Origin: an uncultured Tateyamaria sp.
GTDB taxonomy: Bacteria; Pseudomonadota; Alphaproteobacteria; Rhodobacterales; Rhodobacteraceae
Assembly (NCBI RefSeq): GCF_947488715.1
Contig: NZ_CANLAG010000005.1
Coordinates: forward strand, 124,001 to 188,000
DNA: 64,000 nt
Direction: 5' to 3'
Shown piece by piece: positions 1 to 64,000 of this stretch (positions within the stretch are counted from its first letter, which is position 1; the number at the start of each line of letters is the position of its first letter). The notes below the pieces were generated by a model. It was not told where the DNA came from and ran no database searches. It worked only from the letters and a program-made list of their open reading frames with translations. The position numbers and the translations under genes are program-made.

Positions 1-940
1 CGGACCGGGGGGAGGTCACGCAGGACCGCGTCGTGACCAGCCGGTGATCGTCGGCCCAGTTGGCCCAATACCCGGCCATCGACGCAGGCCCGAGGCGGTC
101 ATAGCTGTTCACGGTCATCGCCAGCAGGGCGGCCAGCCCTTCGTGGTGGTGGATCAGCCCGGCCATGCAGCCACGCGCCACATCCGACAACTGCCCGTCG
201 GGCGCGATGACATTGCCACCCTGCGCGTCCTCGAAGCTGAAGTTGATATGCAGGCCGGATCCGCCCCGATCGGGGATCGGTTTGGGCAGGAAGGTCAGCA
301 ACAGGTCCATGTCCGCCGCCACCTCGCGGGCCATTGTCTTGAACAGGAACGCGCCGTCGCAGGCGGCGAGTGCGTCGTCGAACTGCATGGTCAGCTCGAA
401 TTGGCCGTTGTCATATTCGCCGTTCATCGATTCGATGCGCAGACCAACCTCTTCTGCCGTGGCCCAGAGGGCGTTCATCAATCCGGCGGGATCGTTCTGC
501 GGGCCGGTGCCGTACACAAAGGCGCCGGGCGTGTCATAGGGCTCCCACACGCCATCGGTGCCTTGCTGGAACACATAAGCCTCCATCTCCAGTCCGACCT
601 TGGGCGTCAGCCCGCGTGCCTGCCACGCGGCCACGGTGGCCTGAAGCCGCCCGCGCGCGCATAGGCCAAAGGGCGCGCCGTCCGCGTGCAGGGTACCAAG
701 GGCGATGTCGGTGTCCTGTTGCCAGTCGGGGTGCCGCGCCTCGTCCAGCACAAGCTCCATGTCGGGGATGCCGTCAAAGACGCCCGCGCCCGGCACGGGG
801 ATCAGGTCGCGGTCAAAGGTGGTGCCGAACACACCGCGGGCAAAGCCGACCTTGCCCCCCGCGGCCACGTCCGATGGCACGTATTTGCCGCGCGGCAGGT
901 TCAACAGATCGCAAAACAGGGTGCGGGTGCGTGTGGTCAT
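1..940 (-). CDS. Glutamine-synthetase-family ligase (gamma-glutamyl-amide synthetase type), C-terminus cut by window edge
   Basis: About 313 residues are visible and the rest lies beyond the left edge. The frame carries glutamine synthetase signatures: the metal-binding EME near residues 118-120, NGEYDNGQFEL near 173-183 and GSGLHINFSF near 228-237. The start is the ATG 5 nt after the P450 stop. The family joins glutamate to ammonia or another amine with ATP. A glutamine amidotransferase and a P450 sit directly upstream in the same operon, which favours a specialised gamma-glutamyl-amide synthetase (as in polyamine, aniline or isopropylamine catabolism) over housekeeping GlnA. The family assignment is firm; the substrate is unknown. 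Confidence 0.85.
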   Translation of the reverse strand, partial: MTTRTRTLFCDLLNLPRGKYVPSDVAAGGKVGFARGVFGTTFDRDLIPVPGAGVFDGIPDMELVLDEARHPDWQQDTDIALGTLHADGAPFGLCARGRLQATVAAWQARGLTPKVGLEMEAYVFQQGTDGVWEPYDTPGAFVYGTGPQNDPAGLMNALWATAEEVGLRIESMNGEYDNGQFELTMQFDDALAACDGAFLFKTMAREVAADMDLLLTFLPKPIPDRGGSGLHINFSFEDAQGGNVIAPDGQLSDVARGCMAGLIHHHEGLAALLAMTVNSYDRLGPASMAGYWANWADDHRLVTTRSCVTSPRS

Positions 941-945
941 ATCGG

Positions 946-2166
946 TCACTTCAGCGTTGGGCGCAGGGTCAGCGATTTGACCCCGCAGATGAAATTGGAT
1001 CGGGTCCAGGTCGGCTCTGACACCGCGTCGAGCCGGGTGATGCGGCCTGCCAGTTCTTGCAGGATGCACCGCAATTCGAGTTTGGCAAGCCACATGCCAA
1101 GGCAGACATGCGGCCCGCCCTGTCCAAAGGCGAGGTGGCGGTTCGGGCTTCGGTCCAGTTGCGCGCTGTGCGGGTTGTCGAACACCGTCTCGTCGCGGCT
1201 GCCGGAGGCGAACCACATCAGCACCTTGTCGCCCGCGCGGATGGTCTGGCCGTGCAGGTCGATGTCGCGCGTTGCCGTGCGGCGGAAATGCAGGGTGGGC
1301 GAGGCGAGGCGGATGATCTCGTCCGCGCAGGTGTCCCAGACCTTGCCCGTTTGCAGCTGCGCCAGCAGGTCCGGTTGCCGTGTCATGAGGTGCAGCGCCA
1401 TCGCGATGGAATAGCGGGTCGTGTCGTTTCCGGCGGCCACCAGCAGGCAAAAGAAGTTCTTGAAGTCCTGCGGCGTCATCGCGCCGTCCTCGCTGCGCAG
1501 CACGCGGGCGAGGATGCCGTCGCCGTCCACTTGCCGCGAGCCATCCAAGATCGTGTCGGCATAGTCATAAAGCTCGACCCCCGCAGGCGACCGGAACGGC
1601 ATCATGCGGTAGGCGTCGGTGTCGACCTTGTCGATCACGGTGGTGGTAAAGTCGGGGTCCGTGTTCCCGATCAGCGCGTCGCCCCGTTCCACCAGCCAGT
1701 CGAGGTCATCCTCGGGCACGCCGAGGATGCGGCCCAGCATCAGCATCGGCAGCCGCTTGGCGATCAGGTCGATGCCGTCGAATTCCGCATGGTCCAGCGC
1801 CTGACCGACGATGTCGCGGGCCAGCTCCTGGATCAGCGGTTCGAACCGGGCGATGACGGGCTTGGCAAAGACGGGATTGACAGCGCGGCGGGTGCTGGAA
1901 TGTTCGGGCGGGTCAGTTTCCTGAAAGGTGCGGCGCGACATGTATTCGTCGTGGCTTTGGTCCTCGATCCGGATGCCCTGTGCGCTGGAGAATGTCGCGG
2001 GGTCCTTTTGCGCGGCCATGATGTCGGCATAGCGGGTGAGCGACCAGAACCCCTTGTTCCCGGCAAAGGCGTCCGTCCAGTGCACCGGCGCGTCGCGGCG
2101 CATTTGCGTGAACGTGTCGTGGGGGATGCCATCCACAAAGCTGTCGTGATCGGCGAGGTTTTTCAT
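946..2166 (-). CDS. Cytochrome P450 monooxygenase
   Basis: A 406-residue soluble bacterial P450. Visible motifs are the I-helix AGNDTT (residues 245-250), the K-helix ExxR as EIIR (283-286) and the haem loop FGQGGPHVCLG with Cys355 as thiolate ligand. No membrane anchor is seen, so it is probably a class I enzyme fed by a ferredoxin and reductase, neither of which is visible in the window. The ATG at 2166 overlaps the amidotransferase stop as ATGA, which fixes the start. It lies between the amidotransferase and the GS-like ligase, so its substrate may be a gamma-glutamyl amide or the free amine. That substrate is inference. Confidence 0.93.
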   Translation of the reverse strand: MKNLADHDSFVDGIPHDTFTQMRRDAPVHWTDAFAGNKGFWSLTRYADIMAAQKDPATFSSAQGIRIEDQSHDEYMSRRTFQETDPPEHSSTRRAVNPVFAKPVIARFEPLIQELARDIVGQALDHAEFDGIDLIAKRLPMLMLGRILGVPEDDLDWLVERGDALIGNTDPDFTTTVIDKVDTDAYRMMPFRSPAGVELYDYADTILDGSRQVDGDGILARVLRSEDGAMTPQDFKNFFCLLVAAGNDTTRYSIAMALHLMTRQPDLLAQLQTGKVWDTCADEIIRLASPTLHFRRTATRDIDLHGQTIRAGDKVLMWFASGSRDETVFDNPHSAQLDRSPNRHLAFGQGGPHVCLGMWLAKLELRCILQELAGRITRLDAVSEPTWTRSNFICGVKSLTLRPTLK

Positions 2167-2876
2167 GGGGTGCCTCCGAAAAAACGGGTGGCCCATTGGG
2201 CGAATGTGCTGCCATGTGTGGGCGTGGCAAGTGTGGCTTTGGCTGCTGCGACCTCTTCGGCGGCAAGGTGCGGCGCGGTCTCGTCTAGAACGCAGCGCAT
2301 GAAGGGATCGGTGAATTCCGGGTGCGCCTGCGTGGTCAGGATATGCGTGCCCTTGGTGAACCCGGCGATGGCGCATTTGGGGGACTGCGCGTATGCGCTG
2401 CACCCGTCGGGCAAGGCTGTCACGGCATCGTGGTGAAACTGGTAGAGGTTCAGCGCCTGCGTCTGTGGCTGCATATAGGGATGTTGCGCCGTCAGTTCGA
2501 TCTGGTCGATCCCGATATTCCAGTCCTGACGCGCGACCTGCCCACCCAGTGCCATGGCGATCGCCTGATGGCCGAAACAGGCCCCAAGCAGCGGCTTGCC
2601 CGCCGCATCGCAGGCGCGGATGAAATCGTATAGCGCGGGCAAAAAGGGCAGTTCTTCCAGCACGCTCAGCGGCGAGCCGGTGATCAGGAATGCGTCCTGT
2701 TCGTCCACGCTGGTAGGCACCTCGCCACCGATTGTCATGTAGACGCGGTAGGTGAACCGTTGATCCTGCGCATCGAACAGGTCGCGGAACCGGTGGCTGT
2801 CGTCGGGAAAGGCATCACCGATGGGTGATTTGTCGTGGTTGACCTGGAGCAGACCGAGTTTGAGGCGTTGGGTCAT
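2163..2876 (-). CDS. Class I glutamine amidotransferase-like hydrolase
   Basis: A 237-residue stand-alone GATase1 domain. The nucleophile elbow GACFGHQ holds Cys100, and AHPEF supplies His185 and Glu187, so the triad is intact. Enzymes of this kind cut gamma-glutamyl amides or supply ammonia. Linked to a GS-like ligase and an oxygenase it resembles the amidotransferase-like partner in aniline gamma-glutamylation clusters. It overlaps the P450 by 4 nt and follows tctC after 141 nt. Whether it hydrolyses a gamma-glutamyl product or recycles glutamine cannot be told from the sequence. Confidence 0.88.
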   Translation of the reverse strand: MTQRLKLGLLQVNHDKSPIGDAFPDDSHRFRDLFDAQDQRFTYRVYMTIGGEVPTSVDEQDAFLITGSPLSVLEELPFLPALYDFIRACDAAGKPLLGACFGHQAIAMALGGQVARQDWNIGIDQIELTAQHPYMQPQTQALNLYQFHHDAVTALPDGCSAYAQSPKCAIAGFTKGTHILTTQAHPEFTDPFMRCVLDETAPHLAAEEVAAAKATLATPTHGSTFAQWATRFFGGTP

Positions 2877-2959
2877 GTCTTTCTCACTAGGTTTCCGCCC
2901 CGCTCAAGCCGTCCGAGGGTGGCGCGGTACGCGCCGCCCGTGGGGGCGGACGGCGCGTT

Positions 2960-2976
2960 GACATCCTTTGGATGTC
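2960..2976. other. Perfect 7-bp stem-loop between tctC and the amidotransferase gene
   Basis: GACATCC-TTT-GGATGTC in the 141-nt gap. A second stem, GGCGCG-GTA-CGCGCC, lies about 30 nt away. There is no T-run on either side, so it is not a clear intrinsic terminator. It may be an attenuator or RNA-stability hairpin separating transporter genes from the enzyme genes. Confidence 0.4.
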
Positions 2977-3017
2977 TGCGTGTTCAGCGGCCACGAAAGG
3001 TGTCCGCCATGGCTGGA

Positions 3018-3950
3018 TCACCGACCCAGGATCGCGTTGATCTCGGCGGATTTCTCACGATCCGTTGCGATCCGTGCCTCGGCCTCGGCCTGACCCTGCC
3101 AGTAGACGGCGGCTCCGGTCTCGGCCATCAGGGCCTGTGCTTCGTCCGATGCCATGGTCTTGGCGGCGACTTCGGCGATGGTGTCGATGACCTCCTGCGG
3201 CGTGCCCTTGGTCACGAACAGGCCGTTCCACAGCTCGATGTCGTTGACACCAGACTGCGACGCCACCGTTTCCACACCGTCGAGCTTGGCAATCGGGTTG
3301 GCGCCGATATTGCCCAGCACGTTGATGTCACCCAGGCAGGGTTCGATCAGCGCGAGCGTCGTGTTGATCACATCGGCATCGCCCGAAGACAGCGTATTGC
3401 AGTCCAGCAAATCGAACGCGCTGTCGTCGGCAAATTCAAAGTCCATCTTGACCGCTGCTGCCATCGACACGGCGGTGGGCGTCAGGCCCGCGCCAAAGTG
3501 GCCCAGCACGACGTCGTTGTCCTGCGCATAGGCCGCCAGTTCTGCCATGTTGGAATAAGGCGCATCGCCTGATGCGGCCAGCACGAACGGGTAGGTCAGA
3601 AAGATGCCCACGGGGACGAAACTGTCCTCTTCGATGCCGATGTCGATCTTGGGGCCGACGATGGGCACACCGATCACGAAAGACCCGATGACCGACCCGT
3701 CATTTGGCGCGTTCAGCACCTCGAGCGCGCCGGGGAAGGGTCCATCGCCGCCGCCGGGGCGGTTCACGACGGACGCAGGCTGGCCCGTGGCCTCGGCCAT
3801 GTCGGCGGCGATCATGCGCGTCAGGATGTCCTCGAAATCACCCGGAGGCCACGGCACGATGAACTGCACGGGGCCTGTGGGGTACTCTGCCAGCGCGGGG
3901 CCGGTCAGGGCAGCCAGGGCAAAGGCTGCGGTGGTCAAAAGCTTTTTCAT
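3018..3950 (-). CDS. tctC: Tripartite tricarboxylate transporter substrate-binding protein
   Basis: A 310-residue TctC/Bug-type periplasmic binding protein. A signal peptide with a KK start and a cleavage near ALA-EYP precedes the typical beginning of the mature domain, YPTGPVQFIVPWPPG, and a VVNRPGGG segment follows. A GGGAGAG ribosome site precedes the ATG. It delivers a solute, often a carboxylate, to TctAB. It is the last transporter gene here, after tctB and tctA, with a 34-nt gap to tctA. The ligand cannot be named; the operon suggests an amine- or carboxylate-containing compound. Confidence 0.9.
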   Translation of the reverse strand: MKKLLTTAAFALAALTGPALAEYPTGPVQFIVPWPPGDFEDILTRMIAADMAEATGQPASVVNRPGGGDGPFPGALEVLNAPNDGSVIGSFVIGVPIVGPKIDIGIEEDSFVPVGIFLTYPFVLAASGDAPYSNMAELAAYAQDNDVVLGHFGAGLTPTAVSMAAAVKMDFEFADDSAFDLLDCNTLSSGDADVINTTLALIEPCLGDINVLGNIGANPIAKLDGVETVASQSGVNDIELWNGLFVTKGTPQEVIDTIAEVAAKTMASDEAQALMAETGAAVYWQGQAEAEARIATDREKSAEINAILGR

Positions 3951-3984
3951 GTGTACTCTCCCTGAGTTTATTTTGCTTTTGCGG

Positions 3985-5475
3985 TCAGTGTTCGAACCGT
4001 CTGGTGCGAACGGTGGTGATGATCGTGACGGCGATCACGATCAGGATCACGACAAAGAGCGTCCCGGCCACGGGCCGGTTCACGATGTCGAAAACGGTTT
4101 TGATCTGGCCTGCGCCCGCCGTCAGCTTGTCGATCATGATCGACCCCAGCACGAGGCCCAGCACCACGGGCACCAAGGGCCAGTCGAGCCGCCGCAGGAT
4201 ATAGCCGACATAGCCGAACCCGGCGGCAAACATGCAGTCGGTAAAGGAATTGCGGATCGAAAAGACGCCGACAAAGGCGAGGATCAGGATGAACGCGCCC
4301 AGAAGGCGGTTGGGGATATAGATGATGCGCGTGATCGCGCGGGTCGAGATCAGCAGCGTCATGAGCACCAGCACGTTGATCAGCAAGAGCGCGATAAAGA
4401 GTGAGAACAGAAAATCCGAGTTGTTCTCGAAAATATCCGGCCCCGGTTTGATCCCTGCGTCAAAGAACACGACCATCATCATCGCGGTCAGCGCCTCGCC
4501 CGGCACACCCAGCGCCAGCAGGGGCACCATCGCGGCGGCGGGGACGGCGTTGTTGCTGGCCTCGGACGCGATCAGCCCGTCCGGCGCGCCGCGCCCGAAC
4601 TGGCCGGGGTTTTTCGAGATCGCGCGCGCCGTGGAATAGCTGAAGAATTGCGCCACGAACTCGCCCACGCCGGGGATGATGCCCATCACCGTGCCGTAGC
4701 CTGCGCTGCAAAAGGCCACGACCGGGTGTTTGCGCAACTCGCCAAAGCCCCGCAAGAGGCCGCCCCTGATCCGCGCCTCGGGCGGGTCCGCATCCTTGCC
4801 CGTTAGCAGGAACAGCGCCTGGCTGATGGCAAAAATGCCGACGATCACCACGATCAGGTTGAAACCGGGATAGAGGTATTCGATGTCGAACGTATAGCGG
4901 TCGATCTGCCGCGTCGTCTGCCGCCCGACCAGCGCAATCAGGAACCCCAGCCCAAAGAGCAGCGCGGCCAGGCCCATCGTCTTGCGATGCGCGGCAATCA
5001 GCAGGACAGCCCCCAGAACGGCGGCCATAAAGATATCCCGCTGACCAAAGAGCGCACCGAGATCGCGCAGGTAGGGGCCAAAGACCATCAGCGCGGTCAG
5101 CCCCAGCAGGATCGAGAAACACCCGCCAAAGAACGACGCGGCATAGGCCAGCGACAGCCCGCGCGCGGCCTCGCCCCGTCGGGTCATGGCATAGCCGTCA
5201 TAGGTGGTCAGCGCATTGACCGGCGTGCCGGGCGTGTTGATCAGGATCGCGGGGATGGCCCCGCCATACATCGATGACCCATAGACTCCGAGCAGCAGGA
5301 CCAGCGACACCAGATCATCCAGAAACACGGTGGCGGGCAGCAGGATGGCGATGGCGATGGCCGGGCCGATCCCCGGCACCGCCCCAATCGCCAAGCCACC
5401 CACCGACCCGATCAGGATCGCGATCAGCACGGGCCAGCTGGCAAGGTTGTCGAGACCGGCCCAGAACGCCTCCAT
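3985..5475 (-). CDS. tctA: Tripartite tricarboxylate transporter, large membrane subunit
   Basis: About 496 residues with roughly a dozen hydrophobic segments. TctA-family hallmarks are the glycine-rich GAVPGIGPAIAIAILLP near the N-terminus, its second-half counterpart GIIPGVGEFVAQFFSY, and the GGAIPAILINTPGTP loop. I prefer the ATG at 5475, whose A is shared with the tctB stop (TGATG); a GTG three codons upstream (5484) is the alternative. It forms the ion-coupled channel with TctB in the inner membrane. Confidence 0.92.
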   Translation of the reverse strand: MEAFWAGLDNLASWPVLIAILIGSVGGLAIGAVPGIGPAIAIAILLPATVFLDDLVSLVLLLGVYGSSMYGGAIPAILINTPGTPVNALTTYDGYAMTRRGEAARGLSLAYAASFFGGCFSILLGLTALMVFGPYLRDLGALFGQRDIFMAAVLGAVLLIAAHRKTMGLAALLFGLGFLIALVGRQTTRQIDRYTFDIEYLYPGFNLIVVIVGIFAISQALFLLTGKDADPPEARIRGGLLRGFGELRKHPVVAFCSAGYGTVMGIIPGVGEFVAQFFSYSTARAISKNPGQFGRGAPDGLIASEASNNAVPAAAMVPLLALGVPGEALTAMMMVVFFDAGIKPGPDIFENNSDFLFSLFIALLLINVLVLMTLLISTRAITRIIYIPNRLLGAFILILAFVGVFSIRNSFTDCMFAAGFGYVGYILRRLDWPLVPVVLGLVLGSIMIDKLTAGAGQIKTVFDIVNRPVAGTLFVVILIVIAVTIITTVRTRRFEH

Positions 5476-6215
5476 CAGAACCACACCTGCATGAAGGTCT
5501 CGAGCCGTTGGGGCAGCTGGTCATAGAGCCAGATATTCACGGGCGTGCGGATTTGTAGGCCCGTGCGGAACACCAGCACAATCGCGAAACTGGCGGCAAG
5601 GCAGATGCCCATCCACCGCGCGCCGCGATAGCCCATGCGCCATGGCAGCAGCGTGCCCATCAGAAGGGTCGACACCAGATAGCCCAGCACCGGCACCAGC
5701 AGGGTGTAGCCCACGAACCAGCCCACAAATTCCAGCGCGCGCAGCCATTGCGACATCTCATAGCCCACGGCGGTGGGTTGCCCGAACCGGGTGCGCCAAC
5801 GCTGGGCGCGCCACGCGGTATGGAGGTTCCAAAGGGCCGCCGGCACCAGCACCGCAAGGCACATCAGCGGCGCGACCCACCCCTGTTTCAGGATCCGCCC
5901 CAGCCGTGCGGGCCGTTTGTCGGGCTCGGTGATCCCGAACTGGTCCATCCAGTACCGCGCCATGTTGGCGGGCAGCTTGCGGTCCTCCCATCCCGTCTGG
6001 GAAAAGAAGAAGGCGAGGAAAAACAGCGCCAGGAGCGCCATGAACAGGGAAAAGATCAGATCCCCCCGTCCGCGCCGGAAATCGGTGATGTCAGCCACGT
6101 TGATCTTTTGCGCAGGCGGCGTGGCAGAGGCAAAGCGCGGGGTCGTCGCCCGTGACCGGATCACGGCGCGCGGTGTCGCGCTGGTCAGCGCGCGAGGGGT
6201 GACCCGGCTTGTCAC
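5475..6215 (-). CDS. tctB: Tripartite tricarboxylate transporter, small membrane subunit (TctB-like)
   Basis: A 246-residue protein with about four to five membrane segments, as expected for TctB. The start is a GTG overlapping the aminotransferase stop (GTGA). The first 45 or so residues are hydrophilic, rich in Arg, Thr and Ala, and unlike a normal TctB start, so either this is a lineage-specific cytoplasmic tail or translation begins further in. It is coupled to tctA by a 1-nt overlap. TctB is poorly conserved, so the call leans on gene position and topology. Confidence 0.78.
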   Translation of the reverse strand: MTSRVTPRALTSATPRAVIRSRATTPRFASATPPAQKINVADITDFRRGRGDLIFSLFMALLALFFLAFFFSQTGWEDRKLPANMARYWMDQFGITEPDKRPARLGRILKQGWVAPLMCLAVLVPAALWNLHTAWRAQRWRTRFGQPTAVGYEMSQWLRALEFVGWFVGYTLLVPVLGYLVSTLLMGTLLPWRMGYRGARWMGICLAASFAIVLVFRTGLQIRTPVNIWLYDQLPQRLETFMQVWF

Positions 6216-7573
6216 GCGGCTCCGGACATGGCGGTCAGGCCTGCCTCGGTCGCGGACAGGATGGTCTGGATGTGGCCTGCGTCCACCACCAGCGGCGGCG
6301 AGAAGATGGCGTTGTTGCCCGACACCCGGATCATCACGCCCGCCTCATAGGCGGCCTTTTGGAACACCAGCGGCAGCGCCTTGCCCACGGGGGTTTTGGC
6401 GCTGCGGTCGCTGACCAGTTCAATGGCGCACATCAGCCCCTCGCCGCGCACGTCGCCGATCATGTCAAAGCGGTCGGCCAGCGCCTGCAGCCCGGCCTTC
6501 AACTCGGCCCCGCGGGGGGCTGCGTTTTCCCAGGGCTTTATGCGCATCGTTTCCTCGACCGCGGCGACGGCGGCGGCGGCACCAACCGGGTGACCGGAAT
6601 AGGTATAACCGGAATCGACCGACCCCGCGCCGCTCTGGTCATCCTCGAACGCGGCGGCCACGTGGTCTGCGATCATCACCGCGCCAAAGGGGAAATAGCC
6701 GTTTGTGATCGCCTTGGCGGTGCACATCAGGTCCGGCTGCACGCCCCAGTGGCGCGACCCGGTGGGGGATCCTGTGCGGCCAAAGGCGGTGATCACCTCG
6801 TCCGCGATCAGCAGCACGCCGTGTTTGTCGCAGATGTCGCGCACCATGGGCATGAAGCTGGGATGCGGCGGGATCACCCCGCCCGCGCCCTGCACCGGCT
6901 CCATCACAAAGGCGGCGATGGTGTTGGCCCCTTGGAACGCGATCTCACGCTCCAGCATGCCCGCGCTGAGGCGGGCCAACTCTGCCGGGTCGTCCGTGCC
7001 GAAGGGGTTGCGATAGAGGTAGGGGCCGGGGATGTGGAAACAGCCCGCCATCAGCGGCTCGTATGTGTTGCGGAACTTGGCGTTGCCATTCACCGACGCG
7101 CCGCCGAAATGCGTGCCGTGATAGCCCTTGTCGAGGCTGATGAACTTGGTCCGCGTGCCCTCGCCACGGATGCGGTGGTATTGCCGCGCCAGTTTCAGCG
7201 CGATCTCGATGCTGTCCGACCCACCCGAGGTGAAGAAGCTGCGGCTCATCCCGTCGGGGCCAAAGAAATCGGCAAGCAGGTAGGCCAGTTCGATCGCCTT
7301 GTCGTTCGAGGTGCCGCGAAAGGTCGAATAATAGGGCAGGGCGTCGAGCTGCTGGGCGATGGCGTCCTTGACCGGCTGGCACGAGTAACCAAGGTTCACG
7401 TTCCAGAGGCCGCCCACCGCGTCGATGCTGCGGTGCCCGTCCACATCCGTAATGTGCACCCCGTCGCCGCCCGTCAGGATCGTGGGCGGGTTGGCCATGC
7501 TGTCGGCCGGGTGCGCCATAGGGTGCCAGAACTGGCGGGCATTGTTTTCCTTGAGGAAATTGCTGTCTTTCAT
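6212..7573 (-). CDS. Class III (omega-amino-acid type) PLP aminotransferase
   Basis: A 453-residue fold-type I enzyme of the omega-amino acid:pyruvate or aspartate-aminotransferase-family group. ADEVITAFGR carries the PLP-ring Asp and CTAKAITNGYFPFGAV the Schiff-base Lys. It would move an amino group from a primary amine or omega-amino acid to pyruvate or 2-oxoglutarate and make an aldehyde, a plausible substrate for the divergent aldehyde dehydrogenase. The ATG overlaps the IclR stop (ATGA), and its own stop overlaps tctB. The exact amino donor is unknown. Confidence 0.9.
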   Translation of the reverse strand: MKDSNFLKENNARQFWHPMAHPADSMANPPTILTGGDGVHITDVDGHRSIDAVGGLWNVNLGYSCQPVKDAIAQQLDALPYYSTFRGTSNDKAIELAYLLADFFGPDGMSRSFFTSGGSDSIEIALKLARQYHRIRGEGTRTKFISLDKGYHGTHFGGASVNGNAKFRNTYEPLMAGCFHIPGPYLYRNPFGTDDPAELARLSAGMLEREIAFQGANTIAAFVMEPVQGAGGVIPPHPSFMPMVRDICDKHGVLLIADEVITAFGRTGSPTGSRHWGVQPDLMCTAKAITNGYFPFGAVMIADHVAAAFEDDQSGAGSVDSGYTYSGHPVGAAAAVAAVEETMRIKPWENAAPRGAELKAGLQALADRFDMIGDVRGEGLMCAIELVSDRSAKTPVGKALPLVFQKAAYEAGVMIRVSGNNAIFSPPLVVDAGHIQTILSATEAGLTAMSGAA

Positions 7574-8370
7574 GACGCGGCCCTTTCGTGGCTGGGGGTC
7601 CAGATGGCGTGGAGGTCTGCGGGTACGGTGCCGCCAATGGCGGCGGACAGGGCCGCACCGCTTTGCATCAACAGGCGGGCAAGGCGCGCCTCGACCTGCT
7701 TTCCGCCTCGGCTGGTGGGGTAAGCGATGGAGCAGGTCGCAACAGCGCGGCCTGCGGCATCAAAGAGTGGGATGGCGACAGAGGACACGCCAAGTCGCAA
7801 CGAATCGCGGTTACGTGCGTATCCACGTTGCGCGATTGCGGCCAGATCGCCGCGCAGGCTGTCGGGGTCCGGCGGCTGACCGCCCGGCACCCAGGTCCGT
7901 TGATCGGCGACCGCCATGTCCAGCAGATGCCGCGACGAAAACGCCAGATAGGCCATGCCCGATGACGTCGCCAACAGAGGCGGCAGGCCATAGGCGTCAA
8001 AACTCACGCGCACGGGGTGGTCGTGGTGTTCGGCGTGATAGACATCGACCAGATCAAATCCGTGCAGGCGGCTGATGTGCACCAATTCGCCTGCCGCGCG
8101 GCTCAACCGGTCGGTCTCCGCCCGGATCATCTCGACCTCTGGCACGGTGCGGGCGCGCATGCCCGCCAGCCGGGTAAGGGCCGGACCCAACCGATAGGCG
8201 CGGCTGTCTGCGTCCTGTTCCAGAAATCCCGCAGCTTCCAAAGCGACCAGATGACGGTGCACCGTCGCCTTGTCACGCCCGGTCAGGCGCTGCGCATCCG
8301 ACAGACCCAGTTGTGGCCGGGTCTCGGAAAACAGTTCGAGCAGCTTCAACGCTTTTGCAATCGTCGACAT
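7570..8370 (-). CDS. IclR-family transcriptional regulator
   Basis: A 266-residue protein: N-terminal winged helix (STIAKALKLLELFSE, then a recognition region near GRDKATVHRHLVAL) and a C-terminal IclR effector domain. The ATG at 8370 matches the family N-terminus; an in-frame start 12 codons upstream would add an atypical extension. It is the first gene of the operon it probably controls (4-nt overlap with the aminotransferase), so it is probably autoregulated. A perfect palindrome lies 54 nt upstream in the divergent promoter region. Confidence 0.92.
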   Translation of the reverse strand: MSTIAKALKLLELFSETRPQLGLSDAQRLTGRDKATVHRHLVALEAAGFLEQDADSRAYRLGPALTRLAGMRARTVPEVEMIRAETDRLSRAAGELVHISRLHGFDLVDVYHAEHHDHPVRVSFDAYGLPPLLATSSGMAYLAFSSRHLLDMAVADQRTWVPGGQPPDPDSLRGDLAAIAQRGYARNRDSLRLGVSSVAIPLFDAAGRAVATCSIAYPTSRGGKQVEARLARLLMQSGAALSAAIGGTVPADLHAIWTPSHERAAS

Positions 8371-8424
8371 GGAGATCAGCTTGACGCACCTGACAGGACC
8401 TTGCAATATATTTTTGCGTCCACA

Positions 8425-8441
8425 GGTTCACTATATGAACC
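8425..8441. promoter_or_regulatory. Likely IclR operator
   Basis: Perfect inverted repeat GGTTCA-CTATA-TGAACC in the 88-nt region between the divergent IclR gene and aldehyde dehydrogenase gene. The arm length, 5-nt spacer and place fit IclR-family operators. It ends 17 nt before the aldehyde dehydrogenase start and could control both directions. Confidence 0.65.
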
Positions 8442-8458
8442 AATAAAGGCCAAAGCTG

Positions 8459-9970
8459 ATGACTGACCTCGCCCATAACCTGTCTGCACTGCGCTCCATG
8501 CTGGAAGATGTGGCGCAATCGGGCATCCTGAACCACATCGATGGCAAACCCGTGCCTGCGGTGTCGGGCGCATGGTTCGACACTCTGTCTCCGGTCGATG
8601 ACAGTCTGGTGGCCCGTGTCGCGCGCAGCGATGTAGCGGACGTGGACCTGGCGGCGCAGGCGGCAGCACGCGCCTTTGCGGACTGGCGCGATATGCCCGC
8701 GACGGAACGCAAACGGATCCTGCACGCCGTGGCAGATGGCATCGAGGCGCGGGCCGAAGAGATTGCGTTGTGCGAGTGTTGGGACACCGGCCAGCCGATC
8801 CGCTACATGGCCAAAGCCGCGCTGCGTGGGGCCGAGAACTTTCGCTTTTTCGCCGATCGTGCCGGGGCCGCGCGGGATGGTCAGACGCTGCCATCGCCCA
8901 GTCTGATGAACATCACCACCCGTGTGCCCATTGGTCCGGTGGCGATCATCACGCCGTGGAACACGCCGTTCATGCTGTCCACGTGGAAAATTGCGCCCGC
9001 ACTGGCGGCGGGCTGCACAGTGGTTCACAAACCGGCAGAGCTGAGCCCGTGGACGGCCCGCGTCCTGATCGACATCGCCGAAAAGGCTGGCGTTCCGCCG
9101 GGGGTCTGGAACCTGATCAACGGAATGGGCGCGGAGGCGGGCAAGGCGCTGACCACCCACCCGGATATCAAGGCCATCGCCTTTGTCGGGGATGGGGCGA
9201 CGGGGTCGGCCATCATGGCGCAAGGCGCGCCGACCTTGAAACGTGTCCACTTTGAACTGGGCGGCAAGAACCCGATCATCGTCTTTGATGACGCCGATTT
9301 CGAGCGTGCCTTGGATGCGGCGGTGTTCATGATCTATTCGCTCAATGGCGAACGCTGCACATCGTCGTCGCGCCTGTTGATCCAGGACAGCATCGCGGAT
9401 GCCTTCGAGGCCCGCGTGGCCGAACGTGCCCGTGCCATCCGTGTGGGCCACCCACTGGATCCCGCAACCGAGGTGGGGCCGCTGATCCACGCCGATCACC
9501 GCGCCAAAGTCATGGCCAGCTTTGACACCGCACGTGCCGAAGGAGCCACAATTGCCGCCGGTGGCGCGCGTGTGGGTGACGTGGGTCAATACGTGGCGCC
9601 CACGCTTTTTACCAATGCCCGCAATGACATGACCATCGCGCAGGATGAAATCTTTGGCCCGGTGCTGACGTCAATCCGGTTCGACACCGAGGACACAGCC
9701 CTGCGTCTGGCCAATGACACGGTCTATGGGCTGACCGCCTTTCTCTGGACGTCGGATGTGACGCGCGCCATGCGATTTTCGGACCGGTTGGAGGCAGGCA
9801 TGGTTTGGGTCAATTCGGCCAATGTCCGACACTTGCCCACCCCCTTTGGCGGGATGAAGGCCAGCGGCATTGGTCGCGACGGCGGCGACTGGTCCTTTGA
9901 TTTCTACATGGAGCAAAAGCACATCGGCTTTGCCACCAGTGACCCAAAGATACCGCGCCTCGGCGTGTGA
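8459..9970 (+). CDS. NAD(P)-dependent aldehyde dehydrogenase (HpaE-like)
   Basis: A 503-residue aldehyde dehydrogenase. ITPWNTPFML is the Rossmann segment, ELGGKNP carries the general-base Glu, NGERCTSSSR holds the catalytic Cys, and EIFGPV is the second conserved region. The ERCTSSSR surround recalls 5-carboxymethyl-2-hydroxymuconate semialdehyde dehydrogenase (HpaE) and related aromatic or aliphatic semialdehyde enzymes. It probably oxidises the aldehyde made by the aminotransferase or by amine oxidation. It is co-directional with the decarboxylase 31 nt downstream, divergent from the IclR operon. Confidence 0.9.
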   Translation: MTDLAHNLSALRSMLEDVAQSGILNHIDGKPVPAVSGAWFDTLSPVDDSLVARVARSDVADVDLAAQAAARAFADWRDMPATERKRILHAVADGIEARAEEIALCECWDTGQPIRYMAKAALRGAENFRFFADRAGAARDGQTLPSPSLMNITTRVPIGPVAIITPWNTPFMLSTWKIAPALAAGCTVVHKPAELSPWTARVLIDIAEKAGVPPGVWNLINGMGAEAGKALTTHPDIKAIAFVGDGATGSAIMAQGAPTLKRVHFELGGKNPIIVFDDADFERALDAAVFMIYSLNGERCTSSSRLLIQDSIADAFEARVAERARAIRVGHPLDPATEVGPLIHADHRAKVMASFDTARAEGATIAAGGARVGDVGQYVAPTLFTNARNDMTIAQDEIFGPVLTSIRFDTEDTALRLANDTVYGLTAFLWTSDVTRAMRFSDRLEAGMVWVNSANVRHLPTPFGGMKASGIGRDGGDWSFDFYMEQKHIGFATSDPKIPRLGV

Positions 9971-10001
9971 GCGCACACAACCGGATCAAAAGGATGACAC
10001 G

Positions 10002-11399
10002 ATGAGCTGGGATGACTTCGCCGACCACGCCAAGGCCGCCGCCGATTGGGGTGCCGACTATCACCGGACCCTGCGGGACCGGCCCGTGCGCGCGCAAACA
10101 GCGCCCGGCGACATCGCAGCACAGCTCGACGCAACCCCGCCCGAGGACGGCACCGGCCTGGCGGACATCATGGCCGATTTCGAAACCATCGTGATGCCGG
10201 GCATCACCCATTGGCAGCACCCGCGTTTCTTCGCCTATTTCAACTCCAATGCGGCACCTGCATCCGTTCTGGCCGAGTTCCTCGCGTCGATCATCGCGCC
10301 GCAATGCATGCTCTGGCAGACGTCGCCCGCCGCGACCGAGATGGAAACGCGCATGATGGATTGGTTGCGGCAGGGGCTGGGCCTCGACCCGGCCTTTCAG
10401 GGTGTGATCCAGGACAGCGCGTCCTCTGCCACACTGGCCGCGGTGCTGACGATGCGCGAACGCGCGCTGGACTGGGCGGGCAATACGCGGGGCCTGTCGG
10501 GGCAACCGACCTTGCGGATCTACTGTTCCGACCAGGTTCACAGCTCGATTGATCGCGCCATCTGGGTGGCGGGCATCGGTCAGGACAACCTGGTCAAGAT
10601 CGCCACCACAGGCGACTTGCGCGCGATGGACCCGGCGGCGCTGCAGGACGCCATCACCCAGGACCGGGCCGCCGGATACGTGCCTGCGGGCATCATCGCC
10701 GCAACAGGCGCAACGGGTATGGGCGCCTGTGATGACCTGCAGGCCGTAGCCAGCATCGCCGCGCGCGAAAACCTCTGTTCCCATCTCGATGCCGCCTGGG
10801 CTGGAACGGCGATGATATGTCCCGAATTTCGCCCGCTGTGGGAGGGTGCGGACCAGTTCGACAGCATTGTCTTCAACCCGCACAAATGGCTTGGCGCCCA
10901 ATTCGACTGTGCGGCGCATTTCCTGCGTGATCCCGATCTGCTGCGCCAGACACTCGCCATCCGACCGGAGTACCTGAAAACCCACGCGCAGGGCGACATC
11001 ACCGACTATTCGGAATGGTCGATCCCGCTTGGACGGCGGTTCCGCGCGCTCAAATTGTGGTTCCTGATGCGCCACTACGGGATGGAGGGGCTGCGCACGC
11101 GTATCCGGAATCACGTCGCGTGGAGTCAGGCGCTCTGCCACCGTCTGGGGGCGGAGGATGACTTTGACATCGTGACCGAACCGATCCTGTCGCTCTGGAC
11201 GTTCAAGGTGGCGGGCGCGTCTGATGACGCGACGCAGCGACTGGTCGATGCGATCAACGATGACGGGCGCATCTACCTGACGCAAACGCTGGTCGACGGG
11301 CAAAAGGTCATCCGCTTTACCGCCGGGCAATTCGATTGCGAAGAACGGGATTTCGACACGGCCTTCGACACGATCACCGAGATCGCGCGCGCGCTTTAG
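10002..11399 (+). CDS. Group II PLP-dependent decarboxylase (aromatic-L-amino-acid type)
   Basis: A 465-residue protein. The family signs are HPRFFAYF, WQTSPAATEME, the HLDAAWAG motif with the PLP-contacting Asp, and FNPHKWLG with the Schiff-base Lys. Members make tyramine, phenethylamine, tryptamine or dopamine from aromatic amino acids; a few are aldehyde synthases. The start is the ATG preceded by AGGATGACAC. A source of an aromatic amine beside a gamma-glutamylation cluster and a HpaE-like dehydrogenase is suggestive but does not prove one pathway. Its stop overlaps the convergent glucokinase stop. Confidence 0.88.
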   Translation: MSWDDFADHAKAAADWGADYHRTLRDRPVRAQTAPGDIAAQLDATPPEDGTGLADIMADFETIVMPGITHWQHPRFFAYFNSNAAPASVLAEFLASIIAPQCMLWQTSPAATEMETRMMDWLRQGLGLDPAFQGVIQDSASSATLAAVLTMRERALDWAGNTRGLSGQPTLRIYCSDQVHSSIDRAIWVAGIGQDNLVKIATTGDLRAMDPAALQDAITQDRAAGYVPAGIIAATGATGMGACDDLQAVASIAARENLCSHLDAAWAGTAMICPEFRPLWEGADQFDSIVFNPHKWLGAQFDCAAHFLRDPDLLRQTLAIRPEYLKTHAQGDITDYSEWSIPLGRRFRALKLWFLMRHYGMEGLRTRIRNHVAWSQALCHRLGAEDDFDIVTEPILSLWTFKVAGASDDATQRLVDAINDDGRIYLTQTLVDGQKVIRFTAGQFDCEERDFDTAFDTITEIARAL

Positions 11400-12298
11400 C
11401 CCGGCTGCGACACAGCCAGATAGCGCGCGCAACCATGCAGCGCGGATGCGTCGTCGGTCATCAGATAGGTCGGAATGCGCGGCATCCGGTCACCAAACCG
11501 ATCATCCGCCAGCAAGGGTGCCAGCGTCATGTCCCCGTAGGGCGACTGGATCAGCGTCTTGGCCAGACTGCCGTTAAAGAAAATACCGCCCTCGGGCAGG
11601 TAGATATAGGCCAGTTCCCGGACCAGAGCACCCAGCGCGCGGGCGGCCACTTCGATCGTCTGCTGACCACCTTCCGAGGTCCCGACATCTTCGGGTTTGC
11701 AGGTTACGCCGGTTCGCGCGCGGTGCAGATTTGCAAATCCGCGACCTGCCAACAAATGCTCTACGGTTGCGAATTCAGATGGATCCTTGACCGCCTCGGA
11801 CACGATGGTCGCAACAGATTGCGGCACCCGTGCGTGTCCCATCTCGGCGGCAAAAACCACACCCGACGGGCGGTGTGCGACGGCCACGTTGAACCCGGTG
11901 CCAAGCCCCACAACCATCGCCTGCGGCTCGTCCTCGACCGGCGTACCGCTGAGGTGGTGCAGGGACGGGCCGGACAACACACAGATCGCGTGCCCATGCG
12001 CTTCGAGATCGTTGAGCAGATACACTGCCTCCAACGACAATTCCTGAGCCAGCGTGGCCGCATCGAAGTGCCAGTCGCGGTTTGTCAGGCGTCCCTCGCC
12101 CTTGCCCACAGGGCCCGCAATCGCAACGGCGGCTGCCGTCAGCGGTGGGTGATCCGCCATATAGGCGCGCGCAACATCGGCAAAGCCCGCGTAATTTTCA
12201 TTGCGAAACCGCTGCACCGTTTCCGCGCGCACTCCGCCTTCATCAGCCAGTGCAAGGCGGCAATTCGTGCCTCCGACATCTGCAACAAGATACAGCAT
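11396..12298 (-). CDS. glk: Glucokinase
   Basis: A 300-residue bacterial glucokinase (Glk family, not ROK). DVGGTN near the N-terminus is the phosphate-binding loop, LLNDLEAHGHAI carries the catalytic Asp region and VVGLGTGFNVA is the adenosine motif, followed by EMGHARVP. It makes glucose 6-phosphate from ATP and glucose. It lies divergent from a ROK regulator and would serve glucose released by the alpha-glucosidase of the agl operon. It overlaps the decarboxylase tail to tail by 4 nt. Confidence 0.88.
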   Translation of the reverse strand: MLYLVADVGGTNCRLALADEGGVRAETVQRFRNENYAGFADVARAYMADHPPLTAAAVAIAGPVGKGEGRLTNRDWHFDAATLAQELSLEAVYLLNDLEAHGHAICVLSGPSLHHLSGTPVEDEPQAMVVGLGTGFNVAVAHRPSGVVFAAEMGHARVPQSVATIVSEAVKDPSEFATVEHLLAGRGFANLHRARTGVTCKPEDVGTSEGGQQTIEVAARALGALVRELAYIYLPEGGIFFNGSLAKTLIQSPYGDMTLAPLLADDRFGDRMPRIPTYLMTDDASALHGCARYLAVSQPG

Positions 12299-12429
12299 TG
12301 ATGTGTCTACCCACTTTGTCTGTCAGCGCCGGACACGGGCGCCTGATTTCTCGGACTGCGGCCATTCTGCGGTTCCAACGGCCCGGCGTCGCCTGTTCGG
12401 GCGCTGCAACGTTGTTCCTCTTACGGTGT

Positions 12430-12452
12430 TTTAATTTGGAAGGCTAATTAAA
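12430..12452. promoter_or_regulatory. AT-rich inverted repeat, probable ROK operator
   Basis: TTTAATT-N9-AATTAAA, perfect 7-bp arms, in the 216-nt region between glk and the divergent ROK gene. Spaced AT-rich arms are typical of NagC/XylR-like ROK operators. The rest of this gap shows no other clear element. Confidence 0.5.
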
Positions 12453-12514
12453 TTGGACAAGCGTCTCAAAAAAGGTCAGGTTTGAGCCTGTAAACAAAGT
12501 CCGGGAAGGTCTTT

Positions 12515-13717
12515 ATGGCGTTTGGCCACCAGAAAGTCGAAAGCAGGCGGCGTGTGCTGCGCGAAATCGCGCAACATGGGCCATTGCCGCGCATTGATCT
12601 GGCGGAACGCACGGGAATCAGCCGGGCAACCGTGACCTCGGTGACGGCGGAATTGCTGCGCGGCGGATTGATTGCCGAAGTGCCCCGCGATGCCCGTACC
12701 GACGAGGCCGCACGGGGCCGACCCCGCGTGGATCTGAGGATCGCGGGCGAGGCGCATTTGATTGCGGGCCTCAAGGTGTCGGACGTGTCCATTTCGCTGG
12801 TGCTGATCGACTTTGACGGGCAACGGGTCGCGGACCATGAACACCCCTTGCAGGAACGCAGTCTGGCACCCGAAGCCCTGGCGCAGGAAATTGCCACGGG
12901 CCTCGACCGGTTGGCCGCCAAAGTCGGGCGCAAGCGGGCCGACATTTCGGGGCTGGGCGTGGGTCTGGCGGGGATTGTCGATGCAACACACGGGTTGGTG
13001 TACTGGTCGCCGTCGCTGGACCAGCGCAACGTGCCATTTGGTGAGGTTCTGACCCGGCATCTTGGCTTGCCTGCCTATCTCGACAATGACGCCAACCTCG
13101 TGGCCAAGGCGGAAATGATCTTTGGAGAGGGCAAACACCACTCTGATTTCATTGTGGTTACCATCGAAAGCGGCGTTGGCATGGGCATGGTTCTGGGCGG
13201 GCAGGTCTATCGCGGCACGCGCGGATGTGGTGCGGAATTTGGCCATACCAAGGTGCATCTGGACGGCGCGCTGTGCCGCTGTGGCCAGCGCGGCTGTCTT
13301 GAGGCCTATGTGGCGGACTATGCGCTGGTGCGCGAGGCGACCAGTGTGGGTGGCGTCAGCCTGACCATGCCCACAGCCCAAGCTGTGAACACCATCCTGC
13401 AAGCGGCCAAGACAGGCGACCCGACGGCGCGCACGGTCATCGAACGCGCGGGCAAGATGTTTGCCATCGGGCTGGCCAATCTGGTGAACATCTTTGATCC
13501 CGAACTGGTCATCCTTGCCGGTGAACAGATGCAATTTGACCACCTCTATGCGGATGCGGTGATCGAAGAGATGGGCAAGAGCATCGTCCAGATCGACAAA
13601 CCCGCCCCCGCGGTGGTCGTGCACAAATGGGACAACCTGATGTGGGCCAGCGGTGCCGCGGCCCACGCGCTCGACTTTGTGCAGGACAGTGCGGTTGAGG
13701 CGGTGCAAGACACCTGA
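12515..13717 (+). CDS. ROK-family transcriptional regulator
   Basis: A 400-residue protein with an N-terminal winged helix (residues 10-70; LAERTGISRATVTSVTAELL) and a C-terminal sugar-kinase-like domain. The zinc motif CRCGQRGCLE is intact, and the GVGLAGIVD and DNDANLVAKAE segments are present. The start follows GGGAAGG. ROK repressors sense a sugar or sugar phosphate. The divergent neighbour is glucokinase, so it may control glk and itself, or sugar genes elsewhere. Confidence 0.9.
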   Translation: MAFGHQKVESRRRVLREIAQHGPLPRIDLAERTGISRATVTSVTAELLRGGLIAEVPRDARTDEAARGRPRVDLRIAGEAHLIAGLKVSDVSISLVLIDFDGQRVADHEHPLQERSLAPEALAQEIATGLDRLAAKVGRKRADISGLGVGLAGIVDATHGLVYWSPSLDQRNVPFGEVLTRHLGLPAYLDNDANLVAKAEMIFGEGKHHSDFIVVTIESGVGMGMVLGGQVYRGTRGCGAEFGHTKVHLDGALCRCGQRGCLEAYVADYALVREATSVGGVSLTMPTAQAVNTILQAAKTGDPTARTVIERAGKMFAIGLANLVNIFDPELVILAGEQMQFDHLYADAVIEEMGKSIVQIDKPAPAVVVHKWDNLMWASGAAAHALDFVQDSAVEAVQDT

Positions 13718-13746
13718 CGCCGTACTGTCGCTGCTGTTTTGGCGGG

Positions 13747-14487
13747 TCAGAGGGGCGGCAATCCGACGGCTGCCCGCCCTTCATCGGTCTTGAGCGAGAA
13801 ATCCTGCCCACACCACGCGTCGCCCACCGCACCGGTCAGGATGGCGATGGCCTGGGCCACCCATTCGGCAGAGATATGCGCGCCCCAATCCAACTGGCTG
13901 ACCGGGTTGATCCCGCTGGCCGCAATGTCGCGCTGCATGTCTGTGGCCACCGTGCCGGGCGACAGACCCATCACGCGCACGCCTTTGTCGCGGACTTCTT
14001 TGTCGGCCACGCGGGTCAGGGACAGCACCGCCGCCTTGGTCGCGCAATAATGGCTCCAGCCCTCCAGCGCCGAGGTGGCCGCGCCCGATGACATGTTGAT
14101 CACGGTACCGCTGCCCCGCGCGATCATGCCGGGTAGGGCCGCGCGCAGGCCGTGATAGACGCCCTTGACGTTGACATCGACCACCTGTCCCCACGCAGCA
14201 GGATCACTATCGGCCAGACGTGCGATCGGGTCGATGGTGCCTGCATTGTTGATCAGGATGTCCACGTCCCCGGCCTCTGCCATCAGCGCCTGAACCTGAT
14301 CAAAGTCGCAGACATCACACGGGACAGCGCGACCACCAATATCGGCGGCCAGCGCCTTTAGCTTCTCCATATCGCGCGCCGCAACCACCACGTCCGCCCC
14401 GTGACCGGCCAGAACGCGCGCCGTGGCGGCGCCAATCCCTTTGCTGGCCCCGGTGATCACAACTGTCTTTCCCGCCAGATGCTCCAT
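13747..14487 (-). CDS. Short-chain dehydrogenase/reductase
   Basis: A 246-residue classical SDR. TGASKGIG is the cofactor loop, NNAG and the Ser of INMSSGAA are present, and YCATK gives the Tyr-x3-Lys catalytic pair. An Arg in the AARDMEKL segment hints at NADPH. The substrate is unknown. It sits 3 nt downstream of a YceI-family gene and convergent with the ROK gene. Confidence 0.88.
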   Translation of the reverse strand: MEHLAGKTVVITGASKGIGAATARVLAGHGADVVVAARDMEKLKALAADIGGRAVPCDVCDFDQVQALMAEAGDVDILINNAGTIDPIARLADSDPAAWGQVVDVNVKGVYHGLRAALPGMIARGSGTVINMSSGAATSALEGWSHYCATKAAVLSLTRVADKEVRDKGVRVMGLSPGTVATDMQRDIAASGINPVSQLDWGAHISAEWVAQAIAILTGAVGDAWCGQDFSLKTDEGRAAVGLPPL

Positions 14488-14490
14488 CGC

Positions 14491-15126
14491 TCAGCGGCCC
14501 CATGTGCAGGGGATGTTGGCATCCGTTGCACCCGCGCATTGCACCAGGTCGAAATGCAGGTCGAGATCAACGCTCAGCCCCGTGGGGCTGTCGAGAAAGG
14601 CGATGAAATCCATGCCGTGATCCAGGCGCAAGATCTCTCCGCTCGCCTCGAACCCGACAACACGCACCTCTTCGTAATTGGGGATGAAGTCGGGATAGGT
14701 CCGGTCCCGCACCATCGTGAAATCCAACGTCACCGGTGCCGTCTGCCCGCGCAGGGTCAGATCCCCGGTCAGTTTCCCGCTTGTTGGCGTCAACATCAGG
14801 ATGTCGGTTGAGGCAAAGGTGATCTTGGGCGCTTCGGCCGCGTTCAAATAGTCTGCATGCCGCAGGTGATCGTCGCGCTGCTGGTGGTTGCTGTCCACGC
14901 TCGCGGCATCGACGGTAAAGGTGATCTGAGAGTTTTCGGGTGCCGCTTCGTCGATCAGGAAGGTCCCGTCGAAGCTGTTGAACCGACCGACGGTCCGGCT
15001 CAGCCCCATGTGGTTGATCTCCCAGCCGACGTGCGCGTGACCCAGGTCAAGCGTCCACTCGGTCGGTTCGGCATGGGCTTGGCTGGCGGCAAGCAAAAGG
15101 GCTGCAATGGGAATGGTGCGTGTCAT
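14491..15126 (-). CDS. YceI-family exported lipocalin-like protein
   Basis: A 211-residue protein with an N-terminal signal peptide (cleavage near AHA-EPT) and the YceI pattern: HAHVGWEINHMGLS, GRFNSFDGTF, FVxDAxSVDSNHQQRDDHLR, and a late FEASG segment. YceI proteins are periplasmic lipid-binding barrels linked to isoprenoid quinones or stress. It heads a two-gene unit with the SDR and is divergent from a LysR regulator, its likely controller. A GGAGAC ribosome site precedes the ATG. Confidence 0.87.
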   Translation of the reverse strand: MTRTIPIAALLLAASQAHAEPTEWTLDLGHAHVGWEINHMGLSRTVGRFNSFDGTFLIDEAAPENSQITFTVDAASVDSNHQQRDDHLRHADYLNAAEAPKITFASTDILMLTPTSGKLTGDLTLRGQTAPVTLDFTMVRDRTYPDFIPNYEEVRVVGFEASGEILRLDHGMDFIAFLDSPTGLSVDLDLHFDLVQCAGATDANIPCTWGR

Positions 15127-15174
15127 GGGTGTCTCCTTTGACTGTGTGATGCCAACGGATGTACGCCTTGCGAC

Positions 15175-15216
15175 TTACGCAAAAAATGCCCTTGCGAGCA
15201 TCAGATTGATGCGTAA
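15175..15216. promoter_or_regulatory. Possible LysR-type binding region
   Basis: The yceI-lysR gap contains TTACGCA (15175-15181) and its inverse TGCGTAA (15210-15216), 28 nt apart. The second arm ends 9 nt before the lysR start. LysR proteins often bind two spaced half-sites here, but the spacing is long and chance is possible. Confidence 0.3.
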
Positions 15217-15225
15217 ATTGCACGA

Positions 15226-16113
15226 ATGGACACCGACGCCCTCAGAACACTGCAACTTGTCGCGCACCACCAAAGCTTTGCCGGGGCCGCCCGTGTGCTG
15301 GATGTAGACCCGTCATCGGTCAGCCGTCTGGTCGCCACGGTCGAGGCGCAACTGGGCCTGCGCCTGTTTCAGCGTTCGACCCGCCAGTTGACAGTGACCG
15401 AAGCGGGCGCGCTCTACCTGTCGCGTGTAGGGCCACTGCTCGATGATCTGGACCTCGCAAGGGACGCGGCGGCGCGCATCGGAACACAACCGGGCGGGCG
15501 CGTGCGGCTCACGGCCTCAGTCGCATTCGGCCACGAGGTGATTGTGCCACAGCTCGGCGCGTTGCGCCGCCAACTGCCCGAGATCGAGCTGGAACTGGTT
15601 TTGAGTGACCAGACGCTTGATCTGGTCGCCGCACAGGTGGACATCGCGGTTCGGCTGGCACCGGCACCCAAAGGCGACCTGATCAGCACACGCCTTATGT
15701 CGACGCGTTACCGTGTCGTGGCATCCTCCGCCTACATCGCGGAACAGGGTGCGCCACCCACGCCTGCTGCGCTGGCTGCGCACGACTGCCTGCGCATGAC
15801 CCTGCCGGATTATCGCACCGAATGGCGGTTCCTAACGGGTGGTGCAGAGACCGTTGTACCGGTGTCTGGCCCACTGCTGATTTCAAACGCGCTGGCACTG
15901 CGCGCGGCGGCGCGGGAGGGTCTGGGGCCTGCGTTGCTGGCGGATTGGATGACCGACGGTGACATCGCACGCGGCGATCTGGTGGACCTGTTTCCGCACC
16001 ACGCGGTGACAGCCACGGCCTTTGATACGGCGGCCTGGTTGCTCTATCCCAGCCGTGCCTACCTGCCCGCCAAGGTGCGGGCGGTCATCGACTTTCTGCG
16101 TGCGCAGCTCTAG
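15226..16113 (+). CDS. LysR-family transcriptional regulator
   Basis: A 295-residue LTTR. The N-terminal winged helix (LVAHHQSFAGAARVLDVDPSSVSRLVATVE) is followed by a linker helix and a periplasmic-binding-protein-like effector domain from about residue 88. It is divergent from the yceI-SDR unit, which it most likely controls. Its stop overlaps the convergent Lrp stop by 4 nt. The ligand is unknown. Confidence 0.9.
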   Translation: MDTDALRTLQLVAHHQSFAGAARVLDVDPSSVSRLVATVEAQLGLRLFQRSTRQLTVTEAGALYLSRVGPLLDDLDLARDAAARIGTQPGGRVRLTASVAFGHEVIVPQLGALRRQLPEIELELVLSDQTLDLVAAQVDIAVRLAPAPKGDLISTRLMSTRYRVVASSAYIAEQGAPPTPAALAAHDCLRMTLPDYRTEWRFLTGGAETVVPVSGPLLISNALALRAAAREGLGPALLADWMTDGDIARGDLVDLFPHHAVTATAFDTAAWLLYPSRAYLPAKVRAVIDFLRAQL

Positions 16114-16568
16114 GGCGTTACACCGCGGTTGGCCTTGATCTCGCGCAGAACCACGTTGGTCTGCGCGCTGGCCACCGCAGGCAGGCGAAACAGGAACCCT
16201 TCGAGAAACGCGTTATAGGCGTCGATGTCACGGCACAGGACGCGCATCTGGTAATCAGACTGACCCGTGGTGGCATAACACTCGACCACTTCGGCCCGCA
16301 CAGACACGGCACGGATAAACGCCTCCAGATCCGCTTCGCTGTGGCGGGCCAGTTGGACGTGAACAATTGCCTGAAACCGCAGGCCCGCCGCTTTTGGGTC
16401 CACAACCGCGCCGTAATGCGTGATGATCCCCGCCTCTTCCAGGGCACGCACGCGCCGCCAGCAGGCAGAGGCGGACATGCCTACCTGTTCGGCCAGGTCG
16501 GCGTTGGACATCCGGCTGTCGGCTTGCAGCAGGCGCAAGAGGGTATGATCACGCGAATCCAGCTTCAT
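16110..16568 (-). CDS. Lrp/AsnC-family transcriptional regulator
   Basis: A 152-residue protein: AsnC-type helix-turn-helix (LLQADSRMSNADLAEQVGMSASACWRRVRALEEAG) and a C-terminal RAM ligand domain with the GQSDYQMRVLCRD segment. It is divergent from the indolepyruvate oxidoreductase, which consumes aromatic 2-oxo acids, so it is the likely amino-acid-responsive regulator of that gene. Confidence 0.92.
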   Translation of the reverse strand: MKLDSRDHTLLRLLQADSRMSNADLAEQVGMSASACWRRVRALEEAGIITHYGAVVDPKAAGLRFQAIVHVQLARHSEADLEAFIRAVSVRAEVVECYATTGQSDYQMRVLCRDIDAYNAFLEGFLFRLPAVASAQTNVVLREIKANRGVTP

Positions 16569-16600
16569 GTGAGTAATCTATCCGAAAACTCTCAAAATAC

Positions 16601-16615
16601 CGAACAATCAGTTCG
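16601..16615. promoter_or_regulatory. Possible Lrp-type site between lrp and the indolepyruvate oxidoreductase gene
   Basis: Inverted repeat CGAAC-AATCA-GTTCG in the 126-nt divergent, AT-richer gap. Arms of this length with a 5-nt centre fit Lrp/AsnC sites. Only one copy is seen. Confidence 0.4.
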
Positions 16616-16694
16616 AAAAGAAGCATATTCACGCCACATCTGGTAACCTTCACCACCCCGCGCGGCCCATCCTTGACCATAGAGGAGCCCGCAC

Positions 16695-19600
16695 ATGACC
16701 AAAGCCGAAACCGCGTTTCCGACCTATCAACTGGCCGATCGCTATACGCGTAGCGAAGGGCGCGTGTTTCTCACCGGAACACAGGCACTGGTGCGCATCA
16801 TGCTCGATCAGGCGCGTCGCGACCGGCAGGCCGGGCGGAACACGGGCGGCTTTGTGTCGGGTTATCGCGGCTCACCTTTGGGCGCGCTGGACCTCGAGCT
16901 GTGGCGCGCGCGCAAGGCCACCGAGGCCGCCAATATCACCTTTATGCCCGCCGTGAACGAAGACCTCGGTGCCACCGCTGTCCTGGGCGCGCAGCAGGCC
17001 GTTTTGGACCCCGCGTGCCAACACGATGGCATCTTTTCCATGTGGTACGGCAAGGGGCCGGGCGTCGATCGGTCCGGGGATGCACTGAAACACGGCAACG
17101 CCTATGGCGCGTCGCCGCTGGGGGGCGTGCTGGTTGTGGCAGGGGACGACCACGGCTGCGTGTCTTCGTCCATGCCGCACCAATCCGATGTGGCGTTTAT
17201 GGCGTGGTTCATGCCCACGCTGAACCCTGCGTCAGTCGGCGAATACCTGACCTTCGGGGCTTATGGCCTCGCGCTCAGCCGGTTCTCAGGCACATGGGTC
17301 GGGTTCAAGGCGATCTCTGAAACCGTCGAAAGCGGCGCATCGATCGAACTGCCCCCCGACCCGGTGTTTGCCCAGCCAGACTACACCGCGCCACCCGGCG
17401 GGTTGCACATCCGGCCCTCTGACCTGCCTAGCCCAGACATCGAAACCCGGATCCAGCACAAACTGGACGCCGTGCGCGCCTTTGTCGAAGCGAACCCGAT
17501 TGACCGGCCCGAATACAACGTCTCGGATGCACAGTTCGGCTTTGTCACCACGGGCAAGGCGCATCTGGATCTGCTTGAGGCGCTGCGCCTTCTGGGTCTG
17601 GATGCACAGACGTGTCACCGCCACGGCGTCGACATCTACAAGGTCGGCATGGTCTGGCCGCTGGCCCGCCGTGACGCGCGCGCCTTTGTGCGCGGCAAGA
17701 CCGAGATCATGGTGATCGAAGAGAAACGCGGGATCATCGAAAGCCAGTTGAAAGAGGCGTTCTATGACCTGCCGCGCGACATACCTGACCGTATGGTGGG
17801 CAAGTATGATGAGACCGGCACGCCCCTTGTCCCATGGACGGGCGAGCTGTCGCCGCTGAAGCTCGCGCCCTTGATCGCGGCGCGTTTGCATCCCTTCATG
17901 CCAGAGGCCGATCTGCCCGCCAAGGCGCGCGCGCTCGTCCGTCCGCCCCAGTTGCTGAACGTGACCGGTGCCACACGCACACCGTTTTTCTGTTCGGGAT
18001 GTCCGCACAACACATCGACCAAAGTGCCAGAGGGGTCGCGCGCGGCCAGCGGTATCGGCTGTCACGTCATGGCGTCGTGGATGGACCGCGAAACGGGCGG
18101 ATATGCCCAGATGGGCGGCGAGGGTGTGCCGTGGGCTGCGGCCTCGCGGTTCACGGGCGGGGGCCACATCTTTCAAAACCTGGGCGAGGGGACATGGTAT
18201 CACTCCGGCTCGCTCGCCGTGCGCCAGGCCGTCGCGGCGGGGGCCAACATCACGTACAAGGTGCTGTTCAATGACGCGGTTGCCATGACGGGCGGCCAGC
18301 CGGTCGACGGCCCCGTCAGCGTCCCGTCCATTGCCTGGTCCAGCCATGCCGAAGGGGTCGCGCGCATCGCGCTTGTGTCCGATGACGTGGCCAAGTTTGA
18401 CCGCGCGGCCCTGCCACCCGGCACCACCTTTCACAACCGCGACGCGCTGGACACGGTTCAACGCAGCTTGCGCGACGTGCCGGGCGTCACCGTGCTGATC
18501 TACGAACAGACCTGCGCCACGGAAAAACGCCGCCGCCGCAAACGAGGCACGCTGCCCCCGGTGACGCGCTTTGCCGTGATCAACCCTGACGTCTGTGAGG
18601 GATGCGGCGACTGTTCGGTCCAAAGCAATTGCCTCAGCGTTGAACCCTTGGACACACCGCTGGGCCGCAAGCGGCGCATCAACCAATCCAGTTGCAACGC
18701 GGACATGTCCTGTCTGTCCGGCTTCTGCCCCAGCTTTGTCACGGTCGAGGGCGGCACCCGCGCCGCCGCGCACCCTGAGATGATCGATGTACCGGCTCGA
18801 CTGCGCGCTGTACCCGCCCCGGAATTGCCGTCGCTGGATAATCCATTTGACCTGCTGGTGACGGGGGTGGGCGGCACTGGCGTGGTGACTGTCGGTGCGC
18901 TGGTCACAATGGCCGCACATCTCGAAGGACGCGGCGCATCAGTGTTGGATTTCACCGGCTTTGCCCAGAAATTTGGCACTGTCCTCAGCTATATCCGTCT
19001 CGGACAGACACCCGGCGCGCTGCACCAGGTACGGATCGAAGAGGGGGCGGCCGACGCGGTGATTGGATGTGACCCGGTGGTGTCCTCCTCCCCCAAGGCC
19101 TCCGCGCACTATCATCCGGGCACGCGCATGGTGCTGAACCGGGCCGAGATGCCGACGGGGGATCTGGTGCTGCACCGTGATGCCGATCTGCGCATCGACG
19201 ACAGAGAGATGGCGATCCGCGATGTCATAGGCGCGGCCAACCTCGCTGCCTTTGACGCCAACGCGCTGGCCGAACGGATCATGGGCGATAGCGTTTTTGC
19301 CAATGTGATGCTGCTGGGTGCTGCGTGGCAGCGCGGGATGGTGCCGGTCAGCGAAATGGCGATCAAGCAGGCGATCACACTGAACGCTGTGGCCATTGAA
19401 CAGAACATGCGTGCCTTTGACATCGGACGCATCTGGGCGCACGACCCCACGTCTTTCGATGTGGGTGATGTCCCGACCCGGCCACGCACCGCCGCCGACA
19501 TCATTGCCCATCGCAGCGTCCTGTTGACCGACTACCAAAACGCCGCCTACGCCGCGCGCTATCGCGATATCCTGCGGCGATACACGTCCGGTTTCGCGCC

Positions 19601-20099
19601 GGAGGATCAGGCGCTTGCCGCCCGCGCGCTCTATAAACTGATGGCTTACAAGGACGAATACGAAGTCGCGCGCCTGCACGCCAGCCCGGCCTTTGCCAAG
19701 GACCTGTCCCGTCAGTTCGACGGCGCGTTTGCGGTGCACCACCACCTTGCACCCCCGTTTCTGTCCTGGCGCAAGGACGCGCAGGGCAGGCCGCAAAAAC
19801 GGGCATTCGGTGCATGGATGGGGCGGGTCATGCGGGTTCTGGCCCGCGCCAAAGCGTTGCGCGGCACATGGGCCGACCCGTTTGGATATACCCGCGAACG
19901 GCGCGAAGAGCGCGCGTTGATCGCGTGGTACGTCGCAGGTCTGGAACGGTTGGCCGGAGGTATTGTCGATCCTGAGGCCGCTCAGGTTTTTCTGGCCGCT
20001 CCGCTCGAATTTCGAGGCTTTGGCCCGGTCAAGGCAGACGCGATTGCGCGGCACAAGCCCGAGGCCGATGCCGCGCTAGAACGTGCTAGTAGTCGCTGA
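16695..20099 (+). CDS. Indolepyruvate:ferredoxin oxidoreductase, fused alpha-beta subunits
   Basis: A 1134-residue fusion of IorA-like and IorB-like parts. The N-terminal half has the pyruvate-ferredoxin-oxidoreductase fold (GFVSGYRGSPLGALD) and a TPP region (GIGCHVMASWMDR, then GGEGVPWAAASRF). Cysteine clusters follow near residues 634-680 (CEGCGDC, then CNADMSCLSGFCPS) for Fe-S clusters. The gamma-type domain starts near GVGGTGVVTVG. It oxidatively decarboxylates aryl-pyruvates to aryl-acetyl-CoA with ferredoxin. The fused form is usual in aerobic proteobacteria. It overlaps the convergent isomerase gene by 14 nt. Confidence 0.92.
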   Translation: MTKAETAFPTYQLADRYTRSEGRVFLTGTQALVRIMLDQARRDRQAGRNTGGFVSGYRGSPLGALDLELWRARKATEAANITFMPAVNEDLGATAVLGAQQAVLDPACQHDGIFSMWYGKGPGVDRSGDALKHGNAYGASPLGGVLVVAGDDHGCVSSSMPHQSDVAFMAWFMPTLNPASVGEYLTFGAYGLALSRFSGTWVGFKAISETVESGASIELPPDPVFAQPDYTAPPGGLHIRPSDLPSPDIETRIQHKLDAVRAFVEANPIDRPEYNVSDAQFGFVTTGKAHLDLLEALRLLGLDAQTCHRHGVDIYKVGMVWPLARRDARAFVRGKTEIMVIEEKRGIIESQLKEAFYDLPRDIPDRMVGKYDETGTPLVPWTGELSPLKLAPLIAARLHPFMPEADLPAKARALVRPPQLLNVTGATRTPFFCSGCPHNTSTKVPEGSRAASGIGCHVMASWMDRETGGYAQMGGEGVPWAAASRFTGGGHIFQNLGEGTWYHSGSLAVRQAVAAGANITYKVLFNDAVAMTGGQPVDGPVSVPSIAWSSHAEGVARIALVSDDVAKFDRAALPPGTTFHNRDALDTVQRSLRDVPGVTVLIYEQTCATEKRRRRKRGTLPPVTRFAVINPDVCEGCGDCSVQSNCLSVEPLDTPLGRKRRINQSSCNADMSCLSGFCPSFVTVEGGTRAAAHPEMIDVPARLRAVPAPELPSLDNPFDLLVTGVGGTGVVTVGALVTMAAHLEGRGASVLDFTGFAQKFGTVLSYIRLGQTPGALHQVRIEEGAADAVIGCDPVVSSSPKASAHYHPGTRMVLNRAEMPTGDLVLHRDADLRIDDREMAIRDVIGAANLAAFDANALAERIMGDSVFANVMLLGAAWQRGMVPVSEMAIKQAITLNAVAIEQNMRAFDIGRIWAHDPTSFDVGDVPTRPRTAADIIAHRSVLLTDYQNAAYAARYRDILRRYTSGFAPEDQALAARALYKLMAYKDEYEVARLHASPAFAKDLSRQFDGAFAVHHHLAPPFLSWRKDAQGRPQKRAFGAWMGRVMRVLARAKALRGTWADPFGYTRERREERALIAWYVAGLERLAGGIVDPEAAQVFLAAPLEFRGFGPVKADAIARHKPEADAALERASSR

Positions 20100-20751
20100 C
20101 CAGCAGATGCGTAGGGGCCACGTCCTCTTCGATCGTGGAGAACCGCCCGATGGGTTCGGCAAAGATGTTGTCGGTCAGATCGTCATTGACCGTCGATACT
20201 TCGTGGATCAGGCAATCGCCACCCTCGCCCCAGAACGCGTGCCACGTCGTCGGTGTCAGCGTGACCGATGCCCCAACGGGCAGTTTCAGATGCCCACCGG
20301 CGGGCAGGGTGACGGGCACCCCGTCGGTCAGCACGTGCACGTCCGCCTTGCGGTCGATCTGCCCCTCGGCGTCGCAGGTAAAGAGCTCGAGCACCAGCGT
20401 GGCACCGCCACGGTTGATGATGTCCTCGGTCTTGAGAACGTGCCGGTGCATCGGCGACAGCTGATCCTGCCGCGAAATCATCAGCTTTTCTGCATAGAGC
20501 ATCGCGCCCTGCTGGCCCATCTCGGTCAGGTCGCCGTTGCGCATGGTAAAGAGGAACAGGCCCATCTCGTCGAACCGGCCCTGGCCGTAATCGGTGATGT
20601 CCCAGCCAAGGTTGCGGTCGCGGATGTGGGCGGCCTTGTCGCTGCGCATTTCGTCGGGCGACCAGGTGCCAAAGGGCGGCACGGTCCAACCGTGTTTGGC
20701 AAAGAAGTCGGCACCATCTGCGAGGATGTCATTTACGCGGGATCGTTTCAT
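20086..20751 (-). CDS. D-lyxose ketol-isomerase family protein
   Basis: A 221-residue cupin-fold protein of the D-lyxose isomerase (DUF1498) family. The metal-site region HRHVLKTEDIINRGG is visible, with a later HAFWGEGGDCLIHEVS segment. Family members interconvert D-lyxose and D-xylulose and often D-mannose and D-fructose. It is last in the frc operon, 4 nt after the fructokinase, and mannose-to-fructose conversion would fit a transporter that takes fructose and mannose. That role is inference. Confidence 0.8.
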   Translation of the reverse strand: MKRSRVNDILADGADFFAKHGWTVPPFGTWSPDEMRSDKAAHIRDRNLGWDITDYGQGRFDEMGLFLFTMRNGDLTEMGQQGAMLYAEKLMISRQDQLSPMHRHVLKTEDIINRGGATLVLELFTCDAEGQIDRKADVHVLTDGVPVTLPAGGHLKLPVGASVTLTPTTWHAFWGEGGDCLIHEVSTVNDDLTDNIFAEPIGRFSTIEEDVAPTHLLVSDY

Positions 20752-20755
20752 CGGA

Positions 20756-21670
20756 TCAGTCCAGTTCGTTGGCCCAGGGCGGGTTCGCCCCGGCGCGGGA
20801 TACGGTCACAGCCGCCGCACGGGCGGCAAGGTTCAGCATGTCGGTCAGCACGGCCTCAGACAGCGTCGGGATCGCGGCGGGCGACAGCGCGCCCGCGTTG
20901 CGCAGCGCGGCGAGGCAACCGGCGTTGAAGGTGTCGCCTGCGCCGACCGTGTCGACGACCTCGACCCGTTTGGCGGGCACGCGGACGGTGGCGCCGCCCT
21001 TGACCAGCGCGGTGGCCCCCGCGCTGCCTTCGGTCAGCAGCAGCATCTTGGGACCCATCGCCAACAGGGCCTCGCTTTTGGCGGCCAGATCGCCTTCGGG
21101 GATCAGCCAGCTTATGTCGTCATCGGACAGTTTCACGATGTCCGCACGCCCGATCAACCGCTCCAGCCGGGCGCGGTACGCGGCCTGATCGGTGGCAAAT
21201 CCGGGGCGGATATTCGGGTCTGCCATCACCAGCGTGCTGGCCGGAACCCCCAGCGCCATATTGGTTAGGCTGTCGGCCACGGGCAGGTTGCACAGGCTGA
21301 TCCCGCCAAAGAACACCGCCTCTGTCCCCGCGGGGACAGTGGGCAGATCGGCGGGAGCAATCGCGCTTGTCGCGGTCTCGGTGTCGTAGAAACTGTAGGT
21401 CGCGTTGCCGCCATCAAGGTGGACAAAGGCCAGCGTCGTGTTGCGGTTGCTGCGCACGGCGTGGCTGGTGTCGACATGGCTGGTGGTCAGGTGCGCGTCG
21501 ATCATGTGGCCGAACGGATCCGACGACAGGCCGGTCACCAGCCCGGTGGGCACATCCAGACGCCCCAGCGCCACGGCGGTGTTCAGAACTGCGCCCCCCA
21601 CATGGGGCACATAGGCCCCGTCGGCATTGGGGATCATGTCGATCAGGGCCTCGCCCGCGCACAGGATCAT
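20756..21670 (-). CDS. PfkB-family carbohydrate kinase, probable fructokinase
   Basis: 304 residues from the ATG that overlaps the frcK stop (ATGA); an in-frame ATG six codons upstream lies inside frcK. The family signs are the glycine-rich N-terminal region (HVGGAVLNTAVALGRL) and the C-terminal DTVGAGDTFNAG with the catalytic Asp. It probably turns imported fructose into fructose 6-phosphate. The context (frcBCAK upstream, isomerase downstream) supports fructokinase over ribokinase. Confidence 0.85.
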   Translation of the reverse strand: MILCAGEALIDMIPNADGAYVPHVGGAVLNTAVALGRLDVPTGLVTGLSSDPFGHMIDAHLTTSHVDTSHAVRSNRNTTLAFVHLDGGNATYSFYDTETATSAIAPADLPTVPAGTEAVFFGGISLCNLPVADSLTNMALGVPASTLVMADPNIRPGFATDQAAYRARLERLIGRADIVKLSDDDISWLIPEGDLAAKSEALLAMGPKMLLLTEGSAGATALVKGGATVRVPAKRVEVVDTVGAGDTFNAGCLAALRNAGALSPAAIPTLSEAVLTDMLNLAARAAAVTVSRAGANPPWANELD

Positions 21671-22284
21671 AAAGGTGTCTCCGTCCATGTGATGTCGGCC
21701 GGAGCCGAGTGTGTCAGTACCGTGGTGATATTCGGCACGTCGTTGGTGTCAATCCATGCTTGCGCGTTTGGCTTGCCATGTTCGGCCCAGCGGGCCCTGA
21801 GCCGGTCGACCAGAACTTCCATCGGGGGATGCAGAGCGAGGGAGAACGTCCAGTGGGCGCGCAGGCGGTTCCAGGGTACCGCATCGAGCAGCAGGTAATT
21901 GCCCTCGACCACCACGGTCGTGCAGGACGCGGGCACGCGGCCCGCGCCGGCGATGGCAATCTCGCGCGTGCGGTCAAAGATCGGAAAGACGACCGGGCCG
22001 TCGGATTGCAGGGCGGCGATCATGCGCGCGAACCCGTCCGCGTCAAAGGTATTGGGTGCGCCCTTGCGGCTTTGGGTGCCGTCGATGCGCAGCAGCCGGT
22101 CATCGAGGTGAAAGCCGTCCATGGGCACCACGACCGACGGCTCGCCCGTCGCCGTCAGGCGCGCAGCGATGGTTGCGGCAAGTGTGCTTTTGCCGCTGGC
22201 GGGCGGCCCCGCCACGGCCACGAGACGCCGGTGTGGCGTCGGGGGCCGGTCGAGGATCTGCGCACAGATCTGGTCGAGCGTCAT
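21667..22284 (-). CDS. frcK: FrcK-like P-loop kinase
   Basis: A 205-residue nucleoside/pantothenate-kinase-like protein. The Walker A loop GPPASGKST is near residues 26-34, followed by PMDGFHLDD and VVVEGNYLLLD. A gene of this type closes the frcBCAK operon of Sinorhizobium, where its substrate is not settled. The ATG lies 1 nt after the frcA stop and the stop overlaps the fructokinase start. Confidence 0.8.
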   Translation of the reverse strand: MTLDQICAQILDRPPTPHRRLVAVAGPPASGKSTLAATIAARLTATGEPSVVVPMDGFHLDDRLLRIDGTQSRKGAPNTFDADGFARMIAALQSDGPVVFPIFDRTREIAIAGAGRVPASCTTVVVEGNYLLLDAVPWNRLRAHWTFSLALHPPMEVLVDRLRARWAEHGKPNAQAWIDTNDVPNITTVLTHSAPADITWTETPL

Positions 22285-22285
22285 A

Positions 22286-23053
22286 TCAGGCCGCCATCTC
22301 CGGCTCTGCCGCGCCGGTCATATAGGCGACGGCGTCGGACATCGAATGTTCTTTGGGGTCGATCACGCAGAGCCGTTTGCCCAGCCGGTGCACGTGGATG
22401 CGGTCGGCGATCTCGAACACGTGGGGCATGTTGTGGCTGATCAGGATGATGGGAATGCCGCGCGCGCGCACGTCCTGGATCAGCTCCAGCACCTTGCGGC
22501 TTTCCTTGACGCCCAGGGCCGCGGTAGGTTCATCCAGGATCACGACCTTGGACCCGAACGCCGCGGCACGCGCCACGGCGACGCCCTGACGTTGCCCACC
22601 CGACAAGGACTCCACCGCCTGATTGATGTTCTGGATGGTGGCGAGGCCCAGTTCGTTCAGCTTTTCGCGGGCGAATGCCTCCATCGCGGATTTGTCGAGA
22701 CGGCGGAACACCTTGCCCATCAGACCCGGTTTGCGGATCTCGCGACCCATGAACATGTTGTCGGCGATGGACAGGGCGGGGGACATGGCCAGCTGTTGAT
22801 AGACCGTTTCGATCCCTTCGGCGCGGGCGTCGATGGGCGAGCGGAAGTTGACCTCGCGCCCCTCGAGCCAGACTTGCCCCTCGTCCGGGACAACTGCGCC
22901 CGACACCGCCTTGATCATCGAGGATTTGCCCGCGCCGTTGTCGCCGATCACGGCGAGGATTTCGCCGGGCATCAGGTCAAAGTCGGCGTGGTCCAGTGCG
23001 GTCACTTTGCCATAGCGTTTGACGAGGCCGCGTGCCTTGAGGATGGGTTCCAT
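22286..23053 (-). CDS. frcA: Fructose ABC transporter ATP-binding protein
   Basis: A 255-residue single ABC domain: Walker A GDNGAGKSS (about 38-46), signature LSGGQRQG, Walker B VVILDEPTAALG and switch His in LISHNMPHV. It is half the size of RbsA/XylA-type ATPases because it has one cassette, as FrcA does. The ATG shares one base with the frcC stop (TAATG), fixing the start. It powers uptake of fructose and possibly mannose or ribose. Confidence 0.9.
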   Translation of the reverse strand: MEPILKARGLVKRYGKVTALDHADFDLMPGEILAVIGDNGAGKSSMIKAVSGAVVPDEGQVWLEGREVNFRSPIDARAEGIETVYQQLAMSPALSIADNMFMGREIRKPGLMGKVFRRLDKSAMEAFAREKLNELGLATIQNINQAVESLSGGQRQGVAVARAAAFGSKVVILDEPTAALGVKESRKVLELIQDVRARGIPIILISHNMPHVFEIADRIHVHRLGKRLCVIDPKEHSMSDAVAYMTGAAEPEMAA

Positions 23054-24120
23054 TACGCGCTCACTTTCCGGATCCATTGATCCACGGCGACGGCTGCGAT
23101 GATCAGCACGCCGATCAACATGAAGGTCCATTGCGGGTCGGCCCCGGCCATGCGCAGGCCCAGTTCGAACACGCCCACGATCAGCGCCCCAAAGAGCGCC
23201 CCGGCAATCGAGCCGCGCCCGCCAAAGAGCGAGATGCCCCCGATCACCACGGCGGTGATGGACTGGATGTTGCCGATCACACCGGTCGTGGCGGACGGAG
23301 AGATGGAGCCAAAGCGCCCGATCATCACCCAGCCTGCCAGTGCGCAGATGAAACCGGCGGTCATGTAGACGGTCATGTAGGTCTTGTGCACGTCTACGCC
23401 CGACAGCTCTGCCGCCTCCGGGTCGTCGCCCACGGCATAGACATGCCGCCCCCACGCGGTTGATCGCAGCACATAGGCCAGCCCGACAAAGAGGCCGATC
23501 ATCACCACGACGCCAAAGGTGAACGTGGCGCCGCCGAACTGGATCTTGGTGCCGAGGAATTGCAGGAACGCGGCCTCGGCCTCGATGTCCTGGGACCGGA
23601 TGGTTTCGTTTTCGGAATAGAGGTAATTCGCGGCGAGCACGATCTGCCACATGCCCAGCGTCACGATGAAGGGGGGCAGTTTCATGCGGCTGACCAGCCA
23701 GCCGCTGATGGCGCCCAGTGCGGTGCCGACGGTCAGGCCGATGGCCACGGACACGGCCGGTGGCACGCCGTATTGGAACGTGGCCTTGCCCATCACCACG
23801 GTGCACAGCACGGCAATCGCGCCCACGCTGAGGTCGATGCCCGCGGTCAGGATGATCAGCGTCTGTGCGGCGGCCAGCACGCCCACGATCTGCACCTGTT
23901 GCAGGATCAGTGTCAGCGCGAAGGGCGAAAAGAAGCGCGATCCCAGCAGGATGCCAAAGAGGGCAATCGAGAAGAGCAGGACCGTCAGCGGCACCAGCGA
24001 CGGTGTCTGGTGCAGGGTGTGTTGCAGGCGGCCAACAAGGCCTTTGCGCGTGTCTTCGAACTCCGCGACCTTGGCGTCGGCGGTCGAGACGGCGGATTCG
24101 TAATTGTCGGATGGGGACAT
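23053..24120 (-). CDS. frcC: Fructose ABC transporter permease
   Basis: A 355-residue RbsC-like inner-membrane permease with eight to ten hydrophobic helices. AGIDLSVGAIAVL and the TAVVIGGISLFGGRGSIAGALFGAL loop are hallmarks of CUT2 sugar permeases. The hydrophilic first 40 residues are cytoplasmic. It lies 83 nt after frcB, with a strong hairpin between, and overlaps frcA by 1 nt. Confidence 0.92.
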   Translation of the reverse strand: MSPSDNYESAVSTADAKVAEFEDTRKGLVGRLQHTLHQTPSLVPLTVLLFSIALFGILLGSRFFSPFALTLILQQVQIVGVLAAAQTLIILTAGIDLSVGAIAVLCTVVMGKATFQYGVPPAVSVAIGLTVGTALGAISGWLVSRMKLPPFIVTLGMWQIVLAANYLYSENETIRSQDIEAEAAFLQFLGTKIQFGGATFTFGVVVMIGLFVGLAYVLRSTAWGRHVYAVGDDPEAAELSGVDVHKTYMTVYMTAGFICALAGWVMIGRFGSISPSATTGVIGNIQSITAVVIGGISLFGGRGSIAGALFGALIVGVFELGLRMAGADPQWTFMLIGVLIIAAVAVDQWIRKVSA

Positions 24121-24144
24121 GGGGTGGCGTTTCCTCGGGCAAGA

Positions 24145-24173
24145 CGGGGGGCAGGCGTGATGCCCGCCCCCCG
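24145..24173 (-). other. Strong stem-loop between frcB and frcC
   Basis: CGGGGGGC paired with GCCCCCCG (24145-24152 and 24166-24173), with a further GGC/GCC pairing inside and no T-run. It sits just after the binding-protein gene, where such hairpins commonly stabilise the upstream message and reduce read-through, so that binding protein exceeds permease. Confidence 0.6.
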
Positions 24174-24203
24174 AAGCGTTAGGTCAGGTATGCTGCGGCG
24201 GGA

Positions 24204-25223
24204 TCAGCCCCAGCAGAGGTCCTTGCCTTCGGCGACCGAGATGCTGTCCACACCGTCAGCGGGCTTGTCCGTGACCAGGGCGACGCCAGTGTCAAAGAAC
24301 GCCTTGCCATCTGTCGCGGCAGGCTTGGTGCCGTCCTTGGCCCATGCGGCAATCGCCTCGATGCCCAGTGACGCCATCAGAAGCGGGTATTGCTGCGATG
24401 TGGCGCCGATCACACCGTCGGCCACGTTCTGCACGCCGGGGCAACCGCCATCGACGGACACGATCAGCACGTCATTTTCGCGGCCAATCGCCTTGAGCGC
24501 CTCATAGGCACCGGCAGCGGCGGGTTCGTTGATGGTGTAGACTACGTTGATGAACGGATCCTTGGCCAGCAGGTTCTCCATCGCGCGGCGGCCGCCTTCT
24601 TCGTTGCCGGCGGTCACGTCATTGCCGACGATGCGGGCGTCGGTTTCGTCACCCCATTTGTTCGGATCACCCACGTCGATGCCAAAGCCAGTCAGGAAGC
24701 CCTGATCGCGCAGCACGCCCACGGTGGGCTGGCTGATGGCCAGGTCAAGCATGCCGATCTTGGCATCCGCTGCGGCGTCACCCAGCGAGGCGGCGGCCCA
24801 TGCACCAATTAGTTCACCGGCGAGGAAGTTGTCCGTTGCGAACGTCATATCAGCCGCGTCAATCGGTTCCAGCGGCGTGTCGAGCGCGATGACCAACAGG
24901 CCCGCGTCGCGCGCCTGCTGAACAACCGGCACGATGGAGGCGGTGTCGGATGCGGTCAGCAGGATGCCCTTGGCCCCGTTGGCGATGCAGGTTTCAATCG
25001 CCTGCACCTGCGTTTCGTGGTCGCCGTCCACCTTGCCCGCATAAGAACTGAGGTTCACGCCCAGCTCTTCGGCCTTGGCGGTCGCACCTTCGCGCATCTT
25101 CACAAAGAACGGGTTCGTATCCGTTTTGGTAATCAGGCAGGCGGAAACGCCGTGACCATCCGCAAATGCGGCCCCTGCCATGGCTGTCATCGCGCAAGCA
25201 GTGCTCAAAAGTAATTTCTTCAT
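24204..25223 (-). CDS. frcB: Fructose ABC transporter substrate-binding protein
   Basis: A 339-residue periplasmic sugar-binding protein. The start is the ATG after GGGAGGACACC; the signal peptide [12 protein letters not shown]... ends near AFA-DGH. The domain is CUT2/ribose-binding-like, with [11 protein letters not shown] near the mature N-terminus and [17 protein letters not shown] later. The order B-C-A-K and the divergent ROK gene match Sinorhizobium frc, so fructose, mannose or ribose are the expected ligands. Confidence 0.9.
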
Positions 25224-25308
25224 GGTGTCCTCCCAAAAAAGTGGTCGCCCCGAACGTGTACGTCCGGAAGCAACTGCCCTAAGGGAAACGCGATTCTGTG
25301 AGACTGTC

Positions 25309-25337
25309 AATTAATAATTCAACTTGATTTATTAATT
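25309..25337. promoter_or_regulatory. Probable FrcR operator
   Basis: Perfect 9-bp inverted repeat AATTAATAA-N11-TTATTAATT in the frcB-frcR divergent gap, about 85 nt from frcB and 38 nt from frcR. Such AT-rich spaced arms fit ROK repressors, and the site is placed to control both genes. Confidence 0.62.
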
Positions 25338-25374
25338 ACCGTTCACCAAGATCGAGTGCGGAGGAATGTGTCTT

Positions 25375-26577
25375 ATGACATTGGACCACGTGCGCAGCCT
25401 GTCGGGTGGGATCAACCAGACGGGTGTGCGTGCCTATAATGAGCGGCTGTTGATGTCGGTGTTGCAGCGCAACGGCGCGTTGCCGGGCAGTGACCTGGCA
25501 CGTCGGACGGGGCTGTCGCCCCAGACCGCGTCGGTCATCCTGCGCAAGCTGGAACAGGACGGGCTGTTGTCCAAGGGCGTGCCGGTCAAGGGCAAGGTGG
25601 GCAAGCCGACGGTGCCTTATTCGCTGAACCCGGACGGGATGTTTTCCATCGGGCTCAAGGTGGGGCGGCGCAGTGCGGATTTGCTGGTGTTGGACATGAT
25701 GGGTCAGGTCCGCCACCAATTGCGCGAAACCTATGACTACCCGTTGCCCAGCAACGTGTTTGCGTTTCTGAATGATGGGTATGCCCGCCTGCGCGAGATG
25801 ATGTCGGACAACATGCGCGCACGGCTTTGCGGTGTGGGCATTGCGGCCCCGTTCGAGCTGTGGAGCTGGCATGAGCTGCTGGGCGCGCCTGCCGAACAGT
25901 TCGCCGCGTGGAAAGACGTGGATTTCGTTGAGGAAACAACCCGGATCACAAACCTGCGCGCACATATGGTGAACGACGCGACGGCGGCGTGCAGGGCCGA
26001 GCATGTGTTTGGCATCGGCCGCGAATATCGCGATTACCTGTATTTCTTTGTCGGGGCCTTTGTGGGTGGCGGCGTTGTGCTGGATCACGCCGTGTTCGAG
26101 GGCAACCAGCGCAACGCAGGGGCGCTTGGCACTTTGCCGGTTGCAGATTTGGATGGTCAGCCTGCGCATCTGATCGACCTTGCGTCGATCAGGACGTTAG
26201 AATTGCGACTGATCCACCACGGGCATGATCCGAGACAGCTGTGGCAACAACCGCAGGACTGGGCGCATCTGGAACACTACGTTGCACCGTGGCTGGCGCA
26301 GGCGGCGGATGCGTTGGCCACGGCCAGCGTGGCGGCCTGTGCGGTTCTCGATTTCGAGGCGATTGTGATCGACGGCGCGATGCCACCCGCTGTGCGCGCG
26401 CGGCTGGTCGAGATGACGGAAAGCGCGATGGCGATCAAGGACATGCGGGGATTGATCCGCCCCGCCACAGCCGAGGGGCAGATTGGTGCCAATGCCCGCG
26501 GCATCGGCGCGGCCACGGGGCCGATCCTCAGTCAATTGATGCTGGACCGGTCAGCCGTTCTGTTTGATCACGGCTGA
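25375..26577 (+). CDS. frcR: ROK-family regulator of the fructose operon
   Basis: A 400-residue protein with an N-terminal winged helix (SDLARRTGLSPQTASVILRKLEQDG) and a ROK sugar-binding domain (GVGIAAPFE, then VNDATAACRAEHVFG). The ATG at 25375 has GGAGG at good spacing; the ATG at 25366 nearly touches that site and is unlikely. The usual ROK zinc motif CxCGxxGCxE is absent: the matching stretch reads NAGALGTLPVADLDG. It is divergent from frcBCAK as in Sinorhizobium. Confidence 0.86.
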   Translation: MTLDHVRSLSGGINQTGVRAYNERLLMSVLQRNGALPGSDLARRTGLSPQTASVILRKLEQDGLLSKGVPVKGKVGKPTVPYSLNPDGMFSIGLKVGRRSADLLVLDMMGQVRHQLRETYDYPLPSNVFAFLNDGYARLREMMSDNMRARLCGVGIAAPFELWSWHELLGAPAEQFAAWKDVDFVEETTRITNLRAHMVNDATAACRAEHVFGIGREYRDYLYFFVGAFVGGGVVLDHAVFEGNQRNAGALGTLPVADLDGQPAHLIDLASIRTLELRLIHHGHDPRQLWQQPQDWAHLEHYVAPWLAQAADALATASVAACAVLDFEAIVIDGAMPPAVRARLVEMTESAMAIKDMRGLIRPATAEGQIGANARGIGAATGPILSQLMLDRSAVLFDHG

Positions 26578-26580
26578 CCG
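26548..26580. terminator. Bidirectional-type hairpin between frcR and aglK
   Basis: Perfect 10-bp stem CGGTCAGCCG / CGGCTGACCG with a 13-nt loop, overlapping the end of frcR and lying 9 nt from the aglK stop. Two convergent operons meet here. There is no strong T-run. Confidence 0.6.
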
Positions 26581-26588
26581 AGGGGGCC

Positions 26589-27677
26589 TTAGCGGTAGTA
26601 AAGCGACTTGCCGTTGTGGAACAGTTGCACCTTGCCCGGTTCAGCGCCGACCTTGACCGTTGTGCCACGCAGGTCCTGGTGGATGCCGGGCATCTTGGCC
26701 AGAACCGGTGCGGCCTCGCCTTCGGCCTTGAAGTAGAGGATCGTCACCTCGCCCAGGGCTTCGGTGAAATCCACGACACCCTCATAGACGGCCTCGCCGG
26801 TGGTGACGGTCATATCTTCGGGGCGCACGCCCACGTTGACCTTGAGACCCTTGTCCGCATCGGTTGTCGGCACGGCGGACGTCATCATCAAACCACTGTC
26901 CATCTTGATCTTGGTCTGCGCGCCGGTCTCGACAATCTCGCCGGGCAGCAGGTTCATGGACGGTGAGCCGATGAACTGGGCCACAAATTCATTCTCGGGC
27001 CGCTCGTACAGTTCCAGCGGGCTGCCGACCTGCGCAATGCCCTTGTTCGCCAGCACCACGATGCGGGTGGCGAGCGTCATCGCCTCGACCTGGTCGTGGG
27101 TGACGTAGATCATCGTGCTGTCGGGCATCGACTCTTTTAACTGCGCAATCTCGATCCGGGTGGCGACACGCAGGGCGGCGTCGAGGTTCGAAAGTGGTTC
27201 GTCAAAGAGATAAACCTTGGGGTCGCGCACAATCGAGCGGCCAATGGCAACCCTCTGACGCTGGCCGCCAGACAGGGCCTTGGGCAGGCGGTCAAGATAG
27301 GGTTCAAGCTGGAGAATACGCGCAGCCTTGTCGACGGCGGCATTGATCTCTTCGTTGGATTTCTTGGCCAGCTTGAGGGCAAAGGTCATGTTGTCCCGCA
27401 CCGTCATGTGCGGATAGAGCGCGTAGGACTGGAACACCATCGCAATGCCGCGCTGGGCGGGGGGGACGTCGTTGACCACCGTGCCGTCAATCTCAAGCGT
27501 CCCGTCCGAGATTTTCTCGAGGCCTGCGATCATGCGCAGCAGGGTCGACTTGCCACAGCCGGACGGCCCGACAAAGACGATCAACTCACCCTTGGCGATA
27601 TCGAGGTTGATGTTGTTGAGTACGTTGACCGTGCCGCCGTAGGTCTTGGCGACATCGGTCAGTTTCAGATCGGCCAT
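26589..27677 (-). CDS. aglK: Alpha-glucoside ABC transporter ATP-binding protein
   Basis: A 362-residue MalK/UgpC-type ATPase. Walker A GPSGCGKST, signature LSGGQRQRVAIGR, Walker B VYLFDEPLSNLD and switch YVTHDQ are all present, followed by a C-terminal TOBE/OB region with VGVRPEDM. The ATG at 27677 follows GGGAGGAAGAAC. It is the last gene of aglEFGAK and energises AglFG. Confidence 0.93.
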   Translation of the reverse strand: MADLKLTDVAKTYGGTVNVLNNINLDIAKGELIVFVGPSGCGKSTLLRMIAGLEKISDGTLEIDGTVVNDVPPAQRGIAMVFQSYALYPHMTVRDNMTFALKLAKKSNEEINAAVDKAARILQLEPYLDRLPKALSGGQRQRVAIGRSIVRDPKVYLFDEPLSNLDAALRVATRIEIAQLKESMPDSTMIYVTHDQVEAMTLATRIVVLANKGIAQVGSPLELYERPENEFVAQFIGSPSMNLLPGEIVETGAQTKIKMDSGLMMTSAVPTTDADKGLKVNVGVRPEDMTVTTGEAVYEGVVDFTEALGEVTILYFKAEGEAAPVLAKMPGIHQDLRGTTVKVGAEPGKVQLFHNGKSLYYR

Positions 27678-27728
27678 TGTTCTTCCTCCCAAAAATCACC
27701 CGTTGAACCGGGCGCTGGTTCCGTTTGT

Positions 27729-29384
27729 TCAGGTCTTGAGCGACAGGGCGACTTGCCATGGCCCAAGGTGCAGTTGCCCGTCCGGCCCCGGTGCGGTGCT
27801 GCCCAGTTCCGACCCAACGGTCGCCCAACTGCCGTCGGGCAAGGCGTGGGTGGCAGGCGCATCGCTGAGGTTGAACGCGCAATAGAGCGTTTGATCGCCC
27901 AGCGTCCGGGTAAAGCTGACCACAGACCCGTCCGCAGACACGCCACCATGCGTGCCCTTGACCAGGGCGGGGTGCGTGCGGCGAAAGGCGATGGCCCGGC
28001 GGTAGTGGTGCAACAGCGCGCTGGGGTCGTCCTCTTGCGCGGCCACAGACCGGTTCAGGTGGTCCGAACTGACCGGCAACCAGGGGTTGCCACTGGTAAA
28101 GCCGCCGGTCTGGTTCGACGGTTCCCACACCATCGGCGTCCGGCATCCGTCACGACCCTTGAACTCGGGCCAGAACTCGATGCCATAGGGGTCTTGCAGG
28201 TCCTCGAACGCCACGTCCGCCTCTGGCAGGCCCAACTCTTCGCCCTGATAGAGGCAGACAGAGCCGCGCAGACACAGGATCAGCGTTGCATAGGCCCGCG
28301 CCGCCGCCGGTGTCAGATCCCAGCGGGTGATGTGGCGCATCACGTCGTGGTTGGAAAACGCCCAGCAGGCCCAGCCGTCAGCGGCCACGGTATCGACCTC
28401 GGCAAATACCTGCGCCACCCGCTCGGCGGTCAGCGGGTCCTTCGCCAGAAACTCGAACGCATAACACATCTGCACACCTGTGGTGCCTGCCGTGTACTGG
28501 CCCAGCAACTCCAGCCCACGCTGTGCATCGCCCACCTCACCAACGGCTGCGGCACCGGGATACTCTTCGAGCAGCGCGCGGAACCGCGCAAGAAACTCCA
28601 GGTTCTCGGGCTGGTTCTTGGAATAGAGGTGTTCCTGATGGTTATACGGGTTCACCGACGGCGCGATGTTGGCATTGCGCCGCTCTGGCGGCAGGGCCGG
28701 ATTGTCGCGCAGATCCTTGTCCGCATAGTAAAAGTTGATGGTGTCGAGGCGGAAGCCATCCACACCCCGGTCCAGCCAGAACCGCGTCACATCCAAAAGT
28801 GCATCCTGCACTTCCGGGTTGTGAAAGTTCAGATCGGGCTGCGTCGACAGGAAGTTGTGCAGGTAATACTGCTCGCGGCGCGGCTCCCATGTCCAGGCGG
28901 GGCCACCAAAGATCGACAGCCAGTTGTTGGGCGGCGTGCCGTCTGGCTTGGGATCGGACCAGACGTACCAGTCGGCCTTGTCGTTGGTGCGGTCCTGATG
29001 GCTTTGTGCAAACCACGCGTGCTGGTCCGATGTGTGGCTCAGCACCAGATCAATCATCACGCGCAGACCCAGTTCGTGCGCGGTTTCGACCAATGCGTCG
29101 AAATCCGCCAATGATCCAAACATCGGGTCCACGTCGCAATAGTTGCTGACGTCATAGCCAAAGTCTTTCATCGGCGAGGTAAAGAACGGCGAAATCCAAA
29201 TCGCGTCCACACCCAGCGAAGCGATATGCGGCAGGCGTTGCACGATGCCCAAAAGGTCACCAACACCGTCGCCATTGCTGTCCTGATAGCTGCGCGGATA
29301 GATCTGATAGATCACCGCACCGCGCCACCAATCCGTATCGACGTCCAAAACTTTGGCCATGTCGAAATCTGCTTTCTTGTTCAT
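27729..29384 (-). CDS. aglA: Alpha-glucosidase, GH13
   Basis: A 551-residue cytoplasmic enzyme with no signal peptide. GH13 regions in order: YQIYPRSYQDSNGDGVGDL at the start, DLVLSHTSD, DGFRLDT with the nucleophile Asp, GEVGD with the acid/base Glu, and AFSNHDVMRH. It hydrolyses imported sucrose, maltose, trehalose-like or related alpha-glucosides to glucose. It lies between aglG and aglK exactly as in Sinorhizobium agl operons. Confidence 0.93.
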   Translation of the reverse strand: MNKKADFDMAKVLDVDTDWWRGAVIYQIYPRSYQDSNGDGVGDLLGIVQRLPHIASLGVDAIWISPFFTSPMKDFGYDVSNYCDVDPMFGSLADFDALVETAHELGLRVMIDLVLSHTSDQHAWFAQSHQDRTNDKADWYVWSDPKPDGTPPNNWLSIFGGPAWTWEPRREQYYLHNFLSTQPDLNFHNPEVQDALLDVTRFWLDRGVDGFRLDTINFYYADKDLRDNPALPPERRNANIAPSVNPYNHQEHLYSKNQPENLEFLARFRALLEEYPGAAAVGEVGDAQRGLELLGQYTAGTTGVQMCYAFEFLAKDPLTAERVAQVFAEVDTVAADGWACWAFSNHDVMRHITRWDLTPAAARAYATLILCLRGSVCLYQGEELGLPEADVAFEDLQDPYGIEFWPEFKGRDGCRTPMVWEPSNQTGGFTSGNPWLPVSSDHLNRSVAAQEDDPSALLHHYRRAIAFRRTHPALVKGTHGGVSADGSVVSFTRTLGDQTLYCAFNLSDAPATHALPDGSWATVGSELGSTAPGPDGQLHLGPWQVALSLKT

Positions 29385-29393
29385 CTTGAGCCT

Positions 29394-30548
29394 TTACTTG
29401 ACCGAGCCGGCCAAGAGGCCGCGCACGAGGTATTTCTGCATTGCAAAGAAGACGGCGAGCGGCACTGCAATCGAGACAAAGGCCGCTGTCGCCAGAATTT
29501 CCCAGTTGCCGCCGCGTGTGCCCAGCAGGTTCACGATCTGGTCGGTCATCACCGTGGTCTGACCGGTTGAATCGATCAGGAAAACCTTGGCGACCAGCAG
29601 GTCGTTCCACGTCCACAGGAACTGGAAGATGGCAAAGGACGCCAAGGCAGGGAACGACAGCGGGAGGATGATCTTGGTAAAGATCTGGAAGTCCGTCGCC
29701 CCGTCCACCTTGGCGTTTTCGATGATGTCGCGCGGCAGCCCGACCATGTAGTTTCGCAAGAGATATATCGCGAGCGGTAGCCCGAACCCGGTGTGGGCCA
29801 GCCAGACGCCCAGATAGCCTTTGCCGATGCCGACGCCGACATGGAGTTTCAGCAATGGAATGAGGGCCAATTGCAACGGCACCACCAGCAATCCGACAAC
29901 ACAAGCTATCAGGATCGCGCGACCGGGAAAGTCCATCCACGCCAGCGCATAGGCGGCGAATGCGGCCACGACGATGGGAATGATCGTGGCCGGGATCGTC
30001 ACGGTCAGCGTGTTAAAGAACGCCTTGGCCATGTTGTCGGTGTCATTGCCGCTGGTCATGATGTTCACGTAGTTTTCGGTCGTGAACTCGGGCGGCGACA
30101 CAGCGGTGACAAAGGCGCGCTGCCCCCGTCCGCTGATCTGTTCGTCGTTGCCGGACCAGACATAGTTGCCCTCTGCGTCGATCGAGAACGTCTCGCCATC
30201 GCCCAGGTCGGCGACGTCGCCCGCTTGGTAGGCATCCACCGCGCGGGACGAGGTGCCCCAGCTCTGGATGTCGCCGCTGGCATTGTTTTCTTCAAAGAAG
30301 TTGCCTTCGACCACAAACATGTCACCGCGTTGGATGCGGTTTTCGTCCGGGTCGGAGGCGCGGTAGCGTTCGGTCTGTTCCGACGGGAACATCGACGCCC
30401 ACCAGCCCGACCCGACAATCTGGTCAGCGGTGCGGAAGGACGACACCAGCAGGCCGAAGGTGGGGAACACCCACAGTGCAACCAGCAGGACGACGCAGAT
30501 GTTGACGACCCATCCCAGAGACGACTTGGAACCAGCGATATTATCCAT
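29394..30548 (-). CDS. aglG: Alpha-glucoside ABC transporter permease AglG
   Basis: A 384-residue CUT1 permease. The first membrane helix (about residues 12-33) is followed by a long hydrophilic insert of roughly 120 residues, presumably periplasmic, before the remaining five helices. The EAA loop ENAKVDGATDFQIFTKIILPL docks to AglK. It lies 9 nt upstream of aglA. The insert makes it longer than MalG but is usual for AglG. Confidence 0.9.
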   Translation of the reverse strand: MDNIAGSKSSLGWVVNICVVLLVALWVFPTFGLLVSSFRTADQIVGSGWWASMFPSEQTERYRASDPDENRIQRGDMFVVEGNFFEENNASGDIQSWGTSSRAVDAYQAGDVADLGDGETFSIDAEGNYVWSGNDEQISGRGQRAFVTAVSPPEFTTENYVNIMTSGNDTDNMAKAFFNTLTVTIPATIIPIVVAAFAAYALAWMDFPGRAILIACVVGLLVVPLQLALIPLLKLHVGVGIGKGYLGVWLAHTGFGLPLAIYLLRNYMVGLPRDIIENAKVDGATDFQIFTKIILPLSFPALASFAIFQFLWTWNDLLVAKVFLIDSTGQTTVMTDQIVNLLGTRGGNWEILATAAFVSIAVPLAVFFAMQKYLVRGLLAGSVK

Positions 30549-30575
30549 TATTTTGCTCCTTGCGATCGCGGGCCA

Positions 30576-31811
30576 TCATTTCATCTCCTTGCGGGCGTTG
30601 TAGACGTTCCAGACGAGGATCGGGGACACCATGATCATGATCACGATGGCCGCAGCCGACCCCACGCCCCAGTCATTGGCGCGGAACAGTTTGTCGAACA
30701 TGTAGTTGGCCAGAACCTGCGTTTCCCACTGGCCGTTGGTCATCGCGAACACGATGTCGAACACCTTGAGAACGGTGATGGTGATCGTGGTCCAAACCAC
30801 CACAATGGTCCCCATGATCTGCGGCACCTTGATCTTGAAAAAGATCTGGAACGGGTTGGCCCCGTCCACGATGGCGGCCTCAACCGTTTCTTCGGGGATG
30901 CCGCGCAGGGCGGCGGACAGGATCACCATGGCAAAGCCGGTCTGGATCCAGATCAGCACGACCATCAGCAGGAACGAGTTCCAGAACGGGATGGTCAGCC
31001 ACGTCTGCGGCTCGCCATACGGGTAGTCAAAGGTGAACACACCCACCAGCGACGTCAGCGACAGGTACACCAGATAGAGCGCGGCACCGCCCACAAACAG
31101 GCGCAGCGGGACAAACCCGGCACCACCGCCATTCTGGCGACTTTCCGCAATGGGACGGATGAAAATCCAGCCGACGTAGGCCACGATCGCACCAAAGGCC
31201 AAGAGCATCAGCGCAGGCACAGCCTGAAGGAACAGGAACGACCCGATGCCACCATCAAAGTTCAGCCAGACCGCATTCAGCACACCAATCTGGCTCTGAT
31301 CGGCGGGGCGCGCCTCGTAGATGAGTTTAAAAATGACGCCCGCACCGACAAAGGAAATCGCCATGGGCATAAAGATCAGGGACTTCGCAATCGACCCCCA
31401 CTTGATCCGGTCGGTCAGTTGCGCGGCCAGCAGGCCAAAAGCGGTCGAGGCGGCGGGCACGACGATAAGCCACAACAGGTTGTTGCGCAGCGCCTCCCAG
31501 AACTTGGGCTCGGCCACCATCTGATTGTAGTTGGCCAGCCCCACAAACGCGCCGCCCTGATCACGGTCGGTGAACGACAGGCGCAGCGTCTCGAACACGG
31601 GGTAGGCGAGGTACAGACCCAGCGCGAAAATGGCAGGGAACAGGAACAGCCAGGGGCGCACCATATTGGCACGGTTGATATTGCGACCCGCCTGCGGCCC
31701 GGTGGCCGGAAAGATTACCTTGTCGAGGAACTGGTTCGATCCCCAAAAATACAGAAGACATCCGCCGACACCGGCAAGAATAGTCACAAGTCCCAAGAGT
31801 GCGGGGTTCAT
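30576..31811 (-). CDS. aglF: Alpha-glucoside ABC transporter permease AglF
   Basis: A 411-residue CUT1 permease with about eight hydrophobic segments, two of them in an extra N-terminal region (MNPALLGLVTILAG... and RPWLFLFPAIFALGLY). The EAA loop is EAAIVDGANPFQIFFKIKVPQI. It pairs with AglG and lies 27 nt upstream of it, 126 nt after aglE. Confidence 0.9.
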   Translation of the reverse strand: MNPALLGLVTILAGVGGCLLYFWGSNQFLDKVIFPATGPQAGRNINRANMVRPWLFLFPAIFALGLYLAYPVFETLRLSFTDRDQGGAFVGLANYNQMVAEPKFWEALRNNLLWLIVVPAASTAFGLLAAQLTDRIKWGSIAKSLIFMPMAISFVGAGVIFKLIYEARPADQSQIGVLNAVWLNFDGGIGSFLFLQAVPALMLLAFGAIVAYVGWIFIRPIAESRQNGGGAGFVPLRLFVGGAALYLVYLSLTSLVGVFTFDYPYGEPQTWLTIPFWNSFLLMVVLIWIQTGFAMVILSAALRGIPEETVEAAIVDGANPFQIFFKIKVPQIMGTIVVVWTTITITVLKVFDIVFAMTNGQWETQVLANYMFDKLFRANDWGVGSAAAIVIMIMVSPILVWNVYNARKEMK

Positions 31812-31885
31812 CTGGCTTCCTCCCTATGGCGAGGCCCGGTTTTCGAATGGGGTTTCTCGCAACCGGCACGCGGGGCCGGCGAGTG

Positions 31886-31914
31886 GACCAGCCCGCAACA
31901 CGGGCGGACTGGTC
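31886..31914 (-). other. Imperfect stem-loop between aglE and aglF
   Basis: GACCAG-CCCG facing CGGG-CGGA-CTGGTC around a short loop in the 126-nt gap after the binding-protein gene. Like the frcB-frcC hairpin, it may limit read-through into the permease genes. The pairing has a bulge and no T-run. Confidence 0.42.
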
Positions 31915-31937
31915 GGTCTTGTGAGTGGTGAAACCGC

Positions 31938-33296
31938 TTACTTCAGCGCGTCCCAGCTGTCCTGAATTTCGGACGCAACGGTTGCCGCATCCTTGCCACC
32001 TGCATAGTCCACCATGCCGGTCCAGAACGTGCCCGCACCAACGCCACCAGGCATCAGGTCGGAGCCGTCAAAACGGAACGTGGTCGCGCCCAGCAGAACG
32101 TCACCCAGCGCGCGCAGCGTGTCGTCCTTGTAGGCTTCGGTGTTGACGCCCTTGTGGGGTGTCAGGAAGCCGGTCTGCGCCATCATGATCTCGTGGCTCA
32201 AAGGCAGTTGGAAGAACTCCATCAGCGACGTTGTGGCATCCGATGGATCGGTGATCGCCATCAGCGTGCCGCCACCCAGAACCGGGTTGCCCAGATCCTT
32301 GTCCGCATAGGACGGGAAGTAGAAGAAATTGGTGTCGACACCAAACTCTACGTCCTCAGGGAAGAAGGCAGGCACAAACGACGCCTGACGGTGCATGTAG
32401 CACTGCGGGGGCGAGGTGAAGAGGCCCTTGGGGCTGTCACGGAAGTCCGTGGAGGCAACTGCACCAGCACCGCCGGATACTTTTGCGTCGTCACGGGCAA
32501 AATGGCCGAACTCTTCGATCGCGGCGATGACGCGCGGGTCATTGAACGGGATCTCGTTGGTGGTCCACTGGTCGTATACTGCCGGATCAACCGTACGCAG
32601 CATCATGTCCTCGACCCAGTCGGTCGCAGGCCAGCCTGTCGCGGCACCGGAACCCAGACCGATACACCAAGGTGTGTCGCCATCGGCAACGATCTGGTCT
32701 GTCAGGGCCTTCAGCTCTTCCATCGACTGCGGGATGTCATAGCCCGCGTCTTCAAAGTTCTCGGGGTTGTACCACACGAGCGACTTGACGTTCACGTTGT
32801 AGAAAAAGCCGTACATCTGGTCGGCGCCCGATGCATCCGCGTAGGTGCCCAGATCAACCCAGGACTGGCCAGCGGCATAGTTTTCGGCAACCCAGTCACC
32901 GGTGCCTGCGGGCAGCGGGTGCAACTGACCCTTGGACGCCATCACAGCGGCCAGGCCGGGCTGCGGGAACACGGCGACGTTGGGGGCGGAACCCGCTTCG
33001 GCGTCGATCACGATCTGCTGCTCAAAGCTGTCGGAACCGGTATAGATCACGTCCGCGCCTGTGGCCGCTTCGAAATAGGCCAGCGCGTTGTTCAGGTAGC
33101 CGTCCTCGGGTGTCAGCCAGGGGCCGAACACTGTCACGGTCTGACCGCTCAGGTCAGGCGCGCCAGCGGCCCATGCGTCATAGCTGTCCCAGCTGAACGG
33201 GCCTTCGCCCGGTGCAAAGGCCAGGTGGCCATCTGCATGAACAGTTGCAGCTGTGATAGCCAACGCTGCGGCGCTGGCCAAAAGTGTCTTGGTCAT
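31938..33296 (-). CDS. aglE: Alpha-glucoside ABC transporter substrate-binding protein
   Basis: A 452-residue extracellular solute-binding protein (family 1). The signal peptide MTKTLLASAAALAITAATVHA is followed by the mature DGHLAFAPGEG start. The ATG at 33296 follows GGGAGGACGATAC. It binds alpha-glucosides such as sucrose, maltose or trehalose in the periplasm and heads the operon. A LacI-type operator lies about 70 nt upstream. Confidence 0.92.
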   Translation of the reverse strand: MTKTLLASAAALAITAATVHADGHLAFAPGEGPFSWDSYDAWAAGAPDLSGQTVTVFGPWLTPEDGYLNNALAYFEAATGADVIYTGSDSFEQQIVIDAEAGSAPNVAVFPQPGLAAVMASKGQLHPLPAGTGDWVAENYAAGQSWVDLGTYADASGADQMYGFFYNVNVKSLVWYNPENFEDAGYDIPQSMEELKALTDQIVADGDTPWCIGLGSGAATGWPATDWVEDMMLRTVDPAVYDQWTTNEIPFNDPRVIAAIEEFGHFARDDAKVSGGAGAVASTDFRDSPKGLFTSPPQCYMHRQASFVPAFFPEDVEFGVDTNFFYFPSYADKDLGNPVLGGGTLMAITDPSDATTSLMEFFQLPLSHEIMMAQTGFLTPHKGVNTEAYKDDTLRALGDVLLGATTFRFDGSDLMPGGVGAGTFWTGMVDYAGGKDAATVASEIQDSWDALK

Positions 33297-33366
33297 TTGT
33301 ATCGTCCTCCCAAAGGTGTCCAAGCGAGCGGTTTGTCACCGGTCATAAGCACCAGACCAAAGTTGT

Positions 33367-33380
33367 CAAAGCGCTTTGGA
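33367..33380. promoter_or_regulatory. AglR operator 1 (aglE side)
   Basis: CAAAGCGCTTTGGA, whose first 12 bases are a perfect palindrome with the central CG-containing form usual for LacI-family operators. On the minus strand it lies about 30-45 nt downstream of a TTGACA hexamer (33412-33417), though the matching -10 is weak. Confidence 0.68.
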
Positions 33381-33516
33381 ATGCGCAGAACGTTGCTGAA
33401 AAATTCCCGCCTGTCAAACGCTGTGCATGTGTGTGGTGATATTATTTTAACACGGAGCGCGGGAATCGCCGAAGCTTTTGACGATTGCGTCACAGTTCGG
33501 TAGCGTCGCGGCACCT

Positions 33517-33529
33517 AAAGCGCTTTGGA
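33517..33529. promoter_or_regulatory. AglR operator 2 (aglR side)
   Basis: AAAGCGCTTTGGA, identical over 13 nt to operator 1, ending 11 nt before the aglR GTG. It suggests autoregulation and possibly looping between two sites 150 nt apart, close to 14 helical turns. Confidence 0.66.
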
Positions 33530-33540
33530 CCGGAATAGCC

Positions 33541-34566
33541 GTGAATCTCAAGGAACTCTCTCATCTGCTGGGGTTAAGCCAGACCACCGTCAGCCGCGCG
33601 TTGAACGGATACCCCGAGGTGTCAGAGGCCACGCGCGCCCGTGTGGTCGCCGCCGCGCAAAAACACAGCTACAGCCCGAACACCCGCGCGCAGGGGCTCG
33701 CAACCGGGCTATCGCGCTGTATCGGCCACGTGATTTCGGTGAATGATTCGGGTGAAATGGTGAACCCGATCTTTGGGGATTTCATGGCCGGTGCGGGCGA
33801 AACCTATGCCGCGCACGGCTATGACATGATGGTCACGCGCGTGGGCCAGGCGGATGAGGCGGACATCTATCGCAACCTCAAGGCGCGCGGCGCGGTCGAC
33901 GGGCTGGTTGTGCATGCCCCGCGCAAGAATGACCCGCGCCTGCCGCTCCTGACCGAGATTGGCCTGCCCTTTGTGGTGCATGGCCGCTCGACCGGGGCGA
34001 CGGTCGATTATTCATGGCTGGACGTGAACAATCGGCGCGCGTTTCGCGATGCTGCGGCCTATCTGACGTCGCTCGGGCACCGCCGCATCGCCCTGATCAA
34101 CGGTCAGGAAGAGCTCGATTTCGCGATTCGCCGGCGCGAAGGGTTCGAGGCCGCGCTGGCCGAGGCGGGAATCGCCGTGGACCCGGCCCTGATGGCGCGC
34201 GGCGAGATGACCGAAGACTACGGCCACGCCTGTGCCGCCCGGATGCTTGATGCGCAGGACCCGCCGACGGCCTTTCTTGCGGCGTCCATCATCTGCGCCT
34301 CTGGCGTGCGGCGAGCGCTGGATGAACGCGGGCTGCGGCCGGGTGCGGATGTGTCCATTGCCACCTTTGACGACTGCCTCAGCTATTTTGGCAACGGCAG
34401 CACGGTACCTGTGTTCACCGCGATGCAATCCTCGGTACGTGCCGCCGGTGCGACGCTGGCGCAGATGCTACTGGACCGGATCGACGATCCAACCGGCCCC
34501 CACCAACAGACGCTGTGGGAGGCCGAATTTGTGATCGGTGCCTCCACTGACAAAGTTAAGGACTAG
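33541..34566 (+). CDS. aglR: LacI-family regulator of the alpha-glucoside operon
   Basis: A 341-residue protein beginning at a GTG: NLKELSHLLGLSQTTVSRALNGYPEVSEATRARV is a textbook LacI helix-turn-helix and hinge, so the in-frame start 21 codons upstream, which would run through operator 2, is unlikely. The rest is the periplasmic-binding-protein-like effector domain, probably sensing an alpha-glucoside. It is divergent from aglEFGAK and 2 nt upstream of the GH1 gene. Confidence 0.9.
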   Translation: MNLKELSHLLGLSQTTVSRALNGYPEVSEATRARVVAAAQKHSYSPNTRAQGLATGLSRCIGHVISVNDSGEMVNPIFGDFMAGAGETYAAHGYDMMVTRVGQADEADIYRNLKARGAVDGLVVHAPRKNDPRLPLLTEIGLPFVVHGRSTGATVDYSWLDVNNRRAFRDAAAYLTSLGHRRIALINGQEELDFAIRRREGFEAALAEAGIAVDPALMARGEMTEDYGHACAARMLDAQDPPTAFLAASIICASGVRRALDERGLRPGADVSIATFDDCLSYFGNGSTVPVFTAMQSSVRAAGATLAQMLLDRIDDPTGPHQQTLWEAEFVIGASTDKVKD

Positions 34567-34568
34567 CT

Positions 34569-35894
34569 ATGTTCACCCATAATCGTGCTGATTTCCCCAA
34601 GGATTTCCTCTTTGGGGCGGCAACCTCTGCGTATCAGATCGAGGGCCACGCCCATGGCGGGGCAGGGCGCACCATTTGGGACGACTTTGCCGCCACACCT
34701 GGCAATGTGGTGCGGGCCGAACACGGCGGTCAGGCCTGTGATCACTATCACCGCTACGAGGCGGACCTCGACCTGTTGCAGGCGGCGGGCTTTGACGCCT
34801 ACCGCTTTTCGACCAGTTGGGCGCGGGTGATGCCGGACGGGCGCACGCCCAATCCCGAAGGGCTCGATTTCTACGACCGGCTGACCGACGCCATGCTGGA
34901 ACAGGGCCTCAAACCCTGCGCGACCCTCTATCACTGGGAACTGCCCTCGGCACTGCAGGACAAGGGCGGGTGGCGCAACCGCGACATCGCCGGATGGCTC
35001 GGAGACTTTGCCGAGACGATCATGGGTCGCATCGGGGACCGCATGTATTCGGTGGCGACGATCAACGAGTTCTGGTGCGTCGCCTTCCTGTCGCATTTTC
35101 TGGGCCACCACGCACCGGGCATGCGCGACATCCGGGCCGCGACGCGGGCGATGCACCACGTGTTGCTGGCCCACGGCACAGCCATCGAACGGATGCGCGG
35201 CATGGGCCTGTCCAACCTTGGCGCGGTGTTCAACATGGAATGGGCCACACCCGCCGATGACAGCGCTGAAGCCGCTGAGGCCGCGGCGCTCTACGATGAC
35301 TACTACAACCACTTCTACGTCTCTGGTGCGTTCAAGGGCCGATATCCAGACCGCCTGGTGGACGCACTGGGCGCCCACCTGCCCGACCGCTGGCAGGACG
35401 ACTTTGCCACCATCTCGACCCCGCTCGACTGGGCCGGTATCAACTACTACACCCGTTCGATCATCGCCCCGACGGATGGCCCCTGGCCGCACCACACCTC
35501 TGTCGAGGGGCCACTGCCCAAAACCCAGATGGGCTGGGAGGTCTATCCCGATGGCCTGCGCGATTTCCTGATCCGCACGGCGGCGGACTACACCGGCGAT
35601 CTGCCCCTCTTCGTGACCGAAAACGGCATGGCAAACGCAGATGTCATCACCAACGGACAGGTCCAGGACGACGCCCGCATCGCCTATTTCGAAAGCCACC
35701 TGAACGCCGTCAAACAGGCCATTGCCGCCGGTGTGCCGGTGCAGGGCTACATTGCGTGGTCCCTCATGGACAATTACGAATGGGCGCTGGGCTACGAAAA
35801 AAGGTTCGGCATGGTCCACGTCGATTTTGACAGCCTCGAACGCACGCCCAAAGCCTCTTGGCACGCGTTCAAGGCAATGCTGAACGGAGCCTGA
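34569..35894 (+). CDS. Beta-glucosidase, GH1
   Basis: A 441-residue GH1 enzyme with no signal peptide. It begins FPKDFLFGAATSAYQIEG as the family does. TINEFWC holds the acid/base Glu (the usual NEP has Phe in place of Pro) and FVTENGMA the nucleophile Glu. It is probably co-transcribed with aglR and so under the same control. It would release glucose from beta-glucosides or related disaccharides in the cytoplasm. Confidence 0.92.
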   Translation: MFTHNRADFPKDFLFGAATSAYQIEGHAHGGAGRTIWDDFAATPGNVVRAEHGGQACDHYHRYEADLDLLQAAGFDAYRFSTSWARVMPDGRTPNPEGLDFYDRLTDAMLEQGLKPCATLYHWELPSALQDKGGWRNRDIAGWLGDFAETIMGRIGDRMYSVATINEFWCVAFLSHFLGHHAPGMRDIRAATRAMHHVLLAHGTAIERMRGMGLSNLGAVFNMEWATPADDSAEAAEAAALYDDYYNHFYVSGAFKGRYPDRLVDALGAHLPDRWQDDFATISTPLDWAGINYYTRSIIAPTDGPWPHHTSVEGPLPKTQMGWEVYPDGLRDFLIRTAADYTGDLPLFVTENGMANADVITNGQVQDDARIAYFESHLNAVKQAIAAGVPVQGYIAWSLMDNYEWALGYEKRFGMVHVDFDSLERTPKASWHAFKAMLNGA

Positions 35895-35938
35895 CCGGCG
35901 TTAAGACACTCTTAACCGTGATCCGGCAAGGGTGGGAC

Positions 35939-36352
35939 ATGCGCCTGACCCTCGCCCTGCTTGTCTTTGTCCTGACCCTCGCCGCGTGCAACAGCGCCGG
36001 GCCCTATTTCCGGGGCCTGCCCGCCACCACAGTCACGGTCGACGGCTCCACCTTCGACGTGCGTGTCAACGGACGCCTGGCCGAGGCGATCCGCACAAAT
36101 GTCGAATACGCCCCGCGCTTTGGCCCCATCCGCACTCGCGCCAAATACGCGATGGAACAGGTCAGCGGCTGCCCGGTCAAAGAGGTGCGTGGCGATCAGG
36201 CACAGATCACCGGCATCCTGAAATGCGGCGACGACAACCGCCCGATCGACCGGTCCCGACCACAGGGTGACTACGAGTGTATCACCCTCGACAGCTACAT
36301 CAGCCCGGCGACAAATGAACTGGTGCTGGACCTCGATTGCGATCTCATCTGA
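35939..36352 (+). CDS. Small putative lipoprotein, function unknown
   Basis: 137 residues. The N-terminus MRLTLALLVFVLTLAACN is a signal peptide ending in a lipobox (LAAC), so it is probably lipid-anchored in the envelope. Three more cysteines (in SGCPV, LKCGD and YECI) could form disulfides in the periplasm. The start is the ATG after GGGTGGGAC. I recognise no domain. It lies between the GH1 gene and smc. Confidence 0.7.
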   Translation: MRLTLALLVFVLTLAACNSAGPYFRGLPATTVTVDGSTFDVRVNGRLAEAIRTNVEYAPRFGPIRTRAKYAMEQVSGCPVKEVRGDQAQITGILKCGDDNRPIDRSRPQGDYECITLDSYISPATNELVLDLDCDLI

Positions 36353-36371
36353 GCGGCAAACCGCAATATCT

Positions 36372-36380
36372 TGTGGATAA
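36372..36380 (-). promoter_or_regulatory. DnaA box upstream of smc
   Basis: TGTGGATAA, the exact complement of the consensus TTATCCACA, 99 nt before the smc start. Confidence 0.5.
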
Positions 36381-36414
36381 CCCGCCTATTGGCGCACTTT
36401 CTGGGGGTAAGTCG

Positions 36415-36444
36415 TTGACAGACGTGCCCGCCACCGCTCACGAT
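36415..36444 (+). promoter_or_regulatory. Candidate smc promoter
   Basis: A perfect TTGACA -35 (36415-36420), 18 nt, then CACGAT as a weak -10 (36439-36444). Transcription would start near 36451. Confidence 0.35.
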
Positions 36445-36453
36445 ACCAGCCCA

Positions 36454-36462
36454 GTATCCACA
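36454..36462 (+). promoter_or_regulatory. Near-consensus DnaA box at the predicted smc transcription start
   Basis: GTATCCACA, one mismatch from TTATCCACA, 17 nt before the smc start codon and just downstream of the candidate promoter. Confidence 0.4.
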
Positions 36463-36478
36463 GCACGGGCACCATATC

Positions 36479-39400
36479 TTGCGCTTTTCGAAACTCAGGC
36501 TCACAGGGTTCAAATCCTTTGTCGATCCCACCGATCTGATCATCGCTGATGGTCTGACCGGCGTCGTGGGTCCAAACGGTTGTGGTAAATCCAACCTGCT
36601 TGAGGCGCTGCGCTGGGTGATGGGCGAAAACCGTCCCACGGCCATGCGCGGCGGCGGGATGGAGGACGTGATCTTTGCCGGTGCGGCCACCCGTCCGGCC
36701 CGCAATTTCGCCGAAGTCAGCCTGCACATGGACAATTCCGAGCGGCTGGCGCCCGCCGGGTTCAATGATCTGGACACGCTTGAAATCGTCCGGCGTATCA
36801 CCCGCGACGTGGGCAGCGCCTACAAAACCAATGGCAAGGATGTGCGCGCCCGCGACGTGCAAATGCTGTTTGCGGACGCCTCAACCGGCGCACATTCGCC
36901 CGCGCTGGTCCGTCAGGGGCAAATCGCGGAACTGATCAACGCCAAACCCAAGAATCGCCGCCGCATCCTCGAAGAGGCCGCAGGCATTTCGGGCCTCTAT
37001 CAACGCCGCCACGAGGCGGAGCTGAAACTCAAGGGCGCGGAACAGAACCTTGCTCGCGTCGACGACGTGATCGAACAACTGGCGGCGCAACTGGCCCAAT
37101 TGGCGCGTCAGGCCCGGCAAGCGGCCCGCTACCGCGAAATCGGCGAACAACTGCGCCTGTCCGAAGGGCAACTGCTGTACCGGCGCTGGCGCGAGGCGGA
37201 CGAGGCGCGCGCCAAGGCCGACGAGGATCTGCGCGCCCGCACCACCGCCGCGGCTCAAGCCGAAGGCGCAGTTCAGATCAGCGCCAAGGCCCGGCAGGCC
37301 GCCGAGGACGCGCTGCCGCCCCTGCGTGAGGAAGAGGCGATTGCCGCCGCCGTCCTGCAACGTCTGGCGGTCCAGCGGGACACGCTCAGCGATCAGGAAC
37401 GGCAAGCGGCCCAGACCATCGAAACCCTGACCCAGCGGATTGCCCAACTGGGCCGCGACATCGACCGCGAGGGTGGTCTGAACCGCGATGCGGGCGAAAC
37501 CATCGAACGTCTGGAATGGGAAGCAGGCGAGATTGCCAAGGCCAGCGAGGGTCATACCGAACTGCTCGCCGCCGCATCCGAGGCCGCGCGCGAGGCGGGG
37601 CAGGTCCTGCAAACCCGCGAGGCCGACCAGTCGGAAAAGACCGAGGATGTGGCCCGTCTGGCCGCGCGTCACGGCTCTGCGCAACGCCTTCTTGAGGACA
37701 GCCGCAAAGTTGAACAGCGTTCAGAGGCCGAAGCGGTCAAGGCGCGTGCCGCCGTCGCCAACAGCCAGGCCGCGCTCGACAAGGCCGGAACCGATTTCGA
37801 GGCCGCGCAAACCGCCGCAGCCACGGCTGAGGCAACGGCGCGTGCGGCGGACGAGACCTTGCTGGCTGCCGAAGAGGCCCGCGCCGAAACCCAGTCCCGC
37901 GAGGCGGATGCCCGCGCCGAACGCTCCGAGGCCGAGGGCGAGATGAACGCGCTGCGGGCCGAGGCGGGTGCGCTGGCCAAACTGGTGGAACGCGACACTG
38001 CCGAGGGCGGCCAGATCCTCGACCGGCTGCAAGTGCAACAGGGCTTTGAAAAGGCGTTAGGCGCGGCGCTTGCCGATGATCTGCGCGCGCCCGAGGTTGA
38101 CGCGGATGGCCCGTCGGGCTGGACCGTGCTGCCCGACTACGATGTGCCACAGCCCTTGCCAGATGGCGTCACGCCCTTGACGGCGCATGTGTCGGTGCCG
38201 GATGTGCTGGTGCGCCGGATGGGCCAGATTGGCCTGTGTGACGCCGATGATGCCGCCCGTTTGCAGCCCCTTCTGCAGCCGGGTCAACGGCTGGTCTCGC
38301 CCGAGGGTGACCTGTGGCGCTGGGACGGGTTCCGCGCCTGGGCCGAGGATGCGCCGAGCGCCGCAGCCCTGCGCCTGCAACAGCTCAACCGCTTGGAAGA
38401 ATTGAAACAATCGCTGGAGCGCGCCACCTCGCGCGCCGATGGCGCACGGCAGGCCCACGAGGCGCTGACCGCCCGCATGGCCGACCTGACCGAGGCCGAC
38501 AAACGCGCCCGCCACGCCCGCCGCGAGGCGGACCGCATGGTCGCCGACGCCGCCCGCGCCCTCAGCCGCGCCGAGGCGGACCGCAACCTGGCACAGGGCC
38601 GTCTGGAGTCGCTGGGCCTCGCCGTGACCCGCCACGAAGAGGACGCAATGGCCGCCCGCGCGCGGGTTGCCGAGGCGGACACGGCGCTGGCCGACCTGCC
38701 TGATCTCGACGCCGCACGGGCCGAAGCTGACGACCTGCGCATGACGGTCGAGGCCGCGCGCATCACCATGATGTCGCGCCGCTCTGCCCATGACGATCTG
38801 CGCCGCACCGGCGAGGCACGCATCAAACGCGCACAAGAGATCACCAAGGAGATCAGCGGCTGGAAGCACCGTCTCGAAACCGCCGAACGCCGCACCGCCG
38901 AACTGGTTGAGCGCAAGGCAAACTCCGAAGCCGAGCTGAAAGTGGCCGAGGCCACCCCCGGCGAACTGGCCGCCAAACGCGCCGCTCTGGGCGAAGAGAT
39001 CGCCCGCGCCGAGGCCCGCAAGGCCGACGCAACCAATGCGCTGTCTGAGGCCGAAGGCAAACTGCGCGACGCAACACTGGCCGAACGCGAGGCCGCACGT
39101 CTCGCCTCCGAAGCCCGCGAGGCCCGCGCCGGATCCGAAGCCCGCGCCGAAGCCGCCCGCGAAACCGTGGCCTATGCCGCCGAACGCATCGCAGACGAGG
39201 CGCAGGTGACGCCCAACCAACTGCTCGGCACGCTCGACATGGCGCCCGACGACATCCCCGGCACCGAGGCGCTCGAGGCCGATGTGAACCGGCTCAAACG
39301 CCAGCGCGACGCACTGGGTGCCGTGAACCTGCGCGCCGAGGAAGACGCCAAAGAGGTGCAGGTCGAACACGACACACTGGTCGCCGAAAAGGCCGACCTC

Positions 39401-39934
39401 GAAGAAGCGATCAAGACCCTGCGCAGCGGCATCGCCAGCCTCAACCGCGAGGGGCGCGAGCGTCTGCTGACTGCGTTTGAACAGGTGAACTCGAACTTTT
39501 CCCTGCTCTTCACGCACCTCTTTGGCGGTGGTGAGGCGAACCTCGTGATGGTCGAAAGCGACGATCCCCTCGAGGCCGGCCTCGAGATCATGTGCCAACC
39601 GCCGGGCAAGAAACTGTCGACCCTCAGCCTGTTGTCAGGCGGCGAACAGACCCTAACGGCGATGGCGCTGATCTTTGCGGTGTTCCTCGCCAATCCCGCG
39701 CCGATCTGTGTGCTGGACGAGGTCGACGCGCCGCTCGACGATGCAAACGTCACGCGCTTTTGCGACCTGCTGGACGAGATGTGCCGCCGCACCGACACGC
39801 GGTTCCTGATCATCACGCACCACGCGGTGACCATGGCGCGCATGGACCGGCTCTTCGGCGTCACCATGGCCGAACAGGGCGTCAGTCAGCTTGTCTCGGT
39901 CGACCTGAAAAAGGCGGAAACGATGGTCGCCTGA
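36479..39934 (+). CDS. smc: Chromosome segregation ATPase SMC
   Basis: An 1151-residue SMC protein. The N-terminal head has Walker A GPNGCGKSN (about 32-40) and the ALVRQGQI segment. Two long Ala/Glu/Arg-rich coiled coils flank a hinge near residues 530-640. The C-terminal head has signature LSGGEQTLTAMAL and Walker B ICVLDEVDAPLDDANV. The reading frame begins with TTG and has no clear Shine-Dalgarno. It condenses and aligns the chromosome as a dimer with ScpAB. Confidence 0.93.
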   Translation: MRFSKLRLTGFKSFVDPTDLIIADGLTGVVGPNGCGKSNLLEALRWVMGENRPTAMRGGGMEDVIFAGAATRPARNFAEVSLHMDNSERLAPAGFNDLDTLEIVRRITRDVGSAYKTNGKDVRARDVQMLFADASTGAHSPALVRQGQIAELINAKPKNRRRILEEAAGISGLYQRRHEAELKLKGAEQNLARVDDVIEQLAAQLAQLARQARQAARYREIGEQLRLSEGQLLYRRWREADEARAKADEDLRARTTAAAQAEGAVQISAKARQAAEDALPPLREEEAIAAAVLQRLAVQRDTLSDQERQAAQTIETLTQRIAQLGRDIDREGGLNRDAGETIERLEWEAGEIAKASEGHTELLAAASEAAREAGQVLQTREADQSEKTEDVARLAARHGSAQRLLEDSRKVEQRSEAEAVKARAAVANSQAALDKAGTDFEAAQTAAATAEATARAADETLLAAEEARAETQSREADARAERSEAEGEMNALRAEAGALAKLVERDTAEGGQILDRLQVQQGFEKALGAALADDLRAPEVDADGPSGWTVLPDYDVPQPLPDGVTPLTAHVSVPDVLVRRMGQIGLCDADDAARLQPLLQPGQRLVSPEGDLWRWDGFRAWAEDAPSAAALRLQQLNRLEELKQSLERATSRADGARQAHEALTARMADLTEADKRARHARREADRMVADAARALSRAEADRNLAQGRLESLGLAVTRHEEDAMAARARVAEADTALADLPDLDAARAEADDLRMTVEAARITMMSRRSAHDDLRRTGEARIKRAQEITKEISGWKHRLETAERRTAELVERKANSEAELKVAEATPGELAAKRAALGEEIARAEARKADATNALSEAEGKLRDATLAEREAARLASEAREARAGSEARAEAARETVAYAAERIADEAQVTPNQLLGTLDMAPDDIPGTEALEADVNRLKRQRDALGAVNLRAEEDAKEVQVEHDTLVAEKADLEEAIKTLRSGIASLNREGRERLLTAFEQVNSNFSLLFTHLFGGGEANLVMVESDDPLEAGLEIMCQPPGKKLSTLSLLSGGEQTLTAMALIFAVFLANPAPICVLDEVDAPLDDANVTRFCDLLDEMCRRTDTRFLIITHHAVTMARMDRLFGVTMAEQGVSQLVSVDLKKAETMVA

Positions 39935-39943
39935 TCACAGGCG
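39928..39943. terminator. Small hairpin between convergent smc and transglycosylase genes
   Basis: CGCCTG-ATCA-CAGGCG spans both stop codons. The stem is 6 bp with a 4-nt loop and no T-run, so termination strength is uncertain. Confidence 0.4.
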
Positions 39944-41107
39944 TCCAAGCAGCCCAGGCGTCGGCCACGCATCCGCAGGCAAGCCCAGCCGCTTCTGTTC
40001 GGCTTGAACCGCCGCACGCGTTCCGGACCCCAGAATGCCGTCGATCTTGCCCACATCATAACCGCGGGCCTGCAACTTCTGCTGCAACCGCTTCATCTGA
40101 TCCGGTCCCAGCCCCTGATCGGGATTGCCCGCGTCATAGACTGGCGCGCCGCCCAGACGGGTGGCGAAATAGGCAGCCGTCAAAACATAGGTAAATGACT
40201 GATTCCACTCGAAATACACGTTGAAATTCGGATAAGCGAGGAACGCAGGTCCCTTGTGCCCCTGCGGCAGGATCAACGACGCAGGCAAGTTGGCCAAGGA
40301 CCCCTGCCGCGCCTGCACACCCAGTTTTTGCCAGTCCGCAGATGATTTGACCGTGCTCAACCCGCTGACGCTCCAATCCATCTGGGCAGGCATCACAACC
40401 TCTTGCAACCACGGCTCACCCGCGCGCCAGCCAAAATGCTGCAACATCTTGCCGCCCGACATCAGCGCGTCGGGGGCCGAGCTTTTGAGCCGCACGGCCC
40501 CGTCGCCATCGCCGTCCACGCCGTTCTCCAGAATATCGGCGGGCAGCATCTGCACCATGCCGATTTCGCCAGCCCAGGCACCGGTGGTGCGCGCCGGGTC
40601 GAAGGCACCGCGCGCAAACAGTTCCATCGCGGCAAAGACCTGCGGGCGGAACAGATCGGGACGGCGGCAATCATGCGCCAGCGTCACCAGCGCGTTGGCC
40701 GTGTTGAAATTACCCTGAAACGCACCGTAATCCGTCTCGAACGCCCAGAACGCCAACAACACATTCCGGTCCAGTCCGTATGACCGCTCAATCCGATCGA
40801 ACACGCTGGCAAATTGACGTGCCTTGGCCCGGCCTGCGTCAATGCGGCCTTGCGAAATCAGCCGCCGGGAAAAGTCGATAAAGGGGCGTTGGAACACGCC
40901 TTGCGCGCGGTCGGCCTTCAGCACGGCGGGGTCCTGCCGGACGCTGGCCAGAAACCGGTCCGCTGTTGCGGGTGGAATGCCGCGTGCGACGGCGTCGGAT
41001 TTGAGGCCGGATTTGAACGCGGAAAATGATCCGCCGCACTGCGCCGCCGCCAGTCCGGGCAGGGCCAGCAACGCCAGCGCGGCTGCGCAATTTCTCAAAA
41101 CACCCAT
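39935..41107 (-). CDS. Lytic murein transglycosylase (MltB-like) with peptidoglycan-binding domain
   Basis: 390 residues from the ATG after GGAGGATTTTC. A signal peptide ends near LAAA-QCGG. An SLT_2/MltB-type domain (about residues 25-320) has [10 protein letters not shown] with the catalytic Glu and [15 protein letters not shown]-terminal PG_binding_1 domain follows ([20 protein letters not shown]). It cleaves glycan strands in the periplasm. Its start overlaps cobD by 13 nt, an odd pairing of cell wall and cobalamin genes. Confidence 0.9.
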
Positions 41108-42012
41108 GAAAATCCTCCAATCAAAACAATGGCGCACAGCGCCAGTCCCCATGCCTTCCACACGATCAGGATGGCGGCGTCAATGTCCGCCGGTCCCAGT
41201 GTGTGCCGTCCGTCCCCGTTGACCCAGGCCAGATCCTGCATCTGCCCGTCATAGCTGCGCGGCCCGGCCAGTGCGATGCCCAGGGCCTGCGCCATTGCGG
41301 CCTCGGGCCAGCCCGCGTTGGGCGACCGGTGCAGGGCCGCGTCACGCACGATCTCTTGCCAATGCCGCAGGCTGCCACCCGCACCCGCGATCAATGCCGC
41401 TGTCAGTCGGGCAGGGATCCAGTTCAACACGTCATCCATCCGCGCCGCCGCCCAGCCAAAGGCGGCATGGCGTGGGGTCAGATACCCGATCATGCTGTCG
41501 GCTGTGTTCACGATTTTGTAGACGATGATCCCCGGCAGTCCCGCCACCAGGAGCCAGAACGCCGGGGCGATGACGCCGTCGCTGAAATTCTCTGACAGGC
41601 TTTCGATGGCGGATCGGGATATGCTGGATGGTGTCGCTGTGCTGACATCGCGGCTGACGATCATCGCCACGGCCCGCCGTCCCGCCCTATCCGACAGCCG
41701 CAGACCATCAGCAACGGCGCGCACGTGTTGGACCAGCGACTTCTGAGCGAGCAATACGGCAGCAATCAGAATGCTGACCAGACCGCCCAGTTGCGACAGC
41801 GCCAGACCGATTAACAATCCGGCGCTCATCAGGACAACCAGTGCCGCAACCCCCTTGGCCCGCTGCGCAGGTGCTGCGTTCCAGTGTCGGTCCAAGGCCC
41901 CAACCAGTCGGCCCATTAGCACCGCGGGGTGCGGCACGCGCGCCCACAGCCAGCGCGGCTCGCCCGCCAGGGCATCCAACGCCATGGCCGCCGCAAGCAG
42001 GATCGCCGTCAA
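41095..42012 (-). CDS. cobD: Adenosylcobinamide-phosphate synthase
   Basis: A 305-residue CobD/CbiB membrane protein with four to five hydrophobic helices. Family stretches are [25 protein letters not shown] near the start, [31 protein letters not shown] in the middle and the NTADSMIGY motif. It attaches aminopropanol phosphate to adenosylcobyric acid. The TTG start overlaps the cobC stop (TTGA); an ATG ten codons in is the alternative. Confidence 0.9.
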
Positions 42013-42947
42013 AGCGCCGCCTCAACTTGACCCCAGCGCGTGGCGGGTGGCAGTCCGATACGAAGCCAGTCGGATGCGTATGGAAAGGTGCGGCTCCAGA
42101 CATGCCCGCGTGCCAACCGGTCCTGCCAAGCCTGCGCATCATCAACACGGTACAGCCGAAACAGGTCCGTACCACCGATCAGCGCAGCCCCTTTGGCGTC
42201 AAACATCCCGTCCAGCCGTTTGGCATCCTCTGCCAGCCGCGCGCGCGTGGCCGCTGCCCAATCGATATCCTCCAGCGCCCGCGCCCCAATGTCGAGCGCT
42301 GGTCCAGAGACCGGCCACGGCCCCAACATATCGGCCAGCCGCGTGATCATCGCCGGATCACCAATGGCAAAGCCCAACCGCAGGCCGGCCAACCCCCAGA
42401 ATTTCCCAAAGCTCTTTAGGATCAGGGTGCCGGGCCGCGTGGCGCGCCCGATCAGGCTGGCCTCCGGCATCACGTCACAGAAACTTTCGTCGATGATGTG
42501 CAGGTCGGCCCGGGCATCACTCCCGCTCCATACTTTTCCGTCTGGATTGTTCGGATGCACCTCGACCCGCGCCTGTGCCTGCCCATCCGGTGCAACCGTC
42601 CACCCGTGCTGTGCAAAGGCGGCGGCGTGTTCGTTGTACGTAGGCGCGGGGATGCACACCGTTGCCGGTGCGGCCAGCCGCGGTATCTGTGAAATCAACG
42701 CCGACGCACCCGGTGCGGCCAACACCGCAGCCCCGTCTGGCACCGACCAAAAGCGGCGCGCCGCCGTCACCAGCCGCGCAGCACGGTTCTCATCGGGCAA
42801 TGCCGTCCACGCATCCGCTGCGGGCATCTCAACCGGATAGGGTTCGGGATTGATTCCCGTCGACAGGTCCACCCACATGTCGCGCCGCCCGCCATACCTG
42901 GCAACAGCAGCATCCAGCCCGCCGCCGTGGTCGCGTTTTTGTGCCAC
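42009..42947 (-). CDS. cobC: CobC-like threonine-phosphate decarboxylase
   Basis: A 312-residue fold-type I PLP enzyme. The start is a GTG with AGGAGG at 42955-42960, giving [20 protein letters not shown], the typical CobC beginning; an in-frame ATG further upstream lacks a ribosome site. [20 protein letters not shown] and [14 protein letters not shown] with the Schiff-base Lys follow. It makes aminopropanol phosphate for CobD, with which it overlaps by 4 nt. Confidence 0.9.
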
Positions 42948-43060
42948 GTGCAAGCCTCCTGTCCACGATCTGCCAATATCGGCGTCAATACGCCTGCAAA
43001 AAGCGGATTGCCGCGCGTTTTTCAAGGCTTTGTGAATACGTTAATTCGATTTTCAGGTCA

Positions 43061-43075
43061 TTAATCATTTGTTAA
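43061..43075. promoter_or_regulatory. CtrA binding box
   Basis: TTAA-TCATTTG-TTAA, an exact TTAA-N7-TTAA CtrA site followed by C, 59 nt before the receiver-domain gene and between it and the divergent cobC. Confidence 0.6.
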
Positions 43076-43133
43076 CAGAATAGGAACATCTACCGAGCCC
43101 AAGGGGCCGGGTGACGCGGGTTGTGGAGAGAAA

Positions 43134-43493
43134 ATGGACGTACTCATCGTCGAAAGCCGGGCAGAGCTTGGCACCGTGTGGAGCAGGCACCTTGAACGGC
43201 AGGGCTATGCCGTGACCCACGTCGAAAGCCAGGACGCCGCCGTCGATCACCTGGCACAGCACAAGGCCGACATCATCGTTCTGGATCTTGTGCTGGATCA
43301 GGGCAGCGCGCTGGCCGTGGCCGATTTCGCCAGCTTTCGCCAACCCGATGCCCGCGTGATCTTTGTGACGGACACCACCTTCTTTTCAGACGGCTCGATC
43401 TTCAACCACGCCAGCAACGCCTGCGCTTTTGTACCCGCAGGCACCCCACCCGAAGACCTCGCGGCAATGGTCGAACACTACGGCGTCAGTTGA
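43134..43493 (+). CDS. Degenerate single-domain response regulator
   Basis: A 119-residue receiver-like domain with no output domain. The phospho-acceptor position is kept (VLDLVL, Asp51) and Thr79 is plausible. The N-terminal acidic pair is reduced to one Glu (LIVES, Glu7), and the conserved Lys-Pro near residue 100 is replaced by VPAG. It may be phosphorylated weakly or act as a protein-binding module. A CtrA box upstream suggests cell-cycle control. It overlaps the convergent GST gene by 16 nt. Confidence 0.8.
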   Translation: MDVLIVESRAELGTVWSRHLERQGYAVTHVESQDAAVDHLAQHKADIIVLDLVLDQGSALAVADFASFRQPDARVIFVTDTTFFSDGSIFNHASNACAFVPAGTPPEDLAAMVEHYGVS

Positions 43494-44464
43494 TCCCGCC
43501 CATGCGGGGCATCAAAATCCAGCACCGGATTGATGGGCACGATGCGATGCGGATTGATGCTTTCGTGGCTGTAGTGATAGTGGCGCACGATGTGCCCCAT
43601 GTTCACCGTCCCGGCGACGCCGGGCACCTGGAACAGCTCGCGGGTATAGGCCCACAGGTGCGGGTAATCCACCAACCGCTTGCGATTGCACTTGAAATGC
43701 AGGTGGTACACAGCGTCGAACCGCACCAGCGTCGTCCACAAACGCCAGTCCGCCTCGGTCAGCCGATCCCCCATCAGATAGCGTGACGTGGCAAGCCGCG
43801 CCTCCAGCCATTCCAGCGTGTCAAACAGCGGATGCACCGCGTCATCATAGGCGGCCTGCGTCGTGGCAAAGCCCGACTTGTAAACCCCGTTGTTCAGCGT
43901 GTCGTAAATGCGGTCGTTTACCGGTGCGATGGCGTCGCGCATCTCTTCGGGCCAATAGTCATCGGTGTTGCCGGTGATCCCGTCAAAGGCGCTGTTGAAC
44001 ATGCGGATGATCTCGGAACTTTCGTTGCTCACGATGGTCTCGCGCTCTTTGTCCCAAAGGATCGGCACCGTCACGCGGCCCGAAAACACCGGATCGGCCT
44101 TGGTGTAGATGTCGCGTGCAAACGGCAAACCATAAATCGTATCCCCCGTCGCCCCGGCGTCGTCCGCTTCAAACGTCCAGCCGTCGGACAACATGTCGGG
44201 ATGCACCGCCGAAATGCTGATGTGATCGGCCAGTCCCTTCAATGCCCGGAACACCAGCGCGCGATGCGCCCAGGGGCAGGCATAGGACACATAGAGATGA
44301 TAGCGCCCGCTTTGCGCCTTGAACCCTTCGGTGCCGGATGGTCCCGCGCTGCCATCGGCGGTGATCCAGTTGCGGAACTTGGCTTGGCTGCGCTGAAACT
44401 TGCCGCCGCTCGACTTCGTGTCGTACCACTGGTCGTGCCAAACGCCGTCTACCAACAAACCCAT
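43478..44464 (-). CDS. Glutathione S-transferase, glutathionyl-hydroquinone reductase type
   Basis: A 328-residue Xi-class-like GST. The thioredoxin-fold part contains SYACPWAHRALVFRALKGL with the catalytic Cys, then NESSEIIRMFNSAFD, and the C-terminal helical domain ends with HYHYSHESINPHRIVPINP, typical of this class. It reduces glutathionyl-hydroquinones using glutathione. It has its own transcription unit. Confidence 0.92.
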   Translation of the reverse strand: MGLLVDGVWHDQWYDTKSSGGKFQRSQAKFRNWITADGSAGPSGTEGFKAQSGRYHLYVSYACPWAHRALVFRALKGLADHISISAVHPDMLSDGWTFEADDAGATGDTIYGLPFARDIYTKADPVFSGRVTVPILWDKERETIVSNESSEIIRMFNSAFDGITGNTDDYWPEEMRDAIAPVNDRIYDTLNNGVYKSGFATTQAAYDDAVHPLFDTLEWLEARLATSRYLMGDRLTEADWRLWTTLVRFDAVYHLHFKCNRKRLVDYPHLWAYTRELFQVPGVAGTVNMGHIVRHYHYSHESINPHRIVPINPVLDFDAPHGRDQLTP

Positions 44465-44682
44465 GCCATCTCTCCTGTCTGGTGCTTACCTCGACCTAGC
44501 CCTGCCTGACATCGTGTCCAAGGGGGCGGCCCGCGCACCCAGCCTGCGCACATGCACACGACCGACCAGAGTCACCCGATGGCCACAACCCAAAAGAGTC
44601 ACAAGCCTGTCACACGGATTTAACTGGATCGTCACGGTCGCTGCGCCATGTTGCAGTGTGGGGATGGAAAGGAAGGTTTGTC

Positions 44683-45039
44683 ATGACGACATTCGTACCG
44701 AAAGAAGTGCAAGCCGGGCTGGACAGCGCGCGCCTGCAATCACTGAAATCCGCATCGCGCCTGCGCCTGTCCGCAGATGGCAGGACCTATCCTGTGCTGC
44801 GCATGTGGAAAACCGGGTTTTCCATGCAGGCCGAAGCCGCGCCGCATCTGCGCGGCTACGTCGACCTTTATGATGGCGCGATCCACCTGTTCCAGTGTCT
44901 GATCGTCGCCTCCGACGAAGAGGCGGGCGAAATGCGCTATGAATTCAAGCGTTTGACGGCCGTGGCCGAACGGCCCGCACTGGACTTTGTTCAGGCCGAA
45001 AACGCGCCGGTGGCCCTGCTGACCAACAGCGTGGACTAA
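44683..45039 (+). CDS. Conserved-looking small cytoplasmic protein, function unknown
   Basis: 118 residues from the ATG after GGAAGGTTTGTC. It has no signal peptide or membrane segment. An Arg-rich start of a beta-rich region (SRLRLSADGRTYPVLRMWKTGFSM) followed by short strands faintly recalls a PilZ fold, but the RxxxR and DxSxxG signatures are not clear. A good terminator follows directly, so it is a single-gene unit. The 218-nt gap before it shows no recognisable element. Confidence 0.6.
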   Translation: MTTFVPKEVQAGLDSARLQSLKSASRLRLSADGRTYPVLRMWKTGFSMQAEAAPHLRGYVDLYDGAIHLFQCLIVASDEEAGEMRYEFKRLTAVAERPALDFVQAENAPVALLTNSVD

Positions 45040-45051
45040 CGCCAGCGAGGC

Positions 45052-45080
45052 GCAGGGCAATCCACTTGCCCTGCTGTTTT
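45052..45080 (+). terminator. Rho-independent terminator
   Basis: Perfect 9-bp stem GCAGGGCAA / TTGCCCTGC with a 5-nt loop, followed by TGTTTT, 13 nt after the stop of the preceding gene. Confidence 0.85.
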
Positions 45081-45093
45081 CAGGAGCGCCGCC

Positions 45094-46263
45094 TTACTGC
45101 AAATCGGCAAAGGCCTTGGCCAACCGTTCGACCGCTTCCTCGACGCGGGCGCGCGGCGTGGCGATATTGAATCGCAGCCAGCTGTCGCCGCCCTTGCCAA
45201 AGGTCGGCCCGTGGTTGACCGCGATACAGGCGTCTTTTTCGACCCGGCGGGTGAACTCCTCGCGGGTCATGCCGGTGTCTTCGAAATCCACCCAGGACAG
45301 ATAGGTCGCTTCCAACGCCATGGACTTGAGGCCGGGGATTGCGTTCACGCCTGCGTCGAACAGGCGGCGGTTGCCATCCAGATAGTCGACCAGCCCGTCG
45401 ACCCATGCGGCACCGTCTGGTGAATAGGCTGCGGTCGCCATGAACAGGCCAAAGGAATTGGGCGACAGGCCCAACGCGGCCATCCGTGCGGCGAATTTTG
45501 CCCGCAGGTCGGGGTCTGCGATGATCACGTTGCCGGAATGGGATCCCGCGATGTTGAACGTCTTGGTGGTGGCGGTCATCATCACCAGCCGGTCGGCAAT
45601 GCCCTCGATATGGGTCATCGGGATATGGGTGTGGCCGGGCATGACCAGATCGTGGTGGATCTCGTCCGACACGAGGATCAGATCGTGCCGCTTGGCAAAG
45701 GCTGCGACGCCTTCCAACTCGGCCTTGGTCCAGACGCGCCCACCGGGGTTGTGCGGCGAACACAGGATGACCATCTGCTCGGACCCGTCCATCTGGGCGT
45801 CATAGGCGTCGAAATCCATCTCGTAACGGCCGTTCGCCTGCACCATCTCGCATTCCACCACGCGGCGACCGTTGGCTTTGATGACCTTGGCAAAGGCGTG
45901 GTAAACGGGCGTGAACAGGACCACACCGTCACCCGGCGATGTGAATGTGTCGACGCACATCGCCGTGCCGTTCACCAGCCCGTGCGTGGTAAAGATGTGG
46001 TCCGCCTCGACCTGCCAGCCATGCCGTTCGGCCATCCACCACTGGATCGCCGCGCGGTATTTGCTGTCGTCCCCGAAATAACCCATGATCCCGTGATCGA
46101 CCTGGCCTTGCACCGCATCCAGCACCGGCTGGGGCGGGCGGAAATCCATGTCGGCCACCCACATGGCCAGTCCGGTGTCCGTGGGCACGCCATAGATGTC
46201 CTCCATCATGTCCCACTTCACGCAATGGCTGCCGCGGCGGTCGATCAGGTCGTCAAAGCTCAT
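45094..46263 (-). CDS. PatB/MalY-type PLP C-S lyase or aminotransferase
   Basis: A 389-residue fold-type I enzyme. The start is the ATG after GGAGATCCCAC. MWVADMDFRPPQPVLDAV, CSPHNPGGRVW, SDEIHHDLVMPGHTHIP and TATTKTFNIAGSHSGN (Schiff-base Lys) place it with cystathionine beta-lyases of the MalY/PatB group. It probably cleaves cystathionine or cysteine conjugates to a thiol, pyruvate and ammonia. It is monocistronic and divergent from the deformylase operon. Confidence 0.88.
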   Translation of the reverse strand: MSFDDLIDRRGSHCVKWDMMEDIYGVPTDTGLAMWVADMDFRPPQPVLDAVQGQVDHGIMGYFGDDSKYRAAIQWWMAERHGWQVEADHIFTTHGLVNGTAMCVDTFTSPGDGVVLFTPVYHAFAKVIKANGRRVVECEMVQANGRYEMDFDAYDAQMDGSEQMVILCSPHNPGGRVWTKAELEGVAAFAKRHDLILVSDEIHHDLVMPGHTHIPMTHIEGIADRLVMMTATTKTFNIAGSHSGNVIIADPDLRAKFAARMAALGLSPNSFGLFMATAAYSPDGAAWVDGLVDYLDGNRRLFDAGVNAIPGLKSMALEATYLSWVDFEDTGMTREEFTRRVEKDACIAVNHGPTFGKGGDSWLRFNIATPRARVEEAVERLAKAFADLQ

Positions 46264-46362
46264 GTGGGATCTCCGGTATCTGGTTTCGCCGCAGGCTAGC
46301 GCGCCCGCGGCCAAGCGCAAGGGGACATTGCGGCCCGGCCCCGCTTGTCCTAAATGCAAGGC

Positions 46363-46887
46363 ATGAAACGCCCGATCATCTTGCACCCCGATCCCCGCCT
46401 CAAGAAAAGCTCGGCACCCGTGGCTGACCTGTCCGACGACCTGCGGCAACTGGCGGATGACATGCTGGAAACGATGTACGACGCGCCGGGCATCGGTCTG
46501 GCCGCGCCGCAGGTGGGTGTGCTCGACCGGCTGATCGTGCTCGACTGCGTCAAGCTCGACACCGAGGCACCCCGCCCGCTGATCATGTTCAACCCCGAAA
46601 TCGTGGCCGTGTCCGACGAACAGAACGTCTACGAAGAAGGGTGCCTGTCCATCCCCGAGCAATTCGCCGACGTCACCCGCCCCAAACAGGTGCAGGTCCG
46701 CTGGATCGACCGCGACGGTGTGGAGCAAACCGAAGAGATGGACGGCCTCTGGGCCACCTGCGTCCAGCACGAGATCGACCATTTGGACGGCAAGCTTTTC
46801 ATCGACTATCTCAAGCCGCTCAAGCGTCAGATGATCACGCGCAAGATGGTCAAACTGAAACGCGAACGCGCCCGCGAAAAGGCATGA
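46363..46887 (+). CDS. def: Peptide deformylase
   Basis: 174 residues from MKRPIILHPDPRLKK; an in-frame ATG 9 nt upstream is possible, and neither has a clear ribosome site. All three motifs are canonical: GIGLAAPQ (43-50), EGCLS with metal-binding Cys94, and QHEIDH with His136, Glu137 and His140. It removes the formyl group from nascent proteins. It is first in the def-def-def-fmt operon and its stop overlaps the next start. Confidence 0.95.
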   Translation: MKRPIILHPDPRLKKSSAPVADLSDDLRQLADDMLETMYDAPGIGLAAPQVGVLDRLIVLDCVKLDTEAPRPLIMFNPEIVAVSDEQNVYEEGCLSIPEQFADVTRPKQVQVRWIDRDGVEQTEEMDGLWATCVQHEIDHLDGKLFIDYLKPLKRQMITRKMVKLKRERAREKA

Positions 46888-47384
46888 GCCTGCGCCCGAT
46901 CCTGACATGGCCACACCCCGGCCTGTCGGTCGTCTGCACCCCGGTTGACGCGATTTCCCCGGCGATCCGCACGCTGGCGGCTGACATGCTGGACACGATG
47001 TATGACGCACCGGGCCGTGGCTTGGCCGCCCCCCAGGTGGGCGAGACGCTGCGCATGTTCGTGATGGGCCCCGGTTGGAAAGACGGCGCGCGCACCCCGA
47101 TGGTGTGCATCAATCCCGACATTCTCGACCGTGGCGAGATCCACGAGACGGGCGGCGAGGGCTGCCTGTCGCTGCCCGGTGTGACGGCTCAGGTCACGCG
47201 CCCGACAACCGTGCGCATGGTGTGGACGGACCTCGATGGGCTGGTCCACGACGAAACACTGACGGGTTTTGCCGCCCTGTGCGCGCAGCACGAACTGGAT
47301 CACCTCGACGGCATCATGACACTCGACCGTGTCGACACGACACAGCGCGCCGCCCTCATCGCAGACTACCAAGAGGCCCCCTGA
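46884..47384 (+). CDS. def: Second peptide deformylase paralogue
   Basis: 166 residues. The ATG overlaps the first def stop (ATGA). Metal and catalytic residues are kept: EGCLS (Cys94) and QHELDH (His136, Glu137, His140). Motif 1 is GRGLAAPQ, with Arg in place of the usual Ile or Val, next to the S1' pocket, and could alter substrate choice. It is probably an active deformylase with divergent specificity. Confidence 0.9.
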   Translation: MSLRPILTWPHPGLSVVCTPVDAISPAIRTLAADMLDTMYDAPGRGLAAPQVGETLRMFVMGPGWKDGARTPMVCINPDILDRGEIHETGGEGCLSLPGVTAQVTRPTTVRMVWTDLDGLVHDETLTGFAALCAQHELDHLDGIMTLDRVDTTQRAALIADYQEAP

Positions 47385-47884
47385 TGCCCATCCGCCCCTT
47401 TGTCATGTGGCCGGACAAGCGGCTGCGCACCCCCGCCGCAGACGTGGCCGAAATCACCGACGACATCCACGCCATCTGGGCCGACATGGTCGACAGTATG
47501 GACGCGATGCCCGGCTCCGGCGTGGGTCTGGCCGCCCCGCAGATCGGCGTGATGCTGCGCCTTGCCGTGGTCGATGTGACCCCCGACCGCTCCCGCCGCA
47601 TCCTGCTTGCCAATCCCGAAATTCTGAGCACCGGCCCCGACACCGCCAAAGGCACCGAGGCCAGCCCCTGCCTGCCCGGCGTGGACGCCCAGATCCTGCG
47701 CCCGACCACCGTGTCGGTGCGCTTTCTGAACGCTCAGGGCATGATCGACCGCCGCGACTTTTCCGGGCTCGAGGCACGCTCCGTCCAGCACCAGATCGAC
47801 CACCTCGCCGGGCGGATGTATTTCGACAATCTGGGCCGGGTGAAACGCGACATGCTCCTGCGCAAAGCGCGAAAGGCCAAGTGA
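47384..47884 (+). CDS. Third deformylase paralogue, active-site residues lost
   Basis: 166 residues, coupled to the second copy by TGATG. The fold is kept (GVGLAAPQ, the same length), but motif 2 reads EASPCLPG, so Ser94 stands where the metal-binding Cys should be, and motif 3 is QHQIDH, with Gln137 in place of the catalytic Glu. Both histidines remain. By family knowledge it should not deformylate peptides. It may bind ribosomes or a partner, or act on another substrate. The intact frame and tight coupling argue against simple decay. Confidence 0.88.
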
Positions 47885-47885
47885 C

Positions 47886-48803
47886 ATGCGCCTGATCTTC
47901 ATGGGAACACCCGACTTTTCCGTGGCCGCCCTCGATGCGCTCCACGGCGCAGGCCACGACATAACCTGCGTCTACACACAACCCCCGCGCCCCGCAGGCC
48001 GGGGGAAAAAGGACCGGCCCAGCCCGGTGCAGGCCCGCGCCGAGGCACTGGGCCTCACCGTCCGCCACCCGGTGTCCCTGCGCACCCCCGAGGCACAGGC
48101 CGAATTTGCCGCCCTTGATGCGGATGTGGCGGTGGTCGTCGCTTACGGCCTCATCCTGCCGCAACCGATCCTCGATGCGCCCGCGCACGGGTGCCTGAAC
48201 ATCCACGCCAGCCTGCTCCCGCGCTGGCGCGGGGCGGCGCCGATCCACCGCGCGATCATGGCCGGGGACGCCGAAACCGGCGTCTGCATCATGCAGATGG
48301 AGGCGGGGCTCGACACCGGACCGGTCCTGCTGCGCGACGCGATGCCCATCGGGGCCACTGACACAACCGCCGACCTGCATGACCGGCTGGCCGTGATGGG
48401 CGGGCGCATGATCGTGCAAACGCTCGACCAGTTGACCGACCTCACACCCACCCCGCAACCCGATGCGGGCGTCACCTATGCCCACAAGATCGACAAGGCC
48501 GAGGCCGCGATCGACTGGTCAGCCCCCGCCACGGATGTCGACCGCATGATCCGCGGCCTGTCGCCCTTTCCCGGCGCGTGGTTCGAACAGGACGGCACAC
48601 GGATCAAGGTGCTGGGCGCGCGCCTTGGCACCGGCACAGGCACCCCCGGCACCGTGCTCGATGACGCGATAACCGTGGCCTGTGGCACCGGAGCGGTCCA
48701 ACTGACCCGCTTGCAACGCGCAGGCAAAGGCGCGCAGGATGCAGAGGTGTTCCTGCGCGGCCACCCTCTGCCACCCGGCACCCGACTTCAGACCAAAGGA
48801 TAA
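47886..48803 (+). CDS. fmt: Methionyl-tRNA formyltransferase
   Basis: A 305-residue protein. The N-terminal Rossmann part begins [29 protein letters not shown] is the formyl-THF/catalytic segment (Asn, His and SLLP), and GLDTGP follows. The C-terminal OB domain starts near residue 205. It formylates initiator Met-tRNA, the step reversed by Def. It lies 1 nt after the third deformylase gene. Confidence 0.95.
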
Positions 48804-48808
48804 CCCCC

Positions 48809-49045
48809 ATGTTCCCCACCCTGATCGGCACCGTCGTTCTCGCAGGCATCGTGGGCTACCTGTCCGAGAAAACCCGCTTCACCCACAACGGCATCCTGCA
48901 ATCCATCATCATCTGCATCGGTGGCGCGTTCCTGTTTTACTTTGTGCGGCTGATGTTCGGCTTTGGCTTTGCCAGCCCCGGCCTCAACGCCATTGCCGCG
49001 TCCGTGGGTGCGCTGATCATTGTGCCAACCCACTGGCGCAAATAG
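48809..49045 (+). CDS. Small membrane protein, function unknown
   Basis: 78 residues with two to three hydrophobic segments (TLIGTVVLAGIVGYLSE, ILQSIIICIGGAFLFYFVRLMF, AIAASVGALIIVP). The Gly-rich layout is like GlsB/YeaQ/YmgE transglycosylase-associated proteins, but the match is weak. It lies 5 nt after fmt and is probably co-transcribed. Confidence 0.7.
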   Translation: MFPTLIGTVVLAGIVGYLSEKTRFTHNGILQSIIICIGGAFLFYFVRLMFGFGFASPGLNAIAASVGALIIVPTHWRK

Positions 49046-49146
49046 CGCCGCTGCAAATTACGAACGGCTCAAAAAGATAAACGGCCCAGAGTTGCCTCTG
49101 AACCGCCTACCTCGTGTGTGCTGAAACGGGAGGGGGGAGCCCTGGG

Positions 49147-49431
49147 TTAGAAGAGCTTTTTCAGCAGCAGTTTCTTCTTCAGGTCATGTTTGCTCACGTG
49201 CTTTTTCTTTTTCGGCGCGTGGTGCTTGAACCCGTGGTGTTTATAGCTGTGGTGCTTGAAGGCTTTGTGCTTCTTGACCTTCAGCTTGAAATTCGCAGGC
49301 ACCACCTCGGCGACTTCGGTGTCGGCGCTGACCCAATAGGCATTGGCGTTGGCCGGGCCAAAGGTGGACAGGGTGACCGCGGTGGCCATGGCTGCAATCA
49401 AAAGCGGGGTTTTGCTGGCTGTCAGTTTCAT
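49147..49431 (-). CDS. Exported small Lys/His-rich protein
   Basis: 94 residues. The start is the ATG after GAGGAGAATTTG. A signal peptide runs to about residue 30 (cleavage near ANA-YWV). After a short acidic stretch, the last 50 or so residues are almost all Lys, His and hydrophobic, with a three-fold FKHHS/YKHHG/FKHHA repeat and a KKKLLLKKLF end. Strong positive charge and His pairs suggest binding of metal, polyanion or membrane. I know no named family. The gap 49432-49700 upstream holds only its presumed promoter. Confidence 0.7.
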   Translation of the reverse strand: MKLTASKTPLLIAAMATAVTLSTFGPANANAYWVSADTEVAEVVPANFKLKVKKHKAFKHHSYKHHGFKHHAPKKKKHVSKHDLKKKLLLKKLF

Positions 49432-49700
49432 TTCAAATTCTCCTCTGCGGGTCTGTGTGTAAATCGGCGTCGTTGCCGTTCGTCTTGCAAAAGAGATAGC
49501 GGAAAAGGTCTGTAACAATAAGGGACCAAACGGTCACAAACTGTCATGGAAATGGTAGCGATGTGTGAGCGTTGCAGCGTTGTTCTGCGAAATTAACCAT
49601 CTAAAACAATGTCTTGATTGTCAGGAAACTTGTAACATTTGCCGTGAGACGATGGCCAAAGATCGTCAAAACAGGCGCAAAAACGGTTCGTGACCCGGCG

Positions 49701-50156
49701 TCACTTGCCCTTGAAGGGTGCCATGCCTGCACGGGCCAGCTCGTCTGCGCGTTCATTTTCGGGATGACCCGCGTGGCCCTTGACCCATTTCCATGTCACG
49801 TCGTGCCGCGCCTGCGCCTCATCAAGGCGCCGCCACAGATCGGCATTGGCGACGGGCTTCTTGGCGGCGTTCTTCCAGCCGTTGCGTTTCCAGCCATGGA
49901 TCCAGCTTGTGATGCCGTTCTTGACGTAGTTGCTGTCGGTAACGACCGTGATGCTGACGGGTTTGTCCAGCGCTTCAAGCGCAGAGATCGCGGCCATCAG
50001 TTCCATCTTGTTGTTGGTGGTCTGCGCCTCGCCGCCCTTCAGCTCACGTTCCTTGACGATGCGCGCACCCTCCATCGCACGCAGCAAGGCACCCCATCCC
50101 CCCGGACCCGGATTGCCGGAACATGCGCCATCGGTATAGGCAAACAGGTCAGGCAT
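49701..50156 (-). CDS. rnhA: Ribonuclease HI
   Basis: A 151-residue protein. The four catalytic acids are in [14 protein letters not shown] (Asp), NKMELMAA (Glu), VVTDSNYV (Asp) and ENERADELA (Asp), with the conserved His in [10 protein letters not shown]. It removes RNA from RNA-DNA hybrids. It is last in a five-gene overlapping operon; its start overlaps the methyltransferase stop by 8 nt. Confidence 0.95.
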
Positions 50157-50739
50157 GGGCTTGCACCACGATAAAGGGCGCGATCTCGCCGGACAGACCG
50201 GCCTCTTCGCCGGTGTGGCTGTAAGTGATGTTGAAACCGGTGGTGGTGAACAACTCGGTCAGCTCCGCCTCGGTCATGTAGGAATAGAGCCGCCCGATCT
50301 TGTCGCGCGACTGCCCCGCGCCCAGCTTGGTGCCAAAGTGGAACAGGCCGTCGGGCTTGAGGGCGCGGTGGATGGCGGCAAATTGCGCGGGCCAGTCTGC
50401 CAGCGGCGTGTGCAGCATCGAAAAGTTGGCCCATATGCCGTCATAGACGTCTGTTGCGGTCAGGTCCGCATAAGTACGTTCCTCTGCGGTCACTCCGGGT
50501 CGCGCGGCGGCCATGGCGACCATCTCGGGCACCGGGTCCCAGGCATGCGCCTGCATCCCTGCCGCCGCCATCGCCCCGGCGGCAAAGCCCGGACCACAGC
50601 CGATGTCCAGCGTGGTGGCCCCGCGGGGCAGAGCCTCGATGAACCGTAACAGTGTCGGGTCTGTGTCCGCGATCTTGACGAGGTCGGCATATTCGGCAGC
50701 CTTGGCCGCGTAGATGGACAGGGTTTCCGGGTCGCTCAT
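50149..50739 (-). CDS. Class I SAM-dependent methyltransferase
   Basis: 196 residues from the ATG that shares a base with the upstream stop (TGATG). Motif I is [16 protein letters not shown], with [11 protein letters not shown] as the acidic loop and [12 protein letters not shown] as motif IV. The substrate is unknown; small-molecule methyltransferase is the best guess. Tight coupling to rnhA suggests shared expression, not necessarily shared function. Confidence 0.85.
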
Positions 50740-51188
50740 CAGATCACCACCGTGGTCAGGCAGGCCACAACAATGGCCGTCAACAAAAGGCGCAGACGCA
50801 TCCACCATTCAGGTGTCAGCCCCCAGCGGGCAAAGGCATAGTCCAGCATCAACAGCCCGACAAAGCCAAAGATCAGGTTCGTGGCCGCTCCGGTTGGACC
50901 ACCCCCCGTCATGAAAAAGGCCCAGAGCGCGGGAATGACCGACAGGGCATAGCCGGTCGCGGCCTGCGGGCCGGTTGCGCGGGTGGCAAAGCCCCAGAGC
51001 ACGCCGGACATGAACGACAGAATGACCGAGCCATAGAAGAGCTGGATATAGGGGCCGACAAAACGTGGGCCCAACAGGTCGGCGCCCAGGGTCGCCAGCG
51101 GTGTGCTGTACAGGGTCACGGCACCCCAGAGAAACGGGATCAGACCGGCAAGGCCAAGAAGGAGAGGGGCGCGTGGGATCGGGGTCAT
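50739..51188 (-). CDS. DUF3429 (TMEM69-like) membrane protein
   Basis: 149 residues with four to five hydrophobic helices. LLGLAGLIPFLWGAVTLY and the QLFYGSVILSFMSGVLWGFA stretch are typical of the DUF3429 family, whose role is not known. The start overlaps the YdeI-like gene stop as ATGA. Confidence 0.8.
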   Translation of the reverse strand: MTPIPRAPLLLGLAGLIPFLWGAVTLYSTPLATLGADLLGPRFVGPYIQLFYGSVILSFMSGVLWGFATRATGPQAATGYALSVIPALWAFFMTGGGPTGAATNLIFGFVGLLMLDYAFARWGLTPEWWMRLRLLLTAIVVACLTTVVI

Positions 51189-51637
51189 AGCTCGGAAATC
51201 AGGGCGGCAATACGTCTGGCGCGGGTGTCTGCTCTTTTGGCGCTGTTGACAAGATGCAAGCGACCACGCTGTTGTCCCGCGCTCAGCTTTGACCAGTCCG
51301 CCGTGCGACCGCTGGCATGAAGCGCAGCGGTGACGTCTTCGGGGACGTCGACCGCGTCCGGGTCAGCCGGCCTGATCCGTGCGTCGAAGGCGACGCCGGG
51401 TTCCAGGCCGCTGTCACGCAGAAAAGACTTGCCGGTATAGACAAACACACCTTCGAGGACGGGGGCCTTGGTCAGCGCGAGGTTCACGGGATGATCGCCA
51501 AACTCGCCCTCGACCCTCTTGGTGCGTTCGGGCAAACGGCGTGTCACGTCCGGCGGAATGCGCAGGATGGTGTAGGTGTTGCGGCCCCATTCCAGAGGTT
51601 CGATCATGCCCTCGAAGTCGATCCAGTCGGGTGTCAT
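51185..51637 (-). CDS. YdeI/OmpD-associated family protein with DUF1905-like N-terminus
   Basis: 150 residues. The first half (FEGMIEPLEWGRNTYTILRIPPDV) fits DUF1905. The second half (VPEDVTAALHASGRTADWSKLSAGQQRGRLHLVNSAKRADTRARRIAALI) fits the YdeI/OmdA C-terminal domain. The function is unknown; family members appear in stress and peptide-resistance settings. The ATG overlaps the LysE stop (ATGA). Confidence 0.83.
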   Translation of the reverse strand: MTPDWIDFEGMIEPLEWGRNTYTILRIPPDVTRRLPERTKRVEGEFGDHPVNLALTKAPVLEGVFVYTGKSFLRDSGLEPGVAFDARIRPADPDAVDVPEDVTAALHASGRTADWSKLSAGQQRGRLHLVNSAKRADTRARRIAALISEL

Positions 51638-52248
51638 GCACGCTCCAGCGCGAGGCGGGCGGCCAGTGCGGCAAAGATCGCGGCAAAGCTGCGCGAGAGC
51701 CACTGCATCACCACTTCGGACCCGAGGATCCATTGCCGCGCGGCGGCTGCGAACACGCCGTAGAGCACGAACACCGCAAAGGTCATGGCCATGAACACGA
51801 GGCCGAGGGTTGCCATCTCGAGCGTCGCGCTGGCCGCATTGCCAGACAGGAAGGGCGGCAGGAGTGCCAGAAAGAAGATCGACAGCTTGGGGTTCAGGAT
51901 GTTGATCAACGCCCCGCGTCGGGCGATGTGCCAGCCCGGTTCGGCCTTGGTGTCCGAAGAGATTGCCAACGCCCCGCCGCTGCGCAGGCTGCCCCATGCA
52001 AGATAGAGGAGGTATGCCACGCCCGCGAACTTGACCACGTTGAACAACAGCGCAGAGGTGTGAAGGATCGCGGCCAGCCCCAACGTCGCCGCCGCGAGGT
52101 GCGGCACAATCCCGAAGGTGCAGCCCAACGCCGCCCACAAGGCCGCGCGACGCCCTTGGCCCAGACCCAAAGCGAGGGTGTAGATGACGCCCGTTCCCGG
52201 CGCGATGACAACCACAAGCGCGGTCAGAAGAAACTGGAGAGACAGCAT
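51634..52248 (-). CDS. LysE-family amino-acid/metabolite exporter
   Basis: A 204-residue membrane protein with six hydrophobic helices. IAPGTGVIYTLALGLGQGRRAALWAALGCTFG and NPKLSIFFLALLPPF are LysE/RhtB signatures. It exports amino acids or derivatives; the substrate is not predictable. It is first gene of the operon ending with rnhA. Its upstream 277-nt gap holds a hairpin (52452-52492) and no clear gene. Confidence 0.88.
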   Translation of the reverse strand: MLSLQFLLTALVVVIAPGTGVIYTLALGLGQGRRAALWAALGCTFGIVPHLAAATLGLAAILHTSALLFNVVKFAGVAYLLYLAWGSLRSGGALAISSDTKAEPGWHIARRGALINILNPKLSIFFLALLPPFLSGNAASATLEMATLGLVFMAMTFAVFVLYGVFAAAARQWILGSEVVMQWLSRSFAAIFAALAARLALERA

Positions 52249-52451
52249 GAAAACCCACCTTTTGAGATGCGGTTAGGCTAGGGCGCGCGGGTGGGTTTGG
52301 CAATCTGTCCCCGCGGGGACAAGGCGTGCGGTGGAATCATAAGATATAGAGGTCTCGGTAATTTGCCTGTAAAGCGAATGGCTTGGCCGCCGTGCGGTTG
52401 CGTTACCGTGTGTTAAGCAGAGGCGGGACATGCTGCACACCGAAGGCAGGC

Positions 52452-52492
52452 GGCGCCCCGGCACACCCGAAACACGGGGGTGGCGGGGCGCC
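52452..52492 (-). terminator. GC-rich hairpin downstream of the DUF6855-like gene
   Basis: Outer stem GGCGCCCCG / CGGGGCGCC is perfect over 9 bp, with extra CCCG/CGGG pairing inside. It lies 34 nt beyond the stop of the minus-strand gene starting at 52942. There is no T-run, so intrinsic termination is only likely. Confidence 0.5.
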
Positions 52493-52525
52493 TGAACGCC
52501 GGGCCCGCCACCGCCCCATGGCGGC

Positions 52526-52942
52526 CTAGAGCGCGCGCAGACGGTTGTTGCGGGCGTTGTGCTCAAGCTCGACCAAGCCCAACAGTTCGAGCACGGGTGC
52601 CACGTAGTTGGCAAACCGGCCCCGGTACCCTTTGCGCAGGCCGTAATACCCGCCCACAGGGTTGTCGTCGGCGCGCGCCCACTGTTCGAAGGTGCCATCC
52701 TTGACCGGCTTGCCCTCGTCCGCATTGCCCAGCGGCATCCAGTCTCCATGGGACTTGAGCATCGTATGCGCGTCCACGATGCAGCGCAGTTGATAGGAAA
52801 GCTGGGTCTTGCCCACTTGCACCACCAGGGCGGGTGGGTCGCGGGTGTCGTCCTTCCATGCGAGGAACTCGGACGACAGGGGCGGGGTTTTGAGAATCCA
52901 TGGATCGTCGGGGGTGCCGGAGCCGTAGGTGACGTCGGTCAT
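52526..52942 (-). CDS. Conserved hypothetical protein, probably DUF6855
   Basis: 138 residues, soluble, no signal. It begins TYGSGTPDDPWILKTPP and contains HTMLKSHGDWMPLGNADE and NPVGGYYGLRKGYRGRFANYVAPVLELLGLVELEHN. I associate this pattern with DUF6855, from memory only. The second half looks like a small helical DNA- or protein-binding fold. It overlaps the SRPBCC gene by 4 nt and is probably under the YafY-type regulator. Confidence 0.68.
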   Translation of the reverse strand: MTDVTYGSGTPDDPWILKTPPLSSEFLAWKDDTRDPPALVVQVGKTQLSYQLRCIVDAHTMLKSHGDWMPLGNADEGKPVKDGTFEQWARADDNPVGGYYGLRKGYRGRFANYVAPVLELLGLVELEHNARNNRLRAL

Positions 52943-53370
52943 GTGCGTTCTGCCTCTTGTTTCAGTGTGTTGGCAAATTTGACAAAGCTGGGTGTCAGGT
53001 CGGGGATGGAGCTGGAGATCACACCGGCCAGCGGCCCGGAAAACTGCTCGCGCATCTCGAACATGCTGCCGGTGCCGTCAGGTGCAATCGAAAATTGCCG
53101 GGTTCCAACAAAGAGGCCCAGCGGCATGCCCCCGCGCCATGTCATGCGGGTGGGGGCGTCGAAGGTGGTGACAGTCAGGGCAAAGGCCCGTTTGGGGGCA
53201 ACCTCGGACCAGAGTTTGATTTTGGCACCAAGGGTCAGTGCCCCGTCCAGGCGCAGGATGCCGTAGTCTGTTGGGGCCTTGGGCATGGTCTGGGTCAGCG
53301 TGTGCCATACACGTGCGCAACTGGCGTTGATCTTGATCTGGGTTTCGTAGGTCTGCTTTGGGGTTTGCAC
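52939..53370 (-). CDS. SRPBCC (START-like) family protein
   Basis: 143 residues. The pattern INASCARVWHTLTQ at the start, a central WSEVAPKRAFALTVTTFDAPTRMTWRGGMP and a C-terminal helix ending LTPSFVKFANTLKQEAE is the polyketide-cyclase/Bet v1-like fold. It binds a hydrophobic ligand, unknown. It is divergent from the YafY-type regulator with a shared palindrome. Confidence 0.83.
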   Translation of the reverse strand: MQTPKQTYETQIKINASCARVWHTLTQTMPKAPTDYGILRLDGALTLGAKIKLWSEVAPKRAFALTVTTFDAPTRMTWRGGMPLGLFVGTRQFSIAPDGTGSMFEMREQFSGPLAGVISSSIPDLTPSFVKFANTLKQEAERT

Positions 53371-53414
53371 TGGGTGTCCTCATCTTGACGCCCTGCGGGT
53401 CTAGCACCCCTAAT

Positions 53415-53431
53415 ATGACATCTTCTGTCAT
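53415..53431. promoter_or_regulatory. Likely operator of the YafY-type regulator
   Basis: Perfect inverted repeat ATGACA-TCTTC-TGTCAT in the 75-nt gap between the divergent SRPBCC and regulator genes, 15 nt before the regulator GTG. The arms and 5-nt spacer fit local autoregulation of this family. Confidence 0.6.
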
Positions 53432-53445
53432 GTTAGGATTCGCTT

Positions 53446-54078
53446 GTGCGGGCATCTCGGCTTCTTCAGATTTTGTTGCTTTTGCAGAACCGTGGACGCC
53501 AGACATCGGTGCAATTGGCCGAAGAGCTGGAGGTCGCGCCGCGTACCATTTTGCGCGATGTGGATGCGATGACCGAGGCGGGGCTGCCGATTGTTGTGCA
53601 TCAGGGCAATCAGGGGGGCATCGAGTTGGGGTTCAACTATCGGACCCGTTTGACGGGTCTGGCGCGGGATGAGGCGCAGGCGCTGGGCCTGATCCTGGCG
53701 GCGCAGAATCCGATGATTGCGGCGCTGGGGTTGGAGCAGGCGGCGCGGCAAGCGCGGGCCAAGTTGGTCGAGAGCCTGCCCGACACCACGCGGCGGCACA
53801 GTGCAGACGCCATGGCGCGATTTGTTTTGGTTGAGGACACACCGGTTGCCAATGACCGGGTGCGGGCATTGGCAAAGGCGGTGGCGGCGCGCACAGTGGC
53901 GCGGATCCGGTTTGCGACGCAGGCGGAACAGGTCATTCACCCGATCGGTCTGAAATTGGACGCCGCGTGTTGGTCCGTGCATGATGGCGCGACGGGCCTG
54001 CACATACCCGAAGCTGATTGGGGGCGCATCAACATGTCCAGCCAGCGGTTTGAGCCGCCAGATGCGGTGCCGCGTTGA
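53446..54078 (+). CDS. YafY-type helix-turn-helix regulator with shortened WYL region
   Basis: 210 residues, GTG start. RASRLLQILLLLQNRGRQTSVQLAEELEVAPRTILRDVDAMTEAGLPI is a DeoR/HTH_11 winged helix, followed by the GNQGGIELGFNYRTRLTGL linker usual in YafY proteins. The WYL-type domain is short and ends around KLDAACWSVHDG, so it may be truncated compared with 230-330-residue relatives. It probably controls the divergent SRPBCC-DUF6855 pair. Confidence 0.85.
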   Translation: MRASRLLQILLLLQNRGRQTSVQLAEELEVAPRTILRDVDAMTEAGLPIVVHQGNQGGIELGFNYRTRLTGLARDEAQALGLILAAQNPMIAALGLEQAARQARAKLVESLPDTTRRHSADAMARFVLVEDTPVANDRVRALAKAVAARTVARIRFATQAEQVIHPIGLKLDAACWSVHDGATGLHIPEADWGRINMSSQRFEPPDAVPR

Positions 54079-54127
54079 GTGGGGCCGTCGGGTGGCGTAG
54101 GCAGGCAAAGCAAAGGAGCCGTGCAGC

Positions 54128-54544
54128 ATGATCTCATATGTCACCGTTGGGGCCGACGACATGGCCCGCGCCAAGCGGTTCTATACCGCGTTCCTGCCTG
54201 CATTGGGCTATGGGTTGGAAGAGGGGGCTGAGGGCCTGAGCTTTGCCCTGCCGGTGGCAGAGGGGGAGCGGCCGGTGTACCCGGATTTCTACGTCAAGCC
54301 GCCCTTTGACGGGCAGGGGGCGACGGTTGGGAACGGGGCCATGGTTGCGTTTGAGGCGTCACGTCAGAGCGAGGTGCGCGCGCTGCATGCCGCCGCTGTT
54401 GCCGCCGGTGGAACGGATGAAGGGCCGCCGGGGTTTCGCGCGTCATACGGTGCGCATTTCTATGTGGGGTATCTGCGGGACCCGCAGGGCAACAAGATTG
54501 CGCTGTTTTCCAGTGATCCCAGCGAGCCGGGGCGCGACGACTAG
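54128..54544 (+). CDS. VOC-family (glyoxalase/bleomycin-resistance fold) protein
   Basis: 138 residues. MISYVTVGADDMARAKRFYTAFLPALGY is the classical first beta-alpha-beta module, and FYVGYLRDPQGNKIALF the last strand with the metal-ligand Glu position replaced by Ala. The missing Glu makes a lyase-type active site less likely. It lies 49 nt after the YafY-type gene and may be co-transcribed. Confidence 0.85.
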   Translation: MISYVTVGADDMARAKRFYTAFLPALGYGLEEGAEGLSFALPVAEGERPVYPDFYVKPPFDGQGATVGNGAMVAFEASRQSEVRALHAAAVAAGGTDEGPPGFRASYGAHFYVGYLRDPQGNKIALFSSDPSEPGRDD

Positions 54545-54552
54545 AGCGCCCC
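54529..54552. terminator. Hairpin between convergent VOC and ispH genes
   Basis: GGGGCGC / GCGCCCC, perfect 7-bp stem with a 10-nt loop, spanning the VOC stop and ending 16 nt from the ispH stop. Confidence 0.55.
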
Positions 54553-54567
54553 TGTCGCGGAATACTG

Positions 54568-55518
54568 TCAGGCGGGTTCGCGCAGGACGCGGGGCACTTT
54601 GAATTCCACGTTCTCGACTGCGGTTTCCACCATCTCGACGGTCACATCGTAGCGGTCGCGGAAGGCGTCGATCACTTCGTTGATCAGCACTTCGGGGGCG
54701 GAGGCCCCGGCGGTGATGCCCATGGAGGTGATCCCGTCCAGCGCGCGCCAGTCGATGTCGGTGGCCCGTTGCACCAGTTGGGCATAGGCGCAGCCTGCGC
54801 GGGCGCCGACCTCGACCAGCCGTTTGGAGTTGGACGAATTGGGCGCGCCCACCACCAGCATCGCGTCGCATTTGGGGGCCATGGCCTTGACCGCTTCTTG
54901 GCGGTTGGTTGTGGCGTAGCAGATGTCTTCCTTGTGCGGGCCGACAATGGCGGGGAAGCGGTTGTGCAGGGCCGCGACGATGTCGGTGGTGTCATCGACC
55001 GACAGGGTGGTCTGGGTGACAAAGGCGAGGTGTTCGGGGTCGCGCACGGTGACCTGTGCCACGTCCTCGACCGTTTCGACCAGCAGCACGTCGCCGTCTG
55101 GCAGTTGGCCCATGGTGCCCACCGTTTCGGGGTGGCCCGCGTGGCCGATCATGATCATCTGGAGGCCATTGTCGGCGTGGCGCTGGGCCTCGATATGCAC
55201 CTTGCTGACCAGCGGGCAGGTGGCGTCCACATAGATCATCTCGCGGGCCTGTGCGGCGGCGGGCACGGATTTGGGCACGCCATGCGCCGAAAAGATCACC
55301 GGGCGGTCATCGGGGCATTCGGTCAGTTCCTCGACAAACACCGCGCCTTTGTCGCGCAAGCCGTCGACCACGAATTTGTTGTGCACGATCTCGTGGCGGA
55401 CATAGACGGGCGCACCCCATTTCTCGATGGCCATTTCGACGATCTTGATCGCCCGGTCAACGCCCGCGCAGAACCCGCGCGGGGCCGCAAGGTAGAGGGT
55501 CAGCGGTGGCTTGGTCAT
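54568..55518 (-). CDS. ispH: 4-hydroxy-3-methylbut-2-enyl diphosphate reductase
   Basis: 316 residues from the ATG after GGAGACGTCCC. The three Fe-S cysteines are in [15 protein letters not shown] and [20 protein letters not shown] and [11 protein letters not shown] are also present. It makes IPP and DMAPP in the last step of the MEP pathway. It is followed by a convergent terminator and is monocistronic. Confidence 0.95.
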
Positions 55519-55593
55519 GGGACGTCTCCGGCAGTGTCGGCCCAGAGTTAAGGTGTCCGGGCGCAGGCGTAAAGGCGGGCGCGGCAATTGGGT

Positions 55594-56331
55594 CTAGGAG
55601 GGGTCGGCACCTGCATAGATCAGCCGGGCCACTTCGGCGCGGTTGCGCACGCCCAGCTTGCGGTAGGCGTTCTTGGCGTATTCGGCGACCGTGTGTTGGC
55701 TGATGCCGCAGGTGCGGGCGGCTTCCTTGCGGCTCATGCCACGGGCGAGCAGGTATATGATCTCGGTCTCGCGGGGGCTGAGATCCTGGAGCGAGATGGG
55801 CATGTCAGGCGCGATCAGGGCGGGCTCAGGGCTGGTGCCGTGGCCTGCGAGGTCTTCGAGGCGGCGGTGGATCAGCAGACAAAACAGCCGGAACTGTTCG
55901 GCCGTGGGCCACATCTGCGCCATGAAGGCATCGCGTTCCAGCGTCGTGCCTAGGTTAAAGCCGCCATAGCGCGCGGCCCCGCGCAGCCGGGTGGGAATGC
56001 CGAAACCGGTCAGGAACCCGTGCGCCCGCGCGGTGGCGATAAAGGCGCGCGACTGTTCGGTGAGGTAGTCGTAGGCGGGCAGAAATTCGGGGCCGGTCGC
56101 GGTGATGTCGTAGCTGTCGCAGCAATGCAGCAAGAACGGATCATCATCCGGGCGCGCGCCCTCGTAAAGCTCGGGAAAGGTGGTCAGGACGCGGGTGTCG
56201 CCCGCAGGCACACCAATCGCCGTGATGTAGATGACCTGGTGGATACCGTACCGCCGCAGGCAGTCGACAACACCGGTCCAAAGCTCTTCGATTGTTTCGG
56301 CTTGTTCCAGCTCTGCCGCGTCTTGATACAT
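55594..56331 (-). CDS. LuxR-family regulator with autoinducer-binding-like domain (solo)
   Basis: 245 residues. Residues 1-170 look like an autoinducer-binding domain (YGIHQVIYITAIG, then TGFGIPTRLRG). The C-terminus is a GerE/LuxR helix-turn-helix (LSPRETEIIYLLARGMSRKEAARTCGISQHTVAEYAKNAYRKLGV). I see no luxI homologue in the window, so it is a solo. A perfect 20-bp palindrome lies 2 nt upstream of the ATG and covers its ribosome site. Confidence 0.87.
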   Translation of the reverse strand: MYQDAAELEQAETIEELWTGVVDCLRRYGIHQVIYITAIGVPAGDTRVLTTFPELYEGARPDDDPFLLHCCDSYDITATGPEFLPAYDYLTEQSRAFIATARAHGFLTGFGIPTRLRGAARYGGFNLGTTLERDAFMAQMWPTAEQFRLFCLLIHRRLEDLAGHGTSPEPALIAPDMPISLQDLSPRETEIIYLLARGMSRKEAARTCGISQHTVAEYAKNAYRKLGVRNRAEVARLIYAGADPS

Positions 56332-56333
56332 CT

Positions 56334-56353
56334 ATCCCCCCAATTGGGGGGAT
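56334..56353. promoter_or_regulatory. 20-bp perfect palindrome at the LuxR solo start
   Basis: ATCCCCCC-AATT-GGGGGGAT, 2 nt upstream of the LuxR ATG (minus strand). Its length equals a lux box. The G-run is also the likely Shine-Dalgarno, so protein binding or an RNA hairpin here could block expression. Confidence 0.65.
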
Positions 56354-56499
56354 GTTGGCACAACGCCTCACAAATTAGAACACAGTGTGGCGCAACGTCT
56401 TTTTGGCGTGCGCCGCCTATTTCAGAACCAAGACCTTTGAAACGACGACGGGCAGCGGATCGTGAGTGCCGCTGCCCGCTTCTGTCTTTTGGGGATGTG

Positions 56500-57072
56500 T
56501 CAGGTTTCGGCCTGCATCCGCATTTCGCGATCCGGCATCGGTTCGCGCGGCGGACGGCCAATCACATCCTTGAGTTCGTCCAACTCGATGAAGTTGTCGG
56601 CCTGACGGCGCAGGTCGTCCGAGATCATCGGGGGTTGGCTGCGGATGGTCGAGACCACAGAGACGCGCACGCCCTGGCGTTGCAGGCTTTCCACGAGGGG
56701 GCGGAAATCTCCGTCCCCGGAAAACAGCACGATGTGATCGACCCGTGGGGCCAGTTCCATCGCATCTACAGCCAGTTCGATGTCCATGTTGCCTTTGACT
56801 TTACGCCGGCCCATGGAGTCGGTGTATTCCTTGGCGGGCTTGGTCACCATGGTGAAGCCATTGTAATTCAGCCAATCCACGAGTGGTCGGATCGGAGAAT
56901 ACTCGTCGTTTTCAAGCAGCGCGGTGTAGTAAAATGCACGCAGCAACTTGCCGCGGCGCATGAACTCTTGTCGCAAAAGCTTGTAGTCTATGTCGAACCC
57001 AAGCGCTTTGGCTGCGGCGTAGAGATTCGAACCGTCAATGAACAGCGCAAGCCGTTCGTCTTTGTAAAACAT
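56500..57072 (-). CDS. NYN-domain (LabA/DUF88-like) putative nuclease
   Basis: 190 residues. The PIN-like NYN signatures are ERLALFIDGSNLYAAA (first Asp), KGNMDIELAVDAM (second acids) and IVLFSGDGDFRPLVESL (third Asp), so a metal-dependent RNase site is likely. The family is cytoplasmic and cuts RNA. It has its own unit, 168 nt upstream of the LuxR gene on the same strand and divergent from folK. Confidence 0.88.
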   Translation of the reverse strand: MFYKDERLALFIDGSNLYAAAKALGFDIDYKLLRQEFMRRGKLLRAFYYTALLENDEYSPIRPLVDWLNYNGFTMVTKPAKEYTDSMGRRKVKGNMDIELAVDAMELAPRVDHIVLFSGDGDFRPLVESLQRQGVRVSVVSTIRSQPPMISDDLRRQADNFIELDELKDVIGRPPREPMPDREMRMQAET

Positions 57073-57172
57073 AAAATGTCCTTCCGAAAATTCGGGTACC
57101 GCCTGTGATTTCCGTGAGTGAATGCGTAAAAGCGCGAAAAGACGGTATGCGGAAAAATAGGTGGTTTTTTAA

Positions 57173-57784
57173 ATGTCGCAAGACGCAATACAGAGCCAAT
57201 CCGGCGGAAACCTGCCTCAAAACCAATCAACTCTGCTGATTGCCCTTGGGTCAAACATGTCATCTGACGTAGGGTCACCCGCCGAAATCCTACATAAAGC
57301 TGTCACCGAGATCGAAAATGCGGGTGCAGTGATTCGGTCAAAAAGCGCGTTTTACAGCACGCCAGCGGTGCCCGCGGGCAGCGGCCCGGACTTTGTAAAT
57401 GCAGCGATTTCTGTGGCTGCGACATGGGCGGCACCGGAGGCGATTGCCATTTTGCATGGGATCGAGGCCCGTCTTGGGCGGCGGCGTGAGGTGCGTTGGG
57501 GGCAGCGGATCGTCGATCTGGACCTGTTGGCCGTTGACGGTCTGGTGCGGCCAGACGTTCCGACGTTGCGTCACTGGATGAATTTGCCACTGGAAGAGCA
57601 GCGCGAAAAGGCACCCGGACAGTTGATCCTGCCGCATCCGCGTCTGCACGAGCGCGCCTTTGTGCTGGTGCCGCTGGCGGATGTGGCGCCGGATTGGGTG
57701 CATCCTGCGCTGCGCAAGACGGTTGTGCAGTTGCGGGATGGCTTGCCCGCTGCGGATCTGAAGGCCATCACCCCGCTGCAATAG
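57173..57784 (+). CDS. folK: 2-amino-4-hydroxy-6-hydroxymethyldihydropteridine diphosphokinase
   Basis: A 203-residue protein. LLIALGSNMSSD near residue 22 and RREVRWGQRIVDLDLLAVDG are the HPPK signatures with the metal-binding Asp pair, followed by LPHPRLHERAFVLVPLADVAP. It transfers pyrophosphate from ATP to the pterin in folate synthesis. The ATG follows an AGGTGG site. About 20 extra N-terminal residues precede the domain. Confidence 0.92.
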   Translation: MSQDAIQSQSGGNLPQNQSTLLIALGSNMSSDVGSPAEILHKAVTEIENAGAVIRSKSAFYSTPAVPAGSGPDFVNAAISVAATWAAPEAIAILHGIEARLGRRREVRWGQRIVDLDLLAVDGLVRPDVPTLRHWMNLPLEEQREKAPGQLILPHPRLHERAFVLVPLADVAPDWVHPALRKTVVQLRDGLPAADLKAITPLQ

Positions 57785-57788
57785 CGGC

Positions 57789-57817
57789 TTGTCATTCTGG
57801 CCAATCGGGCCTAGATA
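57789..57817 (+). promoter_or_regulatory. Candidate rpoZ promoter
   Basis: TTGTCA, 17 nt, TAGATA: good sigma-70-like hexamers just after folK and about 40 nt before the rpoZ start. Confidence 0.5.
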
Positions 57818-57856
57818 CACGCCTTCTATCCCTTATTGCTGATCTGGAGCATCCCC

Positions 57857-58210
57857 ATGGCCCGCGTGACCGTTGAAGACTGCGTTGACAAGGTTCCGAA
57901 CCGTTTCGAGCTTGTGATGCTCGCCGCGCATCGCGCCCGCGAAGTGTCGTCCGGTGCGCCGATCACCGTGGATCGCGACAACGACAAGAACCCCGTCGTG
58001 TCGCTGCGTGAGATTGCCGAAGAGACACAGAGCGCCGACGAGCTGCGCGAGCGTCTGATCGAATCGAACCAGAGCCAGATCGAGGTGGACGAGGCCGAAG
58101 AGGACGCCATGGCGCTTCTCATGGGTGCCGAGCAGGACAAGCCTGACGAGGACAGCATGTCCGAAGAAATGCTGCTGCGTCAGCTCATGGCGGCTCAGGG
58201 CCAGGGTTAA
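57857..58210 (+). CDS. rpoZ: RNA polymerase omega subunit
   Basis: 117 residues from [29 protein letters not shown], the conserved omega start with VPNRFELV and AxRAR. The C-terminal half is acidic ([11 protein letters not shown]). It supports polymerase assembly and ppGpp response. It lies 21 nt upstream of rsh, a pairing conserved in many bacteria. Confidence 0.95.
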
Positions 58211-58231
58211 CCCCATTAAGGTGCGGACTGG

Positions 58232-60382
58232 ATGATCTCTGCCGACGATCTGATCGCGCTGGTCCGCAACTACAATCCCAAGACAAACGAAGACCTGATC
58301 CGCCGTGCCTATGTGTTCGGCGGCCAGATGCACGAGGGCCAGTTCCGCCATTCGGGCGAGCCCTATTTTACACATCCCGTCGCTGTTGCCGCCATTCTGA
58401 CAGAGCAGCAGTTGGATGATGCGACCATCGTCACCGCCCTGTTGCACGACACGATCGAGGACACCAAGGCCAGCTATTCCATGGTGTCCGAGCAGTTTGG
58501 CGAAGAGGTGGCCAAGCTGGTGGACGGGGTCACCAAGCTGACCAATCTGCAGTTGTCGAGTGTCGAGACCAAGCAGGCCGAGAACTTTCGCAAGCTGTTC
58601 ATGGCTATGTCAAAGGACATGCGTGTCATTCTGGTCAAGCTGAGTGACCGGCTGCACAACATGCGCACGATCCGGTCGATGCGCGCCGAAAAGCAGACCC
58701 AGAAGGCCCGTGAGACCATGGACATCTTTGCCCCGCTGGCCGGGCGCATGGGGATGCAGTGGATGCGCGAAGAGCTGGAGGATCTGGCCTTCAAGACGTT
58801 GAACCCGGATGCGCGGTCTTCGATCATCCGGCGTTTCATCACCATGCAGCGCGAGACCGGCGACGTGATCCAGCGCATCACCGGCGACATGCGTCACGAG
58901 TTAGAAAAAGTGTCGATTGTGGCCGAGGTCTTTGGCCGCGCCAAGAAACCCTATTCGATCTGGCGCAAGATGCAGGAAAAGGATCAGTCCTTTTCCCGGT
59001 TGTCGGACATCTACGGCTTCCGGGTTGTCACCGACAGCGAAGAGGATTGTTACCGTGCGCTGGGCGCGATCCACCAGCGGTGGCGGGCGGTGCCGGGGCG
59101 GTTCAAGGATTACATCAGCCAGCCCAAGACCAATGGCTATCGGTCGATCCACACCACAGTGTCGGGCCGTGATGGCAAGCGGGTCGAGGTGCAGATCCGC
59201 ACCCGCCAGATGCATGACGTGGCCGAGACAGGTGTGGCCGCGCATTGGTCTTACCGCGACGGGGTGCGGTCGCAGAACCCCTTTGCCGTGGATCCGGCCA
59301 AGTGGATTGCGCAACTGACCGAGCAGTTTGACGGCGAGGACGATCACGAGGATTTCCTCGAGGCGGTCAAGCTGGAGATGTATTCGGACCAGGTGTTCTG
59401 TTTTACGCCCAAGGGCGAGGTGGTGAAACTGCCGCGCGGGGCGACGCCCATCGACTTTGCCTATGCAATCCACACGCGGATCGGCAACGCCTGTGTGGGT
59501 GCCAAGGTGGACGGGATGCGTGTGCCTCTGTGGACGCGGGTCAAGAACGGGCAGTCGGTCGACATCATCACTGCCGAGGGGCAGACGCCGCAGGCCACGT
59601 GGCTGGAGATTGCCACCACCGGCAAGGCCAAGACCGCCATCCGTCGGTCCCTGCGCGAGGCGGACCGCGAGCGGTTCATCACGCTGGGGCGCGAATTGGC
59701 GCGTTCGGCCTTTGCGCATGTGCGCAAGAAGGCGACCGACAAGGCGCTGGAGGCCGCGTCCAAGCAACTGCGTCTGGGCGGGGTGGATGACGTGCTGGCG
59801 CGGCTGGGATCGGCGGAGTTGACCGGACGCGAGGTGGTCCAGTCCATCTATCCGGACCTGACGCCGAAACCGGGCAAGGAAGTTGACGCGCGCCGGGCTG
59901 TCATAGGCCTGCTGCCGGGGCAGAATTTCCAACGGGCCAAGTGTTGCGAGCCGCTGCCGGGTGAGCGGATTGTCGGCATCACCTTTCGGGGCGAGGGTGT
60001 GGTTGTCCACGCCATCGATTGTGGCCGTCTGGTCGAATACGAAGAACAGCCCGACCGCTGGGTGGACCTGCACTGGCACGAGGGTGCGCACCCGGCTGTT
60101 TACGGGGTGACGCTGGAACTGACGATCGGGAATGACGCGGGCGTATTGGGGCGTATTTGCACATTGATTGGCGAAACGCGGGCCAATATCTCGGACCTGG
60201 AATTTCTGGATCGCAAACCTGACTTTTACCGACTGCTGATCTATGTGGAATTGCGGGACGCGCCGCATCTGCATTCGCTGATGGGCGCGCTTCAGGCCGA
60301 AAGTGATGTTGCAACCATCGGGCGCCACCGCCGTATTGTGCCGCCAGACGCACAGGCGAGCGCCGCGTCGCAAGGCGAATAA
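58232..60382 (+). CDS. rsh: Bifunctional (p)ppGpp synthetase/hydrolase
   Basis: 716 residues. The HD hydrolase domain is intact (LLHDTIEDT near residues 71-78). The synthetase domain has the YSIWRKMQEK and FKDYISQPKTNGYRSIHTTV regions. A TGS domain (FCFTPKGEVVKLPRGATPIDFAYAIH) starts near 390, and a C-terminal ACT domain near 640 (LGRICTLIGETRANISDLEF). It makes and degrades (p)ppGpp on starvation; alphaproteobacteria usually have this single long Rsh. Confidence 0.94.
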   Translation: MISADDLIALVRNYNPKTNEDLIRRAYVFGGQMHEGQFRHSGEPYFTHPVAVAAILTEQQLDDATIVTALLHDTIEDTKASYSMVSEQFGEEVAKLVDGVTKLTNLQLSSVETKQAENFRKLFMAMSKDMRVILVKLSDRLHNMRTIRSMRAEKQTQKARETMDIFAPLAGRMGMQWMREELEDLAFKTLNPDARSSIIRRFITMQRETGDVIQRITGDMRHELEKVSIVAEVFGRAKKPYSIWRKMQEKDQSFSRLSDIYGFRVVTDSEEDCYRALGAIHQRWRAVPGRFKDYISQPKTNGYRSIHTTVSGRDGKRVEVQIRTRQMHDVAETGVAAHWSYRDGVRSQNPFAVDPAKWIAQLTEQFDGEDDHEDFLEAVKLEMYSDQVFCFTPKGEVVKLPRGATPIDFAYAIHTRIGNACVGAKVDGMRVPLWTRVKNGQSVDIITAEGQTPQATWLEIATTGKAKTAIRRSLREADRERFITLGRELARSAFAHVRKKATDKALEAASKQLRLGGVDDVLARLGSAELTGREVVQSIYPDLTPKPGKEVDARRAVIGLLPGQNFQRAKCCEPLPGERIVGITFRGEGVVVHAIDCGRLVEYEEQPDRWVDLHWHEGAHPAVYGVTLELTIGNDAGVLGRICTLIGETRANISDLEFLDRKPDFYRLLIYVELRDAPHLHSLMGALQAESDVATIGRHRRIVPPDAQASAASQGE

Positions 60383-60394
60383 GAAAGGCAGACA

Positions 60395-61054
60395 GTGGTT
60401 TTCAAGCGCCGCGACCCCAAACCGTTTCTGCGCGCCGTGCTGGAGTTCCTCTGGCCACGGGGCGGATGGGCGCGTGCGTTTCAATACGTCAAACACCGGG
60501 TCCGCCGGCTGCCCGACACGCCAGAAAAGATCGCGCGCGGCATCTGGGCGGGCGTTTTCACCACGTTCAGCCCGTTTTATGGCATGCATTTCTTTGTCGC
60601 GGCGTTCATCGCCACGGTGATGCGGGGCAATATCCTGGCCTCGTTGATGGCGACGTTTTTCGGCAACCCGCTGACCTATGTGCCGATTGGCATCATCTCT
60701 TTGCAGACCGGCCACTGGTTGCTGGGCTCGGAGATGCAGGAAGGAACGACGCGGTCCTTTGGCGGCAAGTTTGTGGATGCGGGCGAGGATTTGTGGCTGA
60801 ACCTCAAGCATATGTTGCTGGGTGAGCCGCGCGACTGGACCGGATTGTCGACCTTTTACGACGAGATATTCTTTCCCTACCTGGTGGGGGGGATCGTGCC
60901 GGGCATCATTGCGGCCACGATTTGCTATTACCTGTCGGTGCCGGTGATCCGCGCCTATCAAAAGCGGCGTCGCGGCGCGATCAAGGCCAAGTTCGACGCG
61001 CTCAAGGCCAAGGCGGCGGCCAAGGCCACAGAAATCAAGAACAAGGCGGACTGA
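60395..61054 (+). CDS. DUF2062 membrane protein
   Basis: 219 residues, GTG start, 12 nt after rsh. The DUF2062 core TPEKIARGIWAGVFTTFSPFYGMHFFVAAFIATVMRGNILASLMATFFGNPLTY is clear, with a further membrane helix near LVGGIVPGIIAATICYYL and a Lys/Ala-rich cytoplasmic tail. The function is unknown. It sits between rsh and pdxJ as in many Rhodobacteraceae. Confidence 0.88.
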   Translation: MVFKRRDPKPFLRAVLEFLWPRGGWARAFQYVKHRVRRLPDTPEKIARGIWAGVFTTFSPFYGMHFFVAAFIATVMRGNILASLMATFFGNPLTYVPIGIISLQTGHWLLGSEMQEGTTRSFGGKFVDAGEDLWLNLKHMLLGEPRDWTGLSTFYDEIFFPYLVGGIVPGIIAATICYYLSVPVIRAYQKRRRGAIKAKFDALKAKAAAKATEIKNKAD

Positions 61055-61150
61055 GCGCGCGGCTTGGTACAATTTTCGCGCTTTGTCGGCATTTCCACGC
61101 GCGGTGCGGCGCACTAGGTTGCGGGGCAAGGATCACAAGGGACTGATGCC

Positions 61151-61903
61151 ATGACCTCTCCGTTGGGCCGCCTGAGACTGGGCGTGAACATTGACCACGT
61201 GGCGACCGTGCGCAACGCGCGCGGCGGCGACACGCCGGACCCGTTGCGCGCGGCCAAGATCGCCGAGGCCGCAGGGGCCGACGGGATCACCGCGCATTTG
61301 CGTGAGGATCGCCGCCATATCTCGGATGCCGACATTGAGGGGCTGATGGATGTGCTGGAGGTGCCGCTGAATTTCGAGATGGCCGCCACTGACGAGATGC
61401 AGGCCATTGCGCTGCGTCACAAGCCGCACGCAGTGTGCATCGTGCCCGAAAAGCGCGAGGAACGCACCACCGAGGGGGGCCTCGAAGTGGCGCGCGAGGA
61501 AAACCGGCTGGCCCATTTCATTGCGCCCCTGCGCGATGCCGGGTGCCGGGTGTCGATCTTTATCGCCGCAGATAAACGCCAGATCGAGGCGGCGCACCGG
61601 ATTGGCGCGCAGGTGATCGAGCTGCATTCGGGGGCCTATTGCGACGCCCATCATGAGGGCCGGTTCGAGGACCGCGACCGTGAGTTGGATGCGATGCGCG
61701 AGATGTCCGCCTTTGCGCATGGGTTGGGGTTGGAGGTGCATGTGGGCCACGGGCTGACCTATGAAACGGTTGCACCCGTTGCGGCATTTCCCGAGGTGAT
61801 GGAGCTGAACATCGGGCATTTCCTGATTGGTGAGGCGATTTTTCTGGGCCTGGACCCTGCGATCCGCGAAATGCGCCGTCTGATGGACGAGGCGCGCGCA
61901 TGA
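61151..61903 (+). CDS. pdxJ: Pyridoxine 5'-phosphate synthase
   Basis: A 250-residue TIM barrel. [17 protein letters not shown] at the start, [21 protein letters not shown] and [13 protein letters not shown] near the end are PdxJ motifs, including the catalytic Glu, His and Arg positions. It condenses deoxyxylulose 5-phosphate with aminoacetone phosphate to pyridoxine 5-phosphate. Its stop overlaps the next start (ATGA). Confidence 0.95.
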
Positions 61904-62214
61904 TCCGGCATTGTGTGATGTTGCAGCTGGCGGCGGATGCGGACCGGGCGGTGTTGGACCGGGTGATGCTGGATCTGGCGGACCTGGTTGAGCGGCTCGA
62001 GGGCTGTGGCGGTTTTTGTGCCGGGCCAAACCGGGATTACGAGGGCAAGACGCCGGGGTTTGTCTACGGGTTTACCTTTGATGCGGACAGCCCGGCGGCA
62101 TTGGCGGCCTATGCGGTGCATCCCGACCACGTTGCGCTGGGCGCGGAGCTGGTGGCGTTGTGCGATGGCGGTGGCGCGGGCATCCGCGTCTATGACATCG
62201 AGGCGCCGGCGTGA
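61900..62214 (+). CDS. Dabb (stress-responsive A/B barrel) domain protein
   Basis: 104 residues. [30 protein letters not shown], then [35 protein letters not shown], matches the ferredoxin-like Dabb fold (the AYxxHPxHxxl segment is characteristic). It is probably a small dimeric protein of unknown role. It is coupled on both sides, ATGA with pdxJ and GTGA with acpS. Confidence 0.82.
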
Positions 62215-62618
62215 TCCTGGGGGTCGGCACGGATCTGGCCAATATCGAGCGGATACAGGGCACGTTGGACCGGTTCGGCGACCGGTTCCGCAACCGTGTG
62301 TTTACCGATGTGGAGCAGGCCAAGGCCGAGCGGCGCAAAGACGTGGCGGGCACCTATGCGAAACGCTGGGCCGCGAAAGAGGCCTGTTCCAAGGCGCTGG
62401 GCACGGGGCTGCGCATGGGGATCAGTTGGCGGGACATGGCCGTCAGCAACCTGCGCACCGGGCAGCCGGTGATGGCGGTGACAGGTTGGGCCGCCGAGCG
62501 TTTGGCCGAGATGACGCCGCCGGGCCACGAGGCGATCATTCACGTCACGCTGACCGATGATCACCCCTGGGCGCAGGCCTTTGTGGTGATCGAGGCGCGC
62601 CCGTTGGGTCAGGGGTGA
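62211..62618 (+). CDS. acpS: Holo-[acyl-carrier-protein] synthase
   Basis: 135 residues, GTG start overlapping the Dabb gene stop. [13 protein letters not shown] holds the metal-binding Asp and [16 protein letters not shown] the second metal Glu. It transfers phosphopantetheine from CoA to ACP. It belongs to the conserved pdxJ-acpS-lepB-rnc cluster. Confidence 0.94.
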
Positions 62619-62744
62619 AACGCGGCTGACCTGTTCAATCCCCTGTGATGGCCATGGAGGCCACGCGCTCAGAGTGGTGCGCGCCTTGACACCTTGGGTT
62701 GTCACCCGCATGTAGCCTGAAACAACCTCGAGCAGGAGCGCCCC

Positions 62745-63569
62745 ATGGCCGCCAAGGAAAAATCGCAAAACGGCGTGGTCGAGACGATCAAGACTGTTGT
62801 GTACGCGCTGTTGATTGCGGGTGTGTTCCGCACGCTGTTCTTTCAGCCGTTCTGGATCCCGTCAGGGTCGATGAAAGAGACGCTGCTGATTGGTGATTTC
62901 CTGTTCGTGAACAAGATGGCCTACGGCTATTCCTATGCCTCTTGCCCGTCGATCCCGATCATCGGGTTGGATGCCAAGAAGCTGTGCGGGTTCATTGACG
63001 GCGACAACACACGTATTCTGGCGGGTGAGCCTGAGCGCGGCGATGTTGTGGTGTTCCGCCACCCGGTGTCGGGGTCGGATTACATCAAGCGCCTTGTGGG
63101 CCTGCCCGGCGACACGGTTCAGGTCAAGGATGGTCAGATCATCCTGAATGGCACGCCCGTGCCGCAGGACCCCGCTGGCACGTTCACCGAGATTTTTGAC
63201 CGTCAGGGGCCGCAGGGCCTGCGCCCGCGTTGCGAAAGCGGCGCAGTGGGTGAGGGTGCGGAATGCACCAAGGCGCGGTTTGTCGAGACCTTTCCGGATG
63301 GCAGCAGCCACGTTGTGCTGAATGTCGGTGTGCAGGGGTCGGACAACACGTCCGTCTACCGTGTGCCCGAGGGGCATTACTTTTTCATGGGGGACAACCG
63401 CGACAACTCGTCCGACAGCCGGTTGGCGCAGGTCGCGGGGGGCGTGGGGTACGTGCCTTACGAAAACCTGATCGGGCGCGCGGATCGGATCATGTTCTCG
63501 TCTGCGGGGCGGTCGATGCTGTTCTTCTGGACGTGGCGCGGGAACCGCTTCTTTAAGGGTGTTGAGTGA
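62745..63569 (+). CDS. lepB: Signal peptidase I
   Basis: 274 residues. One N-terminal membrane helix ([16 protein letters not shown]) leads to [13 protein letters not shown] with the catalytic Ser and [14 protein letters not shown] with the catalytic Lys; [11 protein letters not shown] is box E. It cleaves Sec signal peptides on the periplasmic face. A TTGACA (62686-62691) in the 126-nt gap may start a promoter. Its stop overlaps the rnc start. Confidence 0.95.
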
Positions 63570-64000
63570 AACTGGGCGCGGATCTCAGGGCCTTTGAGGC
63601 GCGGATCGGCCATGTGTTTGCCACACCGGACTTGCTGATCGAGGCGGTCACGCATGCGTCGATGTCGTCGGCCACGCGGTCGGACAATCAGCGGATGGAA
63701 TTTCTGGGTGACCGGGTGCTGGGGCTGGTGATGGCCGAGGCCCTGCTGGAAGCCGACACCGGTGCGGCCGAGGGGCTGCTGGCCCCACGGTTCAACGCGC
63801 TGGTGCGCAAGGAGACCTGCGCCGATGTCGCGCGTGAGGTTGGATTGGGCGATGTGCTGCGGTTGGGCCGGTCCGAGATGATGTCGGGCGGGCGGCGCAA
63901 GCAGGCGCTGCTGGGTGATGCAGCCGAGGCGGTGATTGCCGCCGTGTACCTTGATGCGGGCTTTGCCACGGCGCGGGACATGATCCTGCGGCTCTGGGGT
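63566..64000 (+). CDS. rnc: Ribonuclease III, 3' end beyond the window
   Basis: 145 residues are visible from a GTG overlapping the lepB stop (GTGA). The signature [21 protein letters not shown] is present, with Glu and Asp of the active site, and the second acidic segment [19 protein letters not shown]. The C-terminal dsRNA-binding domain lies off the edge. It processes rRNA and double-stranded RNA. Confidence 0.93.

Follow-up and report, generated by a model that had tools for sequence, protein, structure and literature searches.

Gene content and layout of the operon

The left edge of the analysed window, a stretch of 64,000 nucleotides, holds three adjacent minus-strand genes of an operon, each with an ATG start and a stop codon. 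They encode a glutamine-synthetase (GS)-like amine ligase (1..940, with a further 328 bases beyond the left edge; 422 aa), a cytochrome P450 (946..2166; 406 aa; PF00067, 84.9 bits, over the cut-off) and a class I glutamine-amidotransferase-like protein (2163..2876; 237 aa; PF00117 (GATase), 53.3 bits, over the cut-off). Though cut by the window edge, the ligase gene is complete in the genome (L006:15672-16940). A 5-nt gap separates ligase and P450, and P450 and amidotransferase overlap by 4 nt. The P450 motifs are intact (ExxR at 283, AGNDTT at 245 and C355 in the haem loop), and the amidotransferase triad residues C100, H185 and E187 are present, so that the intact trio of the preliminary description is confirmed in both spacing and residues. 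The amidotransferase-like protein is a candidate gamma-glutamyl amide hydrolase.

The trio is the end of an eight-gene series on the minus strand. It is preceded by an IclR-family regulator (7570..8406; PF01614 and PF09339), whose start is uncertain owing to an internal ATG at residue 13, a class III aminotransferase of the PRK07481 family (6212..7573; NF005683, 705.3 bits, cut-off 575), a TctB-type small permease (5475..6110; PF07331, 30.8 bits, cut-off 29.1) with an ambiguous start codon, its open frame extending to 6215, the TctA permease (3985..5484; PF01970, 383.9 bits) and a TctC-type substrate-binding protein (3018..3950; PF03401, 55.4 bits). The aminotransferase is a candidate arylethylamine transaminase. 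Open frames to the left converge on the ligase, which is thus the last gene of the unit; by eye they look like a sugar kinase and an isomerase. The preliminary description had pointed to this side for amine-catabolic genes and a ferredoxin, and neither was seen there by eye. Inspection of the locus likewise found no ferredoxin or reductase gene between or beside the trio genes; a genome search placed a Pdx-like ferredoxin on another contig (match C4:360761-361066), the only other ferredoxin match being a weak one on C3.

Divergent from this unit, on the plus strand, lies a gene for HpaE, 5-carboxymethyl-2-hydroxymuconate semialdehyde dehydrogenase (8459..9970; TIGR02299, 741.4 bits, curated cut-off 638.35), followed by one for a PLP aromatic L-amino-acid decarboxylase of the tyrosine/DOPA decarboxylase-like kind (10002..11399, plus strand, queried from 9990; PF00282, 313.8 bits). 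The best solved relatives of the latter are DOPA decarboxylase 7xin and tyrosine decarboxylase 6eei, and its alignment retains the catalytic-loop Tyr and His; Tyr in this loop marks a decarboxylase, and Phe an aldehyde synthase. The hpa genes and the aromatic amino-acid decarboxylase, which the preliminary description had overlooked, are in our judgement its most informative omission.

The ligase is distinct from GlnA, GlnT and PuuA

The ligase carries a Gln-synt_C domain (Pfam, 247.6 bits, over the cut-off) and forms its own clade in the ligase tree, apart from GlnA, GlnT and PuuA, in keeping with the earlier expectation that it does not fall with true GlnA. It scores under the curated cut-offs for GlnA (TIGR00653, 163 bits against 429.15), GlnT/type III (TIGR03105, 203.4 against 469.6) and PuuA (NF045547, 193.8 against 650). 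The catalytic residues E129, E131, E212, E220, H269, R321, R339, R355, E357 and R359 are all kept. At D50, Y179 and E327 (E. coli mature numbering), which we take to be the ammonia-site residues, the alignment has A, V and M, whereas the same genome's own GlnA keeps D, Y and E. Retained catalytic residues with an altered ammonia site place the protein among the GoaS amine ligases as broadly defined, a group for which the consulted part of PMC11335346 describes a 15th sequence motif. Judged by its sequence, then, the ligase is not a GlnA, and it is a candidate gamma-glutamyl-arylethylamine synthetase. That such ligases form a new clade among the glutamyl organic amide synthetases is part of the broad tyramine-pathway reading developed below, which we put at somewhat short of even.

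These data bear on whether the operon is a modified Puu polyamine pathway, or whether a glutamine synthetase that merely assimilates ammonia lies fortuitously beside a P450. The E. coli puu cluster does combine the same kinds of genes, namely a GS-like ligase, a gamma-glutamyl hydrolase, an aldehyde dehydrogenase and an aminotransferase. However, Puu uses the PuuB oxidase where the window has a P450, the two ligases lie in different clades, all three family scores are far too low, the ammonia-site residues are lost, and the genome already has its own GlnA, one GlnT-like and two PuuA-like proteins. The explanation is disfavoured on these grounds, and we regard it as highly improbable.

Conservation of the trio

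One scan of species genomes yielded 310 related loci, the best 80 of which comprised 65 from the ligase's own clade (clade A) and 15 of lower identity. Among these best 80, a P450 gene was present in 73, and in 71 it was co-directional with the ligase and no more than 500 bp away, so the arrangement is not due to chance. Within clade A, the P450 was found in 58/65 loci, the amidotransferase in 59/65, TctC in 58/65 and the class III aminotransferase in 32/65. The seven loci without a P450 were L096 (at a contig edge), L104, L107, L115, L116, L122 and L124. Only 3 of the 15 loci outside clade A had the amidotransferase. By record title the hosts are Rhodobacterales, SAR116, the Rhizobiaceae group, Granulosicoccaceae and Novosphingobium, many of them metagenome bins whose taxon titles may be wrong.

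At the genome level, and with kinship ignored, a P450 relative (E<=1e-90) occurred in 56/58 ligase genomes and in 0/22 others, the latter being the first 22 in list order of those without the ligase. Conservation of the trio in other genomes, the lack of which had been named earlier as a refutation, is thus borne out within the ligase's own clade. The same comparison, again ignoring kinship, found the decarboxylase (E<=1e-80) in 53/58 against 9/22; it lies close to the ligase in 13/65 clade-A loci and 0/15 others. Ligase matches were found in 666 plasmid records, all below 60% identity, and among the 60 listed those at 47-51% came only from Novosphingobium EMRT-2, two Tritonibacter and Ruegeria TM1040.

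Association with homoprotocatechuate ring cleavage

The genome of the window encodes much of the Hpa pathway, with hpaR, hpaE, hpaD, hpaG (HpaG-like) and hpaH on contig C1. Like HpaE, the products HpaD (402.3 bits, curated cut-off 321.4), HpaH (378.6, cut-off 351.5) and HpaR (137.4, cut-off 121.2) exceed their thresholds; neither HpaF nor HpaI was seen in locus L065. What sets it apart from the Hpa pathway is the HpaB hydroxylase, for which the window genome gave no match and which was not found in 51/58 ligase genomes. To our knowledge, the ligase, the P450 and the amidotransferase are no part of the classical Hpa pathway.

HpaD (TIGR02295, E<=1e-70) was present in 50/58 ligase genomes versus 44/237 others (Fisher p 4e-22, kinship ignored), whereas PcaH, used as a control, was not enriched (37/58 versus 145/237, p 0.76). 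A LigB-type HpaD occurred in 5 of the 8 ligase genomes lacking a TIGR02295 HpaD, and neither type was found in the remaining three (G069, G155 and G181). Physical linkage is looser: counting one HpaD site per genome and where contigs permitted, ligase and HpaD were within 25 kb of each other in only 11/50 genomes. An hpa gene, identified by similarity, was present in 33/65 clade-A loci, and several lineages have the trio in direct physical linkage with hpa genes and the aromatic amino-acid decarboxylase. L050 and L100 show this in a one-strand cluster of the order transporter-GATase-P450-GS-HpaF-HpaE-HpaD-decarboxylase-x-HpaG-HpaH, which those of L047 and L097 resemble. In six sister Tateyamaria loci, hpaE-hpaD is divergent from the operon, the counterpart of the window's hpaE being followed by hpaD.

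We also considered that the P450 acts as an oxidative deaminase, hydroxylating a gamma-glutamyl arylethylamine at the carbon adjacent to its amide nitrogen to give an arylacetaldehyde and glutamine via a carbinolamide. The amidotransferase would then be a glutaminase, and the catechol would be preformed, as in L-DOPA or dopamine. PuuC-like aldehyde dehydrogenases in 24/65 clade-A loci fit such chemistry, as does genome G020, which has hpaE-hpaD-decarboxylase-hpaG-hpaH and gave no match for ligase or P450. Since decarboxylase and HpaD are paired there without the other two, DOPA or another catecholic substrate may need no hydroxylation of its ring to enter, which also counts against the tyramine reading. 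Against a deaminase stand the class III aminotransferase of the operon, which could itself deaminate, and the Novosphingobium-type loci. In 10 of the 15 lower-identity loci a LigB-type extradiol dioxygenase gene lies divergent beside P450-GS, pointing to a P450 that makes the catechol, and in 9 of those 10 an HpaE-like dehydrogenase follows the ligase. This dioxygenase is unrelated to the HpaD paired elsewhere with the ligase. The one protein scored lies far under the cut-off of its own family (130.1 bits against 315.95), a point against the tyramine reading. On balance we consider the deaminase unlikely.

The missing HpaB has to be read with care. HpaD occurred without the ligase in 44/237 genomes, 36 of which also lacked HpaB; HpaD must therefore be supplied by other routes as well, and lacking HpaB does not distinguish the genomes with the ligase. 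For this reason we dropped it as sole proof that the P450 replaces HpaB. A flavin p-hydroxyphenylacetate 3-hydroxylase (NF045920) was rejected as an alternative feeder, as only 1 of 80 genomes searched (all 44 ligase-less HpaD genomes plus 36 ligase genomes) had a match at E<=1e-60, and that one was under the cut-off.

A different aromatic amine, e.g. phenylethylamine or a methoxylated tyramine, would make the P450 a catalyst of some other ring hydroxylation or of O-demethylation. The solved P450s closest to that of the window do not settle which reaction it catalyses, leaving room for this, and in Ruegeria TM1040 the cluster adjoins phenylacetyl-CoA epoxidase genes. The decarboxylase, however, is like those acting on tyrosine and DOPA, and the ring-cleavage set is that for 3,4-dihydroxyphenylacetate, which makes another amine quite unlikely.

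Comparison with known amine pathways

The preliminary description knew of no P450-based gamma-glutamyl pathway, yet the Ipu isopropylamine clusters of Paenarthrobacter aurescens TC1 (pTC1) and Pseudomonas KIE171 already combine a GS-like ligase, a P450 and a class I amidotransferase. According to the portion of PMC6776027 consulted, a glutamyl tag is added, the substrate is oxidised by the P450, and removal of the tag is postulated. The TC1 cluster (amidotransferase, P450, ferredoxin, reductase, IpuC) matches the window in its order GATase-P450-(ferredoxin-reductase)-ligase. Both this order and the described P450 step would suit a pathway of the Ipu kind acting on an aliphatic or alicyclic amine, with the hpa and decarboxylase genes as mere neighbours sharing no common substrate. 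In contrast to the window cluster, however, Ipu has its own ferredoxin and reductase; the proteins are only 28-30% identical (ligase 29%), and the window ligase does not group with IpuC, deep joins in the tree being unsure. No hpa, amino-acid decarboxylase or TctABC gene is annotated in the 45-kb TC1 stretch, and the strong association with HpaD, with none for PcaH, counts against mere neighbours. An Ipu-like role thus appears very unlikely. An IpuC named in Roseobacter litoralis in the part seen of PMC4103551 could not be tied to the window ligase clade, and the portions consulted of PMC10041152 and PMC5064897 gave no link to it.

The aniline and 1-naphthylamine pathways (AtdA1, NpaA1) share a GS-like glutamyl organic amide synthetase and an amidotransferase-like protein with the window, as far as the sections of PMC11335346 seen describe them, but they use a Rieske dioxygenase instead of a P450, and aniline is converted to catechol. 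In the tree, the window ligase does not cluster with a ligase of Stutzerimonas that is encoded close to Rieske dioxygenase genes. The pip/mor-type N-heterocycle P450 clusters of Mycobacterium and Gulosibacter also place a glutamine synthetase gene beside a P450 gene. By the locus tags in the part of PMC9477822 consulted, GS genes adjoin the pipA/bioI P450 genes of Gulosibacter; there, however, GS is tied to nitrogen assimilation, the substrates are cyclic amines, and a ferredoxin and reductase adjoin the P450.

Gamma-glutamyl-tyramine itself has a precedent of another kind, being the product of MfnD, the tyramine-glutamate ligase of methanofuran/methylofuran synthesis. MfnD serves cofactor synthesis, not breakdown, and its ligase fold is unrelated. 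The term gamma-glutamyl-tyramine occurs in PMC11365854 and PMC8141765.

Proposed pathway and its significance

We propose, at about even confidence, that the enzymes of the operon oxidise an aromatic amine in a gamma-glutamyl-dependent manner and so supply homoprotocatechuate (3,4-dihydroxyphenylacetate) ring cleavage, the oxidation being a ring hydroxylation of tyramine-type amines. Each reaction, its substrate and the reaction order we infer from gene content, conservation, the clade and residue changes of the ligase, and the genomic association with hpa genes. The decarboxylase would convert tyrosine to tyramine, unless tyramine is taken up, and the GS-like ligase would join it to the gamma-carboxyl of glutamate at the expense of ATP. 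The P450, with a ferredoxin coded elsewhere, would hydroxylate the gamma-glutamyl amide on its ring, giving a catechol, and the amidotransferase-like enzyme would hydrolyse the amide to dopamine and glutamate. Dopamine would pass to 3,4-dihydroxyphenylacetate through the class III aminotransferase and an aldehyde dehydrogenase, and HpaD, E, F, G and H would open the ring and degrade the product. The TctABC transporter may also take part. Such systems usually carry carboxylates, which counts against the tyramine reading, as does the ferredoxin's position outside the operon.

The idea of a glutamate tag, P450 hydroxylation and release put forward in the preliminary description is thus partly supported, by the ligase clade and the conservation of the trio; it had missed the Ipu precedent and the link to ring cleavage. 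P450-based gamma-glutamyl tagging is itself already known, and what is new here is where the operon leads. Among the open-licence papers listed, none described this pathway in its title or the opening of its abstract, and the hpa neighbourhood of the operon suggests an unrecognised route for consuming tyramine-like compounds. Within Phaeobacter, strain DSM 17395 is able to respire tyramine, whereas CIP 105210 is not (PMC4148982). More tentatively, and with the balance slightly against it, we suggest that Proteobacteria of several orders cap tyramine, hydroxylate it with the P450, uncap it to dopamine and mineralise it via homoprotocatechuate, the P450 standing in for the flavin hydroxylase HpaB.

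If correct, this would provide concrete, testable chemistry for a widespread unnamed gene set, seen here in the best 80 of 310 related loci, and a candidate way of turning tyramine enzymatically into a protected dopamine. It would explain the catechol supply in some genomes that have homoprotocatechuate cleavage genes and lack HpaB, and glutamyl tagging with P450 oxidation would serve natural aromatic amines, not pollutants alone.

Ligase class and operon content

The genes for the glutamine-synthetase (GS)-like ligase, the P450 and the class I amidotransferase, on the minus strand at the left end of the window, are real and intact, which confirms the observation of the preliminary description. 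The contig holds the whole ligase gene, whose end lies 328 bases beyond the window's left edge; further left lie convergent open frames for what were judged by eye to be a sugar kinase and an isomerase. Rightward of the trio, the same strand encodes TctC, TctA, TctB, a class III aminotransferase and an IclR regulator. The divergent strand encodes an aldehyde dehydrogenase above the HpaE model cut-off (741.4 vs 638.35 bits), as well as a PLP decarboxylase whose nearest solved proteins are DOPA and tyrosine decarboxylases and which retains the loop tyrosine that marks a decarboxylase.

The ligase is, strictly, no glutamine synthetase. The catalytic positions compared with E. coli GlnA are retained, D50, Y179 and E327 are replaced by A, V and M (all three are lost in PuuA and in IpuC, the isopropylamine-pathway ligase, as well), and the protein scores well below the GlnA, GlnT and PuuA cut-offs. 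In a tree of 30 proteins, whose deep joins are unsure owing to long branches, it formed a single clade with 18 relatives (support 100/99), outside the GlnA of E. coli and that of its own genome and separate from GlnT-like and PuuA-like proteins, IpuC of Paenarthrobacter aurescens TC1 and a Stutzerimonas ligase encoded near Rieske dioxygenase genes.

Conservation of the trio

The ligase (E ≤ 1e-60) was present in 58 of 295 family genomes from 294 genera, with identities of 61-100% (clade A, 12 genomes) or 46-52% (clade B); G271 carries both. A P450 relative (E ≤ 1e-90) accompanied it in 56 of these 58, the exceptions at that threshold being G069 and G087, vs none of 22 genomes without the ligase (the first 22 by handle). 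We also scanned named genomes, taking the best 80 of 310 loci: 65 at about 60% identity or more (clade A) and 15 below, with some overlap with the family set (for example, L097 and L100 are the contigs of L047 and L050, respectively). Conservation of the trio held at the clade-A loci (P450 in 58/65, amidotransferase in 59/65); at the lower-identity loci the P450 was always present (15/15), but the amidotransferase was found at only 3/15. Among these same 80 loci, TctC occurred at 58/65 and 1/15, respectively, and 32 and 13 of the 65 clade-A loci had the aminotransferase and the decarboxylase.

Seven clade-A loci had no P450: L096 (at a contig edge), L104, L107, L115, L116, L122 and L124. The L115 genome (G145) has a P450 relative 24 kb off, and the L116 genome (G271) has one within its clade-B cluster. 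At L104, L107, L115, L116 and L124, TctC is followed by the ligase, and the P450 and amidotransferase are gone from the spot, suggesting that this pair can disappear or relocate, leaving transporter and ligase behind. L048 and L125 (G113) are hybrids, in which a clade-A transporter and ligase adjoin a clade-B-like P450, ferredoxin, GntR and amidotransferase.

A 2Fe-2S ferredoxin frame directly follows the ligase at 8 of 18 clade-B loci (L025-L042, by eye), compatible with a role as P450 partner. Ferredoxins like it are uncommon in clade A (3/65 loci); the window genome has one on a different contig (43% identity), plus one weak match.

Other genes recur nearby. Next to the operon, some clade-A genomes encode an acyl-CoA-dehydrogenase-like protein together with a second protein that has no Pfam or NCBIfam match (L050:1049-3378, L054:5038-9372, L101, L116, L119, L134); at L054 these are followed by a 666-aa protein that combines SRPBCC, hydrolase and TetR domains. 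At 14/65 clade-A loci a UPF0261 (Tm-1-like) protein adjoins the operon or a PuuC-like aldehyde dehydrogenase (for example L049:8353-9582 and L065:5536-6900). On the Ruegeria TM1040 megaplasmid (L043), the cluster has as its neighbours the phenylacetyl-CoA epoxidase (paa) genes and a gene for an FkbM-type methyltransferase that some other clade-B loci have as well.

Association with ring-cleavage genes

In related loci (L047, L050, L057, L058, L084, L088-L090, L092, L094-L097, L100 and L102, among others), genes for HpaF, HpaE, HpaD, HpaG-like, HpaH and the decarboxylase, in full or in part, lie after or around the trio; the first five are proteins of the 4-hydroxyphenylacetate/homoprotocatechuate pathway. 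Judged by similarity against a panel of reference sequences, 33/65 clade-A loci encoded one or more of HpaD, E, F, G and H; among loci with 9 kb or more on each side, the counts were 23/38 for clade A and 0/8 for lower-identity loci. At six sister Tateyamaria loci (L075-L079, L082), hpaE-hpaD takes the place of the window's hpaE-decarboxylase, and the window genome carries hpaR, hpaE, hpaD, hpaG and hpaH on another contig, C1 (L065).

Counted across genomes, some incomplete, and uncorrected for phylogeny, the ring-cleavage dioxygenase HpaD (TIGR02295) occurred in 50/58 ligase genomes vs 44/237 others, the decarboxylase in 53/58 vs 9/22, and the control, protocatechuate dioxygenase PcaH, in 37/58 vs 145/237, so that the ligase-HpaD link does not reflect a general wealth of aromatic genes. 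A LigB-type HpaD was found in 5 of the 8 ligase genomes lacking the TIGR02295 type; neither was found in G069, G155 and G181. In 21 ligase genomes, HpaD and decarboxylase lay no more than 5 kb apart; this count drew on 39 of the 53 decarboxylase positions and a single HpaD in each genome.

Some results speak against the reading that the trio feeds ring cleavage. Ligase and HpaD lay within 25 kb in only 11/50 genomes. The flavin hydroxylase HpaB was not found in 51/58 ligase genomes, which proves little, since it was likewise not found in 36/44 HpaD genomes without the ligase. G020 has hpa genes and the decarboxylase (L069, G020:C22: hpaR-hpaE-hpaD-decarboxylase-hpaG-hpaH) with no ligase or P450 match, which means that in this genome the pathway may draw on DOPA or some other source; judged from L069, another feeder of the homoprotocatechuate pathway probably exists.

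At 10 of the 15 lower-identity loci, an unrelated LigB-type dioxygenase gene lies divergent, adjoining the P450 gene (L044 is one such locus). Nine of these ten Novosphingobium-type loci have an HpaE-like dehydrogenase gene after that of the ligase (the tenth, L153, ends too soon). The amidotransferase and decarboxylase are absent next to the ligase-P450 pairs, a further point against the ring-cleavage reading. Both L044 enzymes fall below their family cut-offs (dioxygenase, 130.1 vs 315.95 bits; dehydrogenase, 479 vs 638.35 bits), so their substrates may differ.

A predicted route from tyramine

In the proposed pathway, the ligase would add a tag, the P450 would oxidise the tagged amine and the amidotransferase would take the tag off; aminotransferase and aldehyde dehydrogenase would convert the amine to an acid that would enter ring cleavage. 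Tyramine is the predicted substrate, being the simplest compound that a single ring hydroxylation would turn into a homoprotocatechuate precursor. TctABC systems carry carboxylates, and this one may thus import an amino acid or acid precursor.

The preliminary description knew of no characterised example with a P450. Isopropylamine degradation, however, is reported to follow this logic already: it involves IpuC and a multicomponent P450, and an amidotransferase step has been postulated (PMC6776027). The TC1 plasmid carries consecutive genes for amidotransferase, P450, ferredoxin, reductase and ipuC, so that amidotransferase, P450 and ligase share one cluster as in the window, although the proteins are only 28-30% identical to their window counterparts. 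Other papers describe aniline and 1-naphthylamine ligases (PMC11335346) and, in Gulosibacter, GS genes numbered adjacent to two P450 genes (PMC9477822). In the literature searched, no paper came up on a catabolic route that takes tyramine-type amines through gamma-glutamyl intermediates; the compound gamma-glutamyl-tyramine itself is mentioned in published work, including work on methanofuran-type cofactors. The logic of tagging, P450 oxidation and untagging is therefore known, and what the window operon adds is a specific, testable substrate prediction.
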